A stretch of DNA of 64,000 bases from Pseudonocardia broussonetiae. Its GTDB lineage: Bacteria; Actinomycetota; Actinomycetes; Mycobacteriales; Pseudonocardiaceae. Below are positions 1-64,000 of this stretch, piece by piece (position 1 is the first letter of the stretch; every line of letters begins with the position of its first letter). Where the stretch lies: the NCBI RefSeq assembly GCF_013155125.1, contig NZ_CP053564.1, forward strand, positions 3,293,501-3,357,500, given 5' to 3'. A program made the translations under genes and the position numbers. The notes beneath the pieces were generated by a model, which was not told the DNA's origin, ran no database searches, and saw only the letters and a list, made by a program, of their open reading frames with translations.

Positions 1-584
1 GAGATCGCGTGGCCGTCGGCGAGGCAGGCGGCGAAGGTGTGCAGGACGAGCCCGCGGTGGGTGTAGCCGACGCCCTTGGGCCGGCCCGTGGTGCCCGAGG
101 TGTAGCAGAGGACGGCGAGGTCGTGCTCGGAGCGCGGCGGCGGCTCGGTGAGCTCCGGCCCGGCCGCGACCAGCGCCTCGTAGGCGTCGCCGGTGTCGAT
201 GACGCCCAGTTCCGGGTGCACGCCGTCGAGCAGGCCCACGAGGTCGGGATCGGCGAGGATCAGCCGGTCGTCGGCGTGGCCGGCGATGTAGGCGATCTCC
301 TCTGCCGAGAGGCGCAGGTTGAGCGTGTGCAGGACGGCCCCGGCCAGCGGCACCGCGGCGTACAGCTCGAGGTGGCGGTGGTGGTTCCAGGACAGGCTCG
401 CCACGCGGTCGCCCGGCCGGACCCCGAGCGCGCGCAGCGCCCCGGCCAGCCGCGACACCCGTGCCGCGTAGGCGCCGTAGTCGTAGCGGACGACCTCGGC
501 GCCGTCGTCGTAGCCGACGATCGCGCGGCGCGGGTGGTGGCGCCGCGCGCGCTCCAGGAAGTCGGTGACGAGCAGCTCGCTCAT
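1..584 (-). CDS. AMP-dependent acyl-CoA synthetase, N-terminal part
   Basis: N-terminal 194 residues of an ANL-superfamily enzyme, which activates a carboxylic acid as acyl-AMP and transfers it to CoA. The visible part runs from the ATG at 584 to the window edge, so the rest lies outside. The AMP-binding P-loop YTSGTTGRPKG is at residues 161-171, and the flanking text (RLSAEEIAYI, HTLNLRL) is typical of medium- or long-chain fatty acyl-CoA ligases. The ATG overlaps the stop of the upstream flavin oxidoreductase gene (ATGA), so the two are probably translationally coupled. The acyl substrate cannot be told from this fragment. Confidence 0.93.
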   Translation of the reverse strand, partial: MSELLVTDFLERARRHHPRRAIVGYDDGAEVVRYDYGAYAARVSRLAGALRALGVRPGDRVASLSWNHHRHLELYAAVPLAGAVLHTLNLRLSAEEIAYIAGHADDRLILADPDLVGLLDGVHPELGVIDTGDAYEALVAAGPELTEPPPRSEHDLAVLCYTSGTTGRPKGVGYTHRGLVLHTFAACLADGHAI

Positions 585-1609
585 CCCGCCAGCCGCTCCC
601 GCACGGCCGGCACCACCTTGTCGGCCAGGTACGCGATCCGCTCGGACCCCGAGTCGACGGGCTCGCCGGGCAGCTGCGCCCAGAAGTGCACGTCCTTGAT
701 CTGCGGACAGGCGCGCAGCATGTCGGTCAGCTCGGTCACGGCCGTCTCGGCGTCCATCAGCCGGTAGGCGCCCGCCTCCAGGATCTGGGCGGGGTCGGCG
801 AAGCGCGGGACGTCGTCCGGCGGGCCGAACGCGCCCCAGGAGATGTACTCGTTGAGCTGGTAGAGCGCGTGCTTCCCGATCCGCGACCAGACCTCCTCCG
901 GGTCCTCGGCGATGATCGACCACTGCCCGGCGTAGATCCTCGCGTCGGCCACCGACCCGCCGGTCCGCTCGACGGCGGCGAGGTAGGTGGCGTGGTGGGC
1001 GTTCTGGGTGCTGAGGAAGCCGTCGGCGATGCGGGCGGCGCGCTCGATCGCGACGTCGGCCATGGCCCCCACCAGCAGCTGCGGCGTGCGCTCGGGCACG
1101 GGCGTGACGGCGACGGGCGGCAGCGTGTACCGCTTGCCCGCGAAGCCCTCGGCCGATCCCGACCACGCGCGCCGGATGACCTCGACGCCCTCCTCCAGCA
1201 GGCTCGGCCGCTGGCGGACCTGCTTGCCGAACGCCTCGAACTCGCGCACCCAGTAGCCCTGGCCGACGCCGAGGTCGAAGCGCCCGCCCGAGAGCAGCGA
1301 CAGCGTCGCGGAGTCCTCGGCCAGTCGCACCGGGTCGTGCAGCGGCGACACGATGAGGTTCGTCCCGACGTGCATCCGCGAGGTCCGCTGCAGGATCGCC
1401 GAGGCCAGCACGAACGGCGAGGGGCTGTAGCCGTCGGCGCAGAAGTGGTGCTCGGTGAGCCAGGCCGAGTCCAGGCCGCGCTGCTCGGCCCACGCGATCT
1501 GGTCGAGGACCTCCGCGTAGAAGGAGCTGAACGGCCGGTCGGGGTCGGGGTTGCGGAAGTCGTACCAGAGTCCGAAGGTCGGGCCGCTCGCCGCGCTCTG
1601 CTCGGTCAT
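581..1609 (-). CDS. LLM-class flavin-dependent oxidoreductase
   Basis: A 342-residue luciferase-like TIM-barrel monooxygenase of the bacterial luciferase/F420 family. It shows the usual N-terminal TEHHF motif, the HVGTNLIVSPLHDPVRLAEDSA stretch (in part) and SGGRFDLGVGQGY. I chose the ATG at 1609 because similarity begins just after it; an in-frame extension upstream is low-complexity and unlike the family. Whether FMN or F420 is the cofactor cannot be decided. It is first in a two-gene unit with an acyl-CoA synthetase, suggesting oxidation and CoA activation of one hydrophobic substrate; that link is inference. It starts 125 bases from the divergent phosphotransferase gene. Confidence 0.88.
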   Translation of the reverse strand: MTEQSAASGPTFGLWYDFRNPDPDRPFSSFYAEVLDQIAWAEQRGLDSAWLTEHHFCADGYSPSPFVLASAILQRTSRMHVGTNLIVSPLHDPVRLAEDSATLSLLSGGRFDLGVGQGYWVREFEAFGKQVRQRPSLLEEGVEVIRRAWSGSAEGFAGKRYTLPPVAVTPVPERTPQLLVGAMADVAIERAARIADGFLSTQNAHHATYLAAVERTGGSVADARIYAGQWSIIAEDPEEVWSRIGKHALYQLNEYISWGAFGPPDDVPRFADPAQILEAGAYRLMDAETAVTELTDMLRACPQIKDVHFWAQLPGEPVDSGSERIAYLADKVVPAVRERLAG

Positions 1610-1733
1610 GCCCGCAGCGTGGCCGCCCCTGTGGCGCGTGTCACGACCGCCGGGTGCGGGCCGTTGTCGACTCCACCAACGCCGCGCTCCCGGTGCCCGG
1701 CCCGCGCCCGGCGCCGCCGATACGGTGGCGGGC

Positions 1734-2795
1734 GTGACGACCACGGCCCAGCCCGACTGGCTCCCCCCGGAGGTCGTCGACCTCGCCGCCGTCGTCCGCT
1801 GGGGCGCGGAGTGCGGCCTGCCCGACGGCCCGGTCGAGGACGTGCGGCGGATCGGCGGCGGCACGCAGAACATCGTGCTGCGGATGACGTGGGCGGGGCG
1901 CGACCTCGTGCTGCGCCGCCCGCCCGAGCACCCGCGCCCCTCCAGCAACGGCGTGCTCCGCCGCGAGATGCGGGTGCTGGCCGCGCTCGCCGGCTCCGAC
2001 GTGCCGCACCCCGGGTTCGTCCTGGGCTGCGACGACGAGTCGGTGCTCGGCGGCGTCGTGTTCTACCTGATGGAGGCCGTCGACGGGATCAACCCGGGCG
2101 ACGGGATCCGCGGCGTCTGCGCCACCGACCCGGCCGCCCGGCACGCCGCCGCGCTCGACACGGCGGCCGCGCTGGCCCGCCTCGCCGCCCTCGACCACGA
2201 GGCCGTCGGGCTCGGCGACCTCGGTCGACCCGAGGGGTTCCTGGCCCGGCAGGTGCCGCGCTGGGTCGAGCACCTGGCGTCCTACGACCGGATCGAGGGC
2301 TACCCCGGCTCCACCCTGCCGCACGTCGACGCGCTGGCCCGCTGGCTCACCGACCACCGCCCGCCCGACGGGCGGCCCGGCATCGTGCACGGCGACTACC
2401 ACCTCAACAACGTGCTGCTCGCGCTCGACGCGCCGCGCGTGGCGGCCGTCGTCGACTGGGAGATGTGCACCATCGGCGACCCGCTGCTCGACCTCGGCTG
2501 GCTGCTCGTCACCTGGCCCGACGGGTTCGCCGACCCGATCGCGGGGGGCGCGCTGGCCGCGCTGGGCGGCCTGCCCGCCCCCGCCGACCTGGCCGCCCAC
2601 TACGGCGCCCGCAGCGACCGCAACCTCTCCGCGCTCGACTGGTACACCGTCCTCGCCGGCTTCAAGCTCGCCATCGTCATCGAGGGCACGCACGCCCGCG
2701 CGCAGGCCGGGCAGGCCGACCGCGCGGTCGGCGACCGGCTGCACCGCAACGCCGTCGACCTGCTGGAGCGGGCCGCCTCGGTGGCCGGCGTCTGA
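1734..2795 (+). CDS. Phosphotransferase family protein (APH/ACAD10-like)
   Basis: A 353-residue aminoglycoside-phosphotransferase-fold kinase. The Brenner loop HGDYHLNN is at residues 219-226 and the metal-binding DWE at 241-243; a glycine-rich GGGTQN near residue 41 fits the nucleotide loop. Members of this subfamily, next to acyl-CoA enzymes, resemble the kinase domain of ACAD10/11, which phosphorylates 4-hydroxyacyl-CoA. The neighbouring acyl-CoA synthetase fits that role, but antibiotic or choline kinase activity is not excluded. I took the GTG at 1734 because upstream codons are low-complexity. The stop is only 6 bases from the convergent recQ stop. Confidence 0.86.
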   Translation: MTTTAQPDWLPPEVVDLAAVVRWGAECGLPDGPVEDVRRIGGGTQNIVLRMTWAGRDLVLRRPPEHPRPSSNGVLRREMRVLAALAGSDVPHPGFVLGCDDESVLGGVVFYLMEAVDGINPGDGIRGVCATDPAARHAAALDTAAALARLAALDHEAVGLGDLGRPEGFLARQVPRWVEHLASYDRIEGYPGSTLPHVDALARWLTDHRPPDGRPGIVHGDYHLNNVLLALDAPRVAAVVDWEMCTIGDPLLDLGWLLVTWPDGFADPIAGGALAALGGLPAPADLAAHYGARSDRNLSALDWYTVLAGFKLAIVIEGTHARAQAGQADRAVGDRLHRNAVDLLERAASVAGV

Positions 2796-2801
2796 CCCGG
2801 C

Positions 2802-4952
<2,151 letters not shown>

Positions 4953-4990
4953 GGCGTCGATGGTTCACCAGGGGTCCGACAGTCCGGGCA

Positions 4991-5058
4991 CCGCACCGCC
5001 GTTGCCGCGTCCGCACCGCCGCTCCGACGGCGGTGCGGTGCCCAGGGCGGCGGTGCGG
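4991..5058. repeat. 68-bp nested palindromic element, left copy
   Basis: Four copies of the 11-mer CCGCACCGCCG lie here: direct at 4991 and 5011, inverted at 5028 and 5048, giving start-to-start spacings of 20, 17 and 20. The inner pair forms a perfect 11-bp stem with a 6-base loop (CTCCGA). It sits between recQ and the divergent gene at 5116, so it cannot be a simple transcription terminator for either. A second copy with the same spacings lies at 6013-6080. Confidence 0.85.
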
Positions 5059-5115
5059 TGGAGGGGATCTGCGGAACGGCCACGGACGACGTGGTGCCCC
5101 GCGCATGCTGCGCCG

Positions 5116-6012
5116 GTGGACCTCCCGCTCTCCGGGCCCCTGCTGAGGCCCGGCCTGCTCGCCGCCGGCGTCACCGATCACGAGCTGCGCCGGTTGCGCC
5201 GCACCGGCGGGCTGGCCGTGCTGGCCCGCGGCGCGTACGCCGACCCCGCAGACCCCCGCCTGCGCCGTCCCGAGGACCGGCACGCCCTGCTCGTCGCCGC
5301 CGCGGTCCCGCGGGTCGCGGCCGACGCGGTCGTCAGCCACGTGTCCGCGGCCGTGCTGCACGGCCTGCCGGTCTGGGCCATCGCGCTGGACCGCGTCCAC
5401 ACGACCCGCCCGCGGCGCACGAGCGCCGTGCGCACCGGGCGGCTGCACGTCCACACCGCCCCGCTCCGCGCGGAGGACGTCTGCGAGGTCGGCGGCGTCC
5501 GCGCGACGTCGGTGGCGCGGACGCTCGCCGACGTCGCCCGCACGTCAGCGTTCGAGCAGGCCGTCGTGGTCCTCGACGCGGCGCTGCGCCGGCACCTGGT
5601 CACCCGCGAGGAGCTGCAGGCCGTGCTCGCGCGGATGCCCCGCTGGCCGGGCGTCCCGGCGGCGCGCCGCGCCGTCGCGTTCGCCGACCCGGGTGCCGAC
5701 AGCCCGGGGGAGTCGCGCAGCCGGGTGGCGATGGCCCGGCTCGGTGTGGCGACGCCGGTGCTGCAGTGGGAGGTGCGCTCGCCCGGCGGCGTGGTGCTCG
5801 GCACGGCCGACTTCGGCTGGCCGGAGCACGGGTGGGCGGGGGAGTTCGACGGTCTCGTGAAGTACGGACGGACCGGGCAGCAGGCGGCGGACGTCGTCGT
5901 GGCCGAGAAGCGCCGCGAGGACGCCATGCGCACGGTCCTGCGCGGGTTCACCCGGTGGACGTGGGGCGAGCTCGCCGCCTTCGCGGAGGTGGCGCGCCGG
6001 CTGCCGCGCTGA
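5116..6012 (+). CDS. AbiEi-like winged helix plus DUF559/PD-(D/E)XK nuclease-like protein
   Basis: A 298-residue protein of a family abundant in actinobacteria. Residues 10-60 resemble the AbiEi-type winged-helix antitoxin domain. The C-terminal third carries the DUF559 (Vsr-like endonuclease fold) pattern: ES at 199-200, an ADF at 231-233, EFDG at 243-246, KYG, and EKRRED at 264-269. These are the expected acidic and lysine positions of a PD-(D/E)XK active site, so DNA cleavage is plausible but unproven. No AbiEii toxin gene is adjacent, which argues against a classical AbiE pair. The gene is bracketed by two copies of one palindromic element; the right copy begins at the base after its stop codon. 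The GTG start at 5116 is the first in frame that precedes family-like sequence. Confidence 0.75.
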   Translation: MDLPLSGPLLRPGLLAAGVTDHELRRLRRTGGLAVLARGAYADPADPRLRRPEDRHALLVAAAVPRVAADAVVSHVSAAVLHGLPVWAIALDRVHTTRPRRTSAVRTGRLHVHTAPLRAEDVCEVGGVRATSVARTLADVARTSAFEQAVVVLDAALRRHLVTREELQAVLARMPRWPGVPAARRAVAFADPGADSPGESRSRVAMARLGVATPVLQWEVRSPGGVVLGTADFGWPEHGWAGEFDGLVKYGRTGQQAADVVVAEKRREDAMRTVLRGFTRWTWGELAAFAEVARRLPR

Positions 6013-6080
6013 CCGCACCGCCGTCTCGTCGTCCGCACCGCCGCCGCAACAGCGGTGCGGACCCCACGACGGCGGTGCAG
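6013..6080. repeat. 68-bp nested palindromic element, right copy
   Basis: Begins at the base after the TGA of the nuclease-like gene. Copies of CCGCACCGCCG are direct at 6013 and 6033 and inverted, each with one mismatch, at 6050 and 6070. The spacings (20, 17, 20) match the left copy exactly, while the sequence between the units has diverged. It could serve as a terminator for the gene at 5116, and it precedes the MoxR gene by 56 bases. Confidence 0.83.
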
Positions 6081-6136
6081 TGACGTGTGACGGCCGCCCT
6101 GGGCGGATCGGCGGCGCTCAAGGCAGGATGGGCCGC

Positions 6137-7012
<876 letters not shown>

Positions 7013-7079
7013 GAGAAATGCACGTTCGGGCCGGTCCGGGGACGATCTCCGGAGCGCTCGACCGGCGCACGCTCTGCGC

Positions 7080-7244
7080 ATGGTGATCCTGCTGATGTGC
7101 GTGGGCGCGGCCCTGATGGTGCTGCTGGCCCTGGTCGTGACCGTCGTCGACGTCGTGGGGGCCCCGGCCCGCCGTGAGCTGGCCGCGCAGCGGCGCGGGG
7201 CGTGGGAGCGCGCCTCAGAGGAGGCGGTCGCCGGGAGCCGGTGA
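7080..7244 (+). CDS. Small single-pass membrane protein
   Basis: A 54-residue ORF. Residues 2-25 are almost entirely hydrophobic (Val, Leu, Met, Ala), and a basic, Arg-rich cytoplasmic tail follows, so one membrane span is likely. It starts 67 bases after the MoxR stop and reads the same way, so it may belong to that transcript. Its last 30 bases overlap the 3' end of a convergent small gene. No family is recognised. The clean hydrophobic profile is the main reason to call it. Confidence 0.5.
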   Translation: MVILLMCVGAALMVLLALVVTVVDVVGAPARRELAAQRRGAWERASEEAVAGSR

Positions 7245-7433
7245 CGGCTCCTGGCGCTCCTCCTGCACCTGCACCTCCACCCGGGCGGCCACCGCCGCCG
7301 GGTGCCACAGCTCGTCGAACGGGCCCATCAGCGAGTAGCCGCCGGAGGTGCCCCGGTTCCGGACGCGGCGCGCGAGCCAGACCAGCCCGGCCAGCGGCGC
7401 ACCCAGCACGGCGACGGTGAGCAGGGCCTCCAC
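7215..7433 (-). CDS. Conserved small actinobacterial membrane protein
   Basis: A 72-residue protein starting at GTG 7433. An N-terminal hydrophobic stretch of about 20 residues (ALLTVAVLGAPLAGLVWLA) is followed by a soluble tail with FDELWHPAAVAARVEVQVQE and a proline-rich end. I recognise the tail pattern, FDE-(L/I)-(W/F)-HPAA then an EVQ-rich helix, from uncharacterised actinobacterial proteins. No function is known. It lies 10 bases downstream of the SnoaL-like gene and probably shares its transcript. Its 3' end overlaps that of the convergent 54-residue gene by 30 bases. Confidence 0.68.
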   Translation of the reverse strand: MEALLTVAVLGAPLAGLVWLARRVRNRGTSGGYSLMGPFDELWHPAAVAARVEVQVQEERQEPSPAPGDRLL

Positions 7434-7443
7434 GACGGAGAGG

Positions 7444-7953
7444 CTAGCCCCGCCGGGCCTTGCGCGTGGCCAGCAGCACGCGCACGAGGTACGCGGGGGA
7501 CGGGGGCGTCCAGCCGAGCTGCTGCGAGGTGCCCAGGTCGTCGCGGTTCGCCCAGTGCTCCACGACCTTCCCGTCGCGCACGCGCAGCCAGTGCGTCTGC
7601 GTGGTCGCGAAGGACCGCCCCCTGGCCGGGAACGCCTGCGCGGGCCGGCCGTCGGCGCCGTAGCCGACGAACACGCCGGTCTGGCGGCCCGACATCGTCG
7701 TGTGCACGGCCACCAGGTCGCCGTCGACCACCGCCTCGTGGACCTCCCAGGCCAGGTCGTCGAAGATCCCGCGCATCCACTCCGCCGTCGCGTGGAAGGC
7801 GGCGGGGCCCCGGCCACGGCAGGCGGGCGGCTCCGAGGCGGCCTCGCGGTTGACGGCGTCGGGGTGCACGACCTCGGCGAACTCGGCGAGGGTGCCCCGG
7901 GCCATCAGCCCGATCGAGCGGACGGCGACCTCGCGGACATCGGTGCTGATCAC
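7444..7953 (-). CDS. SnoaL-like / NTF2-fold polyketide-cyclase family protein
   Basis: A 169-residue protein of the SnoaL-like ester-cyclase type (cone-shaped alpha+beta barrel). The hallmark text is VHPDAVNREA near residues 29-38 and VHTTMSGRQTG in the middle, then a C-terminal WANRDDLG. Family members act on small hydrophobic ligands as cyclases or hydratases, or simply bind them. The GTG at 7953 opens directly onto the divergent promoter shared with the TetR gene. That arrangement often means the TetR protein controls both genes; this is inference. Confidence 0.8.
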   Translation of the reverse strand: MISTDVREVAVRSIGLMARGTLAEFAEVVHPDAVNREAASEPPACRGRGPAAFHATAEWMRGIFDDLAWEVHEAVVDGDLVAVHTTMSGRQTGVFVGYGADGRPAQAFPARGRSFATTQTHWLRVRDGKVVEHWANRDDLGTSQQLGWTPPSPAYLVRVLLATRKARRG

Positions 7954-7973
7954 GGTCGCTCCCGGAGTTACGA

Positions 7974-8008
7974 TGGAACCTGCTTCAATCCATTTGATCC
8001 TGGTTCCA
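7974..8008. promoter_or_regulatory. Candidate TetR operator in the divergent promoter
   Basis: Inverted repeat TGGAACC (7974-7980) and GGTTCCA (8002-8008), with 21 bases between, in the 77-base gap between the SnoaL-like gene and the TetR gene. The spacer is AT-richer than its surroundings, as a promoter would be. TetR proteins commonly bind such palindromes beside their own gene. Binding is not shown by sequence alone. Confidence 0.5.
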
Positions 8009-8030
8009 CCGAGAACGCAAGGGGGTCCGG

Positions 8031-8669
8031 ATGGTCCGCCGCTACTCCACGGCCCTGCGCACCGAGCAGGCCGCGCAGGCCCGCCGCCGCGTCCTGGAGG
8101 CCGCGCACGCCGCCTTCGTCGACGGCGGCTACACCGGGACCACGCTCGCCGCCGTCGCGGCGGCGGCGCAGGTCAGCGTCCAGACCGTCTACAACGCGGT
8201 GGGCGGGAAGCCCGCGCTGCTCAAGGCGGTCTACGACGTGGCGCTCGCGGGCGACGACGACCCCGTGCCGATGGCGGAGCGCCCGGCCGCGCGGGCGATG
8301 CGGGCGGCCGTCGACGGACGGGAGTGCCTGGCCCTCTACGCCGGCACGGCCCGCGCCGTCGGCGAGCGCACCCATCCGCTGCTCCGGGTGCTGCTCACGG
8401 CCGACGACCCCGACCTGCGGGCGTTCGCCGAGACCGTGGAGGAGGAGCGCGCGATGGGCACCCGCGCCGTGGCGGGGCTGGTCGCGCAGCGGTTCGGGCT
8501 GCGCGACGCCCTCGACGTCGAGGACGCGGCGGCCGTGCTCTGGGCCCTGACCGCCCCCGACCTCGCCGACCGGCTCGTCCGCCGCCGCGGCTGGGGCTGG
8601 GACCGCTTCGAGTCCTGGCTGGCTCGGACGACGGCCGACGCCCTGCTCGGCGCCCCCGTGACGGCCTGA
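8031..8669 (+). CDS. TetR/AcrR-family transcriptional regulator
   Basis: A 212-residue regulator. The N-terminal TetR helix-turn-helix covers about residues 14-62 (RRRVLEAAHAAFVDGGYTGT in part, then AQVSVQTVYNAVGGK). The C-terminal ligand domain is not one I can assign to a particular effector. The ATG at 8031 follows a purine-rich AAGGGGG at about 8019-8025, a convincing ribosome binding site. It is divergent from the SnoaL-like gene, and the inverted repeat between them is a plausible operator. Confidence 0.9.
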   Translation: MVRRYSTALRTEQAAQARRRVLEAAHAAFVDGGYTGTTLAAVAAAAQVSVQTVYNAVGGKPALLKAVYDVALAGDDDPVPMAERPAARAMRAAVDGRECLALYAGTARAVGERTHPLLRVLLTADDPDLRAFAETVEEERAMGTRAVAGLVAQRFGLRDALDVEDAAAVLWALTAPDLADRLVRRRGWGWDRFESWLARTTADALLGAPVTA

Positions 8670-8698
8670 CGCACGGCGAGGGGGCGGCCTGTCCGGCG

Positions 8699-9319
8699 TC
8701 AGACGAAGGCCGCGAGGCCCTCGTACTCCGCCACCGGGGCGGCGCCGACCGCCTCGTACTCCAGCAGCAGCAGGCCGTTCCCCGTCACCTCGTGACCGAC
8801 GAGCCGGAGGCCGACGGGCCCGCCCGGGTCGAGCAGCCGCCGCCCGGACCCGACGACGGTCGGTGCGACGACGAGCCGGAGCGCGTCGACGAGGCCGGCC
8901 GCCAGCAGGGTGCGGCCCAGGCGCGCACTGCCGTGGATCTGCAGCTCCCGTCCCGGACGGTCCCGGAGCTCCCCGACGGTCCGGACCGGGTCGCCGCGGA
9001 GCACGGTCGTCGGGTGCCAGGACCCCTCGGTGAGGGTGCTGGTGACCACGTACTTCGGCAGCGCGTTCATCCGCTCGGTGAACGGGTCCGGGTCGGTGAT
9101 GCGCGGCCAGTCCCGGGCGAACGCCTCGTAGGTGCGCCGCCCGAGCAGCAGGCCGTCGGCGAGGTCCAGCCACTCGGAGGTGCGCTGGACGAACACGTCG
9201 TCCAGGTGGGGGACGAGCCAGCCGCCCATGGTGAAGCTGTCGCTGGTGTCCTCGGTCGGCGAGCCGGGGCCCTGGCTGACGCCGTCGAGGGTGACGAACT
9301 CCGTGAGGACGACCCTCAT
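8699..9319 (-). CDS. Dihydrofolate-reductase-fold (RibD C-terminal-like) protein
   Basis: A 206-residue protein of the RibD_C/DHFR-like family: MRVVLTEFVTLDGV at the start, LLLGRRTYEAFARDWP, then the KYVVTSTL and LQIHGSARLGRTLL strands. Such stand-alone proteins are thought to be NADPH-dependent reductases of unknown substrate. It is the third gene of an ArsR, SRPBCC, DHFR-like unit in which both junctions overlap as ATGA, an arrangement common in actinobacteria. Substrate and physiological role are unknown. Confidence 0.88.
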   Translation of the reverse strand: MRVVLTEFVTLDGVSQGPGSPTEDTSDSFTMGGWLVPHLDDVFVQRTSEWLDLADGLLLGRRTYEAFARDWPRITDPDPFTERMNALPKYVVTSTLTEGSWHPTTVLRGDPVRTVGELRDRPGRELQIHGSARLGRTLLAAGLVDALRLVVAPTVVGSGRRLLDPGGPVGLRLVGHEVTGNGLLLLEYEAVGAAPVAEYEGLAAFV

Positions 9320-9792
9320 CGCACGGCCCGGCTCTCGACGACCCCGGCGAGCTGGCCGGTGACCGTGCCCCAGCCGTCGGCGAACCCGAGCTCCGCGTGG
9401 AGGGCGCGGGCGGCCGGATCGCCGTGCCGGACGAGCACCCGGTAGCGGGTGCCGTCCGGGTGGTCGGCGAGCGTGATCTCGGCCGTCATGGCCACCGGGG
9501 CGGGGACCGCGGGCCGCCACGCGCTGTCGATCGCGTTCGTGAACACGATCCGCTCCCGCTCGTCGACGACGAGGAAGGTCGCGTCGATCTGCGGGACGAA
9601 CCGCGCCCCGTCCTCGCTCATCCGCGTCACGAACGCGCCGCCGGACCGGACGTCCAGGCGGTCGACGCGGCACGCCGTCGGGGCCGGGACCCACCACTGC
9701 TCCAGGCGGGACGGGTCGGTCCACGCGCTCCACACGGCGTCCCGCGGGGCGCGGATGACCCGTTCCAGGGTCAGGTCGAGATCGGGGTTCAT
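9316..9792 (-). CDS. SRPBCC (AHSA1-type) ligand-binding protein
   Basis: A 158-residue START/AHSA1-fold protein. The opening RVIRAPRDAVWSAWTDP and the following LEQWW are diagnostic, as is the ADHPDGTRYRV strand region. These small helix-grip proteins bind hydrophobic ligands, and in this arrangement they are usually co-transcribed with an ArsR repressor. It overlaps the ArsR gene by four bases upstream and the DHFR-like gene by four bases downstream, so translation is likely coupled along the whole unit. Confidence 0.87.
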   Translation of the reverse strand: MNPDLDLTLERVIRAPRDAVWSAWTDPSRLEQWWVPAPTACRVDRLDVRSGGAFVTRMSEDGARFVPQIDATFLVVDERERIVFTNAIDSAWRPAVPAPVAMTAEITLADHPDGTRYRVLVRHGDPAARALHAELGFADGWGTVTGQLAGVVESRAVR

Positions 9793-10127
9793 CGTCGTTC
9801 CTCCGGGGGATCGGTGAGGAGGTGCTCGAGCCGGTCGGTGCGGTCCTCCCAGATGCGGCGCTGCTCGGCGAGCCAGTCGTCGACGAGCGCGAGGCGTCCG
9901 GGCCGCAGCGCGCAGGTGCGCACCCGGCCGTGCTTGACCGTGCTGATCAGGCCGTTCGTCTCCAGCACGCGCACGTGCTTCATGAAGGACGGCAGGGTCA
10001 TCGGGAACTCGCCGGCGAGGTCGCCCACGCTCCTCGGGCCGCGGCCGAGGCGTCGGATGACGCCGCGCCGCGTCGGGTCGGCGAGTGCGACGAGCACGCC
10101 GTCGAGCTCCGTCGAATACTGTGCCAC
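9789..10127 (-). CDS. ArsR-family winged-helix regulator
   Basis: A 112-residue winged-helix protein. LADPTRRGVIRRL and RSVGDLAGEFPMTLPSFMKHVRVLE form the DNA-binding core, and KHGRVRT the wing. It lacks the CXC metal motif of ArsR/SmtB sensors, so it belongs to the SRPBCC-associated subgroup that senses an unknown ligand. I set the start at GTG 10127: the next upstream in-frame start (GTG 10154) would run through a perfect 10-bp inverted repeat that looks like its own operator. It heads a three-gene operon. Confidence 0.85.
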   Translation of the reverse strand: MAQYSTELDGVLVALADPTRRGVIRRLGRGPRSVGDLAGEFPMTLPSFMKHVRVLETNGLISTVKHGRVRTCALRPGRLALVDDWLAEQRRIWEDRTDRLEHLLTDPPEERR

Positions 10128-10130
10128 GCG

Positions 10131-10159
10131 GCTAAGTGTGGCAGAGGAACACACTTAGC
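10131..10159. promoter_or_regulatory. Perfect inverted repeat, candidate ArsR operator
   Basis: GCTAAGTGTG (10131-10140) and CACACTTAGC (10150-10159) are exact inverted repeats 9 bases apart. They lie 4 to 32 bases upstream of the chosen ArsR start. Size and spacing suit a winged-helix dimer, so autoregulation of the ArsR-SRPBCC-DHFR-like operon is likely. Confidence 0.72.
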
Positions 10160-10184
10160 TCAAGGGCACAGCATCGAGCCGTGC

Positions 10185-11636
10185 TCAGCACCCCCGCGAC
10201 GGCGCAACGCCGGTCAGCACCTCCTGCGCCGCCGCCCGGCTCAGGTTGGCCGACCGCCAGTCACCCGACCCCGTGCTCGCCGCGATCGGCCCCAGCGCGC
10301 AGAGGCGCAGCGGCTCGGGCAGCCCGGCCAGCACCGGCACCGCGTCGGCGGAGAGCCCGGAGAGGTGGCCGACGTCGATCTGCCCGGTCACCGCGAACCG
10401 CTCGACGTTGCGCTGCGCCACGAACCGCTCCGGGTCGAGCACGGCCAGCGCGAGCAGGGCCACCGCCCCCGAGACGACCATCCCGCGCAGCGGCCGCCGC
10501 GGGCGCCGGGCCAGCACCGAGCCCAGGACCAGCACGAACCCGAACCCCAGCCACAGCTCGCAGGCCAGCACGAGCAGCCGCGCCACCGTGAAGCCGTACG
10601 CCTCCTGGTAGAGCCACATCCGGCCCAGCGCCGACGCCACGATCACCAGCGTGAGCACGGCGAGGGCCGCGAGCAGCCCGCGCCGCCCGGCCCGCGGCGG
10701 CGCCCAGCGCGCCCCGAGCACGATGACGCCGAGCGCGAGCACGGTGACCGCGAGGAGCTGCCAGAAGCCGCTGCGGGCGTACTCGGCGTAGGTGAGGCCG
10801 GTGGTGGCGAGGACGTGGGCGTCGGAGCCGAACAGCGTCGCGAACTGCGTGGCGACGAACGCCGCGAACAGCCCGACCAGCAGCCCGACGGGCAGCGCCC
10901 ACTCCGCCGGGCGCAGCCGCGACGGCGCCGGCGCGCGCGGCTCGGGCGCGTCGGGCGGCGCGGCCAGCAGGAAGCACGCGCCGGCCATCCCCGTGGCGCC
11001 CAGCCCGGACAGCCACAGGCCGCGGGCGGCGCCGTCGAGGTCGACGGCGGGCACCAGCCCGTCGACGAGGCCGGCGAACGCCGCGTCCGCCGAGGTCAGC
11101 AGCGCCCCGAACACCGCCACCAGCCCGATCCCGACGGCGCCCGAGACGAGCAGCCGGGCGTGGCCGCGCAATCCCGGCAGCCCCCGCACCACCCACGGCA
11201 GCCCGCGCACGGCGGCCACCGGCAGCACCAGCGCGCCGGTGAGGACGCCGCGGAACGAGCGGCCCGCGACGGCGAGCGACCCCGCGCCGCACGCCGCCAG
11301 CAGGCACAGCTCCACGAGCCACTGCGCGTCGCGCACCGCGGCCACCGACGCCAGCGCGACGGCGAGCAGCCCCCACGCCGCGTCGACGGGGTGCGGACGG
11401 CGCCGGACCACTGCCGTCAGCGCGGCCAGCAGCACGGCGACGACGGCCCAGCCCAGCCCGGGCGCCCCCGCCGGCACCGCGACGGCCGCCCCCAGCCCCG
11501 CGACGCCGCACACCGCGAGCACCGTGCGCGGCGCGGGCGGCGGCGGGCCGGGCCAGCGCGCCGGGAACAGCGGGGGAGCCGGCGGCAGCAGCCGCTCCGG
11601 GGCGCGCTTGACGAGGTCGACGGCCGGGGCGCTCAC
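10185..11636 (-). CDS. DUF4173/DUF4153-type polytopic membrane protein
   Basis: A 483-residue integral membrane protein with roughly ten to twelve hydrophobic segments between residues 40 and 400. The text GLTYAEYARSGFWQLLAV in its second half is the hallmark of the DUF4173 family, and DPERFVAQRNVERF follows near the C-terminus. Family members are often encoded with two-component systems; function is unknown. Its GTG start overlaps the histidine kinase stop (GTGA), so it forms the third gene of a regulator-kinase-membrane protein operon, and the kinase may sense a signal through or from it (inference). Confidence 0.85.
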   Translation of the reverse strand: MSAPAVDLVKRAPERLLPPAPPLFPARWPGPPPPAPRTVLAVCGVAGLGAAVAVPAGAPGLGWAVVAVLLAALTAVVRRRPHPVDAAWGLLAVALASVAAVRDAQWLVELCLLAACGAGSLAVAGRSFRGVLTGALVLPVAAVRGLPWVVRGLPGLRGHARLLVSGAVGIGLVAVFGALLTSADAAFAGLVDGLVPAVDLDGAARGLWLSGLGATGMAGACFLLAAPPDAPEPRAPAPSRLRPAEWALPVGLLVGLFAAFVATQFATLFGSDAHVLATTGLTYAEYARSGFWQLLAVTVLALGVIVLGARWAPPRAGRRGLLAALAVLTLVIVASALGRMWLYQEAYGFTVARLLVLACELWLGFGFVLVLGSVLARRPRRPLRGMVVSGAVALLALAVLDPERFVAQRNVERFAVTGQIDVGHLSGLSADAVPVLAGLPEPLRLCALGPIAASTGSGDWRSANLSRAAAQEVLTGVAPSRGC

Positions 11637-12655
11637 GCGGCGCTCCGCACACCGGCGACGGGCAGGGTCACGCGGATCCGGCAGCCGGGCGTCGTCGGCG
11701 CGACCTGGATCCGCCCGCCGTGCAGGTCGACGACCCACCGCGCGATCGCCAGCCCCAGCCCCGTGCCGCCGCCGACCGCCCGCTCGCCGCGGGTGAAGCG
11801 GCCGAACACCCGCTCCCGGTCCTCCGGGGCGATCCCCGGGCCCTCGTCGCGCACCTCGATCACGATGTCCCCTCCCTCGCGCCGTCCGCTCACGTGCACC
11901 TCGCTGCCGGGCGGCCCGTGCCGCGCCGCGTTGTCGAGCAGGTTGACCACCACCTGGTGGAGTCGTTCCGGGTCGGCGTGCACCGACGTGCCCGGCGGGA
12001 CGTCGACGACGAACCGGATGCCGCGCCCGGCCACCCGCGCCGCCACCTCCGCCTCCGCGACGGCCTGGGCCAGCAGCGGCTCGAGGTCGGCGTCGTGGGC
12101 GTCGAGGACGTGCGTGCCGGCGTCGATCCGGGACAGGTCGAGCAGTTCGGTCACCAGCCGCCCCAGCCGCTGGGTCTGCGCCAGCGCCGTGCCGAGCGTG
12201 GCCGGGTCGGGCTCGGCCACCCCGTCGACGACGTTCTCCAGCACGGCCTGCAGCGCCGCGATCGGCGTGCGCAGCTCGTGGGAGACGTTGGCGATCAGCT
12301 CGCGGCGCCGCTGGTCGGCCTCGGCGAGGTCGGCGGCCATCCGGTTGAACGCCGCGGCCAGCTCGCCGACCTCGTCGCGGGAGGTCGCGCGGACGCGCCG
12401 GGTGTAGTCGCCCGACGCCATCGCGCGCGCGGCGTCGATCATCTCGCGCACCGGGCGGGTCATCCCGTTGCCCAGCACCTGCGCGGTCAGCAGGACCAGT
12501 GCGATCGTCACCAGCGTCGTCGGGATCGGCGGCTGCCACCGGAACTCGAGGTAGAGGTAGGCCAGGCCCACCCCGCCCGACACGAGCAGCAGGATGCTGA
12601 TCTTGAGCTTGATCGACCGCACGCGGTCGAGCGGTCGGATGCTCGGCGGTCGCAT
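11633..12655 (-). CDS. Two-component sensor histidine kinase
   Basis: A 340-residue EnvZ-type kinase. Two membrane helices (about residues 18-37 and 47-62) enclose only a ten-residue loop, so there is no real extracellular sensor. HAMP follows (about 62-115), then HisKA with the phospho-acceptor H126 in NVSHELRTP. The HATPase domain has its N box around VVNLLDNAARHG, DEGPGIA and GGTGLGLAIA. The short outside loop suggests sensing within the membrane, or through the co-transcribed DUF4173 protein. The ATG overlaps the regulator stop (TGATG). Confidence 0.93.
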   Translation of the reverse strand: MRPPSIRPLDRVRSIKLKISILLLVSGGVGLAYLYLEFRWQPPIPTTLVTIALVLLTAQVLGNGMTRPVREMIDAARAMASGDYTRRVRATSRDEVGELAAAFNRMAADLAEADQRRRELIANVSHELRTPIAALQAVLENVVDGVAEPDPATLGTALAQTQRLGRLVTELLDLSRIDAGTHVLDAHDADLEPLLAQAVAEAEVAARVAGRGIRFVVDVPPGTSVHADPERLHQVVVNLLDNAARHGPPGSEVHVSGRREGGDIVIEVRDEGPGIAPEDRERVFGRFTRGERAVGGGTGLGLAIARWVVDLHGGRIQVAPTTPGCRIRVTLPVAGVRSAA

Positions 12656-13332
12656 CACGCCGGCACCTCGCACGCGTAGCCGACGCCGTGCACGGTCCGG
12701 ATCAGGTCGGCGCCGAGCTTGCGGCGCAGGGCCTTGACGTGGGAGTCGACGGTCCGCGCTCCCGCGCCGTCCGACCAGCCCCACACGCTCGCCAGCAGCG
12801 CCTCCCGCGTGACGACCGTGCGCGGTCGCCCGGCCAGGTGCACGAGCAGGTCGAACTCCAGCGGCGTCAGGTGCGCGGCCTCCCCGGCGCGCGCGACCCG
12901 GCGCTGCGCGACGTCGATCTCCAGCTCGCCCAGCACGATCCGGGTCTCCGCGCGCTCCTGCGCCCGGTCGACGCGCCGCAGCAGGACGTGCACCCGCGCG
13001 GCGAGCTCGCGGATCGAGAACGGCTTCGTGAGGTAGTCGTCGGCGCCGACGGCGAGCCCGACGAGCAGGTCGGTCTCGGCGTCGCGCGCGGTGAGCATGA
13101 GCACGGGGACCGCCCGGCGGGCCTGGATGCGGCGGCAGACCTCGAGGCCGTCGAACCCGGGGAGCATGACGTCGAGGACGACCAGGTCGGGCTCGACGGC
13201 CTCGAACGCGGCCATCGCCGAGGGCCCGTCGTGCGCCACCTCGACCGCGAACCCCTCCGACCGCAGCCGCGCGGCGACCGACGCGGCGATCGTCGGCTCG
13301 TCGTCGACGACCAGGACCCTGCGTGCAGCCAT
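12655..13332 (-). CDS. OmpR/PhoB-family response regulator
   Basis: A 225-residue response regulator. The receiver has acidic pair D10-D11, phospho-acceptor D54 in LVVLDVMLPG, and K103 in LTKPFS. The C-terminal winged helix (about 130-225) includes LTPLEFDLLVHLAGRP and DSHVKALRRKLG. It partners the kinase immediately downstream. The upstream spacer (13333-13395) carries two near-identical GATCC-GTGGAGG / GATCC-TGTGGAGG direct repeats about 22 bases apart, which could be self-binding sites; direct repeats are typical for OmpR-type dimers. Confidence 0.94.
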   Translation of the reverse strand: MAARRVLVVDDEPTIAASVAARLRSEGFAVEVAHDGPSAMAAFEAVEPDLVVLDVMLPGFDGLEVCRRIQARRAVPVLMLTARDAETDLLVGLAVGADDYLTKPFSIRELAARVHVLLRRVDRAQERAETRIVLGELEIDVAQRRVARAGEAAHLTPLEFDLLVHLAGRPRTVVTREALLASVWGWSDGAGARTVDSHVKALRRKLGADLIRTVHGVGYACEVPA

Positions 13333-13395
13333 GCCGGGAAACCTAGTGAGGATCCGTGGAGGGGTCCCGGGACCGGTGTGGAGATCCTGTGGAGG

Positions 13396-13830
13396 TCAGC
13401 CCTCCAGGATCGCGGCGAGCGCGGCCAGGTCCTTGCGGTTGGCGCCACGCATCGCCCGTTCCAGGAGCGGAGCGGTGAGGGCGCCGAACCCGCCGGGCTC
13501 CCCGTCGTTGCGCAGGGTCATCCGGGTGCCGCCCTCGACGGGCTCCCACGTGTAGGTCGTCCGCATCGGGAACGGGCCCTGCGCGGTCCGCATGACCAGC
13601 CGCTCGCCGGGGACCAGCTCCGTGATCTCGTAGGTGTAGGCGATGCGCCTGCCCAGGAACCGCGCCACGAACGCGATCCGCGAGCCGACGGCGGCGGGCG
13701 GGGCCGTCTCCCACTCCACCGAGGAGATGTTCGCGTACCACCGCGGCGCGTTCGACGGGTCCGCCGCGAACGCCGCCACCTCCTCGACCGGCCTGCGGAT
13801 CACGGTCTCCGTGCGGACGTCGACACCCAT
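13396..13830 (-). CDS. SRPBCC / CoxG-like polyketide-cyclase fold protein
   Basis: A 144-residue helix-grip protein. RRPVEEVAAFAADPSNAPRW near the start and a YTWEPVEGGTRMTL strand are typical of the polyketide cyclase/dehydrase family, which includes CoxG. It diverges from the CoxE-like VWA gene with only 26 bases between the start codons, so they must share a promoter region. No CO dehydrogenase structural genes are present, so the Cox resemblance is one of family rather than pathway. Confidence 0.86.
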   Translation of the reverse strand: MGVDVRTETVIRRPVEEVAAFAADPSNAPRWYANISSVEWETAPPAAVGSRIAFVARFLGRRIAYTYEITELVPGERLVMRTAQGPFPMRTTYTWEPVEGGTRMTLRNDGEPGGFGALTAPLLERAMRGANRKDLAALAAILEG

Positions 13831-13856
13831 CGGACCTCCTCCCGTCGCTCCCCGCG

Positions 13857-15302
13857 ATGCATGATGGTGGTGTGGACACCGCGCGCATCGCCTCCGACCA
13901 CGGTATGCCCGGGCACCTGGTCGACTTCGTGGCCGCGCTGCGCCGCCACGGCGTCGCCGTCGGGCCGGGGGAGACGATCGACGCCGCCCGGGTGCTCGCC
14001 GCCCTGGACCTGCTGCACCGCGAGCACCTGCGCGAGGGCCTCGCGAGCGCGGTCCTGCGCCGGTCGGGGCAGCGGCAGGTGTTCGACACGCTCTTCGAGC
14101 TGTACTTCCCGGCCGCGCTGGGCGGGGGCGTCGGGGAGGTGGAGGTGCCGCGCGTCGACGACGCCGAGGGCGGTCCCGTCGACATCGACGCCCTGCGCGA
14201 CATCCTCGCCGACCTGCTCCGCGACGGCGACACCGCCGCGCTGGAGGACCTCGCCCGCGCCGTCGTCGACGCCCTGGGCAGCGCCGGCGCGGCGGGCACC
14301 GGCATCCGCGGCACGGGCGGGCAGCCGAGCTGGTCGGCCTACCAGGCACTGCGGATGCTCTCCCCGGAGACGCTGCTGGCCCGGATCATGGCCGACCTCC
14401 GGTCCGGCGAGGACGGGGAGAACGCCTTCGCCGACGAGGTCCTGCGCCGCGAGATCCGCGACCGGATCGCCGCCTTCCGGAAGATGATCACCGACGAGGT
14501 GCGCCGCAGGACCGCCGAGACGCGCGGGCGCGACCAGGTCGCGAAGACCGCGGTGCCCAAGCAGACCGAGCAGGTCGAGTTCCTCTCCGCCTACGCCGAG
14601 CAGCTCACGGCCCTGCGCCGCACCGTGCACCCGCTGGCCCGGCGCCTCGCGTCGCGGCTCGCGGTGCGCCGCAAGCACGCCAAGCGCGGCACGCTGGACA
14701 TGCGCCGGACGCTGCGGCGCTCGATGTCCACGGGCGGCGTGCCGATGCGCCCGGCCTACCGCACGCGCCGCCCCGGGCGCCCCGAGCTGGTGATCCTCTG
14801 CGACGTGTCCGGGTCCGTCGCCGGGTTCAGCCACTTCACGCTGCTGCTGGTCCAGGCGCTGCGCGAGCAGTTCTCCAAGGTGCGGGTGTTCGCGTTCGTC
14901 GAGCGCGCCGACGAGGTCACGCACCTGTTCGAGCCCGGGGCCGAGCTGTCGGGCGTCATGCAGCGGGTGCTGCGCGAGGCCGAGCTCGTCGCCTTCGACG
15001 GCCACAGCGACTACGGCAGCTCCTTCGGCGGCTTTGCCGAGCACTGGGGCGAGGCGATCACCTCGAAGACCTCGCTGCTCATCCTCGGCGACGGCCGCAC
15101 CAACTACCGCGACCCCAACCTCACGGTGCTGCGCCGCATCACCGGCGCGGCCCGGCACGCCCACTGGCTCAACCCCGAACCCCGCCGCCAGTGGGGCAGC
15201 GGCGACTCCGCGGCCCTGCGCTACGCCGACGTCCTCCCGATGCACGAGTGCCGCACGGCCGCCCAGCTGGCCGACGTCGTGGAGGCGCTGCTGCCCGTGT
15301 GA
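13857..15302 (+). CDS. CoxE-like VWA-domain protein
   Basis: A 481-residue protein with a helical N-terminal half and a C-terminal von Willebrand A domain. The MIDAS motif DVSGSV lies near residue 316, and later LGDGRTNYRDPN. Family members work with MoxR ATPases in maturing metalloenzymes or other complexes. The expected MoxR gene is 6.8 kb upstream on the same strand instead of adjacent. The start is uncertain: ATG 13857 and GTG 13872 are in frame and neither has a clear ribosome site, so translation may be leaderless. Confidence 0.87.
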   Translation: MHDGGVDTARIASDHGMPGHLVDFVAALRRHGVAVGPGETIDAARVLAALDLLHREHLREGLASAVLRRSGQRQVFDTLFELYFPAALGGGVGEVEVPRVDDAEGGPVDIDALRDILADLLRDGDTAALEDLARAVVDALGSAGAAGTGIRGTGGQPSWSAYQALRMLSPETLLARIMADLRSGEDGENAFADEVLRREIRDRIAAFRKMITDEVRRRTAETRGRDQVAKTAVPKQTEQVEFLSAYAEQLTALRRTVHPLARRLASRLAVRRKHAKRGTLDMRRTLRRSMSTGGVPMRPAYRTRRPGRPELVILCDVSGSVAGFSHFTLLLVQALREQFSKVRVFAFVERADEVTHLFEPGAELSGVMQRVLREAELVAFDGHSDYGSSFGGFAEHWGEAITSKTSLLILGDGRTNYRDPNLTVLRRITGAARHAHWLNPEPRRQWGSGDSAALRYADVLPMHECRTAAQLADVVEALLPV

Positions 15303-15357
15303 GCCGCCGGGCGAGCCGATTTGACGGCCCACGGGCGGTGTCGGCACTGTCTGACGG

Positions 15358-16782
15358 ATGTCGGTACGAGGCTGGGCCATCGCGGTCACGACGGTCGTGG
15401 GGCTCGCCGCCTCCGTCGTCGCCACCACCGCCGCGTCGAGCGCTCCCGGGTGCGAGGGCGCCGCGCCCGCGGACGCGGCGGCGCTGCTGGAGTGCGTCAC
15501 CGTCGACACCGTGCGGGCGCACCAGCGGGCGCTGCAGGACGTCGCCGACGCGAACGGCGGCAACCGCGCGTCGGGCACGCCGGGTTACGACGCGTCGGTG
15601 GAGTACGTGGTGCGCACCGCGCGCGAGGCCGGGCTGACCGTCACCACCGAGGCCCTCGAGTTCCCGTTCTTCGAGGTGGAGAGCGAGTCGCTGGAGTCCG
15701 ACGGCACCGAGTACGTGGCCGGCACCGACTTCGCCACGATGTCGTTCTCCGGGAGCGGCGACGTCACGGGCACCGCGGTGCCCGTCGACCTGCAGGTCCC
15801 GCCGCGCGGCTCGTCGACCAGCGGGTGCGAGCCGGTCGACTTCGCCGACTTCCCCGACGGCGAGATCGCGCTGCTGCAGCGCGGCACGTGCCCGTTCGGG
15901 GTCAAGGCGGCCAACGCGCTCGACGCCGGTGCCGCGGCTGCGATCGTCGTCAACTCCGGGGAGACGCCGGAGAACTCCGGGCTCCTGCAGGCCACCCTGG
16001 GCGAGCCGGTCGACCTCCCCGTCGTCGGCGCGACGGCGGCGCTCGCCGACGCGCTGGCCGGGGCCACCGTCTCGCTGGCGACCACCTCGCAGAGCGGCAC
16101 CCGCACCACCACCAACGTCCTCGCGGAGAAGCCCGGCACCGGCGACGAGGTGCTGATGGTCGGCGCGCACCTCGACTCGGTGCCCGAGGGTCCCGGCATC
16201 AACGACAACGGCAGCGGCAGCGCCGCGGTCCTCGCCGTCGCGCAGGCCATGGCGGGAGCGGAGACCGCGCGGACCGTCCGGTTCGCCTGGTGGGGCGCCG
16301 AGGAGCTGGGCCTGGTCGGCGCCACCTCCTACGTGACGAACCTGCCCGAGCCCGAGCGCGCGCGGATCAGCGCCTACCTCAACTTCGACATGGTCGGCTC
16401 GCCCAACGCGGTCCGCTTCGTCTACGACGGCGACGACTCCGACGCCGTCGGCGCCCCGGCCGGCCCGGAGGGCTCCGCGGCGATCGAGGACGTGTTCGAG
16501 GAGTTCTACGACGACCGCGGCCTGACCCACGAGGGCACCGACTTCAACGGCCGCTCCGACTACGGCCCCTTCATCGCCGCGGGCATCCCGGCCGGCGGGC
16601 TGTTCACCGGGGCCGAGGGCGTGAAGACCCCGGAGCAGGCGCAGCGCCACGGCGGCACGGCGGGGGAGGCCTACGACCCCTGCTACCACGCCGCGTGCGA
16701 CACCTTCGACAACGTCGACACCGCGGTGCTCGACCAGAACGCCGATGCGGTGGCGTACGCGACGTACACACTGGCCTCCTGA
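15358..16782 (+). CDS. Secreted M28-family metallo-aminopeptidase with PA domain
   Basis: A 474-residue zinc peptidase. A signal peptide covers about residues 1-29 (ends SSAPG). A protease-associated domain follows (about 140-235, with DFADFPDGEIALLQRG and CPFGVKAANA), then the M28 catalytic domain. The zinc ligands and catalytic acids are recognisable in GAHLDSV, INDNGSGS, WWGAEELGL, NFDMVGSPN and the final YHAACDT. This matches Streptomyces/Vibrio-type extracellular aminopeptidases that release N-terminal hydrophobic residues. It stands alone, 55 bases after the VWA gene. A strong hairpin follows its stop. Confidence 0.93.
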   Translation: MSVRGWAIAVTTVVGLAASVVATTAASSAPGCEGAAPADAAALLECVTVDTVRAHQRALQDVADANGGNRASGTPGYDASVEYVVRTAREAGLTVTTEALEFPFFEVESESLESDGTEYVAGTDFATMSFSGSGDVTGTAVPVDLQVPPRGSSTSGCEPVDFADFPDGEIALLQRGTCPFGVKAANALDAGAAAAIVVNSGETPENSGLLQATLGEPVDLPVVGATAALADALAGATVSLATTSQSGTRTTTNVLAEKPGTGDEVLMVGAHLDSVPEGPGINDNGSGSAAVLAVAQAMAGAETARTVRFAWWGAEELGLVGATSYVTNLPEPERARISAYLNFDMVGSPNAVRFVYDGDDSDAVGAPAGPEGSAAIEDVFEEFYDDRGLTHEGTDFNGRSDYGPFIAAGIPAGGLFTGAEGVKTPEQAQRHGGTAGEAYDPCYHAACDTFDNVDTAVLDQNADAVAYATYTLAS

Positions 16783-16798
16783 CCCACCCCCTCCCCGC

Positions 16799-16845
16799 GC
16801 GAACGGCACTTTCTCCCAACGTGCTTGGGCGAGAGTGCCGTTCGC
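16799..16845. terminator. Hairpin after the M28 peptidase gene
   Basis: Perfect 12-bp arms GCGAACGGCACT (16799-16810) and AGTGCCGTTCGC (16834-16845). The interior can pair further (TCTCCCAA with TTGGGCGAGA). It starts 16 bases after the peptidase stop. There is no T-tract, as usual for intrinsic terminators in very GC-rich actinobacteria. Confidence 0.65.
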
Positions 16846-16859
16846 TCGCGAGAAGGGGG

Positions 16860-16875
16860 TCGAACTGATGTTCGA
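16860..16875. promoter_or_regulatory. LexA (SOS) box upstream of alkB
   Basis: TCGAACTGATGTTCGA is a perfect match to the actinobacterial LexA operator TCGAAC-N4-GTTCGA. It ends 19 bases before the alkB GTG. A TAACCT at 16883-16888 could be the -10 element, which would put the box in the -35 region and start the message at or near the start codon. Confidence 0.88.
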
Positions 16876-16894
16876 TATCGGCTAACCTGGGCTC

Positions 16895-17485
16895 GTGGAC
16901 CTCGCCTGGCAGCCCGCCCTCCTCGACGGTGCGGAGGTCGGCGGCGGGTGCGTGCGGCAGGAGCTGGCCGGCGGCGCGTGGGTCGACCACGAGCCCGGCT
17001 GGTGCCCCGACGCCGACGACCTGTTCGCCGACCTGCTCGCGCACACGCCCTGGGGCCCGCAGCGGCGGGTCCGGATGTACGACCGGGTCGTCGCCGAGCC
17101 GCGATTGACGCACCGCTGGGAAGCCGTCGACGCGCCGGAGCGGCTGCGGGTCATGGCCGCGCGGCTGGGGGAGCGCTACGGCGTCGCGTTCACCCAGGTC
17201 GGCGCCAACCTCTACCGCGACGGCGACGACGCGGTGGCCTGGCACGGCGACCGGGTCGCGCGGGAGCTGCCCTCGGCCGTCGTCGCGCTCGTGTCGCTGG
17301 GTGCGGTGCGCCCGTTCCGGCTGCGCCCGCACGGCGGTGGCGCGTCGGTCGGCTACCTCCCCGGGCCGGGGGACCTGCTGGTCATGGGCGGGTCCTGCCA
17401 GCGCACCTGGCAGCACGCGGTGCCGCGGTGCGCGGTGTCCGGGCCGCGGATCAGCGTGCAGTTCCGGCACGCCTACCAGCGCTGA
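16895..17485 (+). CDS. alkB: AlkB-type 2-oxoglutarate/Fe(II) dioxygenase
   Basis: A 196-residue DNA or RNA dealkylase that oxidatively removes methyl groups from alkylated bases. The iron ligands are H117 and D119 in WHGDR and probably H174 in TWQHAVPR. The 2-oxoglutarate-binding arginines are in RISVQFR at 185-191. [19 protein letters not shown] (in part) is the usual nucleotide-recognition strand and loop. Length is normal for bacterial AlkB. It is a single-gene unit with a perfect LexA box immediately upstream, so SOS induction is expected. The stop is 25 bases before nadD. Confidence 0.93.
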
Positions 17486-17510
17486 TCCCGTCGCGCACTA
17501 CGCTTCGCCC

Positions 17511-18107
17511 GTGCAGCGCAAGATCGGAGTGATGGGCGGGACGTTCGACCCGATCCACCACGGCCACCTCGTGGCCGCCAGTGAGGTGGCCGACCTGTTC
17601 GGTCTCGACGAGGTCGTCTTCGTGCCCACGGGGCAGCCGTGGCAGAAGGGCGCGCGGTCGGTCACCCCGGCCGAAGACCGCTACCTGATGACGGTCGTGG
17701 CGACGGCGTCGAACCCGCGGTTCGGGGTGAGCCGCGTCGACATCGACCGCTCCGGCCCCACCTACACCAAGGACACGCTGACCGACCTGCACGCGGAGAT
17801 GCCCGACGCGTCGCTGTTCTTCATCACCGGCGCCGACGCGCTCGGCGCGATCCTGTCGTGGCGCGATGTCGAGGACCTGTTCTCCCTCGCCCACTTCGTC
17901 GGGGTCACGCGGCCCGGCTACGAGCTCGAGGACGACCACCTGCCCGAGGGCGCGGTCACGCTCGTCGAGGTGCCGGCGATGGCGATCTCGTCCACCGACT
18001 GCCGTCGCCGCGTGGCGGAGGGGCACCCGGTCTGGTACCTCGTTCCGGACGGCGTGGTGCAGTACATCGCGAAGCGCGGGCTGTACCGGGAGCAGGGGGA
18101 GCAGTGA
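17511..18107 (+). CDS. nadD: Nicotinate-nucleotide adenylyltransferase
   Basis: A 198-residue enzyme that converts nicotinate mononucleotide and ATP to deamido-NAD in NAD synthesis. The nucleotidyltransferase signature [11 protein letters not shown] is at residues 9-19 and the C-terminal ISST motif appears as [10 protein letters not shown]. Length matches the family. GTG 17511 is preferred because it gives the short N-terminal strand before GGTFDP. The stop overlaps the next gene's GTG. In M. tuberculosis nadD sits directly before rsfS; here a P-loop gene separates them. Confidence 0.96.
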
Positions 18108-18937
18108 CCAGACCAGTGAGCAGGGCCGGGGGCGGAGCCGTCATCGGCACCGCGGCGGGGCTCGCGCGGCTCGCGGCCGAGGCCGGGCGCGACGCGCTCG
18201 GGGCCGTCACCGAGGCCCGCGGGAAGCGCTTCCCGCTCGTCGTGGTGACGGGGGCGGCGGGGTCGGGCAAGACCGTGCTCGCCCAGCACCTGCAGCGCTC
18301 GCGTCTGCGGAGTTACACGCCGTCGCAGGCGCGGTCGGAGCAGGAGGAGCACATCGACCAGCCGCTGTGGCGCGGCCGGGGCGTGCGGTTCCGGGTCGTC
18401 CCCGGGCACGGCGAGGGCGGCGTGCGCTACGCGTCGCTGGCGCGGCTGCTGCACACGGAGCCGGTCGTCGGCGTGGTGCACGTCGTCGCCAACGGGTTCC
18501 GCAGCCGTCGCGAGGACGGCGCCGAGCCGGCCACCGCCGCGCTCTCGCTCGACGAGCTCGTCGAGCACCACCGCCGCGAGGAGCAGGCCGAGCTCGACGA
18601 GACGCTCACGCACCTCAAGATGGCGATCGCCGCGCACCGACGCCCGCGCTGGCTCGTGCTGGCGCTGGCCAAGAGCGACCTCTACGTGCCCGAGCTGCCG
18701 GCGCTGCGGGCCACTCACGGCCCCGGCGGGTCCTCGCCCGCGGCGCGCAGCATCGACGCGCTGCGCGAGTTCGTCGGCACCGGCGGCCTGCGCTGGGAGG
18801 CCCTGCCCGTCGCCACCTGGCTCGAGGACTACCGCTGGCGCGACGAGGTGCGCCCCACCACGATGACCCCGGCTCAGCGCGACGAGCTGCTGGCCGGGTT
18901 CCGCGAGCGGATCTCGGCGCTGGTGGGGCACGCGTAG
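18104..18937 (+). CDS. Uncharacterised P-loop (GTPase-like) protein between nadD and rsfS
   Basis: A 277-residue protein. Walker A GAAGSGKT is at residues 50-57. VPGH (98-101) occupies the place of the G3 DxxG loop and AKSD (188-191) that of the G4 specificity motif, so the protein looks like a degenerate small-GTPase relative. The N-terminal 40 residues form a hydrophobic or amphipathic helix that could touch the membrane. It overlaps nadD by four bases (GTGA), so it is translated with it. I know no characterised homologue, and the canonical mycobacterial locus lacks it. GTPase activity is a guess from motif order only. Confidence 0.7.
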
Positions 18938-19051
18938 GTCCTCGTCACCTCCGCCGGACCCGTCGGCCCCCACCCGTCGGGTCGGCTCGACCGGCGGCTG
19001 GGACACTGGCGGGTGAGACCCGGGTGGCCCCACCCGCGGGAGAGGGGACGC

Positions 19052-19450
19052 GTGACCGCCACCGACCAGGCGCTGGACATGGCCCGGGTGGCCGTGACGG
19101 CCGCCGCGGACAAGAAGGCCCAGGACATCGTCGTGCTCGACGTGTCCGAGCAGCTCGTCATCACCGACTGCTTCGTGATCGCCTCGGCGCCCAACGAGCG
19201 CCAGGTGCAGGCCATCGTCGACGAGGTCGAGGAGAAGCTGCGGCTGCACGGCGCCAAGCCGACCCGGCGCGAGGGCACCCGCGAGGGCCGCTGGGTGCTG
19301 CTGGACTTCGTCGACGTCGTGGTGCACGTCCAGCACACCGAGGAGCGCGGCTTCTACGGGCTCGACCGCCTGTGGAAGGACTGCCCGCGCATCGAGTTCC
19401 CCGAGGCGCTCACGCCCGACGGGCCGGCGCTCGAGACCGGCGTCGAGTGA
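19052..19450 (+). CDS. rsfS: Ribosomal silencing factor RsfS
   Basis: A 132-residue protein that binds ribosomal protein uL14 and blocks subunit joining when nutrients are low. DKKAQDIVVLDVSEQLVITD (in part), DCFVIASAPNERQVQAIVDE and GRWVLLDFVDVVVHV are the family core. An extension of about ten residues follows the usual end. GTG 19052 is preceded by GAGAGGGGA, a good ribosome site. It overlaps the next gene by four bases. The nadD-rsfS linkage is widely conserved. Confidence 0.96.
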   Translation: MTATDQALDMARVAVTAAADKKAQDIVVLDVSEQLVITDCFVIASAPNERQVQAIVDEVEEKLRLHGAKPTRREGTREGRWVLLDFVDVVVHVQHTEERGFYGLDRLWKDCPRIEFPEALTPDGPALETGVE

Positions 19451-20073
19451 CCCTGCGCCAGCTCGTGCTCCTGCGGCACGGGCAGACCGACTTCAATGCC
19501 ACCGGCCGCATGCAGGGGCACCTCAACTCCCACCTCACCGAGGAGGGCCTCGCCCAGGCCGCCGTGGTGGCGCCGGAGGTCGCGCGGCTCAAGCCGGCGC
19601 GGCTGATCAGCTCCGACCTGCTGCGGGCCGCGGCCACGGCCGACATCGTCGCCAAGGCGTGCGCGCTGGACGTCGAGATCGACCCGCGGCTGCGCGAGAC
19701 CCACCTGGGCGACTGGCAGGGCCGCACGGTCCCCGAGATCGAGGAGCAGTGGCCCGGCGCCATCGCCGCGTGGCGCCAGGACCCGGGTTGGGCACCGCCC
19801 GGCGGGGAGTCGCGCATCGAGGTCGTCCGCCGGTGCACGCCGGTCGTCGACGAGCTCGACGACTCGCTGGCCGACGGCTCCGAGTCGTCCACCGCGGTCC
19901 TGGTGGCGCACGGCGGCATGATCGCCGGACTGGTCTGCGGGCTGCTGGCCATGCCGATCGAGTCGTGGCCCGCGATCGGGGGCATCGGCAACTGCCGGTG
20001 GGCCGCGCTCGCCCGCCGCGCCGACCACCCCCGCTGGCGCCTCGTCGCCTACAACGTCGGCACCGAGGGGTAG
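19447..20073 (+). CDS. gpgP: Histidine phosphatase, probable glucosyl-3-phosphoglycerate phosphatase
   Basis: A 208-residue phosphoglycerate-mutase-fold phosphatase. The catalytic histidine H11 is in LLRHGQTD, the second histidine H155 in VAHGGM, and the acid E84 in RETHLGDW. In M. tuberculosis the gene in this position (Rv2419c) encodes GpgP, which dephosphorylates glucosyl-3-phosphoglycerate for methylglucose lipopolysaccharide synthesis. The assignment rests on synteny plus motifs (RMQGHLNSHLTEEG). The next gene also matches that pathway. Translation is coupled to rsfS (GTGA overlap). Confidence 0.85.
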   Translation: MTLRQLVLLRHGQTDFNATGRMQGHLNSHLTEEGLAQAAVVAPEVARLKPARLISSDLLRAAATADIVAKACALDVEIDPRLRETHLGDWQGRTVPEIEEQWPGAIAAWRQDPGWAPPGGESRIEVVRRCTPVVDELDDSLADGSESSTAVLVAHGGMIAGLVCGLLAMPIESWPAIGGIGNCRWAALARRADHPRWRLVAYNVGTEG

Positions 20074-20808
20074 GTGTCCCCCCGGCTCCTGGTGTTCGGC
20101 GACTCGCTGAGCTTCCACGGCCCCGACCGCGCCGAGCCCGCCGACGAGCCGCGGCTGTGGCCCAACGTGGCCGCCGCCGCGCTCGGCGGACGGGCAGACC
20201 TCGTGGCGGGGATCGGGTGGACGGCGCGTCACGCCTGGCACGCGCTCACCCACGACCCGCACGTCTGGACGCTGCTGCCGCACGTCGACGTCCTGGTGTT
20301 CGGCATCGGGGGGATGGACACGCTGCCCTCGCCGCTGCCGACCGCGCTGCGCGAGCTCATCCCGGTGCTGCGCCCCGAGGGCCTGCGCCGCCGCGTCCGG
20401 TCCGGGTACCTGCGTGCCCAGCCGCGGCTGGCGCGGGCGTTCGCGCGGACGCTGCCCGGCGGCGGGCCGGTGGCGCTGCCCCCGCGCCTCACCGTCGAGT
20501 ACCTCGAGCGGACCACCGCGGCCGTGCGGGCGATCCGCCCCGGGATCCCCGTCGTCGCGTCGGTGCCGCCGGTGCACCGGGCGGCGGTCTACGGGCCGGT
20601 GCACCCCGGGCGCCCCGCGGCGGAGAGGGCGATCCGGGCCTGGGCGGGGCCGGCCGGCGTGCCGCTGCTGGACCTGCGCGCACTCGTCGGCGAGCACGTG
20701 CTGGGCGGCCACGGCAACCCCGACGGCATGCACTGGGGCTGGGAGGCCCACGCCGCCGTCGGCCGGGCCTGCGCCGACGTCGTGCGCGGCCTGCTCCGGG
20801 CCGGTTAG
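20074..20808 (+). CDS. octT: SGNH-hydrolase-fold protein, probable diglucosylglycerate octanoyltransferase
   Basis: A 244-residue SGNH-fold enzyme. Block I is VFGDSLS, with the nucleophile S11. The catalytic Asp-His pair is D217 and H220 in NPDGMHWGW. It begins at the base after the gpgP-like stop. The syntenic mycobacterial gene (Rv2418c) encodes OctT, which octanoylates diglucosylglycerate, the step after GpgP. Both steps are therefore present side by side. A generic lipase or esterase remains possible if the organism makes no such polysaccharide. The GTG start fits the family start. Confidence 0.8.
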   Translation: MSPRLLVFGDSLSFHGPDRAEPADEPRLWPNVAAAALGGRADLVAGIGWTARHAWHALTHDPHVWTLLPHVDVLVFGIGGMDTLPSPLPTALRELIPVLRPEGLRRRVRSGYLRAQPRLARAFARTLPGGGPVALPPRLTVEYLERTTAAVRAIRPGIPVVASVPPVHRAAVYGPVHPGRPAAERAIRAWAGPAGVPLLDLRALVGEHVLGGHGNPDGMHWGWEAHAAVGRACADVVRGLLRAG

Positions 20809-20817
20809 TGTCCGCCC

Positions 20818-21708
20818 GTGTCCCCTTCCTCCGGTCCGACGGCGATCGTCACCGACTCCACCGCGTACCTGCCCCCGGGCGTGGCCGACGAGCGCGGCGT
20901 GCGGATCGTGCCGCTGGAGGTCCGCCTCGGGTCGCGCACGGGGCGTGAGGGCGTCGACATCGACACCGCCGCGCTCACGGCGGCGCTCGCCGACCACCGC
21001 GTCGACGTGCAGACCTCGCGGCCGGCGCCGGCCCAGTTCGCCGCGTGCTACCGGGAGGCGCTCGACGCCGGGGCCGCGTCGGTGGTGTCGGTGCACCTGT
21101 CGCGGGAGCTGTCGGGCACGTGGGAGGCCGCGCGGATCGCGGCCGACGAGGTGGGCTCCGACCGCGTGCGGGTGGTCGACTCGCGCGCCGCGGCGATGGG
21201 GCTCGGGTACGCGGTGCTGGCCGCCGCCGACGCGGCCGACGCCGGAGCCTCGGGTGCCGAGGCCGAGGCGGCCGCCGCCGCTGTCGCCGCGCGGTGCCGG
21301 GTGTTCTTCTCCGTGGAGACGCTCGACCGGTTGCGCCGCGGGGGCCGCATCGGCGCCGCCGCCGCGCTGCTCGGCACGGCGCTCGCGGTGAAGCCGCTGC
21401 TGCACGTCGTGCAGGGCCGGATCGTGCCGCTGGAGAAGGTGCGCACCACGGCGCGGGCGGCGCAGCGTCTCGTCGACCTGGCGGTGCGGGCGGCCGGCGA
21501 CGGCCCGGTCGACCTCGCCGTGCACCACCTCGGGGCGGCGGCGCGGGCCGAGGAGGTGGCGGCCCGGCTGCGGGAGCGGGTGCCGGCGATCGCCCGGCTG
21601 CTGGTGAGCGAGGTGGGAGCGGTGATCGGTGCGCACGTGGGCCTCGGGGTGCTCGGGGTCGTGGTGGTGCCGGGTGAGCCGCCGGCGCCGGCGGTCGGCT
21701 CGGGCTGA
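20818..21708 (+). CDS. DegV-family fatty-acid-binding protein
   Basis: A 296-residue DegV protein. The opening AIVTDSTAYLPP and the VSVHLSRELSGTWEAAR segment are hallmarks, as is FFSVETLDRLRRGGRIGAA in the second domain. DegV (FakB-type) proteins bind one fatty acid and present it to a kinase or carry it; no FakA kinase gene is seen here. It is the last gene of the nadD-to-degV run, 9 bases after the octT-like gene, and precedes comEA as in mycobacteria. Confidence 0.92.
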   Translation: MSPSSGPTAIVTDSTAYLPPGVADERGVRIVPLEVRLGSRTGREGVDIDTAALTAALADHRVDVQTSRPAPAQFAACYREALDAGAASVVSVHLSRELSGTWEAARIAADEVGSDRVRVVDSRAAAMGLGYAVLAAADAADAGASGAEAEAAAAAVAARCRVFFSVETLDRLRRGGRIGAAAALLGTALAVKPLLHVVQGRIVPLEKVRTTARAAQRLVDLAVRAAGDGPVDLAVHHLGAAARAEEVAARLRERVPAIARLLVSEVGAVIGAHVGLGVLGVVVVPGEPPAPAVGSG

Positions 21709-21768
21709 CCCCGGCCGCCGCACGATCGTCGCAGGCGGACCGGCGGGCCACGGGCCGTCGCGGGGGAG

Positions 21769-21797
21769 TTGTCCACATCGGGCCCGCTCCGTCCACA
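21769..21797. promoter_or_regulatory. DnaA-box-like pair in the comEA promoter region
   Basis: TTGTCCACA at 21769-21777 matches the DnaA box used in GC-rich actinobacteria, and CCGTCCACA at 21789-21797 matches it at seven of nine positions. The starts are 20 bases apart, about two helical turns. The pair lies 51-79 bases before the comEA start in the 139-base gap after degV. Confidence 0.45.
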
Positions 21798-21847
21798 GGG
21801 GAACGACTCGTCCGTCCGCGGGGCCGATCCGGTCCTAGCGTCGGGGG

Positions 21848-22924
21848 GTGGCCAGACGAGGAGACCCCGGTGGCCGGCTCGCGGCGGCGGTCGGGCCGGT
21901 GCCCGAGCGCATGCCACCGGGCGGGGCGTGGCCGCCGGGGCTGCGGGAGCCCGGGGGCTCCATCGACCCGCCGACGGTGCCGCTGCTGCTGGCGGGGTTC
22001 GCGCCTGGTCCGACCCCTGACGCCGATGCCGGCTCCGGCGTCGGCCGTGGCCCGGTCTCCGGCCGCCGTGGCGTCGCCGGTGCGGTGTCCCGCGGCGCCG
22101 CGGGCGACGGTGGCAGGTTCGGCGGTGGCGGGTTCGGCGGTGGCGGGTCCGGCGGTGGCGGGTCCGATGGTGGCGGGTCCGATGGTGGGGGGCTCGGCGG
22201 CGAGCCGCCGTCGGGGTGGCGGGCTCGGGTTCTGGCCGCGGTCGTCCCCGCGGCCTGGCGCGGGGCCCGGGTCGACCCGGGCCGGCCGGGCGCCACGGCG
22301 CTGGCCCTGGTGGCGGCCCTGGCCGCGGCCGTCGCCGCCGCGGGGGTGTGGCTCGACCGGCCGCGGTCCGAACCGGTGGCGGCACTGCCGGCCGTGGTGG
22401 TGACGTCGGCGCCGGACGCGCCCGCGCCGAGCGCCGGACCGGCCGCCTCGGCGACGGTCGCGGCCCCGGCCGGGCCGCTGGTGCTCAGCGTGTCCGGGAA
22501 GGTCGCGCGCCCGGGCCTGGTCGAGGTGCCCGACGGCTCCCGGGTGGCCGACGCGCTGCAGGCCGCGGGCGGCGCGCTGCCCGGCACCGACCTCTCCACG
22601 CTCAACCTGGCCCGCCGCGTCGTCGACGGGGAGCAGATCGCGGTCGGGGTGCCGGCGGCCGTGGACGCCGCCCCGGCGCCGGCGGACCCCGGCGGCGGGG
22701 GTGGCGACGCCGCGGGGGTGGGCGCGGCGGCCGGCCCGGTCGACCTCAACACCGCCACGCATGCGCAGCTCGACGCGCTGCCCGGGGTCGGGCCGGTCAC
22801 CGCGCAGCGGATCCTGGAGTGGCGCGGGCGCAACGGGCGCTTCACCCGGGTGGAGCAGCTCCGGGAGATCGAGGGGATCGGCGAGCGCCGGTTCGCGCAG
22901 CTCCGCGAGCTGGTGGTCGTGTGA
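21848..22924 (+). CDS. comEA: ComEA-family helix-hairpin-helix DNA-binding protein
   Basis: A 358-residue protein with a disordered, glycine-rich cytoplasmic N-terminus, one membrane span (about 147-169), an extracytoplasmic SLBB domain (about 210-260, SVSGKVARPGLVEVPDGSRV in part) and a C-terminal double helix-hairpin-helix (about 297-358, VDLNTATHAQLDALPGVG). ComEA binds incoming double-stranded DNA in natural competence. The N-terminal tail is long for the family and includes six in-frame 15-bp repeats (GGGGS-like). It overlaps comEC by four bases. Whether the host is naturally competent is unknown. Confidence 0.92.
   Translation: MARRGDPGGRLAAAVGPVPERMPPGGAWPPGLREPGGSIDPPTVPLLLAGFAPGPTPDADAGSGVGRGPVSGRRGVAGAVSRGAAGDGGRFGGGGFGGGGSGGGGSDGGGSDGGGLGGEPPSGWRARVLAAVVPAAWRGARVDPGRPGATALALVAALAAAVAAAGVWLDRPRSEPVAALPAVVVTSAPDAPAPSAGPAASATVAAPAGPLVLSVSGKVARPGLVEVPDGSRVADALQAAGGALPGTDLSTLNLARRVVDGEQIAVGVPAAVDAAPAPADPGGGGGDAAGVGAAAGPVDLNTATHAQLDALPGVGPVTAQRILEWRGRNGRFTRVEQLREIEGIGERRFAQLRELVVV
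22108..22197 (+). repeat. 15-bp minisatellite inside comEA
   Basis: Six tandem units of about CGGTGGCGGGTCCGG. Each encodes one pentapeptide of the GGG(F/S)G or GGGSD type in the cytoplasmic tail of ComEA. Units two to five differ from their neighbours by one or two bases, so the array is recent or actively homogenised. Because 15 is a multiple of three, changes in copy number keep the frame. Confidence 0.85.
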
Positions 22925-25548
22925 GCACGCCCGGGCGCCCGCCGCCGGCGCCACGTCCGCCACCCGGCCAGGGCCGGCCGTCCGACCCGCGCCGTCCGGC
23001 AGATCCGCGGCGTCCAGCGAACCCGCGCCGCCCGGCCGACCCGCGCCGCCCGGCCGACCCGCGCCGCCCGGCCGACCCGCGCCGGCCAGCCGACCAGCGC
23101 CGAACGCCCGACCAGCTCCGCCCGCCCGACCTGCGCCTGGTCCCGGCCGCCCTGGCCGCGTGGGCCGTGGTCCTCGTCGGGCTGGTGCTCGGGCCGGTGG
23201 CCGCGGCCGTCGTCACCGCCCTGGCCGCCGTGGCCGCGGCGGTCGGGGTGCGCCGCCGGTCGGCGGTGCTGCTCGCGGCCGCGGGGTGCGCCGCCGCGGC
23301 CGGCCTGGTGGTCGCGGCGCACGGCGTCCTCGTCGCCGGGCACCCCGTGCGCGCGGCGGCCGAGGCCGGGGCGGCGGCCACGCTGCACGTCGTCACCACC
23401 GACGACCCGCAGCCCATCCGGTCGGCCGTGCCGGGGGAGCCGCAGGTGCTCGTCGCGGCCCGGCTGGTGCGCGCCGAGGCGGCGGGCGGGGTGTGGGACG
23501 CCGGTGGCCGGGTCCTGCTCATCGCGCCGGGCGAGGAGTGGCGCGGGCTGCTGCCCGGCCAGGCCCTCACCGCGCACGGCCTGCTCGCTCCGGCCGGGCG
23601 CGCCGACCTCACCGTCGCCGTCCTGCGGGCCCGCGGCGCACCCGACGACGTCACGCCGCCGCCGTGGTGGCAGACCGGCGCCGGCGCGCTGCGCACCGGC
23701 CTGCGCGACGCCGCGTCCGCGCTGCCCGAGGCCCCGGGCGGGCTGCTGCCCGGACTCGCGGTCGGCGACACGACCCGGATGACCACCGAGGTGCAGGACG
23801 ACTTCCGCGCGTCCGGTCTCACGCACCTCACGGCGGTGTCGGGCGCCAACCTCGCCATCGTCGCAGGGGCCGTGCTCGCGCTGCTGCGCCTGTTCCGGGC
23901 CGACCCCCGGGTGTCGGCCGTCGCGGGCGGGCTGGCGGTGCTCGGGTTCGTCGTGCTGGCCCGGCCCTCGCCCAGCGTGGTACGGGCTGCCGCGATGGGG
24001 GCGGTGGTGCTGCTCGCCCTGGCGCTGGGCCGCGGGCGCTCGGCGGTGCCGGCGCTCGCCGTCGCCGTGCTCGCGCTCCTGCTCGCCGACCCCGCCCTGG
24101 CCGTCGACCCGGGTTTCGCGCTGTCGGTGCTGGCCACGGGCGCGCTGGTGCTCGTCGCGCCGGGCTGGGCGGCGGCGCTGCGGGCGCGCGGGACGCCGGG
24201 GTGGGCGGCGGAGGCCGTCGTCGTCCCGGCGGCGGCGTTCCTGGCCACGGCACCGGTGGTGGCGGGGCTGTCCGGTCAGGTCGCGCCGGTGGCGGTGCTG
24301 GCCAACCTGCTCGCCGTGCCGGCCGTCGCGCCTGCCACGGTCCTCGGCGTGCTGGCCGCCCTGGTCTCGCCGGTGAGCGCGGGCGCGGCGCAGGTGTGCG
24401 CCTGGCTCGCGTGGCCGTTCGCCGGGTGGCTGGTGGAGGTGGCCGACCGCGCGGCGGCCGTGCCGGACGCGGCGCTGCCCTGGCCCGACGGCGTGCCGGG
24501 CGCCCTGCTGCTGGCCGTGGCTCTCGTCGTGCTCGTCCTGTTCTGGCGGGCGCGACGCGGGCGGGCGCTGCTCCTCGCGGTCCTGCTGGGGCTGGCGCTC
24601 GTGCTGGTCCCGACGCGGGTGGTGCCGCCGGGCTGGCCGCCGCCGGGCTGGGCGGTGGTCGCGTGCGACGTCGGGCAGGGGGACGCCATCGTGCTCGCCA
24701 CGGGGGAGCCGGGCCGGGCCGTGCTCGTCGACGCGGGCCCCGACACCGGCCCGGTCGACGCGTGCCTCGACCGCCTCGGGGTGCGGAGCCTCGCGCTGGT
24801 GGTGCTCAGCCACCTGCACGCCGATCACATCGGCGGGCTCGACGGCGCGCTGCGCGGGCGGCCGACCGGCGGCGTGGCCGTGGGGCCGGTGCTCCTGCCC
24901 GCGGGCGGGCTCGCGGGGGTGGGGCGGGCGGCGGCGGCGCACGGCGTCGCGGTGGTGGCGCTGGCGGCCGGGCAGCGCCTGGAGTGGCCCGGCCTCGTCC
25001 TCGACGTGATCGGCCCGCTGCGGCCCGACCCGCACCTCGACCCCGACGACGGCACCGCCGTCAACGACGGCTCGCTCGTGCTGCGCGCCCGCACGGCCGC
25101 CGGCACGGTCCTGCTCAGCGGCGACGTCGAGCTCGCTGCGCAGGCCGACCTCGTGGCGTCCGGGACGGACCTGCGCTCCGACGTGCTGAAGATGCCGCAC
25201 CACGGCAGCCGCTACACCAGCGTCGAGTTCCTCAACGCGGTCGCGCCGCGCGCGGTGCTGGTGAGCGTCGGGCAGGGCAACATCTACCGCCACCCCGACC
25301 CGGGGCTGATGTCCGGGCTGGAGCGCGCCGGGGTCGCGGTGGCGCGCACCGACCAGGCCGGCGACGTCGCCGTGCTCGGGCCCGAGGGCACGGGGACGGC
25401 CGAGCTGGTGCGGCGGGGCGACCCGTTGCCGGCCCGCCGCCGCCGCGTGCTCGTCAGCGGTTCTCGAGCGCCTCGCGCACCGCCGCGCTGGTGGCGGGCA
25501 CCGTGGCGGTCGGCCCGATCTGCCCGGCCACGGCGTCGAGGGTCTTGA
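22921..25548 (+). CDS. comEC: ComEC/Rec2-family DNA-uptake channel with metallo-hydrolase domain
   Basis: An 875-residue protein. A proline/arginine-rich N-terminal tail (about 15-70) is built from 18-bp repeats. A DUF4131-like region and a multi-span competence domain follow (TAVSGANLAIVAG near residue 303, then about eight hydrophobic segments). The C-terminal metallo-beta-lactamase domain has VGQGDA and HLHADHIGG near residue 630, and PHHGSRYTS. It would pass single-stranded DNA across the membrane and degrade the other strand. The reading frame runs 95 bases into the convergent thrC 3' end, giving an Arg/Ala-rich tail unlike the family, so an original stop may have been lost. Confidence 0.93.
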   Translation: MSTPGRPPPAPRPPPGQGRPSDPRRPADPRRPANPRRPADPRRPADPRRPADPRRPADQRRTPDQLRPPDLRLVPAALAAWAVVLVGLVLGPVAAAVVTALAAVAAAVGVRRRSAVLLAAAGCAAAAGLVVAAHGVLVAGHPVRAAAEAGAAATLHVVTTDDPQPIRSAVPGEPQVLVAARLVRAEAAGGVWDAGGRVLLIAPGEEWRGLLPGQALTAHGLLAPAGRADLTVAVLRARGAPDDVTPPPWWQTGAGALRTGLRDAASALPEAPGGLLPGLAVGDTTRMTTEVQDDFRASGLTHLTAVSGANLAIVAGAVLALLRLFRADPRVSAVAGGLAVLGFVVLARPSPSVVRAAAMGAVVLLALALGRGRSAVPALAVAVLALLLADPALAVDPGFALSVLATGALVLVAPGWAAALRARGTPGWAAEAVVVPAAAFLATAPVVAGLSGQVAPVAVLANLLAVPAVAPATVLGVLAALVSPVSAGAAQVCAWLAWPFAGWLVEVADRAAAVPDAALPWPDGVPGALLLAVALVVLVLFWRARRGRALLLAVLLGLALVLVPTRVVPPGWPPPGWAVVACDVGQGDAIVLATGEPGRAVLVDAGPDTGPVDACLDRLGVRSLALVVLSHLHADHIGGLDGALRGRPTGGVAVGPVLLPAGGLAGVGRAAAAHGVAVVALAAGQRLEWPGLVLDVIGPLRPDPHLDPDDGTAVNDGSLVLRARTAAGTVLLSGDVELAAQADLVASGTDLRSDVLKMPHHGSRYTSVEFLNAVAPRAVLVSVGQGNIYRHPDPGLMSGLERAGVAVARTDQAGDVAVLGPEGTGTAELVRRGDPLPARRRRVLVSGSRAPRAPPRWWRAPWRSARSARPRRRGS
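22981..23124 (+). repeat. 18-bp minisatellite inside comEC
   Basis: Eight tandem units of about GCCGACCCGCGCCGCCCG. Each encodes the hexapeptide (A/P)D(P/Q)RRP or a close variant in the cytoplasmic N-terminus of ComEC. The central units are identical, while the outer ones have drifted. Eighteen is a multiple of three, so copy-number changes stay in frame. Confidence 0.87.
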
Positions 25549-26722
25549 GGCCGTCGCCGGTGATCAGCAGGACGGTCTCGGCGTCCGGGTCGAGCTTGCC
25601 CTCGGCGAGCAGCTTGCGGGTGGTGGCCACGGTGACCCCGCCCGCGGTCTCGGCGAACACGCCCTCGGTGCGGGCCAGCAGCCGGATCCCCTCCACGACC
25701 TCCTCGTCGCTGACGTGCCCGACCGCGCCACCGGTGCGGCGCACGGCGTCGAGGACGTAGGGGCCGTCGGCCGGGTTGCCGATCGCGAGCGAGCGGGCGA
25801 TGGTGTCCGGCCGCACGGGCTGGATCCAGTCGTGGCCGTCGTCGAAGGCCTTCGCGACCGGCGAGCAGCCGGTGGCCTGGGCGCCGAAGATCGTGTACGG
25901 CGTGGCCTCGACGAGCCCGAGCGAGCCGAACTCCTGGAAGCCCTTGTCGACCTTCGTGAGCTGCGAGCCCGACGCCACCGGCACCACGATCTGCTCCGGC
26001 AGGCGCCAGCCCAGCTGCTCGGCGACCTCGTAGCCGAGGGTCTTGGAGCCCTCGGCGTAGTAGGGCCGCACGTTGACGTTCACGAACGCCCAGTCCTCGT
26101 GCTCTGCCGCCAGCTCGGTGGCCAGGCGGTTGACGTCGTCGTAGTTGCCGTCGACGGCGAGCAGCGTGCCGTCGTACACCGCGGTGGTGAGGACCTTGGC
26201 CTGCTCCAGCGACTTCGGGATGAGGACGACGGAGTCCCACCCGGCGCGGGCGGCCGCGGCGGCCACGGCGTTGGCGAGGTTGCCGGTGGAGGGGCAGCAC
26301 AGGACGGTGAAGCCGAGCTCGCGGGCCGCGGCCAGCGCGACGGCGACGACGCGGTCCTTGAACGAGTGCGTCGGGTTGCCGGTGTCGTCCTTGACCCACA
26401 GGTTGCGGATGCCGAGGGCGGCGCCGAGGCGGTCGGCCTTGATCAGGCGGGTCATGCCCGGCTCGGTGTTGGGCACGTCCTGCACGGTGCTGGGCACGGG
26501 CAGGAGGCCGCGGTAGCGCCAGATCGACTGCGGGCCGGCCTCGATGGAGGCGCGGGTGACGTCGCCGAACTCGTAGGCGACCTCGAGCGGGCCGAAGCAC
26601 TGGGGACAGGCGAACTCGGCGGCCAGCGGGATGCGGTGGCCGCACTCCCGGCAGGACAGGGCACGAGCGGGCCCGAGATCGAACGTGGAGGTGGACGTGG
26701 ACACGTCAGCGAGCAGCGACAT
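25454..26722 (-). CDS. thrC: Threonine synthase
   Basis: A 422-residue PLP enzyme that converts O-phosphohomoserine to threonine. A zinc-ribbon N-terminus (CREC near 24-27, CPQC near 39-42) precedes the catalytic domain. The PLP lysine is K122 in NPTHSFKDR, and the phosphate-binding loop is around PSTGNLANA. Its 5' leader holds a SAM-I-type riboswitch ending at the ribosome site. The position between comEC and holA is an insertion relative to mycobacteria. Its 3' end overlaps that of comEC by 95 bases in convergent orientation. Confidence 0.96.
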   Translation of the reverse strand: MSLLADVSTSTSTFDLGPARALSCRECGHRIPLAAEFACPQCFGPLEVAYEFGDVTRASIEAGPQSIWRYRGLLPVPSTVQDVPNTEPGMTRLIKADRLGAALGIRNLWVKDDTGNPTHSFKDRVVAVALAAARELGFTVLCCPSTGNLANAVAAAAARAGWDSVVLIPKSLEQAKVLTTAVYDGTLLAVDGNYDDVNRLATELAAEHEDWAFVNVNVRPYYAEGSKTLGYEVAEQLGWRLPEQIVVPVASGSQLTKVDKGFQEFGSLGLVEATPYTIFGAQATGCSPVAKAFDDGHDWIQPVRPDTIARSLAIGNPADGPYVLDAVRRTGGAVGHVSDEEVVEGIRLLARTEGVFAETAGGVTVATTRKLLAEGKLDPDAETVLLITGDGLKTLDAVAGQIGPTATVPATSAAVREALENR

Positions 26723-26732
26723 CGAAGATCTC

Positions 26733-26850
26733 CTCATCTTCCCCGCACCGTGCGGGTCGGAATTGGCACCGTGATCGAGCACGCCGCTGGTGCGTGTCTC
26801 GCCGGTTGCCGGGGCTTCAACGGGCCGTTCCCTCTGCCCCTCTGGATGAG
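26733..26850 (-). promoter_or_regulatory. SAM-I (S-box) type riboswitch controlling thrC
   Basis: On the minus strand the leader reads CTCATC, then CAGAGGGGCAGAGGGAA, the kink-turn and GAAGCCCCGGCAACC core, a variable stem, GGTGCCAATTCC, a final stem and GATGAG. That is the S-box order. P1 pairs CTCATC (26850-26845) with GATGAG (26738-26733). The ribosome site GAGGAG (26735-26730) shares three bases with the 3' strand of P1 and ends 7 bases before the ATG, so SAM binding would hide it. Translational control is inferred. Confidence 0.9.
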
Positions 26851-26955
26851 CCATGTGCAGTTGTGCCGATGACGCTACGACATGAGCGACCCCGATCCCA
26901 ACACTTGTCCGGCATGTGGGAGCCGGATCACCGGTCGTCGGTGCCGTGCGCGACG

Positions 26956-27921
26956 ATGGCGGGCGTGGCTCCCGCACCGGTCCGGCTCGTCCTCGGCGAG
27001 GAGGAACTGCTGGTCGAACGCGCCGTGCAGGACGTCACGTCGGAGGTGCGCGCCGGCGAGGCGGGGGCGGAGCTGCGGCGCTACCGGGCCACCGAGCTCT
27101 CGCCGGTCGACCTGGCCGACGCCCTGAGCCCCTCGCTGTTCGCCGAGGCCCGGATCGTCGTGGTGGCGTCCGCGCACGAGGCGGGCAAGGACCTCGCCAC
27201 GGCGATCGCGGAGCACGCCGCCGACGTCGCGGAGGGCATCACGCTCGTCGTCACGCACGCGGGCGGCGCCCGCAACAAGGCCCTCGTGGAGGCGCTGCGC
27301 GCCCGGGGCGCCGAGGTGGTCGTGTGCCCGCAGGTCCGCTGGCCCAACGAGCGCACGGCGTTCGTGCGGTCGGAGATCAAGCGCCTGGGCGGCACGATGT
27401 CGGCGCGCACGGCCGAGGTCTTCGTCGAGGCGGTCGGCTCCGACCTGCGCGAGCTCGCCTCGGCGGCGTCCCAGCTCGTCGCCGACACCGGGGGCCGGAT
27501 CGACGAGGCCGCGGTGCGGCGCTACCACCGCGGTCGGGCCGAGGTCTTCGGCTGGGACATCTCCGACCTGGCGGTGGCGGGCGACCGCGCCGGCGCGCTG
27601 GAGGCCCTGCGGTCCGCCGAGTCCCTGGGCGTGCCGGCCGTCGTGATCGCCGACGCGCTGGCGGCGGGCATCCGCGCGCTGGCCCGCGTCAGCTCCGCCG
27701 GCCGCGGCGACCCGAACCGGATCGCGGGTGCGCTGGGGATGCCGCCGGGCAAGGTCCGCCGCGCTCAGCAGCAGGTGCGCGACTGGCACCCGAACGGTCT
27801 GGTGGAGGCGTTCGCCGCGACGGCGCGGCTCAACGCCGAGGTCAAGGGCGCGTCCCCGGAGCCGGGCTACGCGCTCGAGCGCGCGGTCCTCGGCATCTGC
27901 GCGGCCCGGGACCGGCGCTGA
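26956..27921 (+). CDS. holA: DNA polymerase III subunit delta
   Basis: A 321-residue clamp-loader delta subunit, which opens the beta sliding clamp. It shows VRLVLGEEELLVERAV at the start, the SPSLFAEARIVVV beta-binding region and EAVGSDLRELASAASQL, with the collar domain after about residue 200. Length is normal. ATG 26956 follows the divergent thrC leader region. It converges with rpsT, and a strong 17-bp hairpin separates the two genes. Confidence 0.95.
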   Translation: MAGVAPAPVRLVLGEEELLVERAVQDVTSEVRAGEAGAELRRYRATELSPVDLADALSPSLFAEARIVVVASAHEAGKDLATAIAEHAADVAEGITLVVTHAGGARNKALVEALRARGAEVVVCPQVRWPNERTAFVRSEIKRLGGTMSARTAEVFVEAVGSDLRELASAASQLVADTGGRIDEAAVRRYHRGRAEVFGWDISDLAVAGDRAGALEALRSAESLGVPAVVIADALAAGIRALARVSSAGRGDPNRIAGALGMPPGKVRRAQQQVRDWHPNGLVEAFAATARLNAEVKGASPEPGYALERAVLGICAARDRR

Positions 27922-28009
27922 CGCACGACGCCGGCGCCGCCGGCGCCCGCGCGCGTCGCCGCGGCCCGTGCGCGGCACGGCCCGCGCACGACGACCCGGC
28001 CCGCGCACG

Positions 28010-28046
28010 ACGACGGCGCCGTCCCCACAGGGGACGGCGCCGTCGT
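28010..28046. terminator. Bidirectional hairpin between holA and rpsT
   Basis: Perfect 17-bp arms at 28010-28026 and 28030-28046 enclose a three-base loop. The hairpin lies 12 bases after the rpsT stop and 89 bases after the holA stop, between convergent genes, so it can serve both. No T-tract is present. An 18-base direct repeat (27978-27995 and 27997-28014) leads into the left arm. Confidence 0.78.
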
Positions 28047-28057
28047 GGATGCCGTGA

Positions 28058-28321
28058 TCAGGCGGCGGTGGTGACCTTCTTGGCCATCGCCGACTTGCGG
28101 TTGGCCGCCTGGTTCTTGTGGATGACGCCCTTGCTGGCGGCCTTGTCCAGAGCCTTGGCGGCGGCGCGCTGCAGCTCCACGGCCTTCTCGGTGTCGCCGG
28201 CGGCCGCGGCCTCGCGGAAGCGGCGCACCGCGGTGCGGACGGCGGACTTGACCGACTTGTTGCGCTGACGCGCCTTCTCGTTGGTCTTGACCCGCTTGAT
28301 CTGGGACTTGATGTTCGCCAC
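28058..28321 (-). CDS. rpsT: 30S ribosomal protein S20
   Basis: An 87-residue basic protein that binds 16S rRNA early in small-subunit assembly. It opens [20 protein letters not shown] and ends in a lysine- and alanine-rich helix ([15 protein letters not shown]). GTG 28321 gives the universal start (V/M)ANIKSQ; upstream in-frame codons are not family-like. It is monocistronic, convergent with holA, and followed by a strong hairpin. Confidence 0.98.
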
Positions 28322-28413
28322 GCGCTGTGCCTCGGTTCTTCCTGCCGCTGGTGTCTGTTCGGAAGGCCCTGGCGGCGGTTTCACACATCTCGCCGGGCGC
28401 TCGACGATCCATG

Positions 28414-29598
28414 CTACAGCGGGGTCTCCGCGGACACGACATCACCCCGTGCAGGGCCCCGCAGCGGGATGAGCGCCAGGAACGACCCCACCCCGCACAC
28501 GCCCGCGAACACGATGGCCCACCCGTAGCCGCCGGTGACGTCGACCAGCAGGCCGGCCACCGGCGCGCCGAGCAGCGCGCCGATCCCGCCGGAGGTGTAG
28601 ACGAGCCCGACGACGCCGCCGAGTCCGCGCAGCCCGAACAGCTCGGCGATGACGGCGGGCTGCAGCGCGATCCACCCGCCGTAGCCCACCCCGAGCACGG
28701 CGGCGAAGACCACGAGCACCGGGTAGGAGCCCGCCACGAACCAGATCGCGAAGCTCGCGCCGAGCACCGCGAACGACGCCCGGAACGTGGCGATCCGCCC
28801 GAACCGCTCGGCCACCGTGCCCATCGCCAGCCGCCCGACGACGCTCGACACCCCGATGACGCCGACGAGCGCGGCCGCGGCGACCGCCGACGCGCCGAGG
28901 GCGAGCGCGGTGGCGGGCAGGAACACGAACGGCACGAACAGCGCGAGCGAGGACAGCAGCGTGGCGGCGTACATCGAGCGGAACGCGACGGTCCGCACGA
29001 GCTCCCCGACCGGCATCGACGGGCCCGACGTGGGCGCGGGCGGGCGGCGCACGACGAGCGCGCACACCAGCAGCAGCGCCGCGCCGCCGATCCCGAAGAC
29101 GACGTGCGTCTGCCGCCAGCCGACGGCGTCGATCAGGGCGGCGGCCAGCGGCGCGCCGGCGAGCGTCCCGATCCCGATGCCGGACACGGCCACGGCGAGC
29201 GCGATCGCCCGCCGTCGCTCGAACCAGGCGCCGACGACCGCCACCATCGGCACGTACCCGCAGGCGACGGCGACCCCGACGCCGAGGCCGTAGGTGAGGT
29301 AGCCGACCCACAGGTCGCGCACCGCCGCCGTGACGAGCAGCCCGGCGCCCAGCGCGAGCGCCGCGACCAGCAGCACGGGGCGCGGCCCGAACCGGTCGAC
29401 CGCGCGGCCGCTGACCGACCCGAGCACGAACCAGCAGCACGCCGTGACCCCGAAGACGAGCGAGGTGGCGCCGCTGCCGGTGCCGAACTCGGCGGCCATC
29501 GGCGCGAAGAACGCCCCGAAGCTGTACGCGACCCCGAACACGACGGCCATGGACGTGAACGCCACCGCGACGGTGATCCACCCGCTGCGCCCGTCCAC
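28414..29598 (-). CDS. MFS transporter (OFA/monocarboxylate-like)
   Basis: A 394-residue major facilitator with twelve predicted membrane helices. The layout resembles the oxalate/formate or monocarboxylate branch: [14 protein letters not shown] in helix 1, [13 protein letters not shown] in the loop between helices 2 and 3, and [11 protein letters not shown] in the equivalent loop of the second half. The substrate is not identifiable. GTG 29598 starts directly before helix 1. It diverges from the ATP-grasp gene; the 116-base gap carries an imperfect inverted repeat CTACGTG...CGTAG. Confidence 0.87.
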
Positions 29599-29714
29599 CG
29601 CGGGGACACTACGTGCCGTTACGTGGCCGTAGCATCCCGAACTGGCTCGGGCGCGCCGCGCTGGGCGAGGATGACCACCGTCGGCCGCACCCTGCGGCCG
29701 CGGCGAGGAGGACC

Positions 29715-31466
29715 GTGAGCCGCGCAACCGAGCGCCGTCGCCCCGCGCCCGCCAAGGCCACCGAGCGGACCGGCGATCCCAGGTCGGGGGACGTCGCGGA
29801 GCAGGGCGCGCCGGTCGAGGGCTCCGCACTGTTCGACGGCTACCTGGAGCCCGACCGCCCCTACGCCGGTGCGTACGACGAGATGTTCCACTCCGACGGC
29901 CGGATCCGGTCGCACTACCGCGCCCTGCACGACGCCATCGCCCCCACCGCGGCGGCCGACCTGGCCGTGCGCTCCGAGGCGCTCGACCGCGCCTACGTCG
30001 ACCAGGGCATCACGTTCTCGCTGTCGGGCCAGGAGCGGCCGTTCCCCCTCGACATCGTGCCGCGCGTCATCAGCGCGGGGGAGTGGGCCAAGCTGCAGAA
30101 GGGCATCGTGCAGCGGGTGCAGGCGCTGGAGGCGTTCCTCGCCGACATCTACGGCGACGCCGAGATCGTCCGCGACGGCGTGCTGCCGCGCCGGCTGATC
30201 ACCAGCTGCGAGCACTACCACCGCGCCGCGCACGCGCTGAACCCGCCGAACGGCGTGCGGATCCACGTCGCCGGGATCGACCTGGTCCGCGACGAGGCCG
30301 GCACGTTCCGGGTGCTGGAGGACAACCTCCGCAACCCCTCGGGCGTGTCGTACGTGATGGAGAACCGCCGCACGATGGCGCGGGTCTTCCCCGACCTGTT
30401 CAGCCGCCAGCGCGTGCGCGCCGTCGGCGACTACTCGACGCACCTGCTGCGGGCCCTGCGCTCGGCGGCGGCGGCCAACGAGGCCGACCCGACGGTCGTC
30501 GTGCTCACCCCGGGCGTGTTCAACTCCGCCTACTTCGAGCACTCGCTGCTCGCGCGCCAGATGGGCGTGGAGCTCGTCGAGGGGCGCGACCTGTTCTGCC
30601 GCGACAACGTCGTCTACATGCGCACGACGCAGGGCGAGCAGCAGGTCGACGTCATCTACCGCCGCATCGACGACGAGTTCCTCGACCCGCTGCAGTTCAA
30701 GCCCAGCTCGGTGCTCGGCGTCGCGGGGGTGATGAACGCGGCCCGCGCGGGCAACGTCGTCATCGCCAACGCGGTGGGCAACGGCGTCGGCGACGACAAG
30801 CTCGTCTACACCTACGTCCCGGAGATGATCTCCTACTACCTCGGGGAGAAGCCGCTGCTGCCCAACGTCGACACGTTCCGCTGCTGGCTCGACGACGAGT
30901 GCGGCCACGTGCTCGACCGGCTCGACGAGCTGGTGCTCAAGCCCGTCGAGGGTTCCGGCGGCTACGGGATCCTGTTCGGCCCCAACGCCTCCCGCAGCCA
31001 GCTCGCGGCCGCGCGCAAGGACATCCGCGACGACCCGCGCGGCTGGATCGCGCAGCCGGTCGTGCAGCTCTCGACCGTGCCGACGAAGGTCGACGACCGG
31101 CTGGTGCCGCGCCACGTCGACCTCCGGCCGTTCGCGGTGAACGACGGGGAGAGCGTGTTCGTGCTGCCCGGCGGCCTGACGCGCGTCGCGCTGCCGAAGG
31201 GGAGCCTGGTCGTCAACTCCAGCCAGGGCGGCGGGAGCAAGGACACCTGGGTGCTCGCCGCGCAGCGCTCGCCGGAGGCCGAGCGGGAGCTGGGCCAGCG
31301 CGGGCTCGCGATGGCCTCGCCCGCCGGGTCGCCCGCCGCCGAGCACGGCCCCGAGCTGACGATCGGCCAGCAGCAACAGCAACAGCAGCAGCAACAGGGT
31401 CGTGAGTGGGAATCGTTGCTCCAGCCAGGGTTGCCGCTCACGGGCGACGGAGTCGCACCGTGCTAG
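29715..31466 (+). CDS. Circularly permuted ATP-grasp protein (DUF404/DUF407, Rv2411c-like)
   Basis: A 583-residue ATP-grasp ligase of the circularly permuted type. Recognisable segments are ISAGEWAKLQKGIVQRVQAL, LRNPSGVSYVMENRR, VLKPVEGSGGYGILFGP and SSQGGGSKDTWVL. Such proteins always travel with an alpha-E protein and a transglutaminase, as here, and are proposed to make or process a small peptide. A ribosome site GAGGAGG lies just before GTG 29715. The C-terminus carries ten consecutive glutamines and overlaps the next gene's start. The substrate is unknown. Confidence 0.9.
   Translation: MSRATERRRPAPAKATERTGDPRSGDVAEQGAPVEGSALFDGYLEPDRPYAGAYDEMFHSDGRIRSHYRALHDAIAPTAAADLAVRSEALDRAYVDQGITFSLSGQERPFPLDIVPRVISAGEWAKLQKGIVQRVQALEAFLADIYGDAEIVRDGVLPRRLITSCEHYHRAAHALNPPNGVRIHVAGIDLVRDEAGTFRVLEDNLRNPSGVSYVMENRRTMARVFPDLFSRQRVRAVGDYSTHLLRALRSAAAANEADPTVVVLTPGVFNSAYFEHSLLARQMGVELVEGRDLFCRDNVVYMRTTQGEQQVDVIYRRIDDEFLDPLQFKPSSVLGVAGVMNAARAGNVVIANAVGNGVGDDKLVYTYVPEMISYYLGEKPLLPNVDTFRCWLDDECGHVLDRLDELVLKPVEGSGGYGILFGPNASRSQLAAARKDIRDDPRGWIAQPVVQLSTVPTKVDDRLVPRHVDLRPFAVNDGESVFVLPGGLTRVALPKGSLVVNSSQGGGSKDTWVLAAQRSPEAERELGQRGLAMASPAGSPAAEHGPELTIGQQQQQQQQQQGREWESLLQPGLPLTGDGVAPC
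31368..31397 (+). repeat. Poly-glutamine codon tract
   Basis: Ten successive CAG or CAA codons near the 3' end of the ATP-grasp gene. The mixture of the two codons (seven CAG, three CAA) shows selection or slippage at the codon level. The surrounding 60 residues are low-complexity, so the tract lies in a flexible tail outside the catalytic core. Confidence 0.9.
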
Positions 31467-32404
31467 CCCGCAACGCCGAGTCCCTGTACTGGATCGGGCG
31501 CTACGTCGAGCGCGCCGACGACACCGCCCGCATCCTCGACGTCTCGGTCCACCAGCTCCTGGAGGACGCCACCGTCGACCCCGACACCACCGCGCGCACG
31601 CTGCTCGCGGTGCTCGGCGTCGAGGCGCCGGAGGGCGACCCGCTCGACGCCTGGTCGCTCACCGAGCTCGTCGGCTACTCGGCGGAGCAGGCCGGGTCGA
31701 TCGTCGCGTCCGTGTCGAGCGCGCGGGAGAACGCCCGCGGCGCGCGCGAGGTCGTGTCGTCGGAGATGTGGGAGTGCCTCAACGCCACCTGGAACGCGCT
31801 GCCCGAGCGGCAGCGCTACGCCCGCTGGGTCGGCCCGCACGCGTTCTTCTCCTACGTCGAGGACCGCGCGGCCATGTTCTCCGGACTCGCGGCGTCGACG
31901 ATGAGCCGCGACGACAGCTGGCGGTTCTACCTGCTCGGCCGCTCCGTCGAGCGCGTCGACATGGTGGTGCGGCTGCTGCTCTCGCGGGTCTCGGACCGCA
32001 TGTCGAGCCCCGGCTGGCTCACCGTGCTCCGCAGCGCCGGTGCCGCCGACACCTACCTGCGCACCTACCGCGGCGCGCTCGACGCCACCCGCGTCGTGCA
32101 GTTCCTGCTGATGGACAAGCTGTTCCCGCGGTCGGTGTTCCACGCGCTGCGCCAGGCCGAGACCTGCCTGGCCGACCTGGACAACCGCCCCACCGCCCGG
32201 ATCGGGGCCAAGGCCGAGGCGCTGCGGCTGCTCGGCCGGGCCCGCTCCGAGCTGGAGTTCCTGCGTCCCGAGGAGCTTCTCGACGACCTGCCGACCCAGC
32301 TCATGGGCCTGCAGGCGACCATCCGCGACGTCGGCGAGGCCGTGTCGCTGCAGTACTTCCACGCCGCCCCCTGGGTCGCCTGGACCGCACCGGAGGTCTC
32401 CTGA
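31460..32404 (+). CDS. Alpha-E domain protein (DUF403, Rv2410c-like)
   Basis: A 314-residue all-helical protein. The opening LARNAESLYWIGRYVERADDTAR (in part) is the family signature, with SVERVDMVVRLLLSR in the middle. It is the obligatory partner of the circularly permuted ATP-grasp protein upstream and the transglutaminase-like protein downstream. Its molecular role is undetermined. The GTG at 31460 overlaps the upstream stop, and its own stop overlaps the next ATG (TGATG), so all three are translated together. Confidence 0.92.
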   Translation: MLARNAESLYWIGRYVERADDTARILDVSVHQLLEDATVDPDTTARTLLAVLGVEAPEGDPLDAWSLTELVGYSAEQAGSIVASVSSARENARGAREVVSSEMWECLNATWNALPERQRYARWVGPHAFFSYVEDRAAMFSGLAASTMSRDDSWRFYLLGRSVERVDMVVRLLLSRVSDRMSSPGWLTVLRSAGAADTYLRTYRGALDATRVVQFLLMDKLFPRSVFHALRQAETCLADLDNRPTARIGAKAEALRLLGRARSELEFLRPEELLDDLPTQLMGLQATIRDVGEAVSLQYFHAAPWVAWTAPEVS

Positions 32405-33246
32405 TGGGCTGGCGGATCCGCGTCGTGCACGAGACGGGCTACCGGTACGCCGCGCCCGTCCACGAGTCCTACAACGAGGTGCGGCTGACCCCGCGCAGCG
32501 ACAGCCGGCAGAACGTCATCGTCAGCCGCGTGGAGACGGTGCCGCCGACGCGGTCCTACCGCTACTCCGACTACTGGGGCACGACGGTCACCGCGTTCGA
32601 CCTGCACGCCCCGCACACCGAGCTCGCCGTCACCGCCACCTCGGTCGTGGAGACGGCCGACGCACTGGCGCCCGCGCGGTCGGCCACCTGGGAGGAGCTC
32701 GCGGGGGAGCCGGCGCGCGACCGGTTCACCGAGACCCTGGAGTTCACCGACTACGTCGTGCGCAACCGCGACCTCTCCCGCGCGGCCGAGGCTCTCAAGC
32801 GGGGCCGGGACCCGGCCGACGCCGTGCTCGCCGCGTGCCGCTGGGTCCGCGAGCACCTGACCTACCAGGCCGGCACCACCGGCGTGCACACCAACGCGGT
32901 GGAGGCGTGGGAGACGCGCAAGGGCGTCTGCCAGGACTTCGCACACCTCACGCTGCTGCTGCTGCGCGAGATGGGGATCCCGGCGCGCTACGTCTCGGGG
33001 TACCTGCTGCCGCGCGCGGAGACCGAGGTCCGCCAGACCGTCACGGGGGAGAGCCACGCGTGGATCGAGGCGTGGACCGGCGGCTGGTGGGGCTACGACC
33101 CGACCAACGACATCGAGATCGGGCACCGCCACGTCTGGGTCGCGGTCGGCCGCGACTACTCCGACGTGCCGCCGCTCAAGGGCATCTACTCCGGCGGCAC
33201 CGCGGCCGCGCTCGACGTCACCGTCGACATGACGCGCCTGGCCTGA
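32404..33246 (+). CDS. Transglutaminase-like protease-fold protein (Rv2409c-like)
   Basis: A 280-residue protein. A beta-rich N-terminal domain (HETGYRYAAPVHESYNEVRL in part) precedes the catalytic core, with the triad Cys in GVCQDFAH (near 175), His in ESHAWIEAW (near 219) and Asp in YDPTND. Such enzymes can cleave or ligate amide bonds. With the two upstream genes it forms the conserved ATP-grasp, alpha-E, transglutaminase module that is thought to make and process a peptide; the product is unknown. Confidence 0.92.
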   Translation: MGWRIRVVHETGYRYAAPVHESYNEVRLTPRSDSRQNVIVSRVETVPPTRSYRYSDYWGTTVTAFDLHAPHTELAVTATSVVETADALAPARSATWEELAGEPARDRFTETLEFTDYVVRNRDLSRAAEALKRGRDPADAVLAACRWVREHLTYQAGTTGVHTNAVEAWETRKGVCQDFAHLTLLLLREMGIPARYVSGYLLPRAETEVRQTVTGESHAWIEAWTGGWWGYDPTNDIEIGHRHVWVAVGRDYSDVPPLKGIYSGGTAAALDVTVDMTRLA

Positions 33247-33255
33247 GCCCGGCGC

Positions 33256-35106
33256 CTACAGCCCGGCCGTCTCCGGCGGTCCGGGCGGCGCACCGGCCCG
33301 GGCCGACCTGCCCGGGCCGGACCCGACCTGCGACATCACCCGCCGCAGCCGCCCGGTGCGCTCGACGGGACCGGTCGGCACGTCGCCGGACGCGCCGATG
33401 ACGACCGTGTTGCCGCCCTGGCGCTTCGCCCGGTACATCGCGGCGTCGGCGCCGGCCAGCGCGGCGGACGGGTCGGCGTCGAGCGGGGCGCGGACCACCC
33501 CGACCGACATCGTGACGCCCGCCGCGACGTCCTCGGGCAGGCTCGCGACCGCCTCCGCGGCCCGCAGCAGCGCCGCGCGCGCCACCGGCAGCGGCGTGGC
33601 CGGCATGACGACGACGAACTCGTCGCCGCCGTAGCGCGCGACCATGTCGGGGGCGCGGAGCGCGGTGCGCAGGCACGCGGCGACGGCCCGCAGGACGCGG
33701 TCGCCCGCGGCGTGCGAGCGGGCGTCGTTGACGTCCTTGAAGCGGTCGAGGTCGACCAGCGCCACCGCGCACGGCTGGCTGGTGGGCGCGCCCATCTCCT
33801 CGGCCAGGCGCAGGTCGAGCGCACGGCGGTTGGGCAGGCCGGTGAGCGGGTCCTGCAGGGCCTGCGCGGCCACGGCGCCGTGCTCGCGGGTGAGCCGGTG
33901 GTGCTCGGAGTGGCTGCGCAGCGCGAGCAGCCGGGCCTCGCGCAGCGCCCACAGCTCGTCCTCGAGCGCGGCGGCGTAGTGCTCGAGCCCCGGCAGGCGC
34001 GGCACGTCGGCGCGAGCGGCGCCCTCGACCCGCGCGAACTCCCGGTGCAGCGCGAGGGCGAGCAGCGGCTCGGGCCCCTCGCGCGCGAGCAGCTCGCCGC
34101 GCAGCGGCTCCAGGGCGCGCACGGCGTCGAACGGGCTGCCGCCCTTCATGTGGCAGCGGGCGGCGGCGATGGCCAGCAGGATGCGGTCGTCGAGCAGGAA
34201 GGCCATGCGGCCCAACCGGTCCAGCCGCTGCAGGTGCTGCGGGCCGGGGTGCTGCATCGCGTAGGCGGCCCCGACGACGATGCAGTCCTCGACGGGCGGC
34301 AGGCCGATGCCGGAGTGCCGCTCGCGGGCGTTGGTCCACAGCCGCGCCGCGATGTGCGCGATCTGGGCGGCGGCGACGAACCGCGTGGCGGCCGCGGCCT
34401 CGCGCCCGCCGCGCTCGAGCCGCAGCGCCCACGACAGCTGCAGCCGCACGCGGTTGAGCTGGTGGATGAGCCGGTCGATCGGGCCGCTGCCGGACTCGGC
34501 GACGGCCACCGCGCGCTGCGAGACCTCGTCGGCGAGCTCGTGCGCGCCCAGCTTGAGCAGGACCAGCAGCAGCCCGTTGAGCGTGCGCGACATCCGCTGG
34601 GTCCACGCGAGGCCGCCCTGGCCTGGCTCCGGGTCGCCGATGTCGGCGAGGATCGCGAGCGCGGCCGCGGTGTCGGGCAGCGCCGCGTCGCCGTGGTCGA
34701 AGATCGCCGACCGGTGCGCGCGCAGCACGGCGACCTCGGCCAGGCGGCAGGCGTCGTCGTCGAGCTCGGCCAGCTCGGCGTAGGCGTCGAGCAGGGTGTC
34801 GATCTCGCCGAGGTGGACCGGGTCCTCCTCCATGATCCGCAGCAGGGCGGACATCCGCAGCAGCTCGGCGACGAGGTCGGACGGCCCGCGCGTGCGCGCG
34901 TGCGCGAGCAGACCGTCGATGCCCCGGCGGGCGGCGGCGCGGCCGGCGGGCGGGGCCTTCTGCTGCCAGATGAACATGTCGCGCGCGCGGGCCTCGACGC
35001 CGGCGTCGCCCAGGCGCGGTGCGTCGGCCGGGCAGCCGCACTCGGCGGCTCCGGCGATGAGACTGCATCCGTCGTACTCGATGCGGTCGACGGCGGGCAC
35101 GGTCAC
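33256..35106 (-). CDS. Diguanylate cyclase with N-terminal helical-repeat region
   Basis: A 616-residue protein. Residues 1-430 are mostly helical and leucine/alanine-rich, with a TPR-like or solenoid look and no membrane span. The GGDEF domain follows (about 425-590). The catalytic GGDEF is intact at 493-497, and an RxxD inhibitory site (RAPD, 484-487) lies exactly five residues before it. It should make cyclic di-GMP and be subject to product inhibition. The N-terminus holds three cysteines (C14, C23, C25) that could bind metal or sense redox. A 33-codon Cys-rich ORF lies 62 bases upstream. Confidence 0.9.
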   Translation of the reverse strand: MTVPAVDRIEYDGCSLIAGAAECGCPADAPRLGDAGVEARARDMFIWQQKAPPAGRAAARRGIDGLLAHARTRGPSDLVAELLRMSALLRIMEEDPVHLGEIDTLLDAYAELAELDDDACRLAEVAVLRAHRSAIFDHGDAALPDTAAALAILADIGDPEPGQGGLAWTQRMSRTLNGLLLVLLKLGAHELADEVSQRAVAVAESGSGPIDRLIHQLNRVRLQLSWALRLERGGREAAAATRFVAAAQIAHIAARLWTNARERHSGIGLPPVEDCIVVGAAYAMQHPGPQHLQRLDRLGRMAFLLDDRILLAIAAARCHMKGGSPFDAVRALEPLRGELLAREGPEPLLALALHREFARVEGAARADVPRLPGLEHYAAALEDELWALREARLLALRSHSEHHRLTREHGAVAAQALQDPLTGLPNRRALDLRLAEEMGAPTSQPCAVALVDLDRFKDVNDARSHAAGDRVLRAVAACLRTALRAPDMVARYGGDEFVVVMPATPLPVARAALLRAAEAVASLPEDVAAGVTMSVGVVRAPLDADPSAALAGADAAMYRAKRQGGNTVVIGASGDVPTGPVERTGRLRRVMSQVGSGPGRSARAGAPPGPPETAGL

Positions 35107-35168
35107 CGGTCGCCCCCTTCGGGCCGGTCGGTCTGCTCGTCCACGCCGGGGCTGGGGTCCCGGCGCGA

Positions 35169-35270
35169 TCAGGTGACGAGATCCCCGAAGGTCCCGGCGA
35201 CCTGAGCGACGCGGTCATGTTCGCACGTGCAGGCGCACATGCAACAGCGCGGGTCGGTCGGGTACGACAT
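35169..35270 (-). CDS. Candidate 33-residue cysteine-rich peptide
   Basis: An ATG-started ORF upstream of the diguanylate cyclase gene on the same strand. Its middle is RCCMCACTCEH, five cysteines in eight residues, and no other part resembles a known family. GGAG lies 9 bases before the ATG. It could be a Cys-rich upstream ORF acting by ribosome pausing, a metal-binding peptide, or chance coding in the lepA promoter region. Support is limited to the ribosome site, the cysteine run and the position. Confidence 0.35.
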   Translation of the reverse strand: MSYPTDPRCCMCACTCEHDRVAQVAGTFGDLVT

Positions 35271-35381
35271 GGTCGAGCACTCCGTGATCGGGGCGCTACG
35301 ACCGGTGCCCGGACGGGGTGGCCGGGGCCGCGCCGCCGCCGTGGGACCATGGGGGGAACCCGCAGCTGAATGGAACCGTGA

Positions 35382-37223
35382 GTGGCCTCGTACGCCGACA
35401 AGACCTTCACCCCGCCGGAGCTGATCCGGAACTTCTGCATCATCGCCCACATCGACCACGGCAAGTCGACGCTGGCCGACCGCATGCTGCAGATCACCGG
35501 GGTCGTGGAGGAGCGCGCCATGCGCGCCCAGTACCTCGACCGCATGGACATCGAGCGGGAGCGCGGGATCACGATCAAGGCGCAGAACGTGCGCCTGCCG
35601 TGGAAGGTCGGGGACGTCGAGCACGTCCTGCACATGATCGACACTCCCGGCCACGTCGACTTCACCTACGAGGTGAGCCGCGCGCTCGAGGCCTGCGAGG
35701 GCGCGATCCTGCTCGTCGACGCCGCGCAGGGCATCGAGGCGCAGACCCTGGCCAACCTGTACCTGGCCATGGAGAAGGACCTCACGATCATCCCGGTCCT
35801 CAACAAGATCGACCTCCCGGCGGCCGACCCCGACCGCTACGCCAAGGAGATCGCGCACATCATCGGCTGCGCGCCCGACGACGTCCTGCGCGTCAGCGCG
35901 AAGACCGGCGTCGGCGTGGCGGAGGTGCTCGACGAGGTCGTCCGCGTGACGCCCGCCCCCGTCGGCGAGTCCGACGCCCCGGCCCGCGCGATGATCTTCG
36001 ACTCGGTCTACGACACCTACCGCGGCGTCATCACCTACATCCGCGTCGTCGACGGGAAGATCACCCCGCGCGAGCGGATCAAGATGATGTCGACGGGCGC
36101 CACGCACGAGATCCTGGAGATCGGGATCGTGTCGCCGGAGCCCAAGGCCACGGTCGGGCTCGGCGTCGGCGAGGTGGGCTACCTGATCACCGGCGTGAAG
36201 GACGTACGCCAGAGCAAGGTCGGCGACACCGTCACCAGCCAGCGCAAGGGCGCCGAGACCCCGCTCACGGGCTACCGCGAGCCGCGCCCGATGGTCTACT
36301 CCGGGCTCTACCCCGTCGACGGCTCGCAGTACCCCGAGCTGCGCGAGGCGCTCGACAAGCTCCAGCTCAACGACGCCGCGCTCACCTACGAGCCCGAGAC
36401 GTCCGCCGCGCTGGGCTTCGGGTTCCGCTGCGGCTTCCTGGGCCTGCTGCACCTGGAGATCACCCGCGACCGCCTCGAGCGCGAGGCCGGGCTGGACCTC
36501 ATCTCCACCGCGCCCAACGTCGTCTACCGCGTGGTCAAGGACGACGGCTCGGAGACGACGGTGACCAACCCGTCCGACTGGCCGACCGGCAAGGTCGCGC
36601 AGATCTACGAGCCGATCGTGAAGACCACGATCCTGGCGCCGTCGGAGTTCATCGGCGCGATCATGGAGCTGTGCCAGAGCCGGCGCGGCCAGCTCGGCGG
36701 CATGGACTACCTGTCCGAGACCCGTGTCGAGCTGCGCTACACCATGCCGCTCGCCGAGATCATCTTCGACTTCTTCGACGCCCTCAAGTCGCGCACCCGC
36801 GGCTACGCCTCGCTCGACTACGAGGAGGCGGGGGAGCAGGAGTCGGAGCTGGTGAAGGTCGACATCATGCTGCAGGGCGAGCCCGTCGACGCCTTCTCGG
36901 CGATCCGGCACAAGGACGACGCCTACTCCTACGGCACGTCGATGACCACGAAGCTGCGCGAGCTGATCCCGCGCCAGCAGTTCGAGGTGCCGATCCAGGC
37001 GGCGATCGGGTCGCGGATCATCGCGCGCGAGAACATCCGCGCGATCCGCAAGGATGTGCTCGCCAAGTGCTACGGCGGCGACATCACCCGCAAGCGCAAG
37101 CTCCTGGAGAAGCAGAAGGAGGGCAAGAAGCGCATGAAGACCATCGGTCGGGTCGAGGTGCCGCAGGAGGCCTTCGTGGCCGCGCTCTCCACCGACTCGA
37201 CGGCGGACAAGGCCAAGAAGTAG
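35382..37223 (+). CDS. lepA: Elongation factor 4 (back-translocating GTPase)
   Basis: A 613-residue translational GTPase. G1 is HIDHGKST, G3 DTPGHVDF and G4 NKIDL; the EF-G-like domains and the unique C-terminal domain ([20 protein letters not shown]) complete it. LepA acts on stalled or misassembled ribosomes. Length and domain order are standard. GTG 35382 opens VASYADKTF. The preceding 275-base gap separates it from the divergent diguanylate cyclase gene and holds its promoter. A small membrane gene follows 4 bases after the stop. Confidence 0.98.
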
Positions 37224-37227
37224 CGCC

Positions 37228-37602
37228 GTGACCGTCGCCGACCCGAACGCCGTGGGCGCCGCCGTCCTCGTGGCGGTGTTCGTCCTCGGCGTGCTGGCCG
37301 GGCTCGCGAAGAAGCGGGCCGGGCTGCTGCTGGGCGGGCTGCTGGCCGTCGTCGTGCTGGGGCTGGTCGTCGCGGGGGTCTCGGGCGTCGACCTGTCCGG
37401 GCCGCGCGAGGACCTCGCCGTCCGGCTCGCCGGCGTCTACGCGGCGGTCCTGCCGCCGGCGATCGCGTTCGTCACGGGCTGGCTGGCCACGCGCGGCACG
37501 TGGTTCCGCCGCGCGCTCGTCGTCGGCGTGGGGGTGCTGCTGCTGGCCGCGTTCCCGTACGCGGCGGCGGGGGCGGCGACGGCAGGGGCGCTCGTCCCCT
37601 GA
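37228..37602 (+). CDS. Small polytopic membrane protein downstream of lepA
   Basis: A 124-residue, very hydrophobic protein with four likely membrane spans (about 8-28, 31-51, 66-86 and 94-115). It begins 4 bases after the lepA stop, so it shares that transcript. Charged loops are short (AKKRAG, SGPREDLAVR). No family is recognised. Frame, position and hydrophobic pattern make it a real gene with good probability. Confidence 0.7.
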   Translation: MTVADPNAVGAAVLVAVFVLGVLAGLAKKRAGLLLGGLLAVVVLGLVVAGVSGVDLSGPREDLAVRLAGVYAAVLPPAIAFVTGWLATRGTWFRRALVVGVGVLLLAAFPYAAAGAATAGALVP

Positions 37603-37607
37603 TCTCC

Positions 37608-37661
37608 GATCACGCACGGTGACCGTGGCGTTCGTCACTCTGGGCGACGGATCATGCACGG
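37608..37661. repeat. Direct repeat in the gap after the lepA operon
   Basis: GATCACGCACGG (37608-37619) recurs as GATCATGCACGG (37650-37661), 42 bases apart. The palindrome CACGGTGACCGTG overlaps the first copy. The 158-base gap lies between the convergent small membrane gene and the MarR gene and holds no ORF I can support. It may be a decayed relative of the mirrored intergenic elements elsewhere in this window. Confidence 0.45.
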
Positions 37662-37760
37662 GGAGGCGGGGGAGCGGGTCGTGCGCGGCCGCCACGGGCC
37701 GGTGCCGTCGGAGGGCGGCGGGGGCCCGGGGTGGTGGGAGCGGCGGTCGGTTCCGGGGAG

Positions 37761-38243
37761 CTAGCGGCGCTGCACGGCGAGCGGCTGGGTCGCCAGTGCC
37801 TCCAGGAGTTCGGCGAGCTGGGCGCGCTCGGGGGTGTGCGAGGCACCCAGCGCCTCGCCCGCGCCGCGCTCGACGCGTCCGCAGACGCGCTCGACGACAG
37901 CTCTCCCGTCACCGGCCAGGTGGACCAGCACGCGCCGCCGGTCGAGCGGGTCGGTGCGCCGGAAGGCCAGCTGGGAGGCGACCAGGCGGTCGACGACCCG
38001 GGTGGCGGTGGGCGCCGGGAGCGCGGTGTGGGAGGCGATCTCCCCCATGCTCCGACCGCCTCCGCGGGCGAGCATGAGGAGGACGCGCCAGCCGTCGCGG
38101 CTGACGCCCTCCGCCGAGGTGGCCGGGGACAGCGCCGAGGCGAGCGCGCGGTCCAACCGGTCCAGGAGCTCGACCAGACCTGTCACTGGTGGCACCGGGG
38201 CGTAGACGGTCCCCGGCGCCGTTCGACTTCGTGGTTCGGACAC
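37761..38243 (-). CDS. MarR-family transcriptional regulator
   Basis: A 160-residue winged-helix regulator. The core is DGWRVLLMLARGGGRSMGEIA, then TALPAPTATRVVDRLVASQL as recognition helix and DPLDRRRVLVHLA as wing. Ligand and targets are unknown. GTG 38243 opens the protein, and a short inverted repeat lies just upstream. It is 78 bases from the end of the oxidoreductase gene upstream on the same strand, so the two may be transcribed separately. Confidence 0.88.
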   Translation of the reverse strand: MSEPRSRTAPGTVYAPVPPVTGLVELLDRLDRALASALSPATSAEGVSRDGWRVLLMLARGGGRSMGEIASHTALPAPTATRVVDRLVASQLAFRRTDPLDRRRVLVHLAGDGRAVVERVCGRVERGAGEALGASHTPERAQLAELLEALATQPLAVQRR

Positions 38244-38256
38244 GGTGACACACTGT

Positions 38257-38276
38257 ACGTGCGTTTCGCTGCACGT
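38257..38276. promoter_or_regulatory. Inverted repeat upstream of the MarR gene
   Basis: ACGTGC (38257-38262) and GCACGT (38271-38276) are exact inverted repeats with 8 bases between, 14 bases before the MarR start. MarR dimers usually bind their own promoter at such palindromes. The arms are short, so chance is not excluded. Confidence 0.4.
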
Positions 38277-38321
38277 GCGTCTGTCCGTGCAGATTCGCCC
38301 CGGACGGTCCTGTCCGACTAC

Positions 38322-39287
38322 TCAGCGCGTGAACACGATCTTGCCCGCCGCGGTGCCGTCCAGCATCGCCCGGAAGCCCTCCTCGGCCTGCTCGAGCGGC
38401 AGCTCCAGGCCGACCTCCGGGGTGATCCCGGCGGTCGCGATGAACGCCAGCATGTCGGCCAGCTCGTCGCGCGTGCCCATCGTCGAGCCCACGACGCGGA
38501 GCTGCAGGAAGAACAGGCGCTGCAGGTCGGCGGGCGGGTTCGGTCCGCTGGTGGTGCCGGAGATGACGATGGTGCCGCCGGGGCGCAGCGCGCGCATGGA
38601 GTGCGACCAGGTGGCCTCGCCGACGGTCTCGAACACGGCGTCGACCTTGCCGGGCAGGCGCTCGCCGGACGGGAACACGGCGTGCGCGCCGAGCCGCTCG
38701 GCGACCGCGCGCTTCTCCTCCGTGCGTCCGGTCACCCACACCTGCATCCCGGCCGCGCGGCCGAGCTGGACCAGCGCGGTCGACACCCCGCCCGACGCAC
38801 CCTGCACGAGCATCGTCTGCCCGGGGCGCAGGCCGGACTTGGTGAACAGCATGCGGTACGCCGTGAGCCACGCGGTGCCCATGCACGCGCCCTGCACGAG
38901 CGTCAGGCCCTCGGGCTTGGGGATCGCGTTGCGGGCCGGCACGACCACGCGCTCGGCGAAGCTGCCCTGGTGCTTCTCGGTCAGCAGCGTGCGCTTGGGG
39001 TCGAGCGTCTCGTCGCCGCCCCACGTGGGGTCGCCGATCACCGAGTGCAGGACGACCTCGGTGCCGTCCTCCAGCGTCCCGGCGCCGTCGCAGCCCAGGA
39101 TCATCGGGAACTGCTCGGGCTTGATCCCGACGCCCCGCAGCGTCCAGATGTCGTGCATGTTGAGGCTGGCGGCCTTGACGTCGACCGTGACCCACCCCTC
39201 GGGGGCCTCGGGCTCGGGCCGGTCCCCGACCGTGAGGGAGGAGAGCGGAGCGTCGGCGTTGGGCTCTGCGGCGTATACGGCGAACAT
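38322..39287 (-). CDS. Zinc-type alcohol dehydrogenase-like MDR oxidoreductase
   Basis: A 321-residue medium-chain dehydrogenase/reductase. The GroES-like N-domain includes SLNMHDIWTLRG and LGCDGAGT. The Rossmann domain has VQGASGGVSTALVQLGRAAG and VTGRTEEKRAVAERLGA. The structural zinc cysteines are absent, so it resembles zinc-free quinone or enoyl reductases. Substrate unknown. ATG 39287 opens MFAVYAAEPNADAPL. It diverges from a tiny membrane gene 44 bases away. Confidence 0.9.
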   Translation of the reverse strand: MFAVYAAEPNADAPLSSLTVGDRPEPEAPEGWVTVDVKAASLNMHDIWTLRGVGIKPEQFPMILGCDGAGTLEDGTEVVLHSVIGDPTWGGDETLDPKRTLLTEKHQGSFAERVVVPARNAIPKPEGLTLVQGACMGTAWLTAYRMLFTKSGLRPGQTMLVQGASGGVSTALVQLGRAAGMQVWVTGRTEEKRAVAERLGAHAVFPSGERLPGKVDAVFETVGEATWSHSMRALRPGGTIVISGTTSGPNPPADLQRLFFLQLRVVGSTMGTRDELADMLAFIATAGITPEVGLELPLEQAEEGFRAMLDGTAAGKIVFTR

Positions 39288-39331
39288 GGGTGGGAACCTA
39301 GTCGGCGGCGGCCGTCGGTACCGTGTGGACC

Positions 39332-39493
39332 GTGACACGTGCGCTCGCCGACTGGTACGACGCGGTCGAGCTGTGGGTCACGCAGCTGGCCTTCCCCCTG
39401 CAGGTCCTGCTGGCCGTGGTGGTGGTGCTGCCCCTGTGCTTCCTGGTGGCACTGGCCCTGGACCGGGTGTCGGAGCTGGTGACGCGGCTGTAG
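39332..39493 (+). CDS. Small single-pass membrane protein
   Basis: A 53-residue ORF from GTG 39332 to TAG 39493. An amphipathic N-terminus (ADWYDAVELWVTQLAFPLQ) leads into one long hydrophobic span (about residues 21-43, VLLAVVVVLPLCFLVALAL) and a short charged end. The pattern (Trp-rich start, one helix) recurs in uncharacterised actinobacterial peptides. It diverges from the MDR gene, and the intergenic repeat array begins 60 bases later. Confidence 0.6.
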   Translation: MTRALADWYDAVELWVTQLAFPLQVLLAVVVVLPLCFLVALALDRVSELVTRL

Positions 39494-39553
39494 CCCGCCC
39501 CCGCTTTCGGGGGTGGTCTCACGTGTCCGGGGGATCGGGCTGGCGCGGTCTCG

Positions 39554-40215
39554 GTGATCGTCGGGAATGTGACCTCATCGTCGCGCCGAGGGCTGTGGTG
39601 GTGCGGTCTCGGTGATCACTGGCCAGTCGTCGCGGCAGGGCCCACATCCCGATCGGCGGGCGGCCTCCGCACGGCGGGTGGCGATCAGGGCGCTCGCGCC
39701 CGGTGGTGCGGCCGGCCGTGTCCGGCCGCGGCCGTGATCGTCGGGAGTGTGACGTGGGGGCCGTGCGGAGGACCGTGGTGCTGCGGTTCCGGTGATCACC
39801 GGCCTGTGATCGTCGGGAGTGCGCCCTCAGCGTCGCGCCGAGGGCCGTGGTGGTGCGCTTTCAGTGATCACCGGGCGGTGATCGTCGGGAGTGCGCCGTC
39901 AGGGTCGGGCCGAGGGCCGTAGTGGTGCGGTTTGGCGATCACCCGACCGGTCATCGCTTCCGGCCGCTCATCTCGGTCGCGGGGCAGCCTCCGCGGCGGG
40001 TGGCGATCGGGGCGCTCGCGGCTCGGGTCGTGCCGCCGGCAGCGCCCAGCAGCGCCCAGCTGCGGCCGGTGGGACCGGTGATCGTCGGGAGTGTGACGTG
40101 GGGGTCGTGCGGACGACCCTGGCGGTGCGGTCCCGGTGATCACGGAGCGGTGATCGTCGGGAGCGCGCCCTCAGCGTCGCGCCGAGGACCGTGGTGGTGC
40201 GCTTTCGGTGATCAC
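39554..40215. repeat. Higher-order intergenic repeat array of 66-bp units
   Basis: Six units of 65-66 bp begin at 39554, 39734, 39806, 39878, 40078 and 40150. Each opens with GTGATCGTCGGGA or a close form and closes with (G)GTGATCAC or GCGATCAC, so each is bounded by GTGATC and GATCAC. Adjacent units are separated by 6 bp (72-bp period). Two longer gaps (39620-39733 and 39943-40077) are related to each other through GCCTCCGC and GGCGGGTGGCGATC. Units 2 and 5 form one subtype, 3 and 6 another, so a larger block of about 344 bp was duplicated. Short ORFs on both strands are interrupted between blocks; I regard the array as non-coding. It fills most of the 769-bp gap 39494-40262. Confidence 0.88.
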
Positions 40216-40262
40216 CCGCCTGGTCCTCGCGGCCGGGCGCACATCTCGGCGGAACCCGGCCC

Positions 40263-41072
40263 TCACGCCGCCGCGGCCACCAGGGCCGGGAGGACGTCGG
40301 AGCAGCCGGCGTCGACGAGGAGGGTGGCCAGGTCGTCGCCGCGGGTGGTGCCCCGGTTGACGATGACGACGGGCACGCCGTGCTTGTGGGCGTGCCGGAC
40401 GAACCGCAGCCCGGACATCACCGTCAACGACGACCCCGCGACGAGCAGCGCCCCGCCGACGGGCACCAGGTCGTCGACGAGGGCGTAGGCGCGGGCGACG
40501 CGCTCGCGCGGCACGTTCTCCCCGAAGAACACGACGTCGGGCTTGAGGACGCCGCCGCAGGAGGTGCACCAGGCCAGCTCGAAGCCCTCGACGTCGTCGA
40601 GGTCGGCGTCGCCGTCGGGGCGGATCTCGACGGCCGCCACCTCGAGGAAGCCGGGGTTGAGGGCGGCGAAGCGCTCCTGCAGGGCGGCGCGGGCGGTGCG
40701 CTCGCGGCAGCCGAGGCAGACGACGGTGTCGATGCGGCCGTGCAGGTCGATGAGGTCGCGGTGCCCGGCCTCGGAGTGCAGGCCGTCGACGTTCTGCGTG
40801 ATCAGCCCGCGCAGCACCCCGCACGCCTCCAGTGCGGCGAGCGCGTGGTGCCCGGCGTTGGGGGCGGCGTGCGCCATCCGGGCCCAGCCGACGTGGCTGC
40901 GCGCCCAGTACCGGCGCTGCGCGTCGGGCCCGGACACGAACTCCTGGTAGGTCATCGGGGTGCGGCGCGGCGAGCCGGGCCCGCGGTAGTCGGGGATGCC
41001 GGAGTCGGTGGACAGGCCGGCACCGGTCAGCGCCACCAGCGGCCGCCCGGCCAGGACGTCGAGCATCTGCAC
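40263..41072 (-). CDS. Sir2-family NAD-dependent protein deacylase
   Basis: A 269-residue sirtuin. The NAD-binding opening LTGAGLSTDSGIPDYRG is intact, with TQNVDGLH and the catalytic His in LHGRID. Four zinc cysteines occur as CLGC and CTSCG, and VVFFGENVP and AGSSLTVMSG follow. It would remove acyl groups from lysine using NAD. The start is GTG 41072 or ATG 41066. Its 3' end lies 48 bases from the intergenic repeat array. Confidence 0.95.
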   Translation of the reverse strand: MQMLDVLAGRPLVALTGAGLSTDSGIPDYRGPGSPRRTPMTYQEFVSGPDAQRRYWARSHVGWARMAHAAPNAGHHALAALEACGVLRGLITQNVDGLHSEAGHRDLIDLHGRIDTVVCLGCRERTARAALQERFAALNPGFLEVAAVEIRPDGDADLDDVEGFELAWCTSCGGVLKPDVVFFGENVPRERVARAYALVDDLVPVGGALLVAGSSLTVMSGLRFVRHAHKHGVPVVIVNRGTTRGDDLATLLVDAGCSDVLPALVAAAA

Positions 41073-41138
41073 GGATCCAGCGTAACCGTGTCGCGTTCCT
41101 CCAAGACCGGACCGAGCCGGCGCGGCAGGCTCGTCGTC

Positions 41139-41708
41139 ATGAACGACATGTCCCGCACGATCGACCTGGCCGTGACCGCGATCCGCGGCGCCGACCCCGC
41201 CCGCTTCACCGACCCCACCCCGTGCCCCGACTTCACCGTCGCCGCCCTGATCGACCACATGGCGTCGGGGATGCTGCTCGCCGAGAACTCGGCCCGGCGC
41301 GTGGTCCGCCCGTGGGACCCCGGCAGCTCACCGGTGCTCGGCGGCGTCGCCCACGAGGAGTGGGCGAAGGCCTGCGCGGCCCAGGCCGCCGCCACCGCCG
41401 CCGCCTGGGACGACCCGGGCGCCTGGGAGGGCGAGGCGCACATGGCCGAGACGCCGATGCCGGCCGCGATGATCGGCTCGCTGATGACCGCGGAGTTCGC
41501 GCTGCACGCCTGGGACCTCGCCGTCGCCACCGGGCAGCGCCTCGACGTCCCGGACGACCTCGGGCAGGTCGTGCTCGACGGCGTCGGCCCGGTGGCCCAG
41601 ATGGGGCGCGACGGCGGCTGGTACGGCCCGGAGGTCCCGCTGGACGAGGGCGCGAGCGCGTGGGAGCGGGCGCTGTCGGCGTCCGGGCGCGACCCGCGAC
41701 GGACCTGA
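41139..41708 (+). CDS. TIGR03086-type DinB/maleylpyruvate-isomerase-fold protein
   Basis: A 189-residue four-helix-bundle metal-binding protein of the mycothiol maleylpyruvate isomerase N-terminal family. The family phrase TPCPDFTVAALIDHMASGM contains the first metal histidine, and a later ALHAWDLAVATGQ supplies the last. Many members depend on mycothiol; the substrate is unknown. It diverges from the sirtuin gene with a 66-base gap and converges on the enoyl-CoA hydratase gene, with 2 bases between the stops. Confidence 0.88.
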   Translation: MNDMSRTIDLAVTAIRGADPARFTDPTPCPDFTVAALIDHMASGMLLAENSARRVVRPWDPGSSPVLGGVAHEEWAKACAAQAAATAAAWDDPGAWEGEAHMAETPMPAAMIGSLMTAEFALHAWDLAVATGQRLDVPDDLGQVVLDGVGPVAQMGRDGGWYGPEVPLDEGASAWERALSASGRDPRRT

Positions 41709-41710
41709 GC

Positions 41711-42481
41711 TCAGCCCTCGACGACCCAGGCGGGCTTGCGCTTCTCGGCGAACGCGCGCATGCCCTCCTGCCCCTCCTCGCCCGCGAAGAACCCGGCCGA
41801 GAGCTCCTGCATCTCCGCGAACTGCCCCGCCATCGACGCCGGGCGCTCCGCGCGCAGCATCCGCTTCGTCGCGGCCAGGGCGCCGGGGGCCCCGAGGCGG
41901 AGCATCTCCGCGTAGCGGGCGACCTCGGCGTCGAGCCCGTCGGCGGGCACCGCGGAGTTGACGAGGCCGACGGTCACGGCGCGCGCGGCGTCGAACGTCT
42001 CGCCGGTGAGGAACAGCTCGTGCGCCGCGCGGGGGAGCAGCCGCGGCAGCACCGTCACCGAGATGACGGCCGGCACCACGCCGATCCGCACCTCGCTGAA
42101 GGCGAACGTGGCGTCGGTGGCGGCCACGGCGATGTCGCACGCCGACACCAGGCCGACCCCGCCCGCCCGGGCCGGCCCCGCGACGCGCGCGACGACCGGC
42201 TTGGGCGAGGTCCAGATCGTCGTCAGGATCGCCGGCACCTCGTTGACGCCCTGCTCGGACACGCCCGCGCCGCGCGTCTCCTTGAGGTCCATGCCCGAGC
42301 AGAACACGCGCCCGGTGTGGCTCAGCACGATCACGCGCGCGGAGTCGTCGGCCAGCGCGGTCTCGAGGTGCGCGATCAGCTCGCGGCGCAGCTGGGCGGA
42401 CAGGGCGTTGCGGTTGTCGGGGGAGTCCAGCGTGATCGTCGCGATCCCGGACTCGACGTCGAGGTGCACCAGCTCGGTCAT
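41711..42481 (-). CDS. Enoyl-CoA hydratase/isomerase family protein
   Basis: A 256-residue crotonase-fold enzyme. LDSPDNRNALSAQLRREL, GRVFCSGMDLKE (oxyanion-hole half) and ARAGGVGLVSACDIAVA are typical; the second catalytic acid of classical hydratases lies near FAFSEVRIGVVP. It acts on an acyl-CoA of unknown structure. Its ATG overlaps the stop of the ABC exporter (ATGA), an unusual partner for an acyl-CoA enzyme. Confidence 0.9.
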   Translation of the reverse strand: MTELVHLDVESGIATITLDSPDNRNALSAQLRRELIAHLETALADDSARVIVLSHTGRVFCSGMDLKETRGAGVSEQGVNEVPAILTTIWTSPKPVVARVAGPARAGGVGLVSACDIAVAATDATFAFSEVRIGVVPAVISVTVLPRLLPRAAHELFLTGETFDAARAVTVGLVNSAVPADGLDAEVARYAEMLRLGAPGALAATKRMLRAERPASMAGQFAEMQELSAGFFAGEEGQEGMRAFAEKRKPAWVVEG

Positions 42482-44370
42482 GCGTCGACCGTATAGGCGC
42501 TCGCCTGCAGCGCGAACAGCTCCTGGTACACCCCGCCCAGCGCGATCAGCTCGTCGTGGCGGCCCGACTCCACGAGCCGCCCGCGGTCGAGCACGAGGAT
42601 CCGGTCGGCGTAGCGGACGTTGGCGAGCCGGTGCGTCACCAGCACCGTGATGCGGTCGGCGCCGGCCCCGGTGCGCCCGTGCAGGGTGGCGAAGACGGCG
42701 TGCTCGGCGCGGGCGTCCAGCGCCGCCGTCGGCTCGTCGGCGACGACGAACGGGGCGTCGCGGTAGAGCCCGCGCGCCACCGACATCCGCTGCCACTGCC
42801 CGCCCGACAGGTCGCGCCCGGCCTGGAACTCCCGGCTCAGGACGGTCGGCCAGCCGTCGGGCAGCTCGGCGACCACGGCGTCGGCGCCGGAGTCGCGCGC
42901 CGCGGCGTCCCGGGCGGCGTCGCCGTCGTCGGCGCGGTCGAGCCGCCCGATCCGGACGTTGTTCTCCGCCGACGTCGGCCAGTGCACCGGTTCCTGCAGG
43001 ACGACCGCCACCCGCGACAGCACGTCGGCCGGATCGGCGTGCGCGAGGTCCACCCCGTCCCAGTCGACGCGCCCGCGCTCGGCGACGTAGAGCCCGACCA
43101 TGAGCTTGGCCAGCGTCGACTTGCCCGACCCGTTCTCCCCGACCAGCGCGATGACCTCGCCGCGGCGCATCGTCACGCTCACCCCGTCGACGGCCGGCTC
43201 CTCGGCGCCGGGGTACCGGAACGCCACGTCGGTGAGCGTGACGACCTCGGGGTCGCCGCGCAGCACCGCGGTGGGCGGGGGCCGGCGGCGGCCCGCGGCG
43301 CCGGCGAGGCAGGTGCGGTAGAGCTCGATGTAGTAGCCGGCGTCGACGAGCTGGTTGCTCTCGTAGACCGTCGACGACACGGCCTGCCCCGCGATCCGCA
43401 TGGCCAGCGCCGCCGCCCCGGCCAGCGCCAGCGGGATCGCGGCGACGTAGACGAGCGCGCCCAGCAGCGCGTAGCCCGCCGCGGTGCCGACGCCCGACAG
43501 CGTGCGGCCGGCCAGCTGGATGCGCGTGCGGCGGTGCCCGAGCCGCACCGCCTCCTCCGCGAGCTCGCCGCTGATCCGCCGGTGCTCGGCGAGCAGCACC
43601 GGCTCGGCGGTGAACGCCCGCAGCTCGGCGGCGTTGTCGCGGTGGGTGATGAGGTGCCCGGTGACGCCCATCCGCCGCACGCGCGAGAGCGTGCGGACGA
43701 AGGTCTGGTAGCCCGCGCGGGCCGAGGTGAGCGTCGCCCAGCCCTGCGGCGCCGCGGCGGCGAGCACCGCGAGCGGCAGCAGCGGGTGCAGCAGCCCGGC
43801 GGTGACGACCGCGGCCAGCATCGACACCAGCGACGCCAGCAGGTCGCCGGTGACGTTCGTGCCCATCCGGATGCGGGTGATGCTCTGCTCGGCGACGCGG
43901 TCGACGAGCTCGGTGAAGTCGGCGTCGTCGAAGGCGACGAGGTCGAGCCCGAGCACGGCGGCGTGCAGGTCGTCCTGCGCGCGGCGCTCCACCAGCGGCA
44001 CGAGCGCGGCCTGCACCGTCGCCACCGCCGAGTCGAGCAGCCCGCGCAGCGCGTACGCCGCGACGACGAGCGCCAGCCCGGGCAGCGCGCCCAGCAGGCG
44101 CTCGGGCGTCGGGCCCTGCTCCAGCAGCGAGGTGAACACGTTCGCGGTGGCCAGGAGCCCGAACGCGGTGACGGCCCCGGCGACGAGCTGCACGACGCCG
44201 GTGAGCAGCGTCAGCCGCGGCGACGCCCGCCACGCCCAGCCGACGAGCAGCCCGGACGTGCGCAGCGTCGTGCGGGCCACCGTGCGCAGCCCGGCCGCCG
44301 CCGCGTTCTCGTAGCCCACCGCCCAGGCCGGTGTCTTCACGTCCTCGACACCGATCAGCGGAGTGGTCAC
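42478..44370 (-). CDS. ABC exporter, fused membrane and ATP-binding domains
   Basis: A 630-residue half-transporter. About six membrane helices occupy residues 50-330. The nucleotide-binding domain has Walker A GENGSGKST, signature LSGGQWQR, Walker B FVVADEPTAALD and the H-loop histidine in VLVTHRLANVR. It should work as a homodimer; the exported compound is unknown. I prefer GTG 44370 because GGGGAGG lies 9 bases upstream of it; the in-frame ATG 44379 would abut that ribosome site. It overlaps the hydratase gene at its 3' end. Confidence 0.91.
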   Translation of the reverse strand: MTTPLIGVEDVKTPAWAVGYENAAAAGLRTVARTTLRTSGLLVGWAWRASPRLTLLTGVVQLVAGAVTAFGLLATANVFTSLLEQGPTPERLLGALPGLALVVAAYALRGLLDSAVATVQAALVPLVERRAQDDLHAAVLGLDLVAFDDADFTELVDRVAEQSITRIRMGTNVTGDLLASLVSMLAAVVTAGLLHPLLPLAVLAAAAPQGWATLTSARAGYQTFVRTLSRVRRMGVTGHLITHRDNAAELRAFTAEPVLLAEHRRISGELAEEAVRLGHRRTRIQLAGRTLSGVGTAAGYALLGALVYVAAIPLALAGAAALAMRIAGQAVSSTVYESNQLVDAGYYIELYRTCLAGAAGRRRPPPTAVLRGDPEVVTLTDVAFRYPGAEEPAVDGVSVTMRRGEVIALVGENGSGKSTLAKLMVGLYVAERGRVDWDGVDLAHADPADVLSRVAVVLQEPVHWPTSAENNVRIGRLDRADDGDAARDAAARDSGADAVVAELPDGWPTVLSREFQAGRDLSGGQWQRMSVARGLYRDAPFVVADEPTAALDARAEHAVFATLHGRTGAGADRITVLVTHRLANVRYADRILVLDRGRLVESGRHDELIALGGVYQELFALQASAYTVDA

Positions 44371-44414
44371 TCCCACCATCCTCCCCGAGCGGGGGGAAAT
44401 CGGCAGGGGGATCG

Positions 44415-45227
44415 CTAGCCGACCCGTCGCCGCAGGTAGTCGGCGGTGGCCGCGTCGCCGGGGAAGAACGACTCGATGCAGACCTCGTCGAGGGTGACGT
44501 CGAGCGGGGCGCCGAGCACGGCGACGGTCGAGAAGAACGTCAGCTCGGCGTCGGGGTGGCGCAGGCGCAGCGGCAGCACGATCCGGTCGCGCGGCTGGGC
44601 CGAGGCGTCCAGGCCCTGGGCGTGGCAGTGCTCGACCGCCTCGGCGAGCAGCGCCCGCAGCCCCGTCGTGGCCGAGCGCTCGGCCTGCCGCCGCAGCCGG
44701 GACACCAGGTGCGCCGCGTACTCCGGCAGGTCGACGACGTGGCGCGCGAGCCCGCGCGGGTGCAGCGCCAGCCGCACGATGTTGGTCGGTCCCGTCAGCA
44801 GCGAGCGGTCGACGAGCTCGGTGAGCACGCCGACCGCCGTGTTGGAGGCGAGCAGGTTCCACATGCCGTCGACGAGGACCGCGGGGTAGGGCGAGTGCCC
44901 GTCGAGGATCCGCTGCAGCGAGGCGCGGACCTCGTCCATCTCGGCGTCGCCCAGGTCGTGGTGGCTGTAGGCCGGGGCGAAGCCGGCGGCGGTCATCATC
45001 TCGTTGCGCGCCCGCAGCGGCACGTCCAGCTCCTCCGACAGGTGCAGCACCATCTCCCGGCTCGGCCGCGAGCGCCCGGTCTCCAGGAAGCTCAGGTGCC
45101 GGGCGGAGACGTCGGCGGCCAGCCCGAGGTCGAGCTGGGTGAGCCGGCGGCGCTGCCGCCAGTCGCGGAGCAGGGACCCGAAGGCCGACGCCGTGGTGCC
45201 GGTGGTCGCTCGCGTGGCGGTGGTCAC
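44415..45227 (-). CDS. XRE-family regulator with MmyB-like ligand domain
   Basis: A 270-residue regulator. An N-terminal Cro-type helix-turn-helix (about 13-70; RRRLTQLDLGLAADVSARHL and FLETGRSRPS) is followed by the MmyB-like domain that binds small hydrophobic ligands in related proteins. It lies between ssuD (81 bases upstream) and the ABC exporter (44 bases downstream), all on the minus strand. It may control either; sequence does not decide. Confidence 0.9.
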   Translation of the reverse strand: MTTATRATTGTTASAFGSLLRDWRQRRRLTQLDLGLAADVSARHLSFLETGRSRPSREMVLHLSEELDVPLRARNEMMTAAGFAPAYSHHDLGDAEMDEVRASLQRILDGHSPYPAVLVDGMWNLLASNTAVGVLTELVDRSLLTGPTNIVRLALHPRGLARHVVDLPEYAAHLVSRLRRQAERSATTGLRALLAEAVEHCHAQGLDASAQPRDRIVLPLRLRHPDAELTFFSTVAVLGAPLDVTLDEVCIESFFPGDAATADYLRRRVG

Positions 45228-45308
45228 GGCGTCGACGCTAGCGGCCCCGTCGACGCGGTTCGATGCCCTCGGAGGTCATGCCCGGGGCGCGGCTCGGGAG
45301 GCCGGCCG

Positions 45309-46415
45309 TCAGGCGGGGACGGCGGCGGCGGCCGCGTCCCGGCGCGCCACCTCCTGGCGCACCAGCGGGATCACCTCGCGGCCGAACTCGCGGGCGTCGG
45401 CGATCATGTCGTAGCCGCGGGCGGACAGGATGCGGACGCCGAGGTCGTAGTAGTCCATCAGCGCGGCGGCCACCGTCTCCGGCGTGCCGACCAGCGCCGT
45501 CGAGTTGCCGGCGCCGCCGGTGGCCTGCGCGGTGACCGTCCAGAGCGCCCGGTCGTGCCGCTCGCCCTGCGCGGCCACGGCCAGCAGCCGCTGCGAGCCC
45601 GCGTTCTCCGGGTCGGTCAGCTTGTGGCGGCGGGTGAGCTGCTGCCCGCCCTGCGTGCGGTCCTGGATGCGGGCGACGGTGGCGTACGCCTTCTCCCAAG
45701 CCTCCTCCTCGGTGCGGCCGAGGATGGGGCGGAACGCCACCTGGAACCGCGGCGCCGGGCGCCCGGCCGCGACGGCGAGGTCGGTGATCGTGGCGATCTG
45801 CTCGGCGGTGCCGGCCAGCGGCTCGCCCCACAGCGCGTAGATGTCGGCCTCCTCGGCGCCCACGCGGTAGGCCGCGGGCGACGAGCCGCCGAAGGAGATG
45901 AGCGGACGCGGCCGCTGCGCGGGCTCGACGTCGAGCACGAAGTCCTCGAAGGAGTAGTGCTCGCCGTGGAAGTCGAAGGGCTCCCGCGACGTCCACGCCT
46001 TCTTGTAGATCTGGATCGCCTCGCGCGTGCGGGCGTAGCGCTGGTCCTTGGGCAGCGTGTCGCCCTCGCGCTGCTGCTCGTGGTCGTTTCCGCCGGTGAT
46101 CACGTGCAGGGTGAGGCGGCCGTCGGAGATCTGGTCGAGCGTGGCGACCGTCTTCGCGGCGAACGTCGGGTAGGAGACGTTGGGGCGGTGCGCGAGCAGC
46201 AGCTGCAGCCGGTCGGTGTGGGTGGCGATCAGCGCGGCGGCCTGGGCCGGGTCGGGGCTGCCGGAGCCGTACGCGGTGAGCACGCGGTCCCAGCCGTTCT
46301 CCTCGTGCGCGCGGGCCAGCGCGAGCGTGAAGGCCTTGTCGAAGGCGGGGCCGGAGCGGGCGTGGGTCTCGGAGCCGTCGTTCGTGGCGCCGATCCCGAG
46401 GAACTCGACGGGCAT
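45309..46415 (-). CDS. ssuD: Alkanesulfonate monooxygenase-like LLM flavoenzyme
   Basis: A 368-residue FMNH2-dependent luciferase-family enzyme of the SsuD/SfnG branch, which splits sulfonates to aldehyde and sulfite. Diagnostic segments are AHRPNVSYPTFAAKTVATLDQ, HVITGGNDHEQQREGD and FGGSSPAAYRVGAEEADIYALWGEP (in part). ATG 46415 follows GGAAGGA by six bases. A 24-codon leader ORF ends 33 bases upstream. Sulfite produced here would feed the sir gene of the same island. The exact sulfonate or sulfone substrate is unknown. Confidence 0.88.
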   Translation of the reverse strand: MPVEFLGIGATNDGSETHARSGPAFDKAFTLALARAHEENGWDRVLTAYGSGSPDPAQAAALIATHTDRLQLLLAHRPNVSYPTFAAKTVATLDQISDGRLTLHVITGGNDHEQQREGDTLPKDQRYARTREAIQIYKKAWTSREPFDFHGEHYSFEDFVLDVEPAQRPRPLISFGGSSPAAYRVGAEEADIYALWGEPLAGTAEQIATITDLAVAAGRPAPRFQVAFRPILGRTEEEAWEKAYATVARIQDRTQGGQQLTRRHKLTDPENAGSQRLLAVAAQGERHDRALWTVTAQATGGAGNSTALVGTPETVAAALMDYYDLGVRILSARGYDMIADAREFGREVIPLVRQEVARRDAAAAAVPA

Positions 46416-46448
46416 GGTGCGTCCTTCCGGTGGGTGGGTGTGCGGGGC

Positions 46449-46523
46449 TCAGGACCCCGGACACACCGCCGACCACACGCGACCGAGGTCGACGTGCCGG
46501 CGGCTCACCAGCGGGACGGGCAT
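46449..46523 (-). CDS. RRHVDL-type leader peptide upstream of ssuD
   Basis: A 24-codon ORF whose core SRRHVDLGRVWSAVC matches the actinobacterial putative leader peptide pattern (RRHVDLxRxxSAxC). Its single cysteine is coded TGT, rare in this GC-rich DNA. The last codons and stop (GTCCTGA) contain GTCCT, exactly complementary to AGGAC in the ssuD ribosome site 20-odd bases on. That fits a translated upstream ORF controlling ssuD by ribosome position; the mechanism is inferred. Confidence 0.72.
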   Translation of the reverse strand: MPVPLVSRRHVDLGRVWSAVCPGS

Positions 46524-46662
46524 GGCTCCACTCCACACCGGCGCCGGGGCCCGCGCAAGGACGGGTGACGTGGTCGAGCACCGGGAACAGATCCGGCGCA
46601 CCAGGCGTGACGCGGGCCCGGTGCGCTGGCCGTGGCCGTGATCCGCCCGTACCGTCGAGGGC

Positions 46663-46725
46663 ATGGGGATCCCGCTGAAGCGCCGGAGGCACGTCGACCT
46701 CTGCCGCACCAGCGCGGCGCTGTAG
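46663..46725 (+). CDS. RRHVDL-type leader peptide upstream of the FAD protein gene
   Basis: A 20-codon ORF, MGIPLKRRRHVDLCRTSAAL, with the same RRHVDL core as the ssuD leader. Its cysteine sits inside the core (DLCR) and the usual Cys after SA is missing. It ends 41 bases before the FAD/NAD(P)-binding protein gene. It diverges from the ssuD leader; 139 bases separate the two start codons, so one promoter region drives two leader-preceded genes. Confidence 0.68.
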   Translation: MGIPLKRRRHVDLCRTSAAL

Positions 46726-46766
46726 GCCGGCGGCCGTCCACCGTCCGCCCCCTCCCCGAGGACCCC

Positions 46767-48620
46767 ATGACCTCCTCCATCGCGATCGTCGGCGCAGGGC
46801 CGCGTGGCGCCGGCATCCTGGAGCGCCTCGCCGCCAGCGCCCCCGAGCTGCACCCCGGGGGCCTGGACGTGCACCTGATCGACCCGTTCCCGGCCGGGGC
46901 GGGCCGGATCTGGCGCCACGAGCAGTCGCCGCTGCTGGCCATGAACTCGATGTCGGCCGACGTCACGATGTTCACCGACGACACCGTCGTCTGCGAAGGC
47001 CCGATCCGGCCCGGGCCGTCGATGTGGGACTGGGTGCAGAGCCGGCCCGACGTCGGCCCGGACCTCGCCGACGAGCTGGCCGCCGTCACGGCGTCGACGT
47101 TCCCGAGCCGGCGCCTGCAGAGCGCCTACCTGACGTGGGTGCTCGACCGGGTCATCGCCGGGCTGCCTGCCGGGATGCGCGCGCACGTGCACCGCACCCG
47201 CGCCACCGCGCTCACCGAGGAGGGTGGCGCGCAGGTCGTGCACCTGGAGGACGGGGCGCCGCTGCGCGTCGACTCCGTCGTGCTCGCCTCGGGCCACCTC
47301 GACGCCCGCCCCACGCCCGACGAGCTCGACCTCGCCGCCGTGCCCGGCCTGCGCTACCTCGCGCCGGAGCAGACGACCGACTCCGACCTGTCGGTGCTGG
47401 AACCGGGGGAGACGGTGATCGTGCGCGGGATGGGGCTCGCGTTCATCGACCTCGTGGTCCTGCTGTTCGAGGGCCGCGGCGGCCGCTACACCGACGCCGG
47501 CTACGTGCCCTCGGGCCGCGAGCCGCGGCTGGTCGTCGGGTCCCCGCGCGGGGCGCCCTACCACTCGAAGACCCACTACGGGCTCAAGGCCGGGCGCCCG
47601 CCGCTGCCGCGGTTCTTCGGGCCCGACGCCGTCGACCCGCTGATCGCCGCCGGCGACGTCGACCTGCGTGAGCAGGCGTGGCCGCTGATGGCCCAGGAGA
47701 TCGCCTGGGGCTGGTACCACGAGCTGTTCGTGGGCCACCCCGACCGCGTCACGGTGCCGTGGGAGGAGTTCGCCGACGCCTACGCGGCGCTGCGCTGGGG
47801 CACGCCGGAGATGGCCGCGCTGCTGGCGTCGACCGTGCCGGACCCGGTCGACCGCATCGACTTCGCCGCGCTCGACCGCCCCCTCGACGGCCTCAGCGCC
47901 CCCGACCTCGACGCCCTGCAGCCGCTCGTGCGCGCCCGGATCGCCGAGGACCTGCGCCAGCACGTCGACGACGCCAACACCCCGCACCTCGGCGCGTTCG
48001 TCGCGATGCTGTCGGTCTACGGCGAGACCACGCGGCTGTCGGGCTCGCTCACCGCGCGCTCGCGGGCGTCGGACATGGCCTGGTGGCAGGGCTTCTTCAA
48101 CTCCGTGGCCAGCGGCCCGCCCGGGTTCCGCGTGCGGCAGCTGCTGGCGCTGTCCGAGGCCGGGTTCGTCCGGTTCCTGGGTTCGGGGATGTGGGTCGAC
48201 GTCGTCGACGGGGAGTTCGCCGCGGGCAGCGCCACCCTGGCCGGCGCGGAGCCGGTGCGCGCCACCGCGCTGGTCGACGCGCGGCTGCCCGACCCGAGCG
48301 CCGCGCGCACGTCCGACCCCCTGCTCGCCGACCTGGTGCGGCGAGGGGCCGTCATCGAGGACGTCCTCGTCGACGCCGACGGCACCGTCCTGCGCAACAC
48401 CGGGCTGGTCCGCGTGCGGCCCGAGGACGGCGCACTGGTCGACGCCGACGGCAACGTGCACCCGCGGCGGTTCGCGGTGGGGCCGCACACGACGGTCAAG
48501 GTGGCCGGCGCGTTCACCCGGCCCGGGATGAACGCCCAGAGCCTGCGCTACAACGACGCCGTCGCCCGGGCCGTGCTGCGCAGCCTCCCGGCGGCGCGGA
48601 CGGCGGACCGGGCGGCCTGA
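46767..48620 (+). CDS. FAD/NAD(P)-binding protein, uncharacterised
   Basis: A 617-residue flavoprotein of the FAD-NAD(P)-binding (PF13454-like) family. The Rossmann motif GAGPRGAG is at residues 8-15; GRIWRHEQSPLLAMN and VVLASGHLDARPTPDE follow. A later GLAFIDLVVLLFEGRGG matches the second nucleotide-binding region. Substrate and product are unknown. A leader peptide upstream and the position between ssuD and ssuABC suggest a role in organosulfur oxidation or reduction (inference). A palindromic element begins 10 bases after its stop. Confidence 0.85.
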   Translation: MTSSIAIVGAGPRGAGILERLAASAPELHPGGLDVHLIDPFPAGAGRIWRHEQSPLLAMNSMSADVTMFTDDTVVCEGPIRPGPSMWDWVQSRPDVGPDLADELAAVTASTFPSRRLQSAYLTWVLDRVIAGLPAGMRAHVHRTRATALTEEGGAQVVHLEDGAPLRVDSVVLASGHLDARPTPDELDLAAVPGLRYLAPEQTTDSDLSVLEPGETVIVRGMGLAFIDLVVLLFEGRGGRYTDAGYVPSGREPRLVVGSPRGAPYHSKTHYGLKAGRPPLPRFFGPDAVDPLIAAGDVDLREQAWPLMAQEIAWGWYHELFVGHPDRVTVPWEEFADAYAALRWGTPEMAALLASTVPDPVDRIDFAALDRPLDGLSAPDLDALQPLVRARIAEDLRQHVDDANTPHLGAFVAMLSVYGETTRLSGSLTARSRASDMAWWQGFFNSVASGPPGFRVRQLLALSEAGFVRFLGSGMWVDVVDGEFAAGSATLAGAEPVRATALVDARLPDPSAARTSDPLLADLVRRGAVIEDVLVDADGTVLRNTGLVRVRPEDGALVDADGNVHPRRFAVGPHTTVKVAGAFTRPGMNAQSLRYNDAVARAVLRSLPAARTADRAA

Positions 48621-48630
48621 GCGCCGCGCG

Positions 48631-48718
48631 ACGAGACCCCGACACGGCCGCAACGAGACCGCGACTCGCGGGCTCGTTCGCGAGTCGGGGTCTCGTTGCG
48701 TGTGAGTCGGGCTGGGCG
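48631..48718. repeat. Dispersed mirrored intergenic element, copy 1
   Basis: The unit ACGAGACCCCGAC appears direct at 48631, with one mismatch at 48653, inverted at 48684 (exact) and as a partial inverted match at 48706, giving spacings 22, 31 and 22. The central hairpin has 22-bp arms (48649-48670 and 48679-48700) with one mismatch and an 8-base loop. It begins 10 bases after the FAD-protein stop and could end transcription from both sides. Copy 2 is at 58420-58519. Confidence 0.82.
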
Positions 48719-48719
48719 C

Positions 48720-48923
48720 TCAGCCCAGCTGCGGGTGCCGGTGCAGGGCGGTGCGCGTCATCGCGAGGTGGTGGGCCACCTCGGCGCTGATCAGCTCGGC
48801 GTGCAGGTCGACGTGCTCGGTGTGCAGGGCGAGGGCCCGGTGCCGCCGCACGAGGTCGTCGAGCGAGCTCAGCAGGCGGTCGGCGATGTGGCGTCGGGAC
48901 TCGTCACGAGTGGACGTGGACAT
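48720..48923 (-). CDS. Small hypothetical protein at the end of the ssu operon
   Basis: A 67-residue, probably helical protein rich in His, Arg and Leu (SRRHIADRLLSSLDDLVRRH near the start). It has no membrane span and no family I recognise. ATG 48923 has GGAG 7 bases upstream and lies 48 bases after the 26-residue microprotein gene, so it should be on the ssuABC transcript. Its stop is next to the dispersed palindromic element, which may terminate the operon. Confidence 0.6.
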   Translation of the reverse strand: MSTSTRDESRRHIADRLLSSLDDLVRRHRALALHTEHVDLHAELISAEVAHHLAMTRTALHRHPQLG

Positions 48924-48971
48924 GGGTGTGCTCCGAACCGGGAGGGGGGACGAGGGGTGCGCTGACCGGGG

Positions 48972-49052
48972 TCAGCGACAGCGCTCGTCGAACGCGTGGA
49001 ACCGCCGCGAGGGCCAGAACGGTTCCAGGTCCCGGTGCGGAGCGGGGCTCAC
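48972..49052 (-). CDS. 26-residue FWPSRR microprotein after ssuC
   Basis: A GTG-started ORF overlapping the ssuC stop (GTGA). Its last 19 residues, DLEPFWPSRRFHAFDERCR, match 16 of 19 residues of the microprotein that precedes ssuA. The DNA differs mostly at third codon positions, which points to selection on the peptide. Like its partner it ends TGT-CGC-TGA with a single cysteine. It may be a leader for the downstream 67-codon gene, or a small partner of the transporter. Confidence 0.65.
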   Translation of the reverse strand: MSPAPHRDLEPFWPSRRFHAFDERCR

Positions 49053-49924
49053 AGCGCCAGCCCCCGCGCCTGCAGCACGCGCCGCTCCAGCGGCTTGAAC
49101 ACCAGCAGCTCGATGCCGACGCCGACCAGCAGGATGAGCACGATCGCCGAGATCACCCCGGCGATGTTGTTCACGTCGCTGCCCTCCTTGAGGTAGGCGC
49201 CCAGGCCCACCCCCAGCTGCGGCGAGGTCGCGATGATCTCCGCGGCCATCAGCGAGCGCCAGGCGAACGCCCAGCCCTGCTTGCAGCCCGCGATGTAGCC
49301 GGGCAGCGCGGCGGGCAGCAGGATCAGGCGGGCCGAGGCGAGGCGCCCCGCACCCATGACGTCGCCGACGCGGCCCAGGATCGGCGGCACCTGGTCGATG
49401 CCCGAGACCAGCCCGTTGGCGATCGAGGGCACCGAGCCCAGCAGGACGACGAAGTAGATCGTGGCGTCGGTGAGCCCGAACCACAGCACCGCCGCGGGCA
49501 CCCAGGCCACCGACGGCAGGCTCTGCATCCCCGAGAGCAGCGGCCCGATCGCGCGGCGCACGAACGACACCTTGGCGACGAGCAGGCCCAGCGGGGTGGC
49601 GATCGCGACCGACACGAGGAAGCCGACGATCGCGCGGCCGACCGAGGTCCAGGTGATCGACCAGATCGAGCCGTCGACGACGATCTCGGTGAACTGCTCG
49701 GCCACCGCGATCGGCGCGGGCAGCTTGAACTCCGGCCAGATCGCCGACGCCCACAGCACCTGCCACGCCACGATGACGACGACGAGCGTGAGCAGCGGCG
49801 GCACCGACGACGACAGCAGGCGCCGCCAGAGCGGGACCCGCTGCGCGGTCGGGGTGTCGAGCGCGTCGAGCCCGGCGACGGCGGCGGCGTCGTCGCGGGT
49901 GAGGGCGTCAGGCGGCGCGGCCAT
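49049..49924 (-). CDS. ssuC: ABC transporter permease (sulfonate/taurine/nitrate type)
   Basis: A 291-residue BPD-type permease with six membrane helices from about residue 38 to 280. The EAA loop lies around GRVGDVMGAGRLASARLILLPAALPGYIAG (in part). Sequence is of the SsuC/TauC/NrtB group. A helix-rich 40-residue N-terminal tail comes before the first span. It follows ssuB with a 17-base overlap and is followed by the overlapping microprotein ORF. The substrate is inferred from neighbours to be a sulfonate or sulfate ester. Confidence 0.9.
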   Translation of the reverse strand: MAAPPDALTRDDAAAVAGLDALDTPTAQRVPLWRRLLSSSVPPLLTLVVVIVAWQVLWASAIWPEFKLPAPIAVAEQFTEIVVDGSIWSITWTSVGRAIVGFLVSVAIATPLGLLVAKVSFVRRAIGPLLSGMQSLPSVAWVPAAVLWFGLTDATIYFVVLLGSVPSIANGLVSGIDQVPPILGRVGDVMGAGRLASARLILLPAALPGYIAGCKQGWAFAWRSLMAAEIIATSPQLGVGLGAYLKEGSDVNNIAGVISAIVLILLVGVGIELLVFKPLERRVLQARGLAL

Positions 49925-50693
49925 GCGTCGAGATCACCTCCCGCAGGCGGTCGGTGATCTCCTCGGTCAGGACCTCGCGGTCGCCGGAGGTGAGGTCCCA
50001 CTCGCCGACGACGGTGCCCGGGCGCGAGGACAGCAGCACGACGCGCTGCCCCAGCCGGACGGCCTCGCGGACGTCGTGGGTGACGAAGACGACCGCGGTG
50101 CCGGTGGCCCGCCACACGCGCGCGAGCTCGCCCTGGAGCACGTCGCGGGTGATGGCGTCGAGCGCGGCGAACGGCTCGTCCATCAGCATCAGGCGGCTGC
50201 CGCGCTCGGAGCCGACCGTGGTGGCCGCCAGCGCGCGGGCCAGGGCCACGCGCTGGCGCATGCCGCCGGACAGCTCGTGCGGGCGCTTCGCGGCCTGGCC
50301 GTCGAGCCGCACCAGCTCCAGCAGCTCGCCCGCGGTGTTCCGCCGCGCCGACCGGCCGACCCCGGCGAGGCGCAGCGGCAGCTCGACGTTGCGGGTGGCG
50401 GTCAGCCACGGCAGCAGCGCGGGCTCCTGGAACATGACCGCCGGGCGGTCGGTGGCGACGTCCACCGTGCCGACCGTGGGCTCGTCGAGCCCGGCCAGCA
50501 TGTTGAGCAGGGTGGTCTTGCCGCAGCCCGACGCGCCGAGCAGGCACACGAACTCGCCCGGCTCGACCCGCAGGTCGACGCCGGTGAGCGCGGTGACGGC
50601 GCCCGCGCCGGCGCCGAAGACCTTGGAGACCCCGGTGAGCTGGGCCGCGGGCCGGGTCGGGGCCTGCACGGTGCGATCGAGCGTGGCGGTCAT
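49908..50693 (-). CDS. ssuB: ABC transporter ATP-binding protein (sulfonate type)
   Basis: A 261-residue importer ATPase. Walker A is GASGCGKTT, the Q-loop is MFQEPALLPW, the signature LSGGMRQR, Walker B LMLMDEPFAALD and the H-loop VFVTHD. The sequence is closest to SsuB/TauB/NrtC. ATG 50693 begins MTATLDRTV. It lies 11 bases after ssuA and overlaps ssuC by 17 bases. Confidence 0.93.
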   Translation of the reverse strand: MTATLDRTVQAPTRPAAQLTGVSKVFGAGAGAVTALTGVDLRVEPGEFVCLLGASGCGKTTLLNMLAGLDEPTVGTVDVATDRPAVMFQEPALLPWLTATRNVELPLRLAGVGRSARRNTAGELLELVRLDGQAAKRPHELSGGMRQRVALARALAATTVGSERGSRLMLMDEPFAALDAITRDVLQGELARVWRATGTAVVFVTHDVREAVRLGQRVVLLSSRPGTVVGEWDLTSGDREVLTEEITDRLREVISTHGRAA

Positions 50694-50704
50694 CAGATCA
50701 GTCC

Positions 50705-51775
50705 TCAGGGAGTGTCGAGTCCGGCGGCGTCGACGGCCGGCTGCCCGGTCGCCTCGAGTTCGGCGTTGAGCGGGCCCACGTCGACGAACCCGGCCAGGTC
50801 GACGAGCTCGTCGGCGATGCCGGCGTCGACGCTGTCCTGGGCGAGCTGCGGGAAGGTGGAGGCCAGCGGGTCGGTGGAGAGGGTCAGCTCGGTGAAGGCG
50901 CGGGCGATGACGGGGTCGGCGAGCCGGTTGCCGGTCAGCTCCTCGATGCCGTCGTTGACGATCGTGGCGGCGCGCGCCGGGTCGGCGTTCGCGAGCTCGG
51001 TGGCGGCGATGTGCCCGCGCAGCAGCGCGCGCACGGTGTCCGGGTACTGCGTGACGAAGTCGGTCGACACGAGCAGCACCGTGGTCGGGAAGTGCCCGCC
51101 GTCCCACAGCTCGCGCTCGTCGAGCAGCACGCTGGCGCCGGCGTCGAGGACCAGGCGGGAGCTCCACGGCTCCGGCAGCCACGCGGCCTGCACGCTGCCC
51201 TGGCGGAAGGCGTCGAGCGTGCGGGGGTTCTCCAGGTTGGCGATCTGCACCTGGTCGGGCGCCTCGCCCACGGTCAGGCCCTGGTCCTTCAGCCAGACCT
51301 TGAGCGCGATGTCCTGCGTGTTGCCCAGCTGCGGGGTGGCGATGGTGGTGCCGCGCAGCTGCTCGGGCGAGGTGATGTCGGGGCGGACGACGAGCTGCGC
51401 GCCGCCGTCCGTGGCGCCCGCGACGAGCCGCACGGCCTCGCCGTCGGACTGCGCGAACGCGTTGATCGCCGGGCCGGAGCCGATGTAGGTGGCGTCGATC
51501 GAGCCGCCGAACAGCGCGTTGACGGCGTCGCCGCCCGCGTTGAAGTTCTGGGTGGTGAGCGTGGTGTCACCGAGCTCGGCGGTGAACAGGCCCTCCTGGT
51601 CGCCGATGATGGCGGCGGCGTGGGTGACGTTGGGGAAGTAGCCCAGCCGCAGCTCGGCGGCGGTGCCGCCGGCCGCGGGGGCGGCGGCGTCGGGGGTGCG
51701 TTCGGCGCGGGAGCAGCCGGCGAGGGCCAGCGCCGCGGTGACGGCGACGACCAGGGTGGTCCGGAGGCGGGACAT
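50705..51775 (-). CDS. ssuA: ABC transporter substrate-binding lipoprotein (sulfonate type)
   Basis: A 356-residue lipoprotein. The signal peptide ends in the lipobox LALAGC (Cys near residue 21), so it is anchored to the outer face of the membrane. The mature part is an NMT1/THI5-type periplasmic-binding fold (LRLGYFPNVTHAAAIIGDQE, then IATPQLGNTQDIALKVWL). Its ribosome site GAAGGA lies 12 bases before the ATG. This site is exactly complementary to TCCTTC directly after the stop of the upstream microprotein ORF. Substrate: sulfonates by context. Confidence 0.9.
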   Translation of the reverse strand: MSRLRTTLVVAVTAALALAGCSRAERTPDAAAPAAGGTAAELRLGYFPNVTHAAAIIGDQEGLFTAELGDTTLTTQNFNAGGDAVNALFGGSIDATYIGSGPAINAFAQSDGEAVRLVAGATDGGAQLVVRPDITSPEQLRGTTIATPQLGNTQDIALKVWLKDQGLTVGEAPDQVQIANLENPRTLDAFRQGSVQAAWLPEPWSSRLVLDAGASVLLDERELWDGGHFPTTVLLVSTDFVTQYPDTVRALLRGHIAATELANADPARAATIVNDGIEELTGNRLADPVIARAFTELTLSTDPLASTFPQLAQDSVDAGIADELVDLAGFVDVGPLNAELEATGQPAVDAAGLDTP

Positions 51776-51886
51776 CGGGGGTGGTGGTCCTTCGGTTCGG
51801 GGGGCGCGGCAGGCCGATCTCGTCGGCGCGCGCCGGAGCGGGCGGGTGCGGGCACGAGGGGGCCGCGCAGGGGTGGAACGGAAGGA

Positions 51887-52015
51887 TCAGCGACAGAACT
51901 CGTCGAACGCGTGGCCGCGGCGGGACGGCCAGAAGCGCTCGAGGTCCGTGGCGAGGCGGTGCGCCGGGGCCGCGGGCACGCCGGAAGGCGTCGCGCTGGT
52001 CTCCGTCGGCGTCAC
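51887..52015 (-). CDS. 42-residue FWPSRR microprotein / leader ORF before ssuA
   Basis: A GTG-started ORF. Its N-terminal half is low-complexity (Thr, Ala, Pro). Its last 19 residues, DLERFWPSRRGHAFDEFCR, match the ORF after ssuC at 16 of 19 positions. It ends TGT-CGC-TGA, and the six bases after the stop (TCCTTC) can pair with the ssuA ribosome site GAAGGA. So a ribosome stopping at the TGT or at the stop codon would cover the anti-ribosome-site strand and free ssuA. I infer a cysteine-responsive attenuator. Confidence 0.62.
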   Translation of the reverse strand: MTPTETSATPSGVPAAPAHRLATDLERFWPSRRGHAFDEFCR

Positions 52016-52233
52016 CGCTCCATCGTGAGCCGCGCGGCGCCGGGGTTCAAGGAGCCATCCGGCATGCAGGACGGCGGCGCGAATGTCCGGTCAAAGGCCG
52101 TGTGACGGGGCGCCGGCCCGCTGACCTGCGACGACGCCGATCTGGTCGCCCGTGCCGCACCCACGGCGGGCCCGGACGGGCCGGTTCCGCCCGCCGACGT
52201 GTCCGGACGTGACAGGAGACACGGTCGGGGGAC

Positions 52234-52307
52234 GGCTCGCACACAGGCCGCGGGGCCCGCACACAGGTCCGGACCTGTGTGCGAGCCCCGCGAGGTGTGT
52301 GCGAGCC
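52234..52307. terminator. Mirrored palindrome after cysN
   Basis: The unit CTCGCACACAGG is direct at 52236 and (one mismatch) 52256, inverted at 52274 (exact) and 52294 (two mismatches), spacings 20, 18 and 20. The central 26 bases (52258-52283) form a perfect palindrome, and outer 12-bp arms are at 52234-52245 and 52296-52307. It starts 19 bases past the cysN stop on the minus strand, so it probably ends the sir-cysN transcript. The rest of the 311-base gap 52016-52326 would hold the ssu promoter; no ORF is supported there. Confidence 0.78.
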
Positions 52308-52326
52308 GGCGGTGTCGGGGGTGCCG

Positions 52327-53589
52327 TCAGGCCTGCAGGCGCAGCGGGTCGCCCACGAGGCCCGCGGCGAGGGTGTTGCCGGTGGGCGGGTCGATGAGCA
52401 GGAAGCCGCCGGTGGCGCGGATGTCGGCGTAGTCGTCGACGGGCAGGGCGTCGGCGGTGCGCAGGGAGACCCGCGCGATGTCGTTGATCGCCAGCTGCTC
52501 CGGCGCGTCGACGTAGGACACGGTGTCGGTGTCGAGCCGCTGGCCCAGCGCGCCGACGATCACCTGCGTGGTGCGGGTGCCGTGCTTGAGCAGCAGCCGC
52601 GCGCCCGGTCGCAGGGGCTTGTCCGAGAGCCAGCAGAGCGTGGCGTCCAGCTCGTTGGTGACGCGCGGGGCGGCGCCGGCGGCGGCCAGGACGTCGCCCC
52701 GGGAGAGGTCGATGTCGTCGGCCAGCCGGACGGTGACGCTGCGGCCCGCGCCGGCGGCGTCGAGCGGGCCGTCGGCGGTGTCGACGCCCGCGACCGTCGT
52801 GGTGGCGCCGCCGGGCAGCACGACCACCGCGTCGCCGGGGCGGACGGTGCCGGACGCGACCTGGCCCGCGTAGCCGCGGTAGTCGCTCGCGTGCTCGCGG
52901 ATCACGTACTGCACCGGCATCCGGAACGGCGAGTCCGCCTCGGGCGGGGTGACCGGCACGGACTCCAGGTGCCCGAGCAGCGTCGGGCCGGTGTACCAGG
53001 GGGTGTGCCCGGAGCGGTCGACGACGTTGTCGCCGACGAGCGCCGACACCGGGATCGTGACGACGGCGTCGTCGGCGAAGCCCAGGGAGCGGGCGAGCCC
53101 GGCGAAGTCCTTGCCGATCGCCTCCAGCGCGGCCTGGTCGTAGCCGATCAGGTCGATCTTGTTGATGGCCAGCACCAGCCGCGGGACCTGCAGCAGCGCG
53201 AGCACGGCCGCGTGCCGGCGGGTCTGCTCCACCACGCCGTACCGGGCGTCGACCAGCAGGACCGCGAGCTCCGCGGTGGAGGCGCCGGTGACGGTGTTGC
53301 GGGTGTACTGCACGTGGCCGGGGGTGTCGGCGAGGACGAACTCGCGCGTCGGCGTGGAGAAGTAGCGGTACGCGACGTCGATGGTGATGCCCTGCTCGCG
53401 CTCGGCGCGCAGGCCGTCGACGAGCAGCGACAGGTCGGGCGTGGAGAGGCCCTTGTCGACCGACGCCCGCTGCACGGCCTCGATCTGGTCGGCCAGCACC
53501 GACTTGGTGTCGTAGAGCAGCCGGCCGACCAGCGTGGACTTCCCGTCGTCGACGGAGCCCGCCGTGGCGAATCGAAGCAGATCCTTCAT
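52327..53589 (-). CDS. cysN: Sulfate adenylyltransferase subunit 1 (GTPase)
   Basis: A 420-residue EF-Tu-like GTPase that drives formation of adenosine 5'-phosphosulfate with CysD. G1 is GSVDDGKST, G3 DTPGHVQYTRN and G4 NKIDL. It stops at the normal end of CysN and lacks the fused APS kinase domain found in mycobacterial CysNC, which agrees with an APS-type reductase here. Its ATG overlaps the cysD stop (TGATG). It is the last gene of the sir operon and is followed by a large palindrome. Confidence 0.96.
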   Translation of the reverse strand: MKDLLRFATAGSVDDGKSTLVGRLLYDTKSVLADQIEAVQRASVDKGLSTPDLSLLVDGLRAEREQGITIDVAYRYFSTPTREFVLADTPGHVQYTRNTVTGASTAELAVLLVDARYGVVEQTRRHAAVLALLQVPRLVLAINKIDLIGYDQAALEAIGKDFAGLARSLGFADDAVVTIPVSALVGDNVVDRSGHTPWYTGPTLLGHLESVPVTPPEADSPFRMPVQYVIREHASDYRGYAGQVASGTVRPGDAVVVLPGGATTTVAGVDTADGPLDAAGAGRSVTVRLADDIDLSRGDVLAAAGAAPRVTNELDATLCWLSDKPLRPGARLLLKHGTRTTQVIVGALGQRLDTDTVSYVDAPEQLAINDIARVSLRTADALPVDDYADIRATGGFLLIDPPTGNTLAAGLVGDPLRLQA

Positions 53590-54491
53590 CAGAAGTAGCC
53601 CTCGCGCTTCCGGTCTTCCATGGCGGCCTCGGAGAGCCGGTCGTCGGCGCGGGTGGCCCCGCGCTCGGTGAGCCGCGAGGCCGTGACCTCGGCGATGATC
53701 TCGTCCAGCGTGGTGGCGGTGGACTCGACGGCGCCGGTGCACGAGCCGTCGCCCACCGTCCGGTAGCGGACGGTGCGCTCCTCGAGCGCCTCGCCGCCGC
53801 GCGGGCCGCCCCACGGGCCCTCGGCCAGCCACATCCCGTCGCGGCGGAACACCTCGCGCCGGTGGGAGTAGTAGATCGACGGGAGCTCGATGCGCTCGCG
53901 CTGGATGTAGCGCCAGACGTCGAGCTCGGTCCAGTTGCTGATCGGGAACACGCGGACGTGCTCGCCGGGGGCGTGCCGGCCGTTGTAGAGGTTCCACAGC
54001 TCGGGGCGCTGGCTGCGGGGGTCCCAGCGGCCGAAGCCGTCGCGCAGGGACATGATCCGCTCCTTGGCGCGGGCGCGCTCCTCGTCGCGGCGCCCGCCGC
54101 CGAACACCGCGTCGTACTTCTTCTCGACGATGGAGTCGAGCAGCGGCACGGTCTGGAGCGGGTTGCGGGTGCCGTCGGGGCGCTCGGTGAGGCGCCCGTC
54201 GTCGATCCAGTCCTGGACGTGCGCCACCTCCAGCCGCAGGCCCAGCCGCTCGACGATCGCGTCGCGGAACGCGATGACCTCGGCGTAGTTGTGCCCGGTG
54301 TCGACGTGCAGCAGCGGGAACGGCACGGGCGCGGGCGCAAAGGCCTTGACGGCCAGGTGCACCAGCAGCGTGGAGTCCTTGCCGCCGGAGAACAGGATCA
54401 CGGGGCGGTCGAACTCGCCCGCGACCTCGCGGAAGATGTGGATGGCCTCCGACTCCAGCGCGTCGAGGGCGTCCATCACGGGAACCGTCAT
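53589..54491 (-). CDS. cysD: Sulfate adenylyltransferase subunit 2
   Basis: A 300-residue PP-loop ATP pyrophosphatase that forms APS from ATP and sulfate. The PP-loop is FSGGKDST near residues 34-41. HVDTGHNYAEVI and RDEERARAKERIMSLRD are characteristic, as is the C-terminal MEDRKREGYF. ATG 54491 gives the standard length; it overlaps the cysH stop (ATGA), and its stop overlaps cysN. All three should be translated together. Confidence 0.97.
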   Translation of the reverse strand: MTVPVMDALDALESEAIHIFREVAGEFDRPVILFSGGKDSTLLVHLAVKAFAPAPVPFPLLHVDTGHNYAEVIAFRDAIVERLGLRLEVAHVQDWIDDGRLTERPDGTRNPLQTVPLLDSIVEKKYDAVFGGGRRDEERARAKERIMSLRDGFGRWDPRSQRPELWNLYNGRHAPGEHVRVFPISNWTELDVWRYIQRERIELPSIYYSHRREVFRRDGMWLAEGPWGGPRGGEALEERTVRYRTVGDGSCTGAVESTATTLDEIIAEVTASRLTERGATRADDRLSEAAMEDRKREGYF

Positions 54492-55192
54492 GCCGGGTGC
54501 AACCCACATTCGATCTTGGCGGTACCGGCCCACCGGCCGGATCGGGGGTCGGCGCCGGGCGCCGGCTTCGCGGTGCAGGGGGCGCAGCCGATGCTCGGGT
54601 AGCCCTCGCTGACGAGCGGGTTGACCAGGATCCCGTTCGCCGCGATGTAGGCGTCCATATCCTCGTCGCTCCAGGCCGCGATCGGGTTGATCTTCACCAG
54701 CCCGAACTTCTCGTCGAACTGGATCAGCGGCGTGCCCGCGCGGGTCGGCGCCTCGACGCGGCGGACGCCGGTGACCCAGGCGTCGTAGCCGGCGAGCGTG
54801 TCCTGCAGGGGCTCGACCTTGCGCATCGCGCAGCAGGCCCCCGGGTCGCGCGCGAACAGGTCCTTGCCGAACTCGAGGTCCTGCTGGGCCACCGACCGCC
54901 GCGCCTGCGCGTTGACGATCCGGACGTCGTAGACGTGCTCGACCGCGTCGCGCGTGCCGATGGTCTCGGCGAAGTGGTAGCCGGTCTCGAGGAACAGGAC
55001 CTCGACGCCGGGGGCGGCCTTCGCGGCGAGGTCGACGAGCACGGCGTCCTGCATGTTCGACGCGACGATCAGCCGGCCGCCGAACGTCCGCGCGGCCCAG
55101 TCGAGCAGCTGCTGCGCGGTGGCGTCCGGGCCCAGCTCGGCGGCACCGCGCTCGGCGGTGGCGCGCAGGTCCAGCTCGGTGGCGACACTCAT
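54488..55192 (-). CDS. cysH: Adenylyl-sulfate (APS) reductase
   Basis: A 234-residue reductase that turns APS into sulfite. Both cysteine pairs that hold a 4Fe-4S cluster in APS-type enzymes are present: CC in GACCAMRKVEPL, and CAPC in IGCAPCT. The catalytic cysteine is in KIECGLHPA at the C-terminus. Absence of any APS kinase gene agrees with direct use of APS. ATG 55192 overlaps the stop of the zinc-ribbon gene. Confidence 0.95.
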   Translation of the reverse strand: MSVATELDLRATAERGAAELGPDATAQQLLDWAARTFGGRLIVASNMQDAVLVDLAAKAAPGVEVLFLETGYHFAETIGTRDAVEHVYDVRIVNAQARRSVAQQDLEFGKDLFARDPGACCAMRKVEPLQDTLAGYDAWVTGVRRVEAPTRAGTPLIQFDEKFGLVKINPIAAWSDEDMDAYIAANGILVNPLVSEGYPSIGCAPCTAKPAPGADPRSGRWAGTAKIECGLHPA

Positions 55193-55335
55193 GAGGGAAC
55201 TCCGATCCCGATCATCTTCAGCGTGAACGTGCGCAGGCACGAGCCGCAGTACCAGGCCCCGTGCGCGGCCTCCGCGGGCCGCAGGTCCTCGTCGCCGCAG
55301 TACGGGCAGTAGAACGGGACGGCCCGCTCACTCAC
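55189..55335 (-). CDS. Small zinc-ribbon protein of the sulfite reductase operon
   Basis: A 48-residue protein with two CxxC pairs, FYCPYCGD near residue 9 and WYCGSCLR near residue 29, a compact zinc- or iron-binding ribbon. It overlaps the sir stop at its start (GTGA) and the cysH start at its end (ATGA). I recall a small gene in the same position in Streptomyces sir-cysH operons. A role as electron-transfer or metal-delivery partner for Sir or CysH is a guess. Too small for confident fold assignment. Confidence 0.8.
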   Translation of the reverse strand: MSERAVPFYCPYCGDEDLRPAEAAHGAWYCGSCLRTFTLKMIGIGVPS

Positions 55336-57008
55336 TTCAGGTCGTCCTCGTCGGCCCGCAGCACCCACTGGGCGAAGCGCTCGCCGTCGGTGCGTTGTTC
55401 CGCGAACTTGCGGACCACCCGGTCGACGTAGTCGCCGAGCTCCGCGCTGGTGACCTTCAGGCCGCGCAGCTTGCGCCCGAAGCCCGAGTCCAGCCCGAGC
55501 CCGCCGCCCAGGTGCACCTGGAAGCCCTCGACCTGGTTGCCCGCGGCGTCGGTGACGATCTGGCCCTTGAGCCCGATGTCGGCGACCTGCGTGCGGGCGC
55601 AGGAGTTGGGGCAGCCGTTGAGGTGGATGGAGATCGGGTGCTCCGGCACGACGTCGGCCAGGCGCTTCTCCAGCTCCTCGACCAGCCGGATCGCCCGCTC
55701 CTTGGTCTCGACGATCGCGAGCTTGCAGAACTCGATGCCCGTGCACGCCATCGTGGCGCGGCGCCACGGCGACGGGTCGGCCTGCAGGCCCAGCGTGTTG
55801 AGCCGGGCGACCAGGGCGTCGACCTTGCCGTCGGCGACGTCGAGCACGACGATCTTCTGCTGCGCGGTGAGCCGCACGCGGCGCGAGCCCGCCTTCTCGA
55901 CGGCGTCGGCGAGCGCGACGAGCGTGGTGCCCGAGACGCGTCCGGAGGCCGGGGCGACGCCGACGTAGTTGCGGCCGTCGACCTGCTTGTGGACGCCGAC
56001 GTGGTCGATCGGGTGCTCGGGCGTGGCGGGCGCCGGGCCGTCGACCATCTTCCGGCCCAGGTACTCGTCCTCCAGCACGCGGCGGAACTCCTCGACGCCC
56101 CAGTCGGCCACGAGGAACTTGATGCGCGCGCGGTGGCGCAGGCGGCGGTAGCCGTAGTCGCGGAAGACGCCGATGATCCCGGCCCACACGTCGGGGACCT
56201 CGTCGAGCGGCACCCACGCGCCCAGGCGCTGCGCGATCTTCGGGTTCGTCGACAGGCCGCCGCCGACCCACACGTCGAAGCCGGGGCCGTGCTCGGGGTG
56301 CACCGAGCCGATGAACGACACGTCGTTGATCTCGTGGGCGACGTCCTGCTGCCACGAGATCGCCGTCTTGAACTTGCGGGGGAGGTTCGAGAACTCCGGG
56401 TTGCCGACGTAGCGCTCGACGATCTCGTCGATGGCAGGCTGCGGGTCGAGCACCTCGTCGGCGCTGACGCTCGCGACCGGGGAGCCCAGCACGACGCGCG
56501 GGGTGTCGCCGCAGGCCTCGGTGGTGACCATGCCCAGGCCCTCGAGCTTCTTCCAGATCGCGGGCATGTCGACGACGTCGATCCAGTGGTACTGGATGTT
56601 CTGCCGGTCGGTGACGTCGGCGGTGTCGCGGGCGTAGGTCTGGCTGATCTCGCCGAGGGCGCGCAGCTGCTCGGTGGTCAGCGCGCCGCCGTCGAGCCGG
56701 ACGCGGAGCATGAAGTAGGAGTCGTCGAGCTCCTCGGGCTCCAGCGCCGCCGTGCGGCCGCCGTCGATCCCGGGCTTGCGCTGCGTGTAGAGCCCCCACC
56801 AGCGCATCCGGCCGCGCAGGTCGGCCGGGTCGATCGAGTCGAAGCCGCGCTTGGCGTAGACGTTCTCGATCCGCGCGCGGACGTTGAGCCCGTCGTCGTC
56901 CTTCTTGGTGCGCTCGTTCGGGTTGAGCGGCTCGCGGTGGCCGAGCTTCCACTGGCCCTCGCCGCGCTTGCGCTTGGCGGGGACGCGGGCAGGTGTGGTG
57001 GGCGGCAA
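55332..57008 (-). CDS. sir: Ferredoxin-dependent sulfite reductase (siroheme, 4Fe-4S)
   Basis: A 558-residue enzyme reducing sulfite to sulfide. The two half-domains are visible (DRQNIQYHWIDVVDMPAIW and its C-terminal counterpart). The cluster/siroheme cysteines are in ACTGIEFCK and NGCPNSC. It resembles mycobacterial SirA/NirA, and its place beside cysH favours sulfite over nitrite. The start is TTG 57008 with GGAGG about ten bases upstream. An RRHVDL leader ORF ends 60 bases upstream. It heads the sir to cysN operon. Confidence 0.95.
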   Translation of the reverse strand: MPPTTPARVPAKRKRGEGQWKLGHREPLNPNERTKKDDDGLNVRARIENVYAKRGFDSIDPADLRGRMRWWGLYTQRKPGIDGGRTAALEPEELDDSYFMLRVRLDGGALTTEQLRALGEISQTYARDTADVTDRQNIQYHWIDVVDMPAIWKKLEGLGMVTTEACGDTPRVVLGSPVASVSADEVLDPQPAIDEIVERYVGNPEFSNLPRKFKTAISWQQDVAHEINDVSFIGSVHPEHGPGFDVWVGGGLSTNPKIAQRLGAWVPLDEVPDVWAGIIGVFRDYGYRRLRHRARIKFLVADWGVEEFRRVLEDEYLGRKMVDGPAPATPEHPIDHVGVHKQVDGRNYVGVAPASGRVSGTTLVALADAVEKAGSRRVRLTAQQKIVVLDVADGKVDALVARLNTLGLQADPSPWRRATMACTGIEFCKLAIVETKERAIRLVEELEKRLADVVPEHPISIHLNGCPNSCARTQVADIGLKGQIVTDAAGNQVEGFQVHLGGGLGLDSGFGRKLRGLKVTSAELGDYVDRVVRKFAEQRTDGERFAQWVLRADEDDLK

Positions 57009-57068
57009 AGCAGTGCCTCCGATGGCGGTGGTGCGCCGAGGTGTTCGAGGGGACGCGAGGAGAACGCG

Positions 57069-57167
57069 TCAGCGACAGATCGCGCTGCTCACGCGGCTCA
57101 GGTCCACGTGGCGCCGGGCGACGAGGCGCAGGACCAATGCCGCGGCCCCGGCGAACGGGGCGGGCAT
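57069..57167 (-). CDS. RRHVDL-type leader peptide upstream of sir
   Basis: A 32-codon ORF ending LVARRHVDLSRVSSAICR. The RRHVDLSRVSSAIC core is a textbook match to actinobacterial putative leader peptides found before sulfur genes. The single cysteine is the next-to-last residue, coded TGT, and the ORF ends TGTCGCTGA, the same nine bases as the two ssu microproteins. A shorter form starting at TTG 57137 is possible. Control of the sir-cysN operon by cysteine-dependent ribosome stalling is inferred. Confidence 0.75.
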   Translation of the reverse strand: MPAPFAGAAALVLRLVARRHVDLSRVSSAICR

Positions 57168-57266
57168 GGGCGCGGTCACCCGCCCAGAGTGCCACTTGTC
57201 CGGGCAGCGATCCATCGGCGCCCGCATGCTGGGAGGGGATTCACACCGGTGGCACACTCGGGAAGC

Positions 57267-58409
57267 GTGCCGCCTCCGTTCGGGATCTACGTCCACGTGC
57301 CGTTCTGCGCGGCCCGCTGCGGCTACTGCGACTTCAACACCTACACCGCCTCCGAGCTCGACGGCTCCGGCGCGTCGGTCGGCGGGTGGCTCGACGCCGT
57401 GCGCCGCGAGCTCGACCTCGCCGCCGCGACCGTGGGGGAGCGGGCCGTCGACACCGTCTTCGTCGGGGGCGGCACGCCGTCGCTGATCGGGGCGGAGCGC
57501 CTGGGCGCCGTCCTCGACGCCGTGCGGTCGACGTTCGGGCTCGCGCCGGGTGCGGAGGTCACCACCGAGTCCAACCCCGAGTCGACGTCGCCGGAGTTCT
57601 TCGCCGGTCTCGTCGACGCGGGGTTCACGCGGGTGTCGCTGGGCATGCAGTCGGCCGCGCCGCACGTGCTGCGGGTGCTCGACCGCCGCCACACGCCGGG
57701 CCGGGCCGTCGCCGCGGCGCGGGAGGCCCGGGCGGCGGGGCTCGGGCACGTCAACCTCGATCTCATCTACGCCACGCCCGGCGAGACCGACGACGACCTG
57801 CGCGCCTCGCTCGACGCCGTCCTCGATGCGGGGGTGGACCACGTCTCGGCGTACGCGCTGATCGTCGAGGACGGCACGGCGCTGGCCCGGCGCGTGGCCC
57901 GCGGCGAGCTGCCCGCGCCCGACGACGACGTCGCGGCCGCCCGCTACGAGCTGATCGACGACCGGCTCTCCGCGGCCGGCCTGGGCTGGTACGAGGTGTC
58001 GAACTGGGCGTCGTCGCCCGACGCCGAGTGCCGGCACAACCTCGGCTACTGGCTCGACGGCGACTGGTGGGGCCTGGGCCCCGGCGCGCACTCGCACCTC
58101 GCCGGGGCGCGCTGGTGGAACGTGAAGCACCCGGCGCGCTACGCCGCGGCGGTGGCGGCCGGGTCGGCGGAGGCCGGGCGCGAGGAGCTGACGGAGTCCG
58201 AGCGGCACACCGAGCGCGTGATGCTGCGGCTGCGGCTGCGCTCGGGCCTGCCCCTGGACCTGCTCGACGACCCCGGCCGCGCCGCCGCCGCGCAGGCCGT
58301 GGCCGACGGCCTGCTGGAGGTCGAGGGCGGGGTCGCCGTGCTGACCCGCCGCGGCCGCCTGCTGGCCGACGGGGTCGTGCACGCCCTGCTCGCCGCGGCC
58401 CCGGTGTGA
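57267..58409 (+). CDS. hemW: Radical SAM heme chaperone / coproporphyrinogen oxidase-like protein
   Basis: A 380-residue radical SAM protein. The cluster motif CAARCGYC (CxxxCxxC) follows YVHVPF at residues 8-13, the GGGTPS motif appears near residue 71, and NLDLIYATPGE lies in the core. Of the HemN/HemW group it resembles HemW, which carries heme to target proteins, so coproporphyrinogen oxidase activity should not be assumed. GTG 57267 gives the canonical start; GTG 57249 is in frame. It diverges from the sir leader. Confidence 0.92.
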   Translation: MPPPFGIYVHVPFCAARCGYCDFNTYTASELDGSGASVGGWLDAVRRELDLAAATVGERAVDTVFVGGGTPSLIGAERLGAVLDAVRSTFGLAPGAEVTTESNPESTSPEFFAGLVDAGFTRVSLGMQSAAPHVLRVLDRRHTPGRAVAAAREARAAGLGHVNLDLIYATPGETDDDLRASLDAVLDAGVDHVSAYALIVEDGTALARRVARGELPAPDDDVAAARYELIDDRLSAAGLGWYEVSNWASSPDAECRHNLGYWLDGDWWGLGPGAHSHLAGARWWNVKHPARYAAAVAAGSAEAGREELTESERHTERVMLRLRLRSGLPLDLLDDPGRAAAAQAVADGLLEVEGGVAVLTRRGRLLADGVVHALLAAAPV

Positions 58410-58419
58410 GCGGGTCGCA

Positions 58420-58519
58420 CGCAGAGCCCGACACGGTCGCCACGACACCCCGACTCGCGGGCTTTTCCGGCGCAACCCCCGCGAGTCGGGGTCTCGTTGC
58501 GGGCGTGTCGGGGTGAGTC
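58420..58519. repeat. Dispersed mirrored intergenic element, copy 2
   Basis: Units related to ACGAGACCCCGAC are direct at 58420 and 58442 and inverted at 58485 and 58507 (spacings 22, 43, 22). The inner arms at 58438-58461 and 58478-58501 match with two mismatches around a 16-base loop. It shares about 60 aligned bases with copy 1 at 48631 and, like it, begins about 10 bases after a stop codon (hemW). The right edge runs over the GTG of the next gene. Confidence 0.82.
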
Positions 58520-59286
58520 CGCGGCGGCGGGTGCTGGTGCTGGTCGTCCTCGCGGCGCTGCTGGTGGGGCTCGTGCTGGTGGGGGTGCGGGTGTGGCCCG
58601 GCGCGTCGGTCGACCCGGCCTCCCGGCCGGCCCAGGACGTGCCGGGGCCGGTGCTGCTCGTGCCCGGGTACGGCGGCGACTCCGCCGCCCTCGGCGCGCT
58701 GGCCGCCCGGCTCACCGCGAGCGGGCGGGAGGTGCGGGTGCTCGCGCTGCCGGGCGACGGCACCGGCGACCTCTCCGCCCAGGTCCGCGTCCTCGACGAC
58801 GCCGCCGACGCCGAGCTGGCGGCGGGGGCGCCGTCGGTCGACGTCGTCGGCTACTCGGCGGGCGGGGTCGTCACCGGCCTGTGGCTGGCCCGCGACGACG
58901 GCCCGGCGAAGGCCCGGCGGGTGGTCACGCTCGGCTCCCCGCTGCACGGCACCTCGCTGGCCGGGGCGGGCGCCGCCGCGCTCCCCGACGCCTGCCCGCC
59001 CGCCTGCCGCCAGGTCGCCCCGGGCAGCGCGGAGATCGCCGAGCTCGACGCGGCGCGGGTCGGGACGCTCGTGCCGTGGCTGTCGGTGCGCACCGCCGAC
59101 GACGAGGTGGTCACCCCGGTCGACACGGCGGTCCTCGACGGCGCGACGAACGTGCTGGTCCAGGACGTGTGCCCGGGCGCGGTCGTGGCGCACGGGCAGC
59201 TCCCGTCGGCCCCGGCGGTCGCCGACCTGGTGCTCGGCGCACTCGGTCCGGGTCCGGTGGCCGTCGGAGCGTGCGTCAGCTCGTGA
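58513..59286 (+). CDS. Membrane-anchored or secreted alpha/beta hydrolase
   Basis: A 257-residue hydrolase. An N-terminal membrane anchor or signal (about 6-27) is followed by LLVPGYGGD and the nucleophile elbow GYSAGG. The Asp and His of the triad are probably in SVRTADDEVVTP and AHGQLPS. It resembles extracellular lipases of the Streptomyces triacylglycerol-lipase group. Substrate unknown. The GTG start lies inside the end of the palindromic element, so folding of that element could limit initiation. Its end overlaps the convergent ABC permease by 11 bases. Confidence 0.85.
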   Translation: MSPRRRVLVLVVLAALLVGLVLVGVRVWPGASVDPASRPAQDVPGPVLLVPGYGGDSAALGALAARLTASGREVRVLALPGDGTGDLSAQVRVLDDAADAELAAGAPSVDVVGYSAGGVVTGLWLARDDGPAKARRVVTLGSPLHGTSLAGAGAAALPDACPPACRQVAPGSAEIAELDAARVGTLVPWLSVRTADDEVVTPVDTAVLDGATNVLVQDVCPGAVVAHGQLPSAPAVADLVLGALGPGPVAVGACVSS

Positions 59287-60106
59287 TGTCCTTCGTCGCG
59301 AAGTTCGCCCAGGCCGCCCCGAACGCGACGGCGACGTAGGCGAGCTGCACGCCTGCCCCCTCGCGGACGGCGGACCAGGCGATCGGGTCGCGGTAGAGGT
59401 CGATCCAGGCCAGCCAGTGGGTGGTGGGCAGGTAGCGCTCGATCGCGTCGGCGGCCTCCAGCGGGAGCAGCGCCGCGCTCGTCACCACGACGGCGAGGAC
59501 GCCGAGCGCGGCGGCCAGCGGGGAGTCGGTGAGCGTCGAGAAGAACAGCCCGATCGCGCCGATCGCGAGCATGCACAGCGCGAGGTACCCGACGGTGAAC
59601 AGCGTGCGCTCGGCGAGCTGCGCGGGGGTCAGGACCGTGCCCGACAGCGACGTCACCGCACCGCCGCCGCCCGCCGCCGCGTCGGGGCCGAACCCGAACG
59701 CCGCCACCCCGACGACGTACGCCGTGACCGTCACGAACAGCACCGCGAGCAGCACGAACGCCGCCGTCGACACGAGCTTCGCGAGCAGCAGCCGCAGCCT
59801 CCCGACGGGGCGGACCAGCAGGTAGCGCAGCATGCCGGCACCCGCCTCGCCCGCCACCGCGTCGCCGGAGACCACCGCGACCGTGATCGGCAGGAACACC
59901 GGCAGCACGATCGCGAGCGCGGCCGCGGGGAACAGCTGCCCGTTGCTCACGACGGCCGACAGGAACGCCCCGCCCTGACCCGGCGCGGGCGCGATGCCGG
60001 TGCCTGCGAGCAGCGCCGCGATCAGGGCGGGCAGCGCGCAGAGCAGCCCCCAGCACAGCCACACCCGCCTGCGGCGCAGCATCAGCCGCAGCTCGACGCC
60101 GATCAC
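59276..60106 (-). CDS. ABC-2 type transporter permease
   Basis: A 276-residue membrane protein with six hydrophobic segments and the ABC-2 layout (MIGVELRLMLRRRRVWLCW at the start, GEAGAGMLRYLLVRPVGR in the first cytoplasmic loop). It would pair with the ATP-binding protein upstream, whose stop overlaps its GTG. Exported compound unknown. Such pairs often confer drug or bacteriocin tolerance, but nothing here proves it. Confidence 0.88.
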   Translation of the reverse strand: MIGVELRLMLRRRRVWLCWGLLCALPALIAALLAGTGIAPAPGQGGAFLSAVVSNGQLFPAAALAIVLPVFLPITVAVVSGDAVAGEAGAGMLRYLLVRPVGRLRLLLAKLVSTAAFVLLAVLFVTVTAYVVGVAAFGFGPDAAAGGGGAVTSLSGTVLTPAQLAERTLFTVGYLALCMLAIGAIGLFFSTLTDSPLAAALGVLAVVVTSAALLPLEAADAIERYLPTTHWLAWIDLYRDPIAWSAVREGAGVQLAYVAVAFGAAWANFATKDITS

Positions 60107-61068
60107 CGGTGACTCCCGATCCGGTCGGACCCGGAGCCGGTCAGCTCCAGCACCACCTGCTCCAGGCTGCGCCGCTGCTCCGACAGCCCGGCCACGGCCA
60201 CCCCGGCCGCGACGAGCCGGGCGTTGACCGCGGCCGGGTCGGCGTCGCGGACGGTGAGCACGTCGCCGCTGCGCGCGGTGACCGCGTCACCGAGCACGCC
60301 GGCCGCGCGGGCCGGGTCGGGCGTGCGCACCGTGACCAGCCCGGTGGGCGTCCGCAGCGCGTCGAGGTCCTCGGCGAGCACCAGCCGCCCGGCGTCCATC
60401 ACCCCGACCCGCGTGCACAGCGCCTCGACCTCGCTGAGCAGGTGGCTCGACAGCACCACCGTCGTCCCGCCCTCGTTCAGCGCCGTGAGCAGGGTGCGCA
60501 TCTCGCCGATGCCGCGGGGGTCGAGGCCGTTGGTGGGCTCGTCGAGCAGCAGGAGCGCGGGCGCGCGCAGCAGGGCGGCGGCGATGCCGAGCCGCTGGCG
60601 CATGCCCAGGGAGTAGGCGCGGACGGGGCGGCGGTCGACGCCGCCCAGGCCGACGCGCTCCAGGGCGTCGTCGACGCGGGCCCGGCGGTCGCGGCGCCGC
60701 CCCCCGGGACCGGCGGCGTCGAGCAGGCGGAGGTTGGCCCGGCCCGACAGGTGCGCCCAGGACGCCGGGTTCTCCACCAGGGCGCCGACGCGCGGCAGGA
60801 CCGTGGCGGCGTGCCGCGGCATCGCGGAGCCGAGCAGCTCGACCGACCCCGCGGTGGGGTGCACGAGCCCGAGCAGCATCCGCACGAGCGTCGTCTTGCC
60901 GGAGCCGTTGGGGCCGAGCAGGCCGAACCGGACGCCGGTCGGGACGTGCAGGTCCACCCCGTCGACGGCGGTGACGCGGCCGTAGCGCTTGGTCAGGCCG
61001 GTGGTGCGGATCGCGAGGTCGCCCTCGCGCCGCCCGGTGGTGCGGGGCGAGGAGTCGGTGAGGGTCAC
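60103..61068 (-). CDS. ABC transporter ATP-binding protein (drug-export type)
   Basis: A 321-residue ATPase. Walker A is GPNGSGKTT, the signature YSLGMRQRLGIA is of the variant form typical for ABC-2 exporters, and Walker B is LLLLDEPTNGLD. The last 90 residues form the accessory domain usual for DrrA-like proteins. GTG 61068 is the first start before the family-like region. It is coupled to the permease gene by overlap and lies 13 bases after the RseB-like gene. Confidence 0.92.
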   Translation of the reverse strand: MTLTDSSPRTTGRREGDLAIRTTGLTKRYGRVTAVDGVDLHVPTGVRFGLLGPNGSGKTTLVRMLLGLVHPTAGSVELLGSAMPRHAATVLPRVGALVENPASWAHLSGRANLRLLDAAGPGGRRRDRRARVDDALERVGLGGVDRRPVRAYSLGMRQRLGIAAALLRAPALLLLDEPTNGLDPRGIGEMRTLLTALNEGGTTVVLSSHLLSEVEALCTRVGVMDAGRLVLAEDLDALRTPTGLVTVRTPDPARAAGVLGDAVTARSGDVLTVRDADPAAVNARLVAAGVAVAGLSEQRRSLEQVVLELTGSGSDRIGSHR

Positions 61069-61081
61069 GGCTGGTGCACGG

Positions 61082-62215
61082 TCAGGTCCGCCTCCGGTCG
61101 GGGAGCTCGAGCAGGGCCTGCTCGAGCTGGTCGGCGGCGACGGTGCCGACGAGCAGTGTCCCGCGCCGGCCGCGGGCCAGCACGGCGAGCGTGAGCAGCG
61201 GGGTGGCGAGGACGACCGCCCGCCCGCGTCCGGCGGCGACGCCCGCGCCACCGGCCAGCGCCGCCCCGTCGACGGCGCGGTCGGCGATCTCGCGGCTGAC
61301 CGGGAACAGCGCGAACCCGGCGGGCCCGGTGCCGTAGAGGCCGACGCCGGGCAGCTCGGAGCCCGGCGTGGCGGTGAGCGGCACGAGGGCGCGCCCGGCG
61401 AGGGCCGCCGGCGGGTCCGGGGCGTCGAGCTGGCGCAGCGCGCCCGCGATCTGCCCGGCGTCGGCGCGCACGAACCCGGCGCCGGGCGGCACCTCGGGGA
61501 GCAGGTCGGCGTCGTCGGGCGTGCGGTCGTCCACCTCGGTGAACGCGGTGGCCAGCAGCGGCTCGTCGGGCGCCGAGCGCGGCGCGACCTCGACCCGCAG
61601 CGGCAGGCCCGTCGCGTCGTCGGCCCAGACGTCGATCCGCCCGATCGTCGTGGCCGGGTCGGTCGGCACGAGCCGCAGCCCGGCGGCGGTGCGCCCGGCG
61701 ACGCGACGCGCGGCGATCGGCTGCACCGGGTCGCCGGGCGCGAGGCGCAGCAGGCGCCGGGCCAGCTCCGGCGGCAGCAGGTCGGCGGCGCGGGGCAGGC
61801 GCAGCGGTGCGGCGCCGGTGATCACGGTGAGCTGGTCGGCGTCGGAGTCCCAGCCGTACTCGCGGCCGTCGAGGCGGTAGGTGCCGCGCTCGCCCACCGG
61901 CGTCAGCTCGTCGACGCGGAACCGCTCCGGCGACGCCACGAACGCCCGGATCCGGGTCGTGCCGGTGAGCAGGGCGACGGCCGACTCCAGCTGGGGCAGC
62001 GGCGGCAGCCCGAGCCGCGCGGTGCTCTCCGCGACGCCGACGTAGGGCCCGGTCGCGGCGAGCACGCGCTCGCGCAGGGCGTCGGCGGGCAGGTCGGAGA
62101 CGGGGCCGGCCGGGCGCGGCAGCGCGTCGACGCCCACCAGGGCGAGCGCCCCGGCGCCGACCAGCAGCCAGCGCCGGGAGAAGCGGGGGGCGGCCACGTG
62201 GTCCCACGATGCCAC
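61082..62215 (-). CDS. RseB/LolA-like extracytoplasmic protein
   Basis: A 377-residue protein with an N-terminal twin-arginine-like start (FSRRWLLVGAGALALVG, residues 12-28), then a mainly beta LolA/RseB-like domain (FRVDELTPVGERGTYRLDGREY in part, and GLPLRVEVAP). Such proteins bind lipids or lipoproteins and can sense envelope stress. It precedes the ABC-2 system, so it may hand cargo to it or regulate it (inference). No sigma factor gene is adjacent. Confidence 0.78.
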   Translation of the reverse strand: MASWDHVAAPRFSRRWLLVGAGALALVGVDALPRPAGPVSDLPADALRERVLAATGPYVGVAESTARLGLPPLPQLESAVALLTGTTRIRAFVASPERFRVDELTPVGERGTYRLDGREYGWDSDADQLTVITGAAPLRLPRAADLLPPELARRLLRLAPGDPVQPIAARRVAGRTAAGLRLVPTDPATTIGRIDVWADDATGLPLRVEVAPRSAPDEPLLATAFTEVDDRTPDDADLLPEVPPGAGFVRADAGQIAGALRQLDAPDPPAALAGRALVPLTATPGSELPGVGLYGTGPAGFALFPVSREIADRAVDGAALAGGAGVAAGRGRAVVLATPLLTLAVLARGRRGTLLVGTVAADQLEQALLELPDRRRT

Positions 62216-62245
62216 CGCGGGCGTGAGGACCGCGTGGCCTCCGGG

Positions 62246-62686
62246 TCAGGTCGCGCCGGTCGGGACGAGCCCCGAGACGCCCGCCTCGTCCGGGACGACG
62301 TGCCGGACGTCGGCGAGACCGGCGAACGCGGCGTCGGCGGACACCACCGTCGTGGCACCCGCCGCGACGGCCGAGGCGGCGAGTGCCGCGTCGAAGGACC
62401 CGAGACGGGGATGCCGGCGGAAGAGGCGCAGTCCGGCTCGGAACGCGTCCTCGTCGACGGTGATCAGCGGTGCGAGGAGATCGGAGAACGCCTCGGCCAG
62501 GTCGGCGGCGTCGTCCCGGTCGCGGCGCCGGGCGCGGACGTGCGCGAACTCCTGGAGGACCTCGGGAGTGGTCGTCGCGACGACCATCCCGCTCGCGACC
62601 GCGTCGAGCAGCCGGGCGCACGGCTCGCGGAAGCGGTGCTCGGTGCCGACGGAGTACACGAGCACGGTGGTGTCGAGCACGATCAC
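62246..62686 (-). CDS. vapC: PIN-domain toxin, VapC-like
   Basis: A 146-residue PIN-domain ribonuclease. The conserved acids appear as D6 in VLDTTVLVYS, the Glu in TPEVLQEFAH, the Asp in SFDAALAAS and the Asp in VSADAAF. VapC toxins cleave RNA, and the partner antitoxin is the gene just upstream, whose stop overlaps this GTG. The usual acid array is complete, so the toxin should be active. Target RNA unknown. Confidence 0.9.
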   Translation of the reverse strand: MIVLDTTVLVYSVGTEHRFREPCARLLDAVASGMVVATTTPEVLQEFAHVRARRRDRDDAADLAEAFSDLLAPLITVDEDAFRAGLRLFRRHPRLGSFDAALAASAVAAGATTVVSADAAFAGLADVRHVVPDEAGVSGLVPTGAT

Positions 62687-62928
62687 GCGTGCCGGCCCCG
62701 GAGCTCGTCGAGCTCGGCGCGGAGGTCCTCGGGCGGCCCGACGTCCATCGGTACGGCCTCCCGGACCCGGCGCATCGCCGCGGTGCGCCGCGCCGGCACC
62801 GACGGCAGTCCACGGTCGATGGCATCGCGCACGACGGCGGCGACGGACACCCCGCGCGCCTTCGCGAGCGAGGAGATGCGCTGGTAGCGCTCCTCGTCGA
62901 GGAGGATCTGCAGACGGTGGTCCAACAT
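62683..62928 (-). CDS. vapB: Ribbon-helix-helix antitoxin, VapB-like
   Basis: An 81-residue CopG/Arc-type protein. The N-terminal LDHRLQILLDEERYQRISS and VSVAAVVRDAIDRGL form the ribbon-helix-helix, and the C-terminal tail would wrap VapC. Antitoxin and toxin genes overlap by four bases. Unusually, the ATG lies only 4 bases after the stop of an ASCH-wHTH gene, so the pair has no promoter gap of its own and probably depends on that gene's transcript. Confidence 0.88.
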   Translation of the reverse strand: MLDHRLQILLDEERYQRISSLAKARGVSVAAVVRDAIDRGLPSVPARRTAAMRRVREAVPMDVGPPEDLRAELDELRGRHA

Positions 62929-62932
62929 GCAC

Positions 62933-63508
62933 CTACATTAGCATGTGCAGGTAGGCGGTGCCGCGGGGTGAGAGGCGGTAGCCGACCTCCAGGCTCTCGG
63001 TGAGGCCCAGCTCCTTGAGCTTGCGGACGTCGCGCTTGAACGGCGCGGTCTCGCGGCCGAGCCGCGCGGCGAGGTCGGGCGCGCGCACGCCCGGGTGGTC
63101 GGCGATCAGGCGCAGGACGGCGCCGGTCCAGGGCGCGGTGCGGTCCATCCGGGCCAGTCGGGCGTCGAGGGCGGTGCGGTCGTCGTCGGAGAGGACGGCG
63201 GACTCGCGCAGCGCGATGCGCGGGTCGGGCCCCGCCGGGCGCAGCGTGACGCGGAACAGCGCGCCGTCGCGGCGGGCGTTCGCGGCGCGCAGGGCGTCGA
63301 GGGAGTCGTGGCCGGAGCGGCGGGCGTCCTCGGCCGTGAGATCGGACTCCTCCACCACGTCCACGGCGACGACCTCCAGCAGCCCGACGGCCGTGCGCAG
63401 GCGCGTCCCGGCGCGGACGCGGGCGTGTGACCAGCGGCGGAAGGCCATGTCGACGCTGCCCGCCGCGATGGCGTCGAGCACCGGTCGACGGATGAGCACG
63501 GGGTCCAT
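62933..63508 (-). CDS. ASCH-domain plus winged-helix protein
   Basis: A 191-residue protein. Residues 1-85 resemble an ASCH/PUA-like RNA-binding domain (LIRRPVLDAIAAGSVDMAFRRW in part, and VRAGTRLRTAVGLLEV). Residues 125-190 look like a winged helix (APDLAARLGRETAPFKRDVRKLKELGLTESL in part). Similar stand-alone proteins occur in Streptomyces; function unknown. It is the first gene of a probable three-gene unit with vapB and vapC and diverges from hrcA with a 47-base gap. Confidence 0.78.
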   Translation of the reverse strand: MDPVLIRRPVLDAIAAGSVDMAFRRWSHARVRAGTRLRTAVGLLEVVAVDVVEESDLTAEDARRSGHDSLDALRAANARRDGALFRVTLRPAGPDPRIALRESAVLSDDDRTALDARLARMDRTAPWTGAVLRLIADHPGVRAPDLAARLGRETAPFKRDVRKLKELGLTESLEVGYRLSPRGTAYLHMLM

Positions 63509-63555
63509 CCCACATCTAGACTGGTGGCGACGCCAGTACCCCGGGGAGGTGCCGC

Positions 63556-64000
63556 ATGAACGCCGACGAGCGGCGGTTCGCCGTGCTCCGCGCCATCGTC
63601 GCCGACTACGTCTCCACGCAGGAGCCGGTCGGTTCGAAGATGATCGTGGAGCGCCACAACCTGGGTGTCTCCAGTGCCACGGTGCGCAACGACATGGCCG
63701 TGCTGGAGGAGGACGGGCTCATCGCCCAGCCCCACACCAGCGCGGGCCGGGTGCCCACCGACAAGGGCTACCGGATGTTCGTCGACCGGTTGACGCAGGT
63801 CAAGCCGCTGAGCGCGGCCGAGCGCCGGGCCGTCACCGCGTTCCTCGACGGCGCCGTCGACCTCGACGACGTCATGCGCCGCAGCGTCCGGCTGCTCGCG
63901 CAGCTCACCCGTCAGGTGGCCGTCGTGCAGTACCCGACGCTGACGCGCTCGACGGTGCGCCACTGCGAGGTCGTCGCCCTCACCCCGGCCCGGCTGATGC
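63556..64000 (+). CDS. hrcA: Heat-inducible transcription repressor HrcA, N-terminal part
   Basis: First 148 codons of HrcA, cut by the window end. [21 protein letters not shown] and the winged-helix [20 protein letters not shown] are diagnostic, then [18 protein letters not shown]. HrcA represses chaperone operons by binding CIRCE elements. No CIRCE palindrome is visible in the 47-base gap before it, so autoregulation through a nearby site is not supported. GGGGAGG lies 7 bases before the ATG. dnaJ usually follows. Confidence 0.97.

Follow-up and report, generated by a model that had tools for sequence, protein, structure and literature searches.

The ssuABC locus and its two short ORFs

The window, that is, the whole stretch of 64,000 nucleotides of Pseudonocardia broussonetiae DNA analysed here, contains an ssuABC cluster on the minus strand with a short ORF at either end. 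The features of this locus are listed below.

51887..52015, minus strand: leader ORF 1 (42 codons, GTG start), upstream of ssuA; one of six places of the motif in the genome
51893..51895, minus strand: UGU cysteine codon of leader 1, invariant across sites
50705..51775, minus strand: SsuA-family substrate-binding protein (TIGR01728, above cut-off)
49908..50690, minus strand: ssuB-like ABC transporter ATP-binding protein, taurine/sulfonate/nitrate type, below the curated cut-offs shown
49049..49924, minus strand: ssuC-like ABC permease, below the curated cut-offs shown
48972..49052, minus strand: leader ORF 2 (26 codons), whose GTG start overlaps the ssuC stop (GTGA)
48978..48980, minus strand: UGU cysteine codon of leader 2, invariant across sites
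48960..48977, minus strand: hairpin CGCTGAC-CCCG-GTCAGCG directly 3' of the leader 2 UGU; this stretch alone has z -1.06 against shuffles, which is not significant
48720..48923, minus strand: 67-aa ORF, function not assigned; first gene after leader 2, with a gap of 48 nt

The C-terminal tail of leader 1 is DLERFWPSRRGHAFDEFCR, closed by a stop that lies 111 nt upstream of ssuA, and that of leader 2 is DLEPFWPSRRFHAFDERCR, also closed by a stop. Our re-reading bore out the first-pass annotation of two FWPSRR ORFs with related tails: 16 of 19 residues are identical (84%) and both ORFs end in TGT-CGC-TGA. It had also stated that the DNA differs mainly at third positions, and 7 of the 12 base differences are found there. 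The pattern FWxxRRxxxFDxxC matched twice in the window and never in 100 shuffles.

That the two copies bracket ssuABC, as was first proposed, is incidental, because copy 2 heads its own transporter module in three relatives (TauE/SafE or YeiH, in two cases followed by the 67-aa ORF). In three other relatives the region after ssuC was searched for a counterpart of copy 2, and none was found. The 67-aa ORF has 61 homologues, and those with an organism name belong to Pseudonocardia or Pseudonocardiales.

Scans of positions 48700-52300 for U-tract terminators and sigma-70 promoters gave no match, and control by a U-tract terminator was rejected for this locus. At the gathering threshold, Rfam gave a SAM riboswitch as the sole match in the whole window and no match at the leader locus.

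A family of short ORFs upstream of sulfur and other genes

The six motif places in the P. broussonetiae genome precede ssuABC, the 67-aa ORF, a peroxiredoxin gene, a beta-carbonic anhydrase gene and an SBP56-like gene (tandem copies). We collected at least 129 sites, nearly all actinobacterial, from a contig pattern scan with at least 120 matching stretches. A site was excluded if its frame had a stop ahead of the Cys or stayed open for more than 16 codons beyond it (as in L094, which has a good core but a 31-residue tail). Merging reduced 144 sites to 135, and 129 remained after L043, L051, L064, L104, L128 and L149, none of them actinobacterial, were dropped. The hosts include Pseudonocardia, Mycobacterium, Rhodococcus, Streptomyces and Frankia. 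The spread is patchy: the pattern was present in 25 of 394 genomes and, at the genus level, in 7 of the 138 genera of the class.

Within 1.5 kb downstream, 120 of the 129 sites listed have a gene of one of 15 recurring classes. Among the sites listed these are TauE/SafE (43), carbonic anhydrase (26), MetY (10), SsuA (8) and cysteine dioxygenase (7), followed by APS kinase, YeiH and others. By family name, a sulfur gene lies downstream of 77 of the 129 sites listed, and carbonic anhydrase accounts for 26 more. Carbonic anhydrase, peroxiredoxin, cysteine dioxygenase and TauE/SafE, which are rarely grouped, are thereby joined in one candidate regulon. The idea of small transporter partners was not supported and was rejected, because the same peptide precedes carbonic anhydrase, MetY, APS kinase, cysteine dioxygenase and peroxiredoxin.

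No family matching the FW peptides was found in Pfam or NCBIfam. A predicted-protein search with the leader matched 57 proteins, its own copy among them, and every one was unnamed, "hypothetical" or "uncharacterized"; a text search of the available literature for FWPSRR, FWPTRR, FWVSRR and FWPGRR matched no paper. It is well supported that the FWxxRR ORFs form an unnamed leader-peptide family, which recurs in various actinobacteria ahead of sulfur genes and also of others.

We also considered that ribosomes might shift frame at UGU and read on into the gene that follows; this was rejected, as the leader-to-gene distances occupy all three frames (remainders 0/1/2: 20/11/10 in the TauE type and 3/15/7 in the CA type).

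Conservation of the peptide

The nascent chain has the consensus L[ED]xFWx[SGT]RRxxx[FY]D, with FW 12-13 residues and RR 8-9 residues before the conserved Cys. At codon 7, the 121 distinct sites have Ser as TCN (61) or AGY (27), Gly (22) or Thr (11). Arg8 and Arg9 use all four CGN codons with free third positions, and conservative swaps (F/Y, E/D, E/Q) are present. The codon-level constraint expected in the first-pass annotation was apparent in columns 1, 2, 6, 7 and 15 (pN/pS 0.54) and much less so across all columns not fixed by the search pattern (0.84). The N-termini differ among sites and the tails after the Cys span 1-14 residues. Core plus tail hold a single Cys in 82 of the 129 sites listed, and in 30 of the 129 another Cys adjoins C17.

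Invariance of the UGU codon

The conserved Cys is encoded by TGT in 129 of the 129 sites listed, while the Cys codons of the downstream genes are 6 TGT against 116 TGC. Across the 394 genomes the TGT pattern occurs at 35 places, six of them in P. broussonetiae (the six whose gene context was read), and the TGC pattern at none; chance matches outside actinobacteria comprise 7 TGT and 12 TGC. Non-conserved cysteines in the FW peptides have mixed codons.

A functional microprotein, such as a transporter partner or a thiol-redox peptide, would fit the strong peptide conservation. We consider this barely plausible, as the N-termini and tails vary, the neighbouring genes are unrelated, and a protein function would leave TGT in every site unexplained. 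The first-pass suggestion of leader peptides is instead well supported by the recurring, mutually unrelated downstream classes, the variable ends and the one invariant codon.

Our analysis also showed a leader of a second, known family in the window, the RHVDL type.

57069..57131, minus strand: RHVDL leader (NF042934), UGU at 57075-57077, ending in TGT-CGC-TGA
55332..57008, minus strand: sulfite/nitrite reductase gene, 60 nt downstream of the RHVDL leader

The conserved Cys of this family is TGT in 26 of 27 cases, and any excess of RNA structure in the family is weak at best (z -0.67, se 0.28, in a 30-nt window).

The conservation of the FW peptides reaches far beyond one cysteine codon, which would suit a metabolite-sensing arrest peptide, in which the nascent chain itself stalls the ribosome and a sulfur compound, for instance cysteine, sulfite or a persulfide, either favours or releases this stalling. 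Tryptophan acts in this way on TnaC stalling. In TnaC and SecM the key residues, aromatic and charged, lie about 12 residues before the stall site, which is about the distance of FW, and the target genes of the FW leaders include those for excess and detoxification. We nevertheless regard an arrest peptide as unlikely, since it is the codon and not the residue alone that is invariant, which points to decoding, and the RHVDL family has the TGT but not FWxxRR.

UGU is the wobble codon of tRNA-Cys(GCA), and ms2i6A37 is a sulfur-dependent modification in the tRNAs for Phe, Trp, UCN-Ser and Cys codons. Codons of these four kinds fill the leader motif FWxS...F..C. One speculative and rather improbable extension is that actinobacterial sulfur control reads UGU itself: two leader families without recognisable sequence similarity would both need this codon, and the pause could report the ms2i6A37 modification of tRNA-Cys besides its charging. 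In one subtype it would be timed by a stem placed exactly 5 nt further on, where mRNA enters the ribosome, making a codon-specific sulfur sensor.

RNA structure downstream of UGU

Of the 26 carbonic-anhydrase leaders, 18 have a GC stem that begins exactly 5 nt downstream of UGU, wherever the stop lies. Among all 119 distinct sites for which the DNA extended far enough, 22 have the arm GG[CT]C[AG]CG exactly 5 nt after UGU. Its form GGCC[AG]CG has this offset in 20 sites and occurs at none of the remaining offsets between 0 and 15, even though the Cys-to-stop spacing is 1, 4, 7, 8 or 9 residues. A partner CG[CT]GGCC follows within 90 nt in 21 of the 22 arm sites versus 7 of the 97 others. At the non-carbonic-anhydrase sites there was no clear signal (2 stems at 5 nt, 0.6 expected).

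The excess of RNA structure sets in 0-5 nt downstream of UGU and has disappeared by 10 nt. Little excess was seen in the Ssu (n=5), MetY (n=8) and Pseudonocardia TauE (n=12) leaders, and neither window copy folded significantly better than shuffles (z -1.06 and -0.96). The stem alignment, with 19 rows chosen by hand (L007 and 18 CA-type leaders; L019, L032, L060, L102, L109, L127, L129 and L136 of the CA type were left out), had one pair changed on both sides, which 227 of 500 shuffles equalled. RNAalifold on MAFFT alignments gave both-side changes in 1 of 20 and 7 of 36 pairs for the Mycobacterium and Rhodococcus leaders, and did not recover a hairpin seen by eye in mycobacterial spacers. Because of this small covariation and the unrecovered hairpin, we relied on window z-scores and fixed offsets.

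In the TauE leaders of Mycobacterium (z -2.0) and Rhodococcus (z -2.6), codons 12-17 show complementarity to the Shine-Dalgarno region, while control codons 4-9 of the same leaders do not. The complementarity is weak in carbonic-anhydrase leaders and was not found between -25 and -2 in Pseudonocardia TauE leaders (n=14, z about 0.1). Within coding sequence the same scan gave stronger signals (z -3 to -4); conserved codons probably coincide there by chance, and the evidence from the scan is weakened accordingly.

The invariant TGT, the stem locked to it in one subtype and the excess right after UGU could also belong to a structured RNA or a protein-binding site that merely resembles an ORF. Such a reading is highly improbable in view of the Ser switching between TCN and AGY, the free third positions of Arg8/9 and the F/Y, E/D and E/Q swaps, and no Rfam family matched the locus at the gathering threshold.

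Proposed mechanism

Our preferred reading, to which we give a probability of about 0.7, is that the FWxxRR ORFs encode leader peptides that act in cis on a regulon related mainly to sulfur, as cysteine-sensing, translation-dependent attenuators. The ribosome would translate the short ORF and, when charged tRNA-Cys is short, would pause with UGU in the A site. So placed it would cover codons 12-16 and sit next to or over the 5' arm of the hairpin after UGU; a hairpin that lowers downstream expression could then not form, and the gene would be expressed. The lowering structure would be Shine-Dalgarno masking in the TauE-type leaders of Mycobacterium and Rhodococcus; for most carbonic-anhydrase leaders it would be the GC stem that follows UGU. 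Wobble reading of UGU would heighten the sensitivity of the pause to tRNA-Cys supply, and the conserved chain probably strengthens the pause.

From these sequence patterns we infer translation, pausing, the cysteine signal, its polarity and the level of control, translational or transcriptional. The polarity could go either way, since cysteine dioxygenase, the putative sulfite/sulfate exporters and peroxiredoxin suit cysteine excess or sulfite stress over shortage. Most copies have one Cys codon and no run, which counts against an attenuator. The FW leaders probably switch downstream genes through a presumed ribosome pause at a cysteine codon that is UGU in every site examined. A simple rule that lends itself to testing follows: UGU is required as the control cysteine codon.

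Comparison with known systems

NF042934, a "putative leader peptide" family (RRHVDLxRxxSAxC), resembles the FW leaders as a short ORF before sulfur genes with a C-terminal TGT Cys and, in the window, the same TGT-CGC-TGA ending. It differs in having no sequence match to them and in its RR-to-Cys distance (8 residues versus 12 in the FW leaders). Cysteine-leader models gave no match to the FW peptides (the two of the window and 10 further members) at E up to 10; these do not reach the curated cut-off of NF042934 (27 bits), and the sole listed match was 12.9 bits to the unrelated YrbN model, below its cut-off.

Like TnaC and SecM, the FW leaders combine a fixed codon with conserved residues of the nascent chain ahead of it. 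They differ in their invariant UGU and variable stop, and no homology is claimed. A classical transcription attenuator has a GC stem followed by a U-tract, and the U-tract is absent at 48700-52300.

The mycobacterial polycysteine leaderless sORF attenuators (Canestrari 2020), as outlined in excerpts of PMC9094748, PMC13236596 and PMC7790235, are also cysteine-codon leaders of sulfur genes, and an excerpt of PMC13236596 describes translation attenuation in which stalling relieves Shine-Dalgarno masking. Their defining trait is a run of consecutive Cys codons, whereas the FW leaders mostly have a single Cys (82/129) and all have the FWxxRR chain. Candidate cysteine leader peptides of actinobacterial cys operons, without obvious terminators, were described by Seliverstov 2005 (PMC1262725). 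In the excerpts of that paper they appear as runs of Cys codons near the stop with no conserved hairpin, whereas the FW leaders have one UGU and, in a subtype, a positioned stem.

Leader peptides at the sulfur locus

The pattern of the FWxxRR leaders, short ORFs that in this genome share an LExFWxxRRxxxFDxxC core, occurs in two places in the window, compared with none in 100 shuffles, and the first-pass annotation had read both ORFs exactly. The features concerned are as follows.

57069-57131, minus strand: NF042934 (RHVDL) leader LVARRHVDLSRVSSAICR, ending TGT-CGC-TGA, 60 nt 5′ of sulfite reductase
55332-57008, minus strand: sulfite reductase, first in the minus-strand gene order
Between sulfite reductase and leader ORF 1, minus strand: three genes that we take from their sequence to be cysH, cysD and cysN
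51887-52015, minus strand: leader ORF 1, 5′ of ssuABC
49049-51775, minus strand: ssuABC, between leader ORFs 1 and 2
48972-49052, minus strand: leader ORF 2, 3′ of ssuABC
48720-48923, minus strand: 67-aa ORF, next after leader ORF 2
Beyond the 67-aa ORF: FAD-NAD(P)-binding gene, convergent to the minus-strand cluster
46663-46725, plus strand: RHVDL-like peptide MGIPLKRRRHVDLCRTSAAL, 5′ of the FAD-NAD(P) gene
46461-46511, minus strand (opposite to MGIPLKRRRHVDLCRTSAAL): divergent RHVDL-type match ...SRRHVDLGRVWSAVCPGS
26731-26852, minus strand: SAM riboswitch RF00162, 79.7 bits

One sulfur locus is served here by both leader families, FWxxRR and NF042934. In the MGIPLKRRRHVDLCRTSAAL peptide the sole cysteine is TGC and the C-terminal cysteine is absent. 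The cysteine codon of the SRRHVDLGRVWSAVCPGS match reads TGT; searching the genome gave this match 25 bits, which is below the cut-off, and as a single piece it scored 27.1, at the cut-off.

The two leaders had been described as bracketing ssuABC. Comparison of copy 2 in 15 relative stretches did not bear this out. Downstream of ssuC, L160 has a leader, TauE/SafE and then YeiH; L161 and L163 have a leader, YeiH and then the 67-aa ORF; L162 has YeiH, with just a weaker profile match between (E 4.1e-6); and no recognised feature was found there in L167, L168 or L173. Where ssuC does not adjoin, the leader is followed by TauE/SafE and the 67-aa ORF (L166) or, matching the arrangement in the window, lies directly 5′ of the 67-aa ORF (L169). 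From this gene order, leader 2 is part of a distinct module of transporter and 67-aa ORF rather than a second bracket. The transporter gene of this module is absent at this locus and may have been lost. The 67-aa conserved protein, whose gene in Pseudonocardia relatives adjoins modules with YeiH or TauE, has 61 homologues, and those with an organism name are from Pseudonocardia or Pseudonocardiales; one carries the source label tRNA G46 methylase TrmB.

Distribution and downstream genes

With the 19-residue tail as query, six places were found in the whole genome, and a six-row profile gave seven matches at E≤1, including these six. Outside the window, copy MVRTSLEAFWPSRRITHFDELCRPAA lies 5′ of a 1-Cys peroxiredoxin, copy MRMLLEAFWPSRRIIEFDGFCPPAA 5′ of a small beta-carbonic anhydrase, and two tandem copies 5′ of a gene weakly matching SBP56/methanethiol oxidase. 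Nine positions (LExFWxxRRxxxFDxxC) are identical in all six copies. Tandem leaders precede one gene in L009 (5916-6085, plus strand), L171 and L078; that gene is SBP56-like in the first two and has no Pfam match in L078.

At the loose cut-off of E≤1, the profile matched 34 of 35 same-genus genomes and 54 of 60 searched genomes, this genome included. An FWxxRRxxx[FY]DxxC scan of one genome per species gave at least 120 stretches. Among the matches listed, 101 of 120 had an actinobacterial record title (Pseudonocardia, Actinomycetospora, Mycobacterium/Mycolicibacterium, Rhodococcus, Streptomyces, Embleya, Kitasatospora, Yinghuangia, Frankia, Actinokineospora, Kutzneria, Kineococcus and others), and the other 19 were taken as chance, judging from their cores and flanks. 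The motif is patchy when the class is sampled evenly, being present in 25 of 394 genomes and in 7 of 138 genera. The filtered set held at least 129 sites: 2 in the window, 4 elsewhere in the genome, 25 in relatives and 98 in named records.

When 1.5 kb of downstream DNA was blasted against reference proteins from the same loci, a class was assigned at 120 of the 129 sites; two of the nine others have less than 100 nt of downstream DNA. Sulfur genes by family name lie downstream at 77 sites: TauE/SafE permease (43), SsuA (8), cysteine dioxygenase (7), MetY (6, and 4 more with a 2-oxoglutarate oxygenase ahead of it), and APS kinase, the putative sulfate exporter YeiH and SBP56-like, a weak match (3 each). 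Beta-carbonic anhydrase (26) is ambiguous as a sulfur gene, because some of its relatives hydrolyse carbonyl sulfide. The remaining classes were a family-5 solute-binding protein and an unnamed Actinomycetospora protein (4 each), the 67-aa ORF (3), and peroxiredoxin, luciferase-like monooxygenase and winged-helix regulator (2 each). Pfam and NCBIfam confirmed the main classes on representatives. Leader and gene are separated by a median of 61 nt in the TauE class and 88 nt in the carbonic-anhydrase class.

Constraint on the UGU codon and the peptide

The FWxxRR element is constrained as both coding sequence and RNA. Position 17, the conserved cysteine of the core, is TGT at all 129 sites, though the search pattern permitted TGC, and in 25 of 25 syntenic loci found with a looser expression, which partly overlap the 129. 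Cysteine codons of the downstream genes were 6 TGT versus 116 TGC, and other cysteines of the peptides were mixed (18 TGC and 3 TGT before position 17, 22 TGC and 23 TGT after it). In the 394-genome sample of the class, matches to the TGT pattern numbered 35, and neither the TGC pattern nor a reversed-pattern control had any; the chance matches outside actinobacteria had 7 TGT versus 12 TGC. The last conserved cysteine of NF042934 is TGT in 26 of 27 (23 of 24 in a second, overlapping count). A further cysteine at position 22 is TGT in 5 of 5 (Rhodococcus L061, L066 and L070, and L016 and L023); in the three Rhodococcus stretches the hairpin comes after this second UGU.

The peptide itself is under selection: serine switches between codon sets at codon 7 (121 distinct sites: TCN 61, AGY 27, the rest Gly or Thr), all four CGN codons are in use at Arg8 and Arg9, and exchanges are conservative (F/Y, E/D, E/Q). 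The pN/pS ratio was 0.54 for columns 1, 2, 6, 7 and 15, 1.15 for the variable columns and 0.84 for every column not fixed by the search pattern. Possible starts vary, and 1–14 residues follow the cysteine.

RNA structure after UGU

An excess of RNA structure starts 0–5 nt past UGU and is gone at 10 nt: 60-nt windows gave z of −0.90 at 0, −0.83 at 5 and −0.09 at 10, versus −0.07 to −0.34 at 200–230 nt (n=114). The Rhodococcus, Mycobacterium and carbonic-anhydrase groups show this excess clearly. It ranges from weak to absent in the Ssu (n=5), MetY (n=8) and Pseudonocardia TauE (n=12) groups and is weak at most in the RHVDL family.

An arm GG[CT]C[AG]CG begins precisely 5 nt past UGU in 22 of the 119 distinct sites: 18 of the 26 carbonic-anhydrase sites, both peroxiredoxin sites, one SBP56-like site and one unassigned. 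Among offsets 0–15, its GGCC[AG]CG form occupies offset 5 alone, in 20 sites. The stop at arm sites lies 1, 4, 7, 8 or 9 residues past the cysteine; therefore, the arm is placed relative to UGU and not to the stop. A partner CG[CT]GGCC within 90 nt was found in 21 of the 22 versus 7 of 97 other sites. Stems of at least 7 Watson-Crick pairs from offset 5 numbered 11 versus 1.0 expected, or 2 versus 0.6 without carbonic anhydrase. In a hand-picked stem alignment, 98.7% of cells pair, versus 27–53% when slid, and covariation is slight. Two example leaders fold much better than shuffles (z −2.7, −2.8); no fold far better than shuffles was found for copies 1 and 2 of the window.

Codons 12–17 are complementary to the Shine-Dalgarno region (−25 to −2) of TauE in the leaders from Mycobacterium (z −2.0, −1.8; n=18) and from Rhodococcus (z −1.8, −2.6; n=9), weakly so in carbonic-anhydrase leaders (z −0.4, −0.6; n=25), and not in Pseudonocardia TauE leaders (z 0.1; n=14). 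Control codons 4–9 showed no complementarity to this region. With all sites pooled, codons 12–17 are the segment with most downstream complementarity, a peak due in part to coincidence of conserved codons. Within coding sequence the same scan gives stronger scores, of about −3 to −4; these are best taken as such coincidence and as a warning on the method.

Proposed mechanism and relation to known leaders

Pausing at UGU for Cys-tRNA is most likely how these leaders act. By ribosome geometry, a ribosome awaiting Cys-tRNA with UGU in the A site would cover codons 12–16, with the stem lying just at its leading edge. It could thereby free the Shine-Dalgarno region or block the stem; with ample cysteine it would depart and the structure would form. 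Cysteine dioxygenase and the putative exporters fit cysteine excess better than shortage, and the polarity may run either way. Translation attenuation of M. smegmatis cysteine genes is reported in PMC13236596 (citing Canestrari 2020).

The FWxxRR family had no match in NCBIfam or Pfam, its predicted proteins are unnamed, hypothetical or uncharacterized in databases, and four variants of the core string were not mentioned in the literature searched. Cysteine leader peptides in Actinobacteria are already described in PMC1262725, and NF042934 is likewise a known leader peptide family. FWxxRR is therefore best taken as an unnamed sequence family that is a variant of the already known cysteine leader peptides of Actinobacteria. 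The UGU rule, which spans FWxxRR and NF042934, most deserves to be tested.
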